Virus record (IMG/VR): IMGVR_UViG_3300037485_000555
Span: 1 to 22,817 of that record
From: a virus
Strand: one strand, 5' to 3'
DNA: 22,817 nucleotides
A model generated the notes under the pieces. The model searched no databases. It saw only the letters and a program-made list of their open reading frames with translations, and had not been told where the DNA came from. A program made the translations under genes and the position numbers. Position 1 is the stretch's first letter. The number at the start of each line of letters is the position of its first letter. Of the stretch, positions 1-22,817 are shown piece after piece.

Positions 1-9
1 GTTTATCTA

Positions 10-3000
10 TCATATAATTATCGGCTCTGGTGTATATAACCCGTTAATTTCTTTGACCTTTAAATCATATAAATCGTTCTTATAGATTTCCAAGTTGAGC
101 TTTCTTCCGAACGCCGTATCAGGAAAGAAGCTTTCAAACCTAGATCCATACGAAGATAAGTCACACGTAAGTGACCCACTAGCATTCTCTGTATTCCACT
201 TCACAAGCATATTACCAGTATCACCCGTATGGTATACCAGTATCTTCTTGAATATCTTATCTGCGAAGGCATCATCAAAGTGTCTATACCCAGTTCTGTA
301 TATGAACTCTACAGAACTCTCAGCGTACGAAACACCTCTTGCATAATTAAACTGTATGGCATACCCTCCCGTAAAGTATACCGTTGGATTATCCGCTGTG
401 CTATCGGCGCATATAAAAGCCACGAGATACTGTATCCATTCAGCAGCAGTTGAACCTATAGCACTCCCATTCGGATCACTTAATACTGTAGACGACCATT
501 TCTTAAACGTTACAGCTGTACCATTAGAAGTAAATGTTACAACCGCTCCTCCAGACGTGTACGATACCTGAAAGTCTGCTCCAGATACGCCTACAACGTA
601 ATACACCCTAGTTTTAACTAATCCAGCAGGCATCACAGTCGCATCTATAGTTATACGATTAGTGTTGGATAATCCATGACCTATCAAAGTAAACTTCTCA
701 GTAGTATGGTCTACGGTAGTTATAGCCGTGCCATCTTCAACGCTAGACTGAGTGGCTCCAGTTCTCGTATAAACGTTTATCTCGTCTGTCGATAGCTTAT
801 CCTCGTTCCAATACATAGAACCAAGAGTCTCGGCTGATACCTGTATCCCAGGAGATATCCACGTACCGTACTGTGTGTTGGCTGCTATAGCCGAGTTGTA
901 ATCTTTCATCTTTCCGAGTATTTTACTTACTAACCTGAACGTAACGTAACTAGCTGCCTGAGACACCGAAGCTAATTCGTATATACGGCAATCCCATGTA
1001 TGGTTCCCATCTGAGTTATGGAACGATCCAGAGTTACTTACCCGTATCCTTATTCCAATAACATCAGTAACTGTCTGCGTTATGGTCGTAGAAGCAGAAG
1101 CGCTACCTATAGTAGTGTTTCCATCAGTCGCAGCTCCCCCAGAAACCGTGCCTCCTGTGAATGCTGTCCAAACTCCACCCACGTTATATTCAACGTATAT
1201 GTACGCATAGTGTGCGTTATCTGTTGAGGAATTAGACTGCGAGTATACATAAGCCCTGTAGGTTACAGAAGAGATGGTTCGCGCAGCAGAGAAGTCATGC
1301 TGGGATATAACCGTTACCGTTGATCCAAATGAACCTCCACTCCCAGTAGCATAATCACCTCCAACGTGACTGTAATAAGTAGCCACGTCTCCATCTATCG
1401 TGTTCTCTCCAACACCAGTATTACCAGAAGAATACGTATGGTTTGTACTTGAAGACTGTATAGGATCAGTACTTCCAGTTGAATCATCACCAGTAGTAGC
1501 CAACAAAGAAGTTCCAGACTTAAGATACTTTCCAGTGTATGTACTTGTTACGTCTGTGAACTCATTGGCAGCTGGGTCTACTGCGGAATAATATAAGGCA
1601 TAAGCGTAGTTCGCTATTCCATCCCATGCAGCAGATTCTCCTACTTTTTTAATGAACCTAAGAGCTATGGTCTGGTCTAAGTTAGTTCCTCCATCCCCAG
1701 CCAGTATAGGTAATTGCATAGAACCAGATCCAGGAGTAGCGTTTAACTGTATATAATATCCATCAGTCGAGTAATCTACCCATCCTTCAGGAGTCCCATC
1801 AGTTCCATACATAACTATAGACCCAACGGGAAACTCGTAATCAGTGCCAGCAGAATGTTTAAATATCCTAAACTTTAGGTAATTAACAGTGGACTCGGTG
1901 GTATCCGATACCGTAACCGTTCCAGTTGTTCCAACGGCAGCAGTATTGATAAGTATAAACTTATCGTTAAGAGTTGTAATCTCTGTCCAATTTGAACCTG
2001 GACTTGTTGTTGGATCATCCCACAACACGCATACGTCGCTTACAATAGCAGCTGCTGTAGTCGTAGAACCTATCTGTATGGTTGGAGATGCTTCTGTCCC
2101 TCCAACGAAAGTAGTGTTCTCAGTTCCAGCATTAGCCTGAGTCTTAGTTAAGAGCTTGTAATATATGTCAGATCGCTCTGCTTTATACACATATCCGTTT
2201 ACGCTGTCGCCAATCAACACATCGCCCGTCTCGTTATCTCCAACGTTTGCGGAGATACAGTTCGCAGCTATGGTATCGTAAGACAATGTATTACGCTTAA
2301 AATCAAACCGCATTAAACGGTTATTAGATTTTGTGGCAACGGTAGAGTCAGAATACCCAGCCAATAAGATATCGTCCTGTAACCAATAACTAAACACTTG
2401 GTTATATAAACCTGGGAGGACATCGTTCGTATCAAACTCGTCTATAATATCTTCTACAGCAGATCCATTGAATCTCTTCCAATGATCCCATCCCAAGAAG
2501 ACGACTCCATGCTGAGTCTGAACTACAGACCACTGCGCTGGAGTTCCAGTAAACGCTATGGGGTCTTCTGCATACCACGTTGCAGGATCAGCTCCAGAAG
2601 TAGCCGAAGTGATATAAAGCTTACGTAACGTTCTCTTCTTAAGACATAACATGACACCGAGTTGGATAGGGATACCCATAATCGTATCTCCATCATCAGC
2701 GTCGATCTCCATGTAGTCTAAGTTTGTAGTCTGTTGGATGTACCAGGGGAGGTAAGGATTGGCATAGTATATCCTATTAGGATAGTTTGGATCGCCTGTG
2801 ACAAATAGTCTCTCCCTATGCAGCTGTAGTGTACTTCCTTTTGGCATATCATCTGTAACAGCTCCCATAGTAGCCCCAAGGTGGGCGTCATCTATATTGT
2901 CTGTATAAGTAGTCGTTTCATTATCAGAAATAGTCGCTACAAGTTTAAGTTCTGATCCTCCTACCGCTGTTCTAAAAATCTTTCTATTGGTTGTTCCTAT

Positions 3001-4029
3001 TGGACCAATAGGTATGTTCGTCAAAGATACCTGAGTATAAGACGCTGTTGTAGTAACCGTATTGCTTACAGCTCCACAGATATAAGCATCTGCATCCATT
3101 GTGACCGAATAATAATAAGCTCCGTGACCAAGCTTCGACCAACGAACATCATCCACGTAAAGGATTATGTTCTTGTTCTGATCGGCGTTCATCTTGAATC
3201 CAATGGAAATAATAGCCGTCTCTGTAATAGCTGTCGTATCTATAGATACCCTTGTCCAAGTATCAGCGGTTAAAGCTCCAACATCAAAGTCTCTGGAAGA
3301 AGCTAAGCTTCCATGTTCATCCACACAAAACTTTAGAACTGTATTAGCTAAGCTCTCTGAGGATTTTATCCACATGTGTATGTAAGACGAAGCGTGAAGA
3401 TCGGTAGCAGAGACAACTTCTGAACCTATGATTCCAGTTGTGAACGTATCCGTAATAGTAAACTTAGCGCAGTTCGTACCTACGTATCCAGTATCGGTAG
3501 CAGCCGTAACGTTTGCAATTACCTGTTCATTCCATGCGTCTTCGCAATCTTCGAGAACGGTTCCAGTATTAGCCGATAGGGTTGCTTTACAAGCCCCAAG
3601 CTCCCACGTCACGTTATCCGATGACCCGTCATAGCACCACATGTTGTCATATCCATTAGAGGCTATGATGATATCCTTATAAGTAAGAAAAGACGTTCTC
3701 TTACCAGTGGTAAGGTTAGTGCGTATAGCCGAGAAGGTTCCAGCTGAATCATCTCCGACATAAGCTGTGGTGTCGTGAACAGTCACAGACTTGATCGTAC
3801 CACCCTTGCTATAGTACCTATAAAGCCCAAGGATGCCACCTGTTCCAAGACTAGCGCTGTTGTAGTAGGTAGTAGGCAACCGCTTGTCTACAGAGCCTGG
3901 TTGACCGTCAAATCGACAGTTCTGAGCCACCTCAACGAACTTATCGTTGAGTTCTAGGTCTTCTATCTTAGAGTTCATCCCTGGTAAAGGTTTAATCCCC
4001 CAAGGTTTAATATCAGATGTAAGAGGCAT
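10..4029 (-). CDS. Very large structural protein, probable tail hub/stopper (beta-propeller-like) with carbohydrate-binding-like insertions
   Basis: The product has 1339 residues. The N-terminus (about 1-150) has the pattern LPGMNSK...NCRFDGQPGSV..R followed by LGLYRYY and NGYDNMWCYDG. From memory this layout is typical of large phage proteins that follow the head-tail adaptor and act as stopper, hub or nozzle. A jelly-roll-like segment (about 158-298, from LEDCEDAW to LYVDDVRW) looks like a carbohydrate-binding module inserted into it. A fibronectin-III-like stretch (about 305-390) follows, then propeller-like strands (about 395-640: RERLFVTGDPNYPNRIYYA, WSVVQTQHGVVFLGWD). The C-terminal half holds a discoidin-like part near 900-1040 (ENTIDGDVATYYSHVGG) and further beta domains. 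It starts just downstream of the adaptor gene, which suits a protein that binds it. The role is inferred from position and pattern; a virion structural protein is near certain. Confidence 0.7.
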   Translation of the reverse strand: MPLTSDIKPWGIKPLPGMNSKIEDLELNDKFVEVAQNCRFDGQPGSVDKRLPTTYYNSASLGTGGILGLYRYYSKGGTIKSVTVHDTTAYVGDDSAGTFSAIRTNLTTGKRTSFLTYKDIIIASNGYDNMWCYDGSSDNVTWELGACKATLSANTGTVLEDCEDAWNEQVIANVTAATDTGYVGTNCAKFTITDTFTTGIIGSEVVSATDLHASSYIHMWIKSSESLANTVLKFCVDEHGSLASSRDFDVGALTADTWTRVSIDTTAITETAIISIGFKMNADQNKNIILYVDDVRWSKLGHGAYYYSVTMDADAYICGAVSNTVTTTASYTQVSLTNIPIGPIGTTNRKIFRTAVGGSELKLVATISDNETTTYTDNIDDAHLGATMGAVTDDMPKGSTLQLHRERLFVTGDPNYPNRIYYANPYLPWYIQQTTNLDYMEIDADDGDTIMGIPIQLGVMLCLKKRTLRKLYITSATSGADPATWYAEDPIAFTGTPAQWSVVQTQHGVVFLGWDHWKRFNGSAVEDIIDEFDTNDVLPGLYNQVFSYWLQDDILLAGYSDSTVATKSNNRLMRFDFKRNTLSYDTIAANCISANVGDNETGDVLIGDSVNGYVYKAERSDIYYKLLTKTQANAGTENTTFVGGTEASPTIQIGSTTTAAAIVSDVCVLWDDPTTSPGSNWTEITTLNDKFILINTAAVGTTGTVTVSDTTESTVNYLKFRIFKHSAGTDYEFPVGSIVMYGTDGTPEGWVDYSTDGYYIQLNATPGSGSMQLPILAGDGGTNLDQTIALRFIKKVGESAAWDGIANYAYALYYSAVDPAANEFTDVTSTYTGKYLKSGTSLLATTGDDSTGSTDPIQSSSTNHTYSSGNTGVGENTIDGDVATYYSHVGGDYATGSGGSFGSTVTVISQHDFSAARTISSVTYRAYVYSQSNSSTDNAHYAYIYVEYNVGGVWTAFTGGTVSGGAATDGNTTIGSASASTTITQTVTDVIGIRIRVSNSGSFHNSDGNHTWDCRIYELASVSQAASYVTFRLVSKILGKMKDYNSAIAANTQYGTWISPGIQVSAETLGSMYWNEDKLSTDEINVYTRTGATQSSVEDGTAITTVDHTTEKFTLIGHGLSNTNRITIDATVMPAGLVKTRVYYVVGVSGADFQVSYTSGGAVVTFTSNGTAVTFKKWSSTVLSDPNGSAIGSTAAEWIQYLVAFICADSTADNPTVYFTGGYAIQFNYARGVSYAESSVEFIYRTGYRHFDDAFADKIFKKILVYHTGDTGNMLVKWNTENASGSLTCDLSSYGSRFESFFPDTAFGRKLNLEIYKNDLYDLKVKEINGLYTPEPIII

Positions 4030-4030
4030 C

Positions 4031-4690
4031 TTAACTCCTGTATCCGCGCATTATGATATCGTCGTCTTCTTTTTCCCTATGGGCTTCAACCTTATAAGCT
4101 TGTAGCCTATTCATATATTTAGATAAGGCATCGTTAGCTTTATCTCCATATCCCCTTGTTTCATAACCCGTAGCCGTAACCCAATCAACGATAGCAAGGT
4201 GTAAAGGCTCTGGAAGGTTTGGAGTTGACGAATCATCAGATAATCCACTAAACGTTCTCGTGTAATAAGTCCTTACATAATTGCTTCCAGCATTAGTTGA
4301 AGTTGGAGCGGGATATATAATAAGTAGGTCTTCTTCTTTGGAATAATAATAATCGGTAGGAGTCCCGCTTGGAGTGTTCATCCATCCAGAGAATCTAAGA
4401 TCAAAATCTTCGTAACTGCATATCGGATGAAGCTCTGTCCAAATAGATCCCTCGGTCTTATGATATAGTCTATCGATAGAAAGAAGATTAGGGTACACAG
4501 AGCTTAGCGTATATTCTTTCGTATCTAACAGAGGAGTCATATAACCATTGGTTTTAATAGCCTTTGTCTTATATGCTATATCTTCGCACGCCTCCGTGAT
4601 CCAACTATTTAGTTCCGCGTCAGACCAAAAGACACCAGAAGACTCTCCAAGTTTCTTTCTTGATAGATTCCTTATCTCAAGTCTTGTCAT
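4031..4690 (-). CDS. Head-to-tail adaptor (connector) protein, gp4-like
   Basis: The product has 219 residues. It begins with a helical segment (MTRLEIRNLSRKKLG, then WSDAELNSWITEACEDIAYKT) typical of phage adaptor proteins that bind under the portal ring. A middle beta-rich stretch follows (YTLSSVYPNLLSIDRLYH, YYYSKEEDLLIIYPAP), then a helical C-terminus (PLHLAIVDWVTATGYETRG through ALSKYMNRLQAYKVEAHREKE). This order (two helices, a Y/P-rich beta domain, the LPEPLHLAIVDWV helix) matches the P22 gp4-like / phage adaptor pattern as I know it. Its ATG overlaps the stop of the upstream 69-residue gene (ATGA at 4687-4690), so translation is probably coupled. It would join the portal to the tail hub encoded next. 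Its distance from the portal gene, about 14 kb, is unusual. Confidence 0.75.
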   Translation of the reverse strand: MTRLEIRNLSRKKLGESSGVFWSDAELNSWITEACEDIAYKTKAIKTNGYMTPLLDTKEYTLSSVYPNLLSIDRLYHKTEGSIWTELHPICSYEDFDLRFSGWMNTPSGTPTDYYYSKEEDLLIIYPAPTSTNAGSNYVRTYYTRTFSGLSDDSSTPNLPEPLHLAIVDWVTATGYETRGYGDKANDALSKYMNRLQAYKVEAHREKEDDDIIMRGYRS

Positions 4691-4896
4691 TGGACCTCTC
4701 CGTTCTTAGAAAAATCAAACTTAGCCAGAGTGTTATTGCTTAACCTTATTGCATCAACGTCCGACTCGAACTTATCTATCTTTGCTTTCTCCACCTTCAA
4801 GTCTTTAAAATGCATGAATCTTTCAACAGCTGACATAGCCGCTTCTCTGACATCACCCTCGCACCCATCAGGAATATTCTTTAAAGTTATATCCAT
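4687..4896 (-). CDS. Small conserved phage protein, copy 2 of a duplicated pair
   Basis: The product has 69 residues and is a clear paralogue of the 68-residue product at 8016-8222. Both start with a beta-like segment (DITLKNIPDGCEGDV here, ADVTIKDVPEGAEADV there) followed by an amphipathic helix with a shared ERF...DLKV..AK core; the tails diverge. The strand-then-helix layout vaguely resembles ribbon-helix-helix proteins, but no DNA-binding role is shown. The start is well supported by AGGAGG a few bases upstream of the ATG, and that site immediately follows the stop of the upstream 52-codon reading frame. The gene overlaps the adaptor gene by ATGA. Function is unknown; small phage morphogenesis protein is a guess from context. 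Confidence 0.75.
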   Translation of the reverse strand: MDITLKNIPDGCEGDVREAAMSAVERFMHFKDLKVEKAKIDKFESDVDAIRLSNNTLAKFDFSKNGEVQ

Positions 4897-4904
4897 ACTT
4901 CCTC

Positions 4905-5063
4905 CTAAACAGTACCGTTGTATCTACTTACAGAACCAACAGCCAATCCATTTATAACGTTAGCGCTAGCAAGAGCCAAGCCGTTAATGGTTTTGACATA
5001 TATTAAAGACCCCACCTGAAAATATGCGTCATCAAAATATACGTTATTTCCATCAGCAGATAT
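4905..5063 (-). CDS. Short coding-like reading frame without a standard start codon
   Basis: The spacer between the second fibre gene and the 69-residue gene holds an open frame of 52 codons ending in TAG. Its translation looks protein-like: ADGNNVYFDDAYFQVGS, then VKTINGLALASANVINGLA and SRYNGTV. The repeated NGLA..S motif resembles short repeats I know from phage fibre-associated proteins. There is no ATG, and the only in-frame GTG would remove half of the protein. A GGAGG at 5071-5075 sits seven bases before an ATA triplet at 5061-5063, so ATA may be the start. Other options are a lost ATG (mutation or sequence error) or a -1 frameshift from the fibre, whose stop is at 5066-5068; I see no slippery heptamer. 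Coding is likely; the start is uncertain. Confidence 0.5.
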   Translation of the reverse strand: MSADGNNVYFDDAYFQVGSLIYVKTINGLALASANVINGLAVGSVSRYNGTV

Positions 5064-5065
5064 CG

Positions 5066-6544
5066 CTATTCCTCCACGGTTATATAATCGTTGCTTGGGT
5101 TAAAGTATATGGTATTGGGTTCTGTCGTGATAGCCCAACCCACCCGTCTAATAACATCGTCTGGTCCACTTGGCTGTGCCGCTTGTATATCACCTGCGCT
5201 TGTAGACACATACACAGGTGCTCCGAGTGCTATGGAGGCGGGGAAGGCCGCAGAACGCATAGTTCCTATAAGAAGAAGATTCGTTGCCTCTCCATTATTA
5301 GCGGCGAGTATGCAAAGAGCCAACGGAACATCTCCAGAAGTAGAAGCGGCATCAGCATCAGCAAGTAGCCACTCTCCTGCTGTCACATCCAGATAAAGTA
5401 AATCTCCGACTGCAACTGTAGCCCCTGCCGTACCCGTACAAGTAATCCCACTCCACTTCTCATCCGCTGAACCAGCGGGATCGAGCTGTATCGCCGTGTT
5501 CTCTGTGAGCTGGATATCTCCGAGCATGGATAACGCGCCAGAACCGACGAGCTTTGGGTTACAGACAAAGTTCGTACCATCGTAATAGAGAGAAGCGTCT
5601 GTCCCTGTTCCAAAGGTAAGACTCTGGTTATCAGCGACTATCTTTACCGTTCCAGCTGATGTGATTCGGAGTCTCTCATCTGGAGCCGTTTCTGTTACTA
5701 CGTCCCTAGTTCCAAATATTAAATCACCCTTGGTGTAAGTAGCTCTACTCGTTTCGACAAATCCCATATAAGCAGGGACGTTGGTTCGATTATAACTATA
5801 CCCAAAAGTCATAATCATTAGACTTCCAACCTCGTCATCACCCAATCCCAAGTGAAGCATCGAATTGGCTAGTGTTACGGAAGTAACATCTGCGGGTTTA
5901 TATATTTGCACTCCACCACGATTTACCAATTTTCCGCTTCCAACAGCGTCTGTTACCAAACAACAATTAGTTCCGTTGTAGTAAAACTCTACGTCATTGG
6001 CAGTTCCAAGGTAATATTTAATGTTATCCGCTGCCTTAAAAGACGCGCTTGCTGTGATCGTAGTTCCAACTATCGTTGTAGGAGTTGTAGCCCCTACAGT
6101 CCCGTTGATGTTGATAGAGGCTGTGCCTGTGAGATTGGTTACGGTTCCGCTGGCAGGTGTACCCAAAGCTCCACCTGAATACAGGATCGTAGCATCTGCA
6201 TCTGGAACCGTATAAGCCCTAGTCTGTCCAGCACCCATACCTGTAAGAGTGGCAAGACCTGTTGTTGCTGGAGACTTTAAACTCCCAGCGCTTCCAGTGG
6301 TATTCTGATTTAAGGTAGGGAAGGTACAGTTTGTAAGAGTTCCACTTGAAGGAGTCCCTAGGGCTCCACCACTCGTAATATACGATCCAATAGGCTGATA
6401 CGTGGCAGCAGCACTTATAATGGTAAGAAACGTGTACATCGTAGAGTCTATGGTGTCAAAGTTGGCTGATACATCAGACCCCCAACCAGTATCACCTATA
6501 GCGTACTTAGCTAATGAATAGTTCGTCGTTAAGGTTTTTGCCAT
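5066..6544 (-). CDS. Tail fibre / receptor-binding protein, second fibre
   Basis: The product has 492 residues from the chosen ATG. I prefer this start because MAKTLTTNYSLAKYAIGDTGW is a usual beginning for this fibre type; an upstream ATG would add eight residues. The N-terminal 50 residues probably anchor the protein in the virion. Repeated fibre motifs follow: GGALGTPSSGTLTN and GGALGTPASGTVTN, then modules with DNIKYYLGTANDVEFYYNGTN and NQSLTFGTGTDASLYYDGTN. The last 130 residues form a beta-rich domain (GDLLYLDVTAGEWLLADAD, RRVGWAITTEPNTIYFNPSND). The FGTG.D.S.YYDGTN module also occurs in the other fibre (8231-10702). The gene overlaps the end of the upstream zinc-ribbon gene by 16 bases. 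Host-surface binding is inferred; no enzymatic domain is visible. Confidence 0.8.
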   Translation of the reverse strand: MAKTLTTNYSLAKYAIGDTGWGSDVSANFDTIDSTMYTFLTIISAAATYQPIGSYITSGGALGTPSSGTLTNCTFPTLNQNTTGSAGSLKSPATTGLATLTGMGAGQTRAYTVPDADATILYSGGALGTPASGTVTNLTGTASININGTVGATTPTTIVGTTITASASFKAADNIKYYLGTANDVEFYYNGTNCCLVTDAVGSGKLVNRGGVQIYKPADVTSVTLANSMLHLGLGDDEVGSLMIMTFGYSYNRTNVPAYMGFVETSRATYTKGDLIFGTRDVVTETAPDERLRITSAGTVKIVADNQSLTFGTGTDASLYYDGTNFVCNPKLVGSGALSMLGDIQLTENTAIQLDPAGSADEKWSGITCTGTAGATVAVGDLLYLDVTAGEWLLADADAASTSGDVPLALCILAANNGEATNLLLIGTMRSAAFPASIALGAPVYVSTSAGDIQAAQPSGPDDVIRRVGWAITTEPNTIYFNPSNDYITVEE

Positions 6545-6858
6545 AAATATGTCCCACAGAACGGGCATCCACCCGTTACTCCTACGTTAACAACAGTCTT
6601 TACTCCCCCCCAATCCGATGATCCCCAATAAGCTTTCCCCCAACCAACATTAACAGTTTCGGTAGAAGAATAATCATGTCCTTCTCCAGCCTTACTTCTA
6701 TCCCTATAAGATCTATCCCTGTCAGCGTTGCATATAAATCCACACTTGGAGCATCTGGCTCCCTGGTTTCCACGTGGAACCTTCCTATCGGCATGTCGCC
6801 CTTTATATATAGACTCATCGATATATCTAGGTTTTCTTCCTAGCCCGTGCATGCTCAT
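6529..6858 (-). CDS. Small zinc-ribbon protein, second of a tandem pair
   Basis: The product has 109 residues from the ATG that overlaps the previous stop as ATGA. The frame stays open upstream to a TTG at 6888, but no ribosome binding site supports that start. It carries two cysteine pairs, CSKCGFIC near the middle and GGCPFCGTYLW near the C-terminus, together a probable zinc ribbon. The same CxxCGF(V/I)C..DRD and GCP(L/F)CG.Y elements occur in the gene just upstream (6855-7130), so the two are tandem paralogues. This copy has an extra glycine/tryptophan-rich stretch (WGKAYWGSSDWGG) between the knuckles. It lies directly before the second fibre. Function is unknown; a small virion or assembly protein is possible. 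Confidence 0.75.
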   Translation of the reverse strand: MSMHGLGRKPRYIDESIYKGRHADRKVPRGNQGARCSKCGFICNADRDRSYRDRSKAGEGHDYSSTETVNVGWGKAYWGSSDWGGVKTVVNVGVTGGCPFCGTYLWQKP

Positions 6859-7130
6859 CTGTACGTATAAGCTCCGCATAAAGGACAACCGCTACTAACA
6901 ACAGGGTCCATAGCATCTGTGTTTACTGGAGAAAGAGCGGTAGATGTAACTCCAGTTCCAGCCTTACCTCTAAGGGCAGCATCCCTATCCTTATGGCATA
7001 CGAAACCACACTGCCTACAACGAACATATCTGGAGTCTTTTAAACTTACATGCTCAGCGTTTCTTCCAGACTCAACGCTCTTTGAGTGCATAGGGAATCT
7101 TTCTTTAGGTTTATGCCACTCCCTAAACAT
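6855..7130 (-). CDS. Small zinc-ribbon protein, first of a tandem pair
   Basis: The product has 91 residues. I chose the ATG at 7128-7130 because AGGAGG lies four bases upstream, inside the last codons of the preceding gene (AGG AGG TAG TATG). The frame is open 11 codons further upstream, without a good start. The N-terminus is basic (FREWHKPKERFP). CRQCGFVCHKDRDAA and GCPLCGAYTYR form two CxxC knuckles separated by about 40 flexible residues. It is paralogous to the following gene (6529-6858). No catalytic motif is visible, and the role is unknown. Confidence 0.75.
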   Translation of the reverse strand: MFREWHKPKERFPMHSKSVESGRNAEHVSLKDSRYVRCRQCGFVCHKDRDAALRGKAGTGVTSTALSPVNTDAMDPVVSSGCPLCGAYTYR

Positions 7131-7131
7131 A

Positions 7132-7572
7132 CTACCTCCTGAACCTTTCAACGCTACCAGCACCAGAGTCTTGAGGTTCCAGCCTTCTCATAACCTGCTT
7201 ATATTCATAAGCGAGTTTGCCGTTTCGTTTCTCCCAATCTAGATTTTTCACAGGAGCATGCGGGTGCCTTCTAAGATCGTGCATCTCTTCTCTCGTTGGC
7301 ATACCTTCGCTCATTATAGATTCCAGTTCTTTAGCCCTAGCCGCTAGTTTATCTTTATCCTTGCCCCTTATCGTAGGAGCCGTTCCTTTAGCTGCAAGAG
7401 CCTCAAGGCTTCGAGTTTGCTTCTCAAGAGCTGCCTTATCCATAGACGATCCTTTTGAACCAGCTCCGTATTGCTCTCTCTCTATCTCCCTAAGCATACT
7501 CCTGTTCATCTGAGCGTCTTCTTTTAATGACTTTAGTTCGCTTTGAGACATTACATATTGCTGTTTAGCCAT
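7132..7572 (-). CDS. Conserved phage structural-region protein, charged and helical
   Basis: The product has 146 residues, is highly charged and looks mostly helical, with coiled-coil potential at about 8-35 and 47-90 (SELKSLKEDAQMNRSMLREI; KLAARAKELESIMSEG). The C-terminal third has MPTREEMHDLRRHPHAPV followed by LDWEKRNGKLAYEYKQVMRRL.P.D and ends in ERFRR. I recognise this layout as recurring in small phage proteins beside zinc-ribbon genes, without an assigned function. The ATG follows AGGGGATAAG, a reasonable ribosome binding site. The stop overlaps the ribosome binding site of the next zinc-ribbon gene, suggesting coupled translation. Confidence 0.75.
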   Translation of the reverse strand: MAKQQYVMSQSELKSLKEDAQMNRSMLREIEREQYGAGSKGSSMDKAALEKQTRSLEALAAKGTAPTIRGKDKDKLAARAKELESIMSEGMPTREEMHDLRRHPHAPVKNLDWEKRNGKLAYEYKQVMRRLEPQDSGAGSVERFRR

Positions 7573-7573
7573 C

Positions 7574-7840
7574 TTATCCCCCTATGTGCTTATACAGTCT
7601 TGTTACAAAATCCACTATAGCAGCGATTGCTCCTGCCATAGCGATTGGAATGACTACCCAGTAATGCTGACGAACTGATCTTATAAACTGCGTATTCTGT
7701 TCAACCATCCAGTACAGCCCTTTGGTTACGTCGCCGTTTCCGAATATGGCTTTATGGACTTCTTCTGTCCTCTTAACACGAGCATCATGCTCAGGGCAGA
7801 ACTTCATACTCCTGCGCTCCTTTCCATCCCATTCGCTCAC
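7574..7840 (-). CDS. Single-pass membrane protein, candidate holin or XhlA-like
   Basis: The product has 88 residues from a GTG that has GGAG eight bases upstream. An ATG at 7864 in the same frame would add eight residues but lacks a clear ribosome binding site. The N-terminal half is charged and soluble (SEWDGKERRSMKFCPEHDAR), a short helix follows (KGLYWMVEQNTQFIRSVR), and one membrane span lies at about 61-80 (HYWVVIPIAMAGAIAAIVDF) with a short basic tail (TRLYKHIGG). This soluble-helix-then-span layout resembles XhlA-type and some holin-like phage proteins. No endolysin gene is recognisable beside it, so a lysis role is only a possibility; a virion-associated membrane protein is the alternative. 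Confidence 0.7.
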   Translation of the reverse strand: MSEWDGKERRSMKFCPEHDARVKRTEEVHKAIFGNGDVTKGLYWMVEQNTQFIRSVRQHYWVVIPIAMAGAIAAIVDFVTRLYKHIGG

Positions 7841-7885
7841 GACGAGTTCTCCAGTGACCAGCATTCGTACGCAGTCATACCTTCG

Positions 7886-8041
7886 CTATACGGTTTCGAC
7901 TGTGGTTGTTTTTGCCTCTTCTTTTCTTTTAATAATCTCTCCTTCGAGGACTTGGATGTTTCTTTCCGCTTGCACTTTGATCGTGTATTGGTCATAAGCC
8001 ATAGCCTTCAGCTGCTCAACGCTCAGTTTGCTCAAGTCCAT
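7886..8041 (-). CDS. Small coiled-coil protein (51 residues)
   Basis: This short frame reads MDLSKLSVEQLKAMAYDQYT, continues with a charged helix containing ERNIQVLEGEIIKRKEEAK, and ends at a TAG at 7886-7888. The LS.EQLKA.AYDQ beginning followed by a Q/E/K-rich helix is a pattern I know from many small phage proteins of unknown function encoded near fibre and lysis genes. Its ATG lies inside the last 26 bases of the upstream 68-residue gene, fitting the coupled layout of the region. A single amphipathic helix or coiled coil is predicted. The frame is short, but the composition argues strongly that it is real. Confidence 0.7.
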   Translation of the reverse strand: MDLSKLSVEQLKAMAYDQYTIKVQAERNIQVLEGEIIKRKEEAKTTTVETV

Positions 8042-8222
8042 TAACAGCCTCCATCTGGTTCGCCACTTTAATCGCCCGTATATCCTGATTGCACTTTGTT
8101 ACTTTCGCTTCGTCTACTTTTAAATCCCGTAGACGCAGGAAGCGTTCAATGGCAGTCATAGCCATACGTTTTACATCTGCTTCTGCACCTTCGGGTACGT
8201 CCTTAATCGTTACGTCTGCCAT
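8016..8222 (-). CDS. Small conserved phage protein, copy 1 of a duplicated pair
   Basis: The product has 68 residues: a beta-like start (ADVTIKDVPEGAEADVKRMA), an amphipathic helix (MTAIERFLRLRDLKVDEAK) and a second helical part. It is paralogous to the 69-residue product at 4687-4896; by eye roughly 40 percent of aligned positions match, concentrated in the first 45 residues. The ATG is preceded by AGGAGAAAAC, a good ribosome binding site. It directly follows the first fibre gene, as its paralogue follows the second fibre region, so a fibre plus small-protein unit may have been duplicated. Function is unknown. Confidence 0.8.
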   Translation of the reverse strand: MADVTIKDVPEGAEADVKRMAMTAIERFLRLRDLKVDEAKVTKCNQDIRAIKVANQMEAVNGLEQTER

Positions 8223-8230
8223 GTTTTCTC

Positions 8231-10702
8231 CTATTTAGTTCCTACTGAACGACTTCCTATTGTGTCTATCGGGTAATGAACACCGCAAGTAATCATCAAC
8301 GCATCCCCGCCGTATTCATCTGCGGTTGCATCCACCCGTGTAAGTATAAAACAGAACTGGTCGCCTATCTTGATATTTCCACCATCGTATCCACCCGTAG
8401 TGCCTTCAATGATTGCAAAATCGTTTCTGACACATTGGTACTGTGCCGTGATTGCTGCATCGGGAGAATCAACCGTAGTAGGAGCATTAATAGTCTGACC
8501 GTCCCGTGTTATGGTATATTTCAATCTCCATTGAACATTATCTGTCCCACCAGCAGGAGCAGCAATCCCTTGCCAGTGAACGTGAAAAGTCAAGTCTCCA
8601 CCTTCTTGATAGTCGTGTTGGATTTCAAACTGACCAGAGATGCTTTCGTTCAGAGCGAATGCGTAAGTTTCAATTCCAGTATCATTTCCCGCTTCGTCTT
8701 TAAATTGTACAATATCTGGATACCCTGAAGTTGGTTTCCATACAGCAGCAGCACCAAGATTAATATCCTTATATACTGGAACCTCAAGAACTATAGTCTT
8801 TGCTGTTCCGCAATCCACCACGAGGTCACTCGGAGCAACAAGGTCAGTGTCTATATTTTGATTGGTTCCGTCATAATATATCGAGGAGTCAACTCCTGTT
8901 CCAAACTTTATTGCCTCGTTATCTGGAAGAGCTATATCGTCAGAAAACTTAAAGTAATCTTCGTCCTCCATCCATTTGAATTCACCTGAGTTTGTTTCTC
9001 CAGGGAAGGACATTGTGTAGTCAACACCAGCAAGACCAGCCCCAAAGATTGCGTTAGCCGAGGTAAGCTGAAAGTCTCTTTGCCCATATCCCCAGTTGAA
9101 AGACGAGTTCGTAGCTTCGATATAGCCATATCCAAACGCAAGAGTGCTTGTGCCGTTTGCTTGCAGATAACTTCCGAGAGCAACAGCGTAATCTCCATCG
9201 GATCTGTTCGTATAACCTATACAAGTCGCATAATTGCCAAGAACTATATTTACGCTTCCTATGCCAACAGAGTAGGCACCGTATCCTCCGCCCTCGTCAC
9301 CGATAGAATTGTTTGAGCCGATGCTGATTCCATAATCTGCACCTGTGAATACAACCCCATATCCAATAACAACACCATAACTACCAGTAACAGCACTCCC
9401 CGACCCAACGGCTGTTCCTGTCTCGCCATCAAGAATATTGGCTGAACCTAAAACCGTGCAATTAGTTCCAGAGACTTCATTCCCACTACCTATTGCCGTT
9501 GAGCCATAGCCAGATACGGTATTACTTACTCCGTAAATATAAGCCGATACGGCAGTAAGATTATTACCTGTTCCTATGGCACACGCGTTGTCTGCAGTTA
9601 CTCTGTTATTATCCCCTATCGCATAAGCGTTAGCCGCAGTAGCCTCGCTCTGTTGACCTAATGCGAGAGCAGAACTACCTGAAGCCTTTGAATCGTTACC
9701 CATTGCAATAGAGTTAAGACCAATATTACCATCATCAAATTGTGTGCCTGTGACTGCTCCACATCTAAAGGCGGCTTTCTCTGGAATCCACATCAGGCGA
9801 GTCCCTGCTCCTGCTGTTGGAGTAGAACCAGAAGTACCAGTTAATAGAAGTGATGCACCTTGAATAATACCTGTAGCTTTCTTGAGCGAAATATTATCAA
9901 TACCAAATCTACTAGTGGTAGTTGGAGTAAACACCAAGTTAGCCGTGCTTGTTGCTCTAAATGTAGTCTTATGCGTTCCATTAGCCGTAGCAGTCATTAG
10001 TGTAGAGCCACCACAGGTAACCACACATGACATAGCCGCACTTGACTTATTGACCACATCGAACTGGAGCGTATACCATTCATTTACGATAAGAGGTGTT
10101 ACCATTGCCGCTGATGTTTGAGTAACTGTTTCCACTCCTGCAACCGTATGAAATACAATGCTACCTGTCCAAGCGGAGAACGCTACAGTATTATCACCTG
10201 TTCCAGATGCTTTAGTAAGGTTACCGCTCGATGGATTACCAGAACCTGTCATTACCATAAATCCAGACTTGTTTGGTGCTGTGCCTGTGATTAAGGTATA
10301 TCGAGTAGTAAAGGTTATGCCATTATTTGTATAGGTAGAGTTAACTAAAGGACTGGTAGTGATGCCCGATACCGTGAATACATACCCAAGTGACCAACTC
10401 GCACCAAGCGACCAACCAGTAGAACTCTGTCCTGTGAACGCTCCATTGGTAATCTTCTCTGCACCAAGAGCTGAGGGGGTAACAATAAGATTGGATGGTA
10501 GGAGACTGTTCTCGTCGAAAGTAAGACCAGCGGAATCAATAAGAGTCTTGGTCGCTGAGTAATACGGAACCCTTGTAGCAGTACCCCAGTTAAGGATAGG
10601 AGAGGCTGTGATGGTCTGAGGCGTGGTCTGATCCAGCTTAAGATAGCGAGCGTCGTAAGTCGCATACATCAAACTTCTATGTTCGGATTCTAAGAGCCCC
10701 AT
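8231..10702 (-). CDS. Large tail fibre with YadA-like beta-roll
   Basis: The product has 823 residues. The N-terminus (1-40) contains YDARYLKLDQTTPQTITA, a common fibre repeat. Residues about 80-275 form a carbohydrate-binding-like beta-sandwich (ITNGAFTGQSSTGWSLG ... SRFGIDNISLKKATG) that appears to carry an inserted beta domain at about 111-178. Residues 325-540 hold around 15 imperfect repeats of about 14 residues (SIAMGNDSKASGSSALALG, AYAIGDNNRVTADNACAIG), the pattern of YadA/trimeric-adhesin head beta-rolls. Residues 590-620 carry the FGTGVDSSIYYDGTN module shared with the second fibre, and about 650-823 form a beta-rich C-terminal domain (FHVHWQGIAAP). It probably trimerises and binds the host surface. 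Its start overlaps the upstream gene by 13 bases. Confidence 0.85.
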   Translation of the reverse strand: MGLLESEHRSLMYATYDARYLKLDQTTPQTITASPILNWGTATRVPYYSATKTLIDSAGLTFDENSLLPSNLIVTPSALGAEKITNGAFTGQSSTGWSLGASWSLGYVFTVSGITTSPLVNSTYTNNGITFTTRYTLITGTAPNKSGFMVMTGSGNPSSGNLTKASGTGDNTVAFSAWTGSIVFHTVAGVETVTQTSAAMVTPLIVNEWYTLQFDVVNKSSAAMSCVVTCGGSTLMTATANGTHKTTFRATSTANLVFTPTTTSRFGIDNISLKKATGIIQGASLLLTGTSGSTPTAGAGTRLMWIPEKAAFRCGAVTGTQFDDGNIGLNSIAMGNDSKASGSSALALGQQSEATAANAYAIGDNNRVTADNACAIGTGNNLTAVSAYIYGVSNTVSGYGSTAIGSGNEVSGTNCTVLGSANILDGETGTAVGSGSAVTGSYGVVIGYGVVFTGADYGISIGSNNSIGDEGGGYGAYSVGIGSVNIVLGNYATCIGYTNRSDGDYAVALGSYLQANGTSTLAFGYGYIEATNSSFNWGYGQRDFQLTSANAIFGAGLAGVDYTMSFPGETNSGEFKWMEDEDYFKFSDDIALPDNEAIKFGTGVDSSIYYDGTNQNIDTDLVAPSDLVVDCGTAKTIVLEVPVYKDINLGAAAVWKPTSGYPDIVQFKDEAGNDTGIETYAFALNESISGQFEIQHDYQEGGDLTFHVHWQGIAAPAGGTDNVQWRLKYTITRDGQTINAPTTVDSPDAAITAQYQCVRNDFAIIEGTTGGYDGGNIKIGDQFCFILTRVDATADEYGGDALMITCGVHYPIDTIGSRSVGTK

Positions 10703-10977
10703 ATCCTGACATTACCTCCACCCGCCGTACCCTTAATATAGACTCCAGTCTTACCGCCAAGATGAACCGTAATAGACTCGTTAGATTTGAGATCACCTTC
10801 AAGCGTTGCTCCATCATAAGAAAATTGTACGGTATCTGTTGCTGAGTCATTTGTAATAGTTACCCTCGTTAAAGTCCTTCCGAAAGACTTCTCGACATAA
10901 AGATTGGTCGTAGTGTACTCGGTATAATAGGTTACTGGACCACCCGTGATCTGAACAAAGTCTGATTGAAATCCCAT
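10690..10977 (-). CDS. Small beta-rich structural protein
   Basis: The product has 95 residues, starting MGFQSDFVQITGGPVTYYTE. It is rich in T, V, G and Y and alternates in a way that suggests a small beta-sandwich (TRVTITNDSATDTVQFSYDG, NESITVHLGGKTGVYIKG). There is no signal peptide and no catalytic motif. Its ATG overlaps the stop of the VEVP-repeat gene (TAATG), and its last codons overlap the start of the large fibre. This resembles small phage proteins that decorate heads or attach fibres, but I cannot assign a family. Confidence 0.75.
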   Translation of the reverse strand: MGFQSDFVQITGGPVTYYTEYTTTNLYVEKSFGRTLTRVTITNDSATDTVQFSYDGATLEGDLKSNESITVHLGGKTGVYIKGTAGGGNVRIWGS

Positions 10978-11474
10978 TAAACTTCCTTCCCACAGTTCTG
11001 GCAGGTATAGTGAGGCTTGATGACGTCTACTATCCTATCCCTGAAGATAGGCTTCTCAACGAGTATCTCCCTCTCTTTGAACTGCACCACTTCCTTAGGA
11101 ACTATCTTTTCAACAACCTTAACTACAACCTTTTCTACTTCTATAATCTTATCCACGTACTTAGGAACCTCGACAATCTTATCCACGTACACGGGACGAT
11201 CTACAATCACGTCCTTGAATACCACTCTGTCGGTAAGGACTTCTTTAATGACAGTCTTAAATTCAGGAACTTCGACTGTCCTCGGTACATACACAGGCTT
11301 ATCCACGTTGTAGGGGACAAATACGGGGGTCGGTACCTCTATGCGCTTTTCCACCCATACAGGACGCTCTACGGTTACGTCCTTGAATACAGGAGTTTCA
11401 ACCTCGCGTTGGATGACCTTCCTGATTACTTGCGTCTCTACCTGTGATGCAGCCGAATCATGTTCGAATGGCAT
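10977..11474 (-). CDS. VEVP-repeat (alveolin-like) protein with C-terminal CxxC
   Basis: The product has 165 residues and almost entirely consists of degenerate repeats alternating V/I with charged residues and proline: FKDVTVERPVWVEKRIEVP, NVDKPVYVPRTVEVP, FKDVIVDRPVYVDKIVEVP, YVDKIIEVEKVVVKVVEK. FKDV.V.RPV.V(E/D)K appears twice about 65 residues apart. The pattern is close to the EKIVEVP-type repeats of alveolins and related cytoskeletal proteins of protists. The C-terminus ends with HYTCQNCGKEV, one CxxC pair (158 and 161) that could bind zinc with a partner chain. It probably forms an extended beta or filamentous fold. Its ATG overlaps the previous stop (TAATG). The role in the phage is unknown; a spacer, fibre shaft or surface layer is possible. 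Confidence 0.8.
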   Translation of the reverse strand: MPFEHDSAASQVETQVIRKVIQREVETPVFKDVTVERPVWVEKRIEVPTPVFVPYNVDKPVYVPRTVEVPEFKTVIKEVLTDRVVFKDVIVDRPVYVDKIVEVPKYVDKIIEVEKVVVKVVEKIVPKEVVQFKEREILVEKPIFRDRIVDVIKPHYTCQNCGKEV

Positions 11475-11836
11475 TAGCTTCCAGCCTCCTGAAATATGAT
11501 CACCAGTGTAACGACAGTAGCGGCAACGTTATTCTCGACTACTTTGTACCTTATCTTTGTCCCTAATACAGGGGTATAAACAAGCCAACGGCCAGTTGTA
11601 GATGTCTGCTGAAGAGATACCCATCCAACGGTAGCTCCTCCTGAGTTGGCTGGATCATACCAATCCTTACCATTGATAGAGCATTGCTGACTTACAGATA
11701 TGTTCCCAGCCGTGCTTGTTAATAGAACAGCAACCTCTCCAGTTGACGCTGTAAAATCCATAGAGTTGCTATAAGCAGTGGCTGCCTTTCCAACGCTTAC
11801 AGCGTTCATCAATGTCTCTCTACCAATGATTCTCAT
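11474..11836 (-). CDS. Small beta-sandwich structural protein, copy 2
   Basis: The product has 120 residues and is paralogous to the 122-residue product at 13392-13760. Shared elements are a YS..(M/V)DF start, a hydrophobic strand (GEVAVLLTSTAG here, GYAAIILTNSAA there), the core (I/V)SQQ or TQQ then NG.DWYD, a mid strand ending in Y, and a C-terminal (L/I)IFQE. Such a beta-sandwich with a DWYD loop is common in small phage head or fibre proteins, possibly decoration. The gene overlaps the lipoprotein gene by ATGA and the next gene by TAATG. No enzymatic motif is visible. Confidence 0.75.
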   Translation of the reverse strand: MRIIGRETLMNAVSVGKAATAYSNSMDFTASTGEVAVLLTSTAGNISVSQQCSINGKDWYDPANSGGATVGWVSLQQTSTTGRWLVYTPVLGTKIRYKVVENNVAATVVTLVIIFQEAGS

Positions 11837-12090
11837 TTAAGTATCTCCACGATTCCATCGTCTGTATATATCGCTAACCACCTATGAGTCTTGGATGATC
11901 GATATACTGCCCTATAACCAAAGGCCTCTGCCAACTTCTTAGCGGCAATAGCCCTATCCCTACAATCAAGCCCACCTATGTTCTCCTTACCAAAGTCAGC
12001 GTATACTTTAGCCTCTATCTGCTTAGGAGTGGGTCTGTCGCTGCATCCAAGAAGAATAAGACCAAGTAATATCGCCGCTAAGTATCTCAT
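11833..12090 (-). CDS. Small lipoprotein with transglutaminase-like Cys/His pattern
   Basis: The product has 85 residues. The N-terminus is a lipoprotein signal: MRYLAAILLGLILLGCSD, with a lipobox-like LLGC and the acylated cysteine at 16. The mature part of about 70 residues has GLDCRDRAIAAKKLAEAFGY (Cys 43 at the start of a helix) and THRWLAIYTDDGIVEIL (His 69 in a strand). This helix-with-Cys then strand-with-His order is that of transglutaminase-like cysteine proteases, where an acid (here perhaps D77, D78 or E82) completes the triad. It is far shorter than usual for that family, so the enzyme call is tentative. It lies between the LamG-like gene and a beta-sandwich gene with ATGA overlaps on both sides. 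Alternatives are a superinfection-exclusion or lysis-related lipoprotein. Confidence 0.7.
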   Translation of the reverse strand: MRYLAAILLGLILLGCSDRPTPKQIEAKVYADFGKENIGGLDCRDRAIAAKKLAEAFGYRAVYRSSKTHRWLAIYTDDGIVEILK

Positions 12091-13385
12091 AGGTTAAGAA
12101 TCTCGGTTATACTTTTAACAGCTGCAGCACTTTTAACATCGCTGAACATTGCTACTGATTGAAGCACTCCGTCAAATTGGTCTGTCACACCACCACTCCC
12201 AACTAACCAATTAGTAGCGAACCCTTTTGACGCCCAGTTCGTATTATCAGTTCCATCAGCTACACCATCAACATAGACTGCGCTGTTCGGATTAACATTA
12301 GAAGAATCGCACGCAAGAGTAAACACATAAGACGTATTACCTTTTAAGTTCACGGTAGACATGATTGCGGCTTGACCTGTTTGAGAGTTTGGATAGGTTC
12401 TCATACCAGTGTTTGTACTACCCTTATCAATAAGTCTTGTGCCTCCAGACGAACTTGGGTCGTATAGAACGGTTCTCCATTTTCCATCGTTCGCAAAAGT
12501 GCTACAAGGAGCAATTTTAAGTACTATCGTTTCCTTATCCTGTGTTCTGTTACCAGTAGAAACATAACTTAAAACTTCATTATTCCTCGTCAACGCAGCC
12601 GTAGTCGTAGGGATGAAGGAGGTAGCGTAGGGGAGGGCTTCAAGTTGACATCCCCATATGTAAACAGCATCGGTGTTGGTTGCTATCTCAAGATAAAAAG
12701 CAGGATCTTTCCCTGCCGAATCTCCATCAGTAGTAGCCGTAACATAATGCCTGGTCCAATTCGTAGTGATAGTTTTCTCAGTCTTCCCAGTTCCATCTTC
12801 AACAGCCCCAAGATATATCTTGCCAGTGCCTGTCTTTCGTTTAAGCCAACAGGAAGCTGTGAAGGTTTGAGTATCTCCAGTAATAGCATATGCCTGAACA
12901 AATGTTCCATTAGCAGAGGTCGCAACGAGCCTTGGTGAAGTTGCCGTATTATCCAAAGAATAAGATCCAGCGTCTGCATCTTCTGCCGTTATGTTTGCCT
13001 TGGTCCAAGCAGCATTTTCTGGAACATTGGAATAGGTAGCACAATTGGTACTCGCCCTCTCCATCATCAGCCCAGGCTTATGCCATGCCCCTGTAGCGTC
13101 GTAGTACCCATCCGTCCACCGAGGTCCATTATTAGTAGTCTGCGTAATAATCGTCTTATCAGCCTGGACATACATGGCAGGATGCGTAGCATCAGTAGAG
13201 CGGGTAAACGTACCAGTACCCGATCCAACGGAGTACACAGCGTCAACAGAATGGGTGCCTGAGTAGTCAGCGAAGAACGTAAGCCCCCCATAAGAACGAA
13301 GGGCTTTAGCTTTAGCGTCTGATTTGGACGCTCCAAACTCCGTCTTCCCGAAGGCTCCTACCTTCCTGAACTTGTTTTTAACCAT
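12087..13385 (-). CDS. Carbohydrate-binding/LamG-like adsorption protein
   Basis: The product has 432 residues. The basic N-terminus (MVKNKFRKVGAFGKTEFGAS) may anchor it to the virion. The stretch GGLTFFADYSGTHSVDAVYS to PGLMMERASTNC (about 33-115) introduces a carbohydrate-binding-like beta-sandwich (about 117-250: SYSLDNTATSPRLVATSANG, TFTASCWLKRKTGTGKIYLG). This ends with the common phage motif CQLEALPYATSFIPTTTAAL. A concanavalin/LamG-like domain (about 270-430: TYVFTLACDSSN-type strands, SAVYVDGVADGTD) completes the chain. Proteins of this layout are often head fibres or fibre-associated glycan binders. No hydrolase motif is visible. The start has AGGAG upstream. Confidence 0.75.
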   Translation of the reverse strand: MVKNKFRKVGAFGKTEFGASKSDAKAKALRSYGGLTFFADYSGTHSVDAVYSVGSGTGTFTRSTDATHPAMYVQADKTIITQTTNNGPRWTDGYYDATGAWHKPGLMMERASTNCATYSNVPENAAWTKANITAEDADAGSYSLDNTATSPRLVATSANGTFVQAYAITGDTQTFTASCWLKRKTGTGKIYLGAVEDGTGKTEKTITTNWTRHYVTATTDGDSAGKDPAFYLEIATNTDAVYIWGCQLEALPYATSFIPTTTAALTRNNEVLSYVSTGNRTQDKETIVLKIAPCSTFANDGKWRTVLYDPSSSGGTRLIDKGSTNTGMRTYPNSQTGQAAIMSTVNLKGNTSYVFTLACDSSNVNPNSAVYVDGVADGTDNTNWASKGFATNWLVGSGGVTDQFDGVLQSVAMFSDVKSAAAVKSITEILNL

Positions 13386-13391
13386 GACGGC

Positions 13392-13760
13392 TTACTCCTG
13401 AAATATCAAACGGATCGTAACGTTCGTTGTTACTCCAGCGCTTTCTACTATCTTAAACCGTATCCATCTTGCTACGACAGGATCGAACTGGACGTATCTG
13501 GTAGTAGCAGTTGTGGTAATAACCTGAACCTGACCTATAGCCGAGTTGTTCTGATCCACGCAGTCATACCAGTCACTACCGTTGGATGATGCCTGTTGGG
13601 TTACTGTGATCGTAGCCGTAGCAGCACTGTTAGTTAGAATAATCGCAGCGTATCCAGTGCAACGACTGAAGTCAACAGCACTTGAATAAACTGTACCGCT
13701 AATACCAGTGACTAAAGCGCTGGCTACTGTATTCTCTGTAAGACTATTAGTCTCTTTCAT
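13392..13760 (-). CDS. Small beta-sandwich structural protein, copy 1
   Basis: The product has 122 residues, with beta strands around GYAAIILTNSAATATITV, the loop SSNGSDWYDCVDQN and a C-terminal RFKIVESAGVTTNVTIRL strand ending in IFQE. It is paralogous to the 120-residue product at 11474-11836, with the 432-residue adsorption gene and the lipoprotein gene between the copies. The ATG has GGAGGGG upstream. It lies just downstream of the beta-helix-like gene and a long hairpin. A head decoration or fibre-attachment role is a guess; no family is assigned. Confidence 0.75.
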   Translation of the reverse strand: MKETNSLTENTVASALVTGISGTVYSSAVDFSRCTGYAAIILTNSAATATITVTQQASSNGSDWYDCVDQNNSAIGQVQVITTTATTRYVQFDPVVARWIRFKIVESAGVTTNVTIRLIFQE

Positions 13761-13772
13761 ATCCCCTCCGTG

Positions 13773-13809
13773 TGTACGGGAGCCACCTCGCAGGATGGCC
13801 CCCAGTACA
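13773..13809 (-). promoter_or_regulatory. Long intergenic RNA hairpin
   Basis: On the minus-strand transcript the arms UGUAC-U-GGG-G-GCCA and UGGC-U-CCC-GUACA pair over about 13 positions, with one bulged U and one G-U pair, around an inner CCU-GCG-AGG hairpin. It fills most of the spacer between the beta-helix-like gene and the following beta-protein gene and ends just before the ribosome binding site. No U-tract follows, so it is not a classical terminator. It may be an mRNA-stability or processing element. Confidence 0.6.
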
Positions 13810-13817
13810 AGTTATTA

Positions 13818-14789
13818 TTAGCCTGCGATGTCGTCAGCAGTCGGGAACACTGCACCCGATTTATCCAACGCACCAGAAGCGTAATTCTCCATATACGAAA
13901 ACGGAGACGTAGACGCCGTAAACATCAGCCCACCAGTAGTATCTCTGGAGAACATAGTGTTGTTCGCTATGATCCCAGTAGACGTGCTGGATGATGTCGT
14001 CATGAACAGACCAACGGACTGATTGGTTGTCGTAGAAGTAATAACCAGATGGTTATTAAGAATACGCGCACCCAGCAGCACTAAGGCAGCCGCAATGATG
14101 AACAAGCCTACGTTGCCAGTTGACCCTTTGACGCTAACGTTATTGGCAACCAACACCTGATCGGTATTAGCCAGGAACGAGACATCAGCCAAACACGCCG
14201 CATCATATTCCCATCGATAATTGTTGATCCAGGTAAACCCATCAGCAACATTCGCAGTGGTCGAAGCACCAACCACGCAAAGGCTGAGGAAGTTCTTATC
14301 TACCGCGCTTTGGATAAACGAGCATCCATCGCAGGTAAAACCTTTACCTTCGACCACAAACACCTTCGCGCAGTCGTCAATAGCCGACTCAAACGAGATG
14401 TTCTTGATCGTCACGTTTGCAGCATTAACCGCAATCGTAGCCGTAGCAGCCGTACCCATCGTAATCTTGGCGCGTGAAGTACCAACGCCAGTACCAACGA
14501 TAGTCACGTCAGCCTTAGTGATATTGATTGCCGAAGCAGAGGTCAGCGTTTCAGCATGATCCTGAAGCAACACAATCACGTCACCAGCCGTGGACGTACA
14601 TTTTGCAAGTGCCTGCGTAATGGTAGCTACAGGAACGTTGGGATCGGTCCCAGTGTTCGATGAAGAACCAGTTGTGCTGGACACATAAAAATAAGACCCC
14701 GTAAACGTCGCTGGAATCTTTCCATCACTTGACCCAACAATCGGAAGACCGAAGCTCGATATTCCGTTGGGATAATTTGTTAAACCCAT
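13818..14789 (-). CDS. Beta-helix-like virion protein
   Basis: The product has 323 residues. After a short N-terminal segment (MGLTNYPNGISSFGLP) the motif GSYFYVSSTTGSSSNTGTDP and then VATITQALAKCTSTAGDVI introduces a parallel beta-helix-like region. Its rungs are repetitive N/I/V/T strands such as DVTIVGTGVG, AANVTIKNISFESA and ILNNHLVITSTTT. This begins like many pectate-lyase-fold phage and surface proteins, but I see no catalytic cluster. The gene follows the capsid and homing-endonuclease genes and has AGGAGG before its ATG. It is probably a head-associated or fibre protein that binds glycans or decorates the head. Confidence 0.75.
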   Translation of the reverse strand: MGLTNYPNGISSFGLPIVGSSDGKIPATFTGSYFYVSSTTGSSSNTGTDPNVPVATITQALAKCTSTAGDVIVLLQDHAETLTSASAINITKADVTIVGTGVGTSRAKITMGTAATATIAVNAANVTIKNISFESAIDDCAKVFVVEGKGFTCDGCSFIQSAVDKNFLSLCVVGASTTANVADGFTWINNYRWEYDAACLADVSFLANTDQVLVANNVSVKGSTGNVGLFIIAAALVLLGARILNNHLVITSTTTNQSVGLFMTTSSSTSTGIIANNTMFSRDTTGGLMFTASTSPFSYMENYASGALDKSGAVFPTADDIAG

Positions 14790-14811
14790 TTTACACCTCC
14801 TATTGGAACAC

Positions 14812-14868
14812 CCTGGGGCGTGCGAACTTCAGTCGCCGTGTCCCAGGCTGCCAGCCCGTCTTTACGGA
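14812..14868 (-). promoter_or_regulatory. Structured leader with consecutive hairpins
   Basis: The spacer between the homing-endonuclease gene and the beta-helix-like gene is GC-rich against its surroundings. In minus-strand order it can form GUCCGU-AAAG-ACGGGC, then GGCU-GGC-AGCC, then CCUGGG...CCCAGG enclosing GCGA...UCGC. The second stem overlaps the ends of the other two, so not all can form at once. The AGGAGG of the downstream gene follows soon after. No long U-tract is present. It could control translation or stability of the downstream message, or be a remnant of the endonuclease insertion. Confidence 0.5.
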
Positions 14869-14871
14869 CTC

Positions 14872-15273
14872 TTACCCGTTGATTGCTTTCTTAAACTCTT
14901 GGTATATCGCCTCCCTCGGAGCCTTGTCGATTGGAGCGTATCTCCCGTTAGGGAGCTGCGGCCTCTTCTCGTTTGGATTCAAGAGACTCAACATACCAAG
15001 AGCCAATTCTAATTTCCGACGTTTGACTATTGAATGCTCAATGATGTCTTTAATAAACCGCTCTGTTTGATGTTTGCGTGAGATGCGCCAATGCCAGCAA
15101 ACTCCACCTATTTTTGTAGGTTTCGTCTCGTACAAAAACCCACCCCACAACGCTTGCATCTGCTCCAGAACGTTCTTATTCGCCTGAGTTACGACGATGG
15201 CGACTTGGTGGTTTTTTCCAATCACCACGCATCCCTCACCGTCAAAGAACCCAGCAGCATATTTTATGTCCAT
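14872..15273 (-). CDS. LAGLIDADG-type homing endonuclease, free-standing
   Basis: The product has 133 residues from the ATG preceded by AGGAGG with five bases spacing; a GTG two codons upstream is less likely. The N-terminus YAAGFFDGEGCVV (residues 5-17) is a single LAGLIDADG motif with its acidic residue in DGEG, so the enzyme should act as a dimer. The following parts (VAIVVTQANKNVLEQMQALW, HWRISRKHQTERFIKDII) match the usual beta-beta-alpha layout of this family. It sits between the capsid gene and the next structural gene without splitting either, so it is free-standing rather than an intron or intein. It has its own promoter-like sequence upstream. Confidence 0.85.
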   Translation of the reverse strand: MDIKYAAGFFDGEGCVVIGKNHQVAIVVTQANKNVLEQMQALWGGFLYETKPTKIGGVCWHWRISRKHQTERFIKDIIEHSIVKRRKLELALGMLSLLNPNEKRPQLPNGRYAPIDKAPREAIYQEFKKAING

Positions 15274-15295
15274 AAACACCTCCTGTTTACGAACT

Positions 15296-15324
15296 ATGCT
15301 ACATCATTTTCAAAGAACAGTCAA
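15296..15324 (-). promoter_or_regulatory. Sigma70-type promoter before the homing endonuclease
   Basis: On the minus strand TTGACT (15319-15324) is followed by 17 bases and TAGCAT (15296-15301), a good -35 and a moderate -10 element. The expected transcript would begin about 15 bases before the endonuclease ATG and just before its ribosome binding site. It lies in the short spacer after the capsid gene. It is the only strong promoter-like sequence I noticed inside the operon. Confidence 0.5.
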
Positions 15325-15341
15325 CCACTTACTATTCAACG

Positions 15342-16241
15342 TTAGGATACGGCATTACCATATATCCAGGTCCAGGAGCTAAAACCGTAAGTGTAACGGT
15401 TATACACGCTCCATTTACTGATATAGGTATCGAAATCCTTATCCTTGTTGAACTCGGTAGGGATACGATCAAACCACTTCAGGTACATCTTCGCGTACTT
15501 CTCGTCGATCAAGAACCAGTTATTCGTGTCGGTCAAATAATCCCACACGACAACCTTGTACCCCAGCGACTTGATAAAGTTAATATCATTGTTCGCTGTG
15601 GTAGGTTTCTTTTCCGACTGAGTGATCTCGTAGGCGATCTGTTCCAGCTCAGGCGGGACTAAAAGCAGAGTCCCTCTAGCCGTAATTAGATTATCTTTCT
15701 CATCCACGAAGTCCCTCATCGCCAACCTTGCGGTAGCGAGTGAAGTCGCTGACAACGCTGCCGTACCCGTATTGGACTGCGTAGTAGCAGTACCAACGTA
15801 GCTATGAGCAGACGCGCAAAGAGCATACGTATCCCCGCCAGCAAACACGCTCGTGTTGAACGCGCTGTTGAATACGGAGGCACCATGCTTCTCACGAGTA
15901 CGCTTAGCCGAAACAGCCAGCGCCATCGGACGCTTGTTAATGACCGAATACTGATCGTCATCCACAAGCTTCCTTTCGATCTTCATACCATTTACCCATT
16001 CACGATGGGTATACGAAACCCTATACTGACCATCGAAATCAGTATACGGAATCGTTCCCGTGAACTCGGTCATGTCACCGATCCCACCGATTGCATAATC
16101 GTACTCGACAGCCTTGGAAGATTTCTCCATGCCATACAGAGTATCGATCTGTGAATCAGGAAGAGTATACTCGTCCATGAATATCTTACGGAGTCCTGGG
16201 TCGAGTAGATACCCAAAGTTCTCGCTGATTACCAATCCCAT
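15342..16241 (-). CDS. Major capsid protein, Mu gpT-like (HK97 fold)
   Basis: The product has 299 residues. The N-terminal part (MGLVISENFGYLLDPGLRKI) is followed by the domain pattern TEFTGTIPYTDFDGQYRVSY, HREWVNGMKIERKLVDDDQY, LAVSAKRTREKHGASVFNSA. This is characteristic of the Mu gpT-like family of HK97-fold capsid proteins. The C-terminal half has GTLLLVPPELEQIAYEI and YKVVVWDYLTDTNNWFLID, usual for the P- and A-domain region of these proteins. Length fits an unprocessed capsid protein without a long delta domain. It follows the scaffold and an unrecognised structural gene, as expected for the head module. The start is preceded by a good ribosome binding site. Confidence 0.85.
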   Translation of the reverse strand: MGLVISENFGYLLDPGLRKIFMDEYTLPDSQIDTLYGMEKSSKAVEYDYAIGGIGDMTEFTGTIPYTDFDGQYRVSYTHREWVNGMKIERKLVDDDQYSVINKRPMALAVSAKRTREKHGASVFNSAFNTSVFAGGDTYALCASAHSYVGTATTQSNTGTAALSATSLATARLAMRDFVDEKDNLITARGTLLLVPPELEQIAYEITQSEKKPTTANNDINFIKSLGYKVVVWDYLTDTNNWFLIDEKYAKMYLKWFDRIPTEFNKDKDFDTYISKWSVYNRYTYGFSSWTWIYGNAVS

Positions 16242-16262
16242 TTCAATTCTCCTTGTTTACGA

Positions 16263-17060
16263 TTACGTAATGACTCGCGTTCCGACCACACCACCCGTTG
16301 CCAGGAGATGTTCAGGGAAGAACAGGTCAACGTAGAATTCAGGGTCCTCGTCCTTGTAGTTATAGCCAGAATGCTTGGCGCAAACTAAAGGCTCCATCGG
16401 ACGCGTCTTCGACGTGATGAAGTTCTCCAGCGGAATAGCATTACCAGCGTGAGCTGCCGTGCCATACCCAAGAGCATCTCTCCCGTTAGCGTTCAGATCG
16501 AAGCTTCCACCCGCTACGTCTGCCGTATAAGGCGCAGGCATAACAAAGAAAGTATCGACAGCGGCTAACGTGTCTTTCATGTTGTCGTCATAATCAGTAG
16601 CCGCAGTAATTGTCGCAGTCGTGCCTGAAGCACCGATCTGGAACAGGTTACCGAAACCACCAACAGACGAACCACCATCGGTGACATAAGCCCAACCGCG
16701 TTCATGATCCGTGACCATAGTCTGAGTCAGAATCTTCGGGGTTGTGGTCGTAGTGACAACCGTCGTCGGATTATAAAGCGCTTTGTAGACCATGAACGGA
16801 TTGATAAGCAGTTTCCCGTACTTATCCACACCCGTCGCAACCACGCTCAAAAGCTGAGCAGCAGTCAGATCTTCCATGAGCAGCCCCATAATGTTATCGA
16901 GGATAGTCACCCTAGCAAGAACCGCGCAACCATTCGCAGCCGCAGTGCCAGTAATACCTGCCGCCATAAGGGTTCCTCTGGTCCGTGCCGTGCCCGCGTC
17001 ATACACGCGCGTATCGCGAATAATCGGTTCCGCTCCCGTCAAATCATAAGACATCTTCAT
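16263..17060 (-). CDS. Unrecognised head-region structural protein
   Basis: The product has 265 residues, starting MKMSYDLTGAEPIIRDTRVY. It has a glycine/alanine/threonine-rich N-terminal half (GTLMAAGITGTAAANGCAV), a mid part with YGKLLINPFMVYKALYNP and a beta-rich C-terminal half (GWAYVTDGGSSVGGFGNLFQ, DTFFVMPAPYTADVAGGSFD) ending in FYVDLFFPEHLLATGG. I recognise no family. Its place directly before the capsid gene and after the scaffold suggests a decoration, head-fibre or minor capsid protein. Its ATG overlaps the stop of the zinc-ribbon gene (ATGA), so expression is coupled. Confidence 0.75.
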   Translation of the reverse strand: MKMSYDLTGAEPIIRDTRVYDAGTARTRGTLMAAGITGTAAANGCAVLARVTILDNIMGLLMEDLTAAQLLSVVATGVDKYGKLLINPFMVYKALYNPTTVVTTTTTPKILTQTMVTDHERGWAYVTDGGSSVGGFGNLFQIGASGTTATITAATDYDDNMKDTLAAVDTFFVMPAPYTADVAGGSFDLNANGRDALGYGTAAHAGNAIPLENFITSKTRPMEPLVCAKHSGYNYKDEDPEFYVDLFFPEHLLATGGVVGTRVIT

Positions 17061-17359
17061 TGTGAATCTCCTTGGTTTTGTTTCTCCAGGGTTGCCTTAA
17101 ACGTTTTGTCGGTAGCAACTCTTCGGTTGAACATATCGACAATTCCGCTAAATTTACCCTTTTTGAAAGGTGCATACGGATGAATGAGATGATCCCTGCC
17201 AGTTTCATAAGAGAACGGAAGACCGCACTTCCTACAACGATACCGCAGTCTATAAGGTCCTAAGTTCTCCACGTAACGAATGGCCTGACTATCACAAACA
17301 GGGCAGCTAAGACTGCCCCCAAATGCCCCTCGATTCATACCCTTTTGGAAGATGCCCAT
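17057..17359 (-). CDS. Small zinc-ribbon protein in the head module
   Basis: The product has 100 residues with two CxxC knuckles, CPVC at 19-22 and CRKC at 42-45, separated by about 19 residues; this is a zinc ribbon. The N-terminus is basic (FQKGMNRGAFGG) and the C-terminus is charged and helical (DMFNRRVATDKTFKATLEKQ). GAGG lies just before the ATG. It sits between the scaffold and an unrecognised structural gene and is not obviously homologous to the two zinc-ribbon proteins at 6529-7130 outside the knuckles. Function is unknown; it might bind DNA or head proteins during assembly. Confidence 0.75.
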   Translation of the reverse strand: MGIFQKGMNRGAFGGSLSCPVCDSQAIRYVENLGPYRLRYRCRKCGLPFSYETGRDHLIHPYAPFKKGKFSGIVDMFNRRVATDKTFKATLEKQNQGDSQ

Positions 17360-17367
17360 AGAGTCCT

Positions 17368-18066
17368 CTACTTAATGAACTTCATGTACTCTACCTCTGA
17401 AATTCCCATAGCAGCAGCAGCTGTACGTTGTTCATCTGAAAGCGACTTGCCCTGAGTGGCTCCTCCACCAGAACTACCGCCTGCGGTCATAGTTGTGAAC
17501 TCAGCACTGGTCATCTTCTTTAATCTCGCTTCAACCTCGGACTTGATAATGTCTTCAGTCTTCTGTCCCTTGACCATATAGTAAGCGGCGTCAACAACAC
17601 CAGGCTTGTTTCTCTGCTCAACAGGGATACCCCTAAGATAACGTCTGACTTCTCCTTGGTAAGAACCAAAGTCATTGTATCTCCTAGAAGCACCTTCCAG
17701 CTGTGCATCAACCTCTGCCTCTACCCGATCCCGCCAATTAATAGCCATCATCAATTCTGCTTGCATGGCTTTGCGAGGGTCTTCTCGCCATAACTCATCA
17801 AGCTCAGCCCTATTATCTCTAGGTGCTGGAGCTTCAAAATTGGTAGCGGGAGCGGGTTGGTGTTGTGGGCCACTTGCTAAAGAAGCGACAGTAGCTTTCA
17901 ACGCTTCAAGTTCCGCTTGAAGTGCCTGTCTCGATTCCCGTTCTTTTAACAGTTCAGGAAGCGGTACAGTATGCCCAGCATTCGTTGCTGGTGACGAAGC
18001 ACTGTTATTAGGAGAAGTGGCTCCTGCCCCTGCCGAAGGGCTCGGTACGGCATTCGGATCTGTCAT
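17368..18066 (-). CDS. Capsid scaffold-like protein
   Basis: The product has 232 residues. The N-terminal 35 residues are low-complexity (S/A/G/N/P-rich). A long charged helical part follows, with coiled-coil character (ELLKERESRQALQAELEALK). The middle has ELDELWREDPRKAMQAELMM, and the C-terminus ends with LSDEQRTAAAAMGISEVEYM. This small helix-turn-helix end is typical of phage scaffold proteins, where it contacts the capsid subunit. Length, composition and place upstream of the capsid gene fit. The ATG has AGGAG upstream. No protease domain is fused to it. Confidence 0.8.
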   Translation of the reverse strand: MTDPNAVPSPSAGAGATSPNNSASSPATNAGHTVPLPELLKERESRQALQAELEALKATVASLASGPQHQPAPATNFEAPAPRDNRAELDELWREDPRKAMQAELMMAINWRDRVEAEVDAQLEGASRRYNDFGSYQGEVRRYLRGIPVEQRNKPGVVDAAYYMVKGQKTEDIIKSEVEARLKKMTSAEFTTMTAGGSSGGGATQGKSLSDEQRTAAAAMGISEVEYMKFIK

Positions 18067-18111
18067 TGCTGACTCCTTGTTATCGCACTGATACGCCAGT
18101 ACGCAGCGAAG

Positions 18112-18125
18112 CGGGCGTTAGCCCG
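18112..18125 (-). promoter_or_regulatory. Short GC-rich intergenic hairpin
   Basis: CGGGC-TAAC-GCCCG on the transcript gives a perfect 5 bp stem with a 4-base loop in the 63-base spacer between the HExxH protein gene and the scaffold gene. No U-tract follows. It may influence mRNA stability, but such a short stem could also be chance. Confidence 0.35.
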
Positions 18126-18129
18126 AAAC

Positions 18130-18720
18130 TTATCCATTCAAACCTTTCCTTGCACCTGAATTATAAAGATTGTCTATGTAAGACATCTCAGCATCTATAG
18201 CTGGCTGCTCTCTTGAATACCAAGGAGCCTTACCAATAAAACCCTTATTTCCACGTGGATCATTATTTAGTCTAGGGTCATACCAGTGGGCCATCTCATG
18301 TTCCATGATACCTTTTATAGCTCTAGGAGAATCAGGCATAGTGTTGAGAGGCTGTCTTTTAGAAGTATCGGTTGAGAACAAGTTAGCATCAATATCTCCA
18401 GATTGAAACGGATCAGAAGCCCAGTTCACGGCTTGAGTTCCATAATCAAACTTATCACCAAATAAACCAACAGGCTTATCACTTGGTTTTCTATAAAGAT
18501 CAAACGCATCAAAAGAGTTTACGTAATTTGCTATCTTCTTTGCTGGCATCATATACTGAGGCAAAGCATAGTCCTTAGATATGGTATCGAACAATCCAGT
18601 ATTTTCACTGTTTGATTCCAGCCACTGCTGTTTAAGATTGTTATATTTTAAACCAGTAGACTTCCACCAAGGGTTCTCTCTATCATGGAACTCCATAGAA
18701 GCCTGCCAAGGAGCGTACAT
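18130..18720 (-). CDS. Putative zinc metallopeptidase (HExxH) in the head module
   Basis: The product has 196 residues. The motif GIMEHEMAHWYDPRL contains HEMAH (141-145), a perfect HExxH zinc-binding and catalytic motif in a helical context. About 25 to 33 residues downstream WYSREQPAIDAEMSYIDNLY offers E171 or E178 as the third ligand, the gluzincin layout. The N-terminal 120 residues are aromatic- and Asp-rich and unrecognised. The gene sits between the portal region and the scaffold, where phages often encode the prohead protease, yet no serine prohead protease is present in the window. A maturation protease, a virion-carried protease or an inactive relative are all possible. Its ATG overlaps the previous stop (TAATG). 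Confidence 0.7.
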   Translation of the reverse strand: MYAPWQASMEFHDRENPWWKSTGLKYNNLKQQWLESNSENTGLFDTISKDYALPQYMMPAKKIANYVNSFDAFDLYRKPSDKPVGLFGDKFDYGTQAVNWASDPFQSGDIDANLFSTDTSKRQPLNTMPDSPRAIKGIMEHEMAHWYDPRLNNDPRGNKGFIGKAPWYSREQPAIDAEMSYIDNLYNSGARKGLNG

Positions 18721-18923
18721 TATTCCTCCCGATCTATAACATCTTGAGGTAGTGTTAATAGTTCCCTATACGTAGCTATCTTAGCTTGGATCAAAGTCAT
18801 TGGAGTACCTTGTGGGCAATCTTCTAACTTTGTCCTAAGCTTCTCTATACGATCTCTTATCTCATCGCACAGCATAGAGAATAGAACTGATTGTTTTAAT
18901 TCCTTAGCCTGTTCTATTGTCAT
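18720..18923 (-). CDS. Small helical protein after the portal
   Basis: The product has 67 residues, mostly charged helix (EQAKELKQSVLFSMLCDEIR, DRIEKLRTKLEDCP) followed by a second helix (MTLIQAKIATYRELLTLPQD); it looks like a helical hairpin or coiled coil. It overlaps the portal stop (ATGA at 18920-18923) and the next gene (TAATG). Similar small helical proteins follow the portal in many phages, sometimes as head-completion or assembly factors. No specific function can be assigned. Confidence 0.75.
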   Translation of the reverse strand: MTIEQAKELKQSVLFSMLCDEIRDRIEKLRTKLEDCPQGTPMTLIQAKIATYRELLTLPQDVIDREE

Positions 18924-20665
18924 TGTGGGGGCGCTCCTAAGACTTCCTCTGCTATCTGGTCTTCAGATGCGCCTTCTTTCATTCGACGCATAATCATATT
19001 CTGTTGTTCAGAAGTAAGCCCACCTCCCGATGCGCTTGCACCAGGAGGCGCTTGGGGGACAAGAAGCTTCTGAGAGTCTTTGAATCCCATAAGCTCGGCA
19101 ATACGTTTATTAATCTCCGCACGATTAATCGTTGGATCATTTACAGTTACTTCTTTAAATCTAAGTAATTGTCCAACCTGAGTCTCCTTGTTTACAGTTT
19201 CTGATAATCCCGTAGGTATAAAGTAAACCTTAGCCTGTATGTCTTCTGGTGTTATACGTACTGGTTTAGACTCTCCGTTTTCCCCAGTAACCTGTACCCA
19301 CTCATCAGCAGACATAAACTGATTTAGATTGGAGAAAAAGAACATCGCTGTAGCCTGAATGAAGTCCGTTTCGAGTTTTCTAAGCACTGGACGAAATCGC
19401 ATTCCAGCGGCCCCTTGAAGCAACTGTATGCCCATCGCCGTCCTGTGTTGATCCCCAACCTGATCAGAGGGCATGAGCTGTACGGTAGCTCCCGTGACTT
19501 CTCGAAAATCTGCCTTAGCTTTCTCCTCTTCAACGTATGAACTTTGGGTGACATCTGGAGTCTCCATCCAACGTATAGAATTCACAGTGTCTGACACCTT
19601 ACGCCATAATCCAGGCGTAGACTGCTGGAGTTTCTTAACGTTTATAAGAGGGTCATTTCCATTATAGAAACCCTGTTTGTTCATTACTAGGTCTACGTTG
19701 TCTAAGCGTTGGTTAACTATTTTATTAACGCGCTCCTGACTTGCTAGACCTACTTTGCCGACTCCAACACCAAACCATGAAGGCTTTGCGTCTATGAAGA
19801 ACTTCATTCTGACAAACGGTTCTTTTTGATGGTTGTATGGATTCGGAACGCATCTAATCTTAATTTTACGGTTAATAACCATGATCTGATAAGGAACTGC
19901 TTTGCGAGTAACCTGCTTCTCTTCCAACGTTATCTCATCATCAAACGGACCCCAGTACGTTAATAGCTCGTACACTTCTCCCTTGCGAGGTTGATAATGG
20001 CTAACTCCAGCAATCGTACTGTTTGTTATGTCAGATTTGATAGCTTCGTCCATATTCTCGAACTTAAAGAACGGATTCTCTACCATCGACTTAAACGTCT
20101 CAGCGTCCATAAACTGACGACGGATCAAAGGCTTGTTATCTCCAACCTCCAACTTATCTGGGTGCGGAAAGAGTTCGAACAAATCAACGTGTTTAAAATC
20201 AGGTCTTGATTCAATAATTGTGTAGTATCTCTTTCCTTCAGAATCCATCTGCCAACCGCGTTTAACTAACCATCCTCCAGCGTAGCAGTATCCAGTTCCG
20301 AATAACGTGTTCTGAGTAAGACTTGGAAAAGACTCGCTCTGTACTTCAGCGACACGAAATACGTGCTGAAGCAAATGTTTTATCTTAGATCCCTGTTCAG
20401 GATCAGAATCACCTTCGACTTGAACATCTATAGGAGCTTCATTCGAAAACAAAGCCGTAACGATTCTGGGAGTAAGAGTCTGCTCGCCTTCAAAGGTTAA
20501 GGGTACGTGTACGTTGTTAGACCAATCTAATTCTTTCTTAGGAGGTATGCCTATCCAGTTATCGTATATCTTCTCCATCTCTTTGAAATGATCAGCCCAG
20601 TGAGCCTCGTACCTTTCAAACTCGCTTACTACGTACTTTACTATCTTGCTATCTCTGTCTTCCAT
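18920..20665 (-). CDS. Portal protein
   Basis: The product has 581 residues. The N-terminus is helical and charged (KIVKYVVSEFERYEAHWADH, KEMEKIYDNWIGIPP), followed by WSNNVHVPLTFEGEQTLTPR and the portal-like stretch LTQNTLFGTGYCYAGGWLVK. The central region has MKFFIDAKPSWFGVGVGKVG, then QERVNKIVNQRLDNVDLVMN, typical of the stem and clip region in P22-like portals. The C-terminal part is helical and ends with a Q/E/P/G-rich tail (LTSEQQNMIMRRMKEGASED). The gene follows the large terminase with a TAATG overlap, the standard order. It would form the 12-subunit DNA entry ring at one head vertex. Confidence 0.85.
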   Translation of the reverse strand: MEDRDSKIVKYVVSEFERYEAHWADHFKEMEKIYDNWIGIPPKKELDWSNNVHVPLTFEGEQTLTPRIVTALFSNEAPIDVQVEGDSDPEQGSKIKHLLQHVFRVAEVQSESFPSLTQNTLFGTGYCYAGGWLVKRGWQMDSEGKRYYTIIESRPDFKHVDLFELFPHPDKLEVGDNKPLIRRQFMDAETFKSMVENPFFKFENMDEAIKSDITNSTIAGVSHYQPRKGEVYELLTYWGPFDDEITLEEKQVTRKAVPYQIMVINRKIKIRCVPNPYNHQKEPFVRMKFFIDAKPSWFGVGVGKVGLASQERVNKIVNQRLDNVDLVMNKQGFYNGNDPLINVKKLQQSTPGLWRKVSDTVNSIRWMETPDVTQSSYVEEEKAKADFREVTGATVQLMPSDQVGDQHRTAMGIQLLQGAAGMRFRPVLRKLETDFIQATAMFFFSNLNQFMSADEWVQVTGENGESKPVRITPEDIQAKVYFIPTGLSETVNKETQVGQLLRFKEVTVNDPTINRAEINKRIAELMGFKDSQKLLVPQAPPGASASGGGLTSEQQNMIMRRMKEGASEDQIAEEVLGAPPQ

Positions 20666-22242
20666 TATTCGTCCTGCCTTTCAACGAGTGTGTGGTACGC
20701 ACTTTCTTTGACGCTGATTGTTTGCTTTGTGGGATACTTGACGTAGGTTCCTGTGTAGACAACTTCTTCTTCATCGTCGTTACCAGAGACATCGTAATAC
20801 CTAGGACCAGAATTATATATATAGCGTAGGCAATCCATGAAGTCATCGTCACGTTTGTTCACCCTTTCCAACAGCGGGTTCTCGTCAGGGTTATGCTTCC
20901 TGTCGGCCCACATGTAGTGTTCGAATTCGTATATAGTCTTAACGCACGTGTTGAATATTTTGAGGCGGGGAACTTCAGTTTTAAGGAGAGCTGAGTACTG
21001 TGGACGCAATGCTTCCAACACTCGGTTGTAACCGAGGTCGAAGTCGTTGTTTGCTCGCTGACAGTATATGCCGTATTTAGCCAGTTCCTTTCTGAAGTTC
21101 ATCCCGCCAAATAAGTTATTATCCTTATCCATTGCTGGATCGATGAATCGCTGGTGAGCGATCAGTTCCGCTTCGTTTGAATTAATCATATGACTCATCT
21201 GGACTGCGTCACCAGCGAAAGATAATTCATCGTATACATAATGGTTGTCATGCTCGTCTACACAGAGCCAAAGCACTGCTGTTGGTTTCCTCGGGTGAGG
21301 ATCGATACACATGTATCGGGGCCAGTTGGGTTTTATTTTGAACGGTTCAATTACGTGGATACGAGGATCGAAGGAAGGATAGACCCGACCAATCAAGTGC
21401 ATAAAGGCTCCGTGCATACGAGCCAACTTCTCATCCGAATTAAGCTTACTCTCGAACTCGTCTATGTTCTCTTGAGTGAGAGCGCCTAGTTTTCTTCCAC
21501 TACTATCAATGCGTTTTAGGTTATCAGTCATATCCATAGTCACGACAAAAACTTTAGTCCCGTCATGTTTTTTAAAGATCTCGTCATAGATCCAAGGAGT
21601 TTTAAGTGGCGTGAGGGTAAGCCATATTCTTCCTCCTGAATCAACCATACCTCTAGCAGTTGAGATATACCTATCTCTTGGAGGAGGCTCGTCAAACCAA
21701 GCAATGTCACCTTTCCATCCTTCGTAGTTTTTAACTTCTTGTTCGCATGATAGGATATCGAAAGACGACCCGTTCTTAAGTGCCCATTTAACGTATATAC
21801 CAATAGCGTTACGGGTTTTCTTGGCGACAATACTTTGGTCAAGCCACTCATCCAGGAAAGGGATGATAACGCCTCCAACGGCATTTGTGAAATCATTGGC
21901 TATGATCCTTCCCTTAACAGGACGGTTAAAACGCATGGACTGAGGATACCAATCAGGATAGCAACCAGTAATATGCCAGACAAACTCAAGCCCACCTGCG
22001 GTTGTCTTGCCACTACGGTTACCTCCAAATATTGCTCTAGTCCTCGCTAGACTCAGATGGAATGCTTCCTGCTTCGGATTCGGGCAGTACTGAGTCGCCT
22101 TTATTCTTTTTCTTAGGCTTGCCTCTTCTTTCAGGAGGCAGAGGTATCTTAATTGATCCTCTTGCTTCAGTGCCTTGAATTGATCCTCGGTCAGGTGCAA
22201 ACGTTCCATCTCCCGCAAGAGCGCTAAGTCGTTTAAACTCAT
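20665..22242 (-). CDS. terL: Terminase large subunit (packaging ATPase-nuclease)
   Basis: The product has 525 residues from the ATG at 22240-22242, which has AGAGGA eight bases upstream; another ATG three codons upstream has no spacing for that site. Walker A is GGNRSGKT at about 73-80, Walker B is IAWFDEP at about 180-186, and a coupling motif LTLTPLKTPW follows. The nuclease domain starts with CIDPHPRKPTAVLW (Asp at about 314) and ends with the acidic DDDFMDCLRY. The order and length are normal for a phage motor that packages and cuts DNA. About 206 bases of its 5' end overlap the small-terminase gene in another frame. The gene ends with a TAATG overlap with the portal gene. Confidence 0.92.
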   Translation of the reverse strand: MSLNDLALLREMERLHLTEDQFKALKQEDQLRYLCLLKEEASLRKRIKATQYCPNPKQEAFHLSLARTRAIFGGNRSGKTTAGGLEFVWHITGCYPDWYPQSMRFNRPVKGRIIANDFTNAVGGVIIPFLDEWLDQSIVAKKTRNAIGIYVKWALKNGSSFDILSCEQEVKNYEGWKGDIAWFDEPPPRDRYISTARGMVDSGGRIWLTLTPLKTPWIYDEIFKKHDGTKVFVVTMDMTDNLKRIDSSGRKLGALTQENIDEFESKLNSDEKLARMHGAFMHLIGRVYPSFDPRIHVIEPFKIKPNWPRYMCIDPHPRKPTAVLWLCVDEHDNHYVYDELSFAGDAVQMSHMINSNEAELIAHQRFIDPAMDKDNNLFGGMNFRKELAKYGIYCQRANNDFDLGYNRVLEALRPQYSALLKTEVPRLKIFNTCVKTIYEFEHYMWADRKHNPDENPLLERVNKRDDDFMDCLRYIYNSGPRYYDVSGNDDEEEVVYTGTYVKYPTKQTISVKESAYHTLVERQDE

Positions 22243-22633
22243 GCACCACATCCTCTGGCGTTTGGAACTGCATGTTGTATATCTGTGTTATATCAACACG
22301 CTGAGGCGGTTCTTTAAGCGCCTTTACTATATCTATCACGTGATCCAACGTATCCTGGGATAAGGGAGGGCGTAACTTGTCAACCCACTCTCTTAACCTC
22401 TTAGAAAGACGAAGGCGGATTTGACTAAGATTCTCGTTAGTCTCCTCCGCCATGTTCTTCTTTAATTTCTTAAGAGTCTCAGAAAATTCAACAGCGAACT
22501 TACCAGCAGTCACATCACCGTTTATCCAACGGTACAGAGTAGTAGTATTAATACCTACACTAACAGCTACGTCTTTTACCGTGTGACCATCCAACAATAG
22601 GTTAAGTGCAGTTAACTGCTTCTGATCTAGCAT
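22037..22633 (-). CDS. terS: Terminase small subunit-like DNA-binding protein
   Basis: The product has 198 residues. Residues about 8-35 form a helix-turn-helix (LLDGHTVKDVAVSVGINTTT, LYRWINGD) like the DNA-recognition domain of small terminases. A long helical part follows (KFAVEFSETLKKLKKNMAEE, LRLSKRLREWVDKLRPPL), suited to oligomerisation. The C-terminal 45 residues are basic then acidic and disordered (PERRGKPKKKNK), and they are encoded in the stretch shared with the large terminase. The ATG has AGGGGG seven bases upstream. Its place as first gene before the large terminase supports the call. Confidence 0.8.
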   Translation of the reverse strand: MLDQKQLTALNLLLDGHTVKDVAVSVGINTTTLYRWINGDVTAGKFAVEFSETLKKLKKNMAEETNENLSQIRLRLSKRLREWVDKLRPPLSQDTLDHVIDIVKALKEPPQRVDITQIYNMQFQTPEDVVHEFKRLSALAGDGTFAPDRGSIQGTEARGSIKIPLPPERRGKPKKKNKGDSVLPESEAGSIPSESSED

Positions 22634-22647
22634 CCATTTCCCCCTAT

Positions 22648-22683
22648 AAAAGAAAAAGGAAACCCATAAGAATATAGGTTTCC
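22648..22683 (-). terminator. Factor-independent terminator directly upstream of terS
   Basis: On the minus-strand transcript GGAAACCUAUA-UUCU-UAUGGGUUUCC forms an 11 bp stem (22658-22683) with one U-G pair, followed at once by UUUUUCUUUU (22648-22657). Read on the plus strand there is no U-tract, so the signal acts toward terS. It lies only 15 bases from the terS ATG and 10 bases from the likely transcription start of the promoter beside it. Confidence 0.8.
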
Positions 22684-22699
22684 CAATTCGTCAATACAG

Positions 22700-22728
22700 A
22701 ATATAACATATTAATCGACAAAATACAA
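22700..22728 (-). promoter_or_regulatory. Sigma70-type extended -10 promoter for the late operon
   Basis: On the minus strand TTGTAT (22723-22728), a 17-base spacer and TATATT (22700-22705) preceded by TGT form a weak -35 with a good extended -10. Transcription should begin near 22693, about 10 bases before the terminator hairpin. A second possible -35, TTGACG at 22689-22694, has only a poor -10 (TCTTAT) inside the hairpin. This is the only promoter candidate seen before the operon within the window. Confidence 0.55.
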
Positions 22729-22742
22729 ATATATTTTAAAAA

Positions 22743-22799
22743 TTAACCGTGCGGTAAGAAAAAATAGGATTCCGAGCTGACTTTTTCAAAATTTAACCG
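22743..22799 (-). promoter_or_regulatory. Repeated TTAACCG sites upstream of the promoter, possible operators
   Basis: TTAACCG occurs at 22743-22749 and again at 22793-22799 on the plus strand, exactly 50 bases apart, close to five helical turns. The first lies in an imperfect palindrome (TTAACCGTGCGGTAA). Both sit upstream of the -35 element, where an activator could bind. A run of A/T lies beside each copy. The rest of the leader to the window end holds no gene I can support. Confidence 0.35.
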
Positions 22800-22817
22800 C
22801 GACAAATGGAAAAGGTG

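Follow-up and report, generated by a model that had tools for sequence, protein, structure and literature searches.

A conserved family of phage repeat proteins with an alveolin-like two-residue register, encoded ahead of fibre genes

Here we describe a family of small, valine-rich repeat proteins that is real, conserved in phages and unreported in the literature searched. In malaria parasites, ciliates and euglenids the surface is supported by the alveolin/articulin repeat, for which we know of no structure. Among the matches listed, the phage family offers the grammar of that repeat in natural isolation, in about 30 small proteins (~165 aa), with a strict two-residue register (an acid, proline and aromatic face opposed to a basic and valine face) that amounts to a testable rule and is obeyed by alveolin peptides too. 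The phage protein cannot be filed as an alveolin, and it most likely works like an alveolin repeat by convergence. We favour, at a probability of roughly 0.45, a reading in which the protein forms an oligomeric, two-faced beta-ribbon that would act as a stalk between the virion and its receptor-binding fibre.

The protein was found in a 22,817-nt phage fragment, the whole of which is referred to here as the window. The repeat gene is phage-encoded, with genes for terminase, portal, head/adaptor, capsid and tail proteins all present. The features relevant to the repeat gene are collected in Table 1.

Table 1. Features of the window (IMG/VR record IMGVR_UViG_3300037485_000555, positions 1-22,817 of the record).
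Feature	Position	Strand	Basis
Head structural/adaptor protein	4031..4690	-	phrog_399, E=3e-15
Variable fibre/adhesin-like protein (823 aa), encoded immediately after the cassette	8231..10702	-	Position, overlap, inspection
C2, 95-aa predicted beta-sandwich, directly downstream of the repeat gene	10690..10977	-	Clusters, L166 fusion, AF2, Foldseek
Repeat protein (C0 family), two-faced V/I-charged-P, 165 aa, C-terminal KPHYTCQNCGKEV knuckle	10977..11474	-	ORF and translation, relatives, register, selection
C-terminal KPHYTCQNCGKEV knuckle of the repeat protein	10977..11018	-	16-sequence group A alignment
C1, ~120 aa, directly upstream of the repeat gene	11474..11836	-	Cluster C1 at position -1 in most loci
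Tail protein, region of the repeat gene	12087..13385	-	phrog_5939 tail protein, E=7e-21
Second C1 copy	13392..13760	-	Clusters with the C1 gene
Major capsid protein	15342..16241	-	phrog_371, E=1.6e-18
Portal / head-tail connector	18920..20665	-	phrog_332, E=1e-30

A sequence-only reading of this DNA had drawn attention to V/I-charged-P repeats with a terminal CxxC at 10977-11474. These coordinates are correct; the reading was silent on the strand, and the ORF, which runs from ATG to stop, lies on the minus strand. Forward-strand ORFs across the same interval were rejected as the gene, with a stop in one frame and nothing supporting them. Between residues 12 and 154 the protein contains 28% valine, 9.1% isoleucine, 37.1% charged residues and 9% proline, with no glycine, alanine or serine, and its C-terminus reads C158-Q-N-C161-G-K-E-V. 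Motifs of the [VI]-charged-P type occur 11 times against 1.05 expected, with at most 5 in any of 5,000 shuffles, and parity coherence reaches 70 of a possible 80 (20,000 shuffles gave a mean of 7 and a maximum of 38). The DNA of the gene contains short tandem repeats that have diverged (2.3-2.8 copies at 76%), so no young DNA repeat underlies the protein pattern. The ratio dN/dS between relatives is about 0.1-0.2, close pairs with measurable dS having dN of 0.12-0.24 and dS of 0.9-2.7, and this purifying selection identifies a real gene rather than an accident of composition. The sequence is compositionally biased, as a low-complexity artefact of composition or of a non-coding ORF would be. 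However, the register stands far above the shuffles, the relatives are under selection, and both the gene cassette and the cysteines are conserved, which reduces the chance of an artefact to a negligible level; shuffles and selection together rule out composition as its source. The motif count, the parity and the selection likewise exclude chance as the origin of the repeats, and the repeats and the terminal CxxC are thus confirmed.

Scanning viral contigs with the window protein as a single sequence returned no relatives, and the degenerate pattern V[ED]K[VI]V[ED]VP matched at least 120 stretches in viral contigs. Whole-chain relatives sharing the C-terminus of the window protein were present among the matches listed, and alignments of these added more. 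Together with loci seeded from the neighbouring genes C1 and C2, the matches listed and the alignment scans give about 30 loci, all on uncultured phage contigs. Members of group A share 29-49% identity with the window protein. In an alignment of 16 group A sequences, K153, P154, Y156, C158, Q159, C161 and E164 are invariant. The CxxC motif is missing from three relatives (L093, L137 and L152). Matches to a rubredoxin/desulforedoxin-type knuckle (Desulfoferrod_N, E=0.01) in the C-terminal region of relatives are weak. Searches of 50,697 GenBank phage records for the repeat protein, C1 and C2 recovered no relatives; in such a search the low-complexity filter may mask the repeat protein, and the composition of C1 and C2 is ordinary. 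No solved structure matched the repeat protein in sequence, and PHROGs held no convincing family for it. One relative with the full cassette, L153 (CAJVYE010000014.1), comes from an 11-kb contig that binning assigned to a Nitrospirae MAG. Binning of phage contigs is unreliable, and a single relative on such a contig is too weak to name Nitrospirae as the host, giving at most a possible hint.

All 223 spacings between successive prolines in 22 members are even, 10 residues being found 74 times and 12 residues 46 times, and in the window protein alone the proline spacing peaks at a lag of 10. When residues of the 22 members are assigned to the two alternate phases, prolines divide 245/0, acidic residues (D/E) 581/66, aromatics 186/30, K/R 96/599 and valines 167/666. 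The register score is at most 3.2 in 437 background proteins of the same loci and 3.1-8.9 in the family, the window protein scoring 7.3 and L093, L169 and L040 lowest. An extended chain of this sequence would carry a proline, acidic and aromatic face opposite a lysine, arginine and valine face, almost uninterrupted over about 140 residues, and the same parity is also kept by geometries other than a single extended strand.

The gene neighbourhood is also conserved. Clustering of the genes of 29 loci showed that in most of them the repeat gene comes immediately after C1 and immediately ahead of C2 (~95 aa, sometimes longer), and this order is kept across phages whose terminase, portal and capsid genes are unrelated. 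In a second group (L040, L108, L150 and L093) different neighbours occupy the flanking positions, and the similarity between C1 and the upstream protein of group B (C36) is not significant overall. The reading frames of the cassette overlap or nearly abut in most loci; in the window C1 and the repeat gene share 1 base, the repeat gene and C2 1 base, and C2 and the 823-aa gene 13 bases. Because loci gathered through the repeat protein are biased towards it, blind scans were also started from C2 and from C1. Of 13 loci reached through C2, 12 have the repeat gene immediately upstream of it, and the remaining one (L193) is a weak partial match; of 10 reached through C1, 8 have the repeat gene beside it, C1 occurring without a repeat gene in L202 and L203. 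In one relative (L166:7752-9686) the C2 domain forms the N-terminus of a 645-aa fibre-like protein, and a free-standing C2 gene adjoins it. C2 is predicted to be an eight-stranded beta-sandwich (AF2 pLDDT 82.7); Foldseek matched this model among uncharacterised phage proteins, and in a fold search of the PDB no match fell below E=0.001, those obtained being weak ones to beta-sandwiches. What follows C2 is often a fibre-like gene, variable across loci and encoding a tail fibre in L155 (PHROG E=7e-34), and the 823-aa protein of the window is fibre-like by inspection and has no PHROG match. The conserved cassette ahead of fibre genes supports the adsorption-region setting that the sequence-only reading had assigned to the protein.

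Two further observations concern the neighbours of the cassette. Runs such as AIGSGNEVSGTNCTVLGSAN in the 823-aa protein resemble, by eye, the head repeats of YadA-type trimeric adhesins. An upstream protein of ~200 aa (cluster C4) begins with a zinc-ribbon motif of the type CDRCGFDYKKSxLKRQRGMxLSxDC followed by a beta domain, and is conserved in ten loci (L138, L159, L160, L162-L166, L168 and L170).

The likeness to alveolins extends beyond composition. The curated cut-off of the Pfam alveolin profile (PF12314, IMCp) is 21.1 bits, and the window protein falls just below it (18.1 bits, E=0.0034); 19 of 23 members match at E<=10, and L148 (35.5 bits), L136 (27.5 bits) and L133 (25.2 bits) exceed the cut-off. 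The match is lost when composition, residue class or the residues within each parity are shuffled, one block shuffle giving E=3, so that an absence of profile similarity beyond composition, which the sequence-only reading had named as counting against it, was not what we found. The heptad [ED]K[IV][VI][ED][VI]P occurs once in the window protein (DKIVEVP) and 0-4 times in relatives. The alveolin consensus heptad is EKIVEVP, and the repeat domain spans ~140 residues in the two alveolins compared (PMC12465100). Published repeat domains of epiplastins (n=219) contain 25+-7% valine, 9+-4% isoleucine and 35+-6% charged residues, with glycine, alanine and serine nearly absent (PMC6212826), and the core of the window protein falls within this profile. 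An epiplastin would be expected to belong to an organism that assembles an epiplast and to be predicted as beta-strand and coil with no alpha-helix, and the repeat gene sits on a bacteriophage contig; the word 'phage' is absent from the epiplastin paper, and phage members are unmentioned there (PMC6212826). Peptides of P. falciparum IMC1g and IMC1c (PMC5071865) divide between the two phases as P 10/0, D/E 25/2, K/R 0/26, aromatics 8/0 and V 4/31, the sample being lysine-containing tryptic peptides, each phased separately, rather than full proteins. Published alveolin peptides thus keep the same parity rule, with the same faces, as the phage repeats.

Three groups of known proteins invite comparison. 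With the alveolins of apicomplexans and other alveolates the phage protein shares EKIVEVP-type motifs, composition, parity, the length of the repeat domain, a monomer predicted to lack order and the IMCp match; it differs in being phage-encoded, where an alveolin would be localised to the inner membrane complex or subpellicular network of an alveolate, in being ~165 aa long with almost no head or tail, in its repeat unit, in its C-terminal CxxCG knuckle and in its virion-type cassette. Articulins and epiplastin-like proteins, including those of Caulobacter (PMC6212826, PMC4303705), are alike in V/I content (33%), charged residues (35%) and the near absence of G/A/S, and also in acid-base dyads, VPV-type repeats and a presence outside epiplast-bearing organisms, whereas the phage gene is accompanied by neither a membrane skeleton nor a cellular host gene. 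Finally, EKIVEVP or IKEVP linkers with the same two-residue register are common, among the matches listed, in unrelated phage proteins (L015, L023, L060, L070, L090, L098 and many of L011-L130). In these the motif and the parity rule are shared, but the repeats form a linker beside transmembrane, coiled-coil or SLH/beta-helix regions, whereas in the family described here the repeats, organised as P-x-[YF] decapeptide units, make up the whole protein, which ends in CxxC.

It could be argued that the phage protein is a true homologue of alveolins or articulins, through shared ancestry or gene transfer between protist and phage. The breadth and strength of the IMCp matches, their loss on shuffling even when composition and register are kept, and the common composition and face rule all speak for this. 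However, the window protein itself is below the cut-off, the position of the match varies from member to member, no head or tail specific to alveolins was recognised, and the commonest phage unit is 10 residues, whereas alveolin tandem repeats have a consensus period of 12 (PMC4303705). Moreover, the cut-off is also exceeded, at 27.4 bits, by L090, a phage membrane protein that is unrelated to the family and contains an EKIVEVP linker. A score above the IMCp cut-off is not sufficient to show kinship with alveolins, and common ancestry is left unproven; we regard homology as very unlikely. Since the matches are scattered, L090 passes and linkers of the same parity are common in unrelated proteins, it is simpler to suppose that phage protein and alveolins converged on one physical solution. 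Of the alveolin likeness proposed from sequence, the resemblance beyond composition therefore stands, and the shared ancestry entertained alongside convergence is unsupported.

The repeat gene sits between C1 and the C2-fibre genes, so, of the roles considered, that of a stalk or spacer is the likeliest for its product and, judged from gene order, a plausible one. The linkage of a stalk module to fibre genes and to a fibre adaptor was found in the C1-repeat-C2-fibre order, in the blind scans and in the L166 fusion. This gene context suggests a place for the repeat protein in the virion, and the protein may nevertheless be absent from virions. A largely disordered alternative, in which the protein would tether the fibre as a monomeric elastic spacer, like titin PEVK or an entropic linker, with no ordered ribbon, is suggested by the AF2 monomer, which is extended, with no helix or other secondary structure (pLDDT 58), and by the similar EKIVEVP linkers inside unrelated phage proteins. 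This model is of low confidence and cannot reveal pairing between chains, and it was too poor for a fold search. Disordered linkers, however, need no parity, whereas the strict proline phase of the family asks for a fixed side-chain orientation, and a V+I content of 37% is typical of beta strands rather than of disorder; we therefore consider such a spacer unlikely. We are similarly doubtful that the protein is an intracellular, cytoskeleton-like filament or scaffold, or a chaperone of fibre assembly, rather than a virion part. Alveolins and articulins are indeed cytoskeletal, and from gene position a component of the virion and a factor for its assembly look alike, but the tight linkage and near-overlap with C2, itself the N-terminal domain of the L166 fibre-like protein, argue against this reading.

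According to the two-faced ribbon model that we prefer, the modules of the virion would be ordered as C1 (the probable base), the repeat protein (stalk), C2 (adaptor) and the variable receptor-binding fibre. At least two repeat chains might run as long beta-strands and pair, acid to base, into a twisted ribbon of the kind modelled for pairs of different alveolins. In the published AlphaFold models an alveolin has no order by itself and takes up a twisted beta-ribbon in specific heterodimers, and homodimer models of the alveolin PfIMC1g give no ribbon (PMC12465100). The phage ribbon would be a thin spacer, stiff or elastic, holding the C2-fibre assembly off the particle by up to ~45-48 nm if fully extended (143 residues x ~0.33 nm). 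Each chain has one CxxC, and the knuckles of two chains may, by analogy with the Rad50 zinc hook (PMC5093744), share one Cys4 zinc site and so clamp the end of the ribbon; the analogy is drawn from sequence, and in contrast to Rad50 the phage protein has no coiled coil. Relatives that lack CxxC indicate that such a clamp is not essential everywhere. The fuller proposal, that phages independently evolved a zinc-clamped, self-pairing beta-ribbon of the alveolin type as a stalk for their receptor-binding fibres, is more speculative, and we hold it only tentatively. If the virion stalk is true, phage fibres would gain a new architecture that is neither a coiled coil nor a triple beta-spiral nor a beta-helix, and the alveolin filament, still unsolved, would have a minimal model for experiments.

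Other genes of the window also merit mention. An HNH endonuclease gene (14872-15279; phrog_5046, E=2.9e-13), likely a homing endonuclease, lies between the capsid and tail genes, and an 85-aa putative lipoprotein, with a signal peptide containing LLGC, is encoded within the structural region (11833-12090). Paired, zinc-ribbon-like CxxC knuckles are present in three more small proteins (17057-17359, 6855-7163 and 6529-6888), the last two of which are paralogues.
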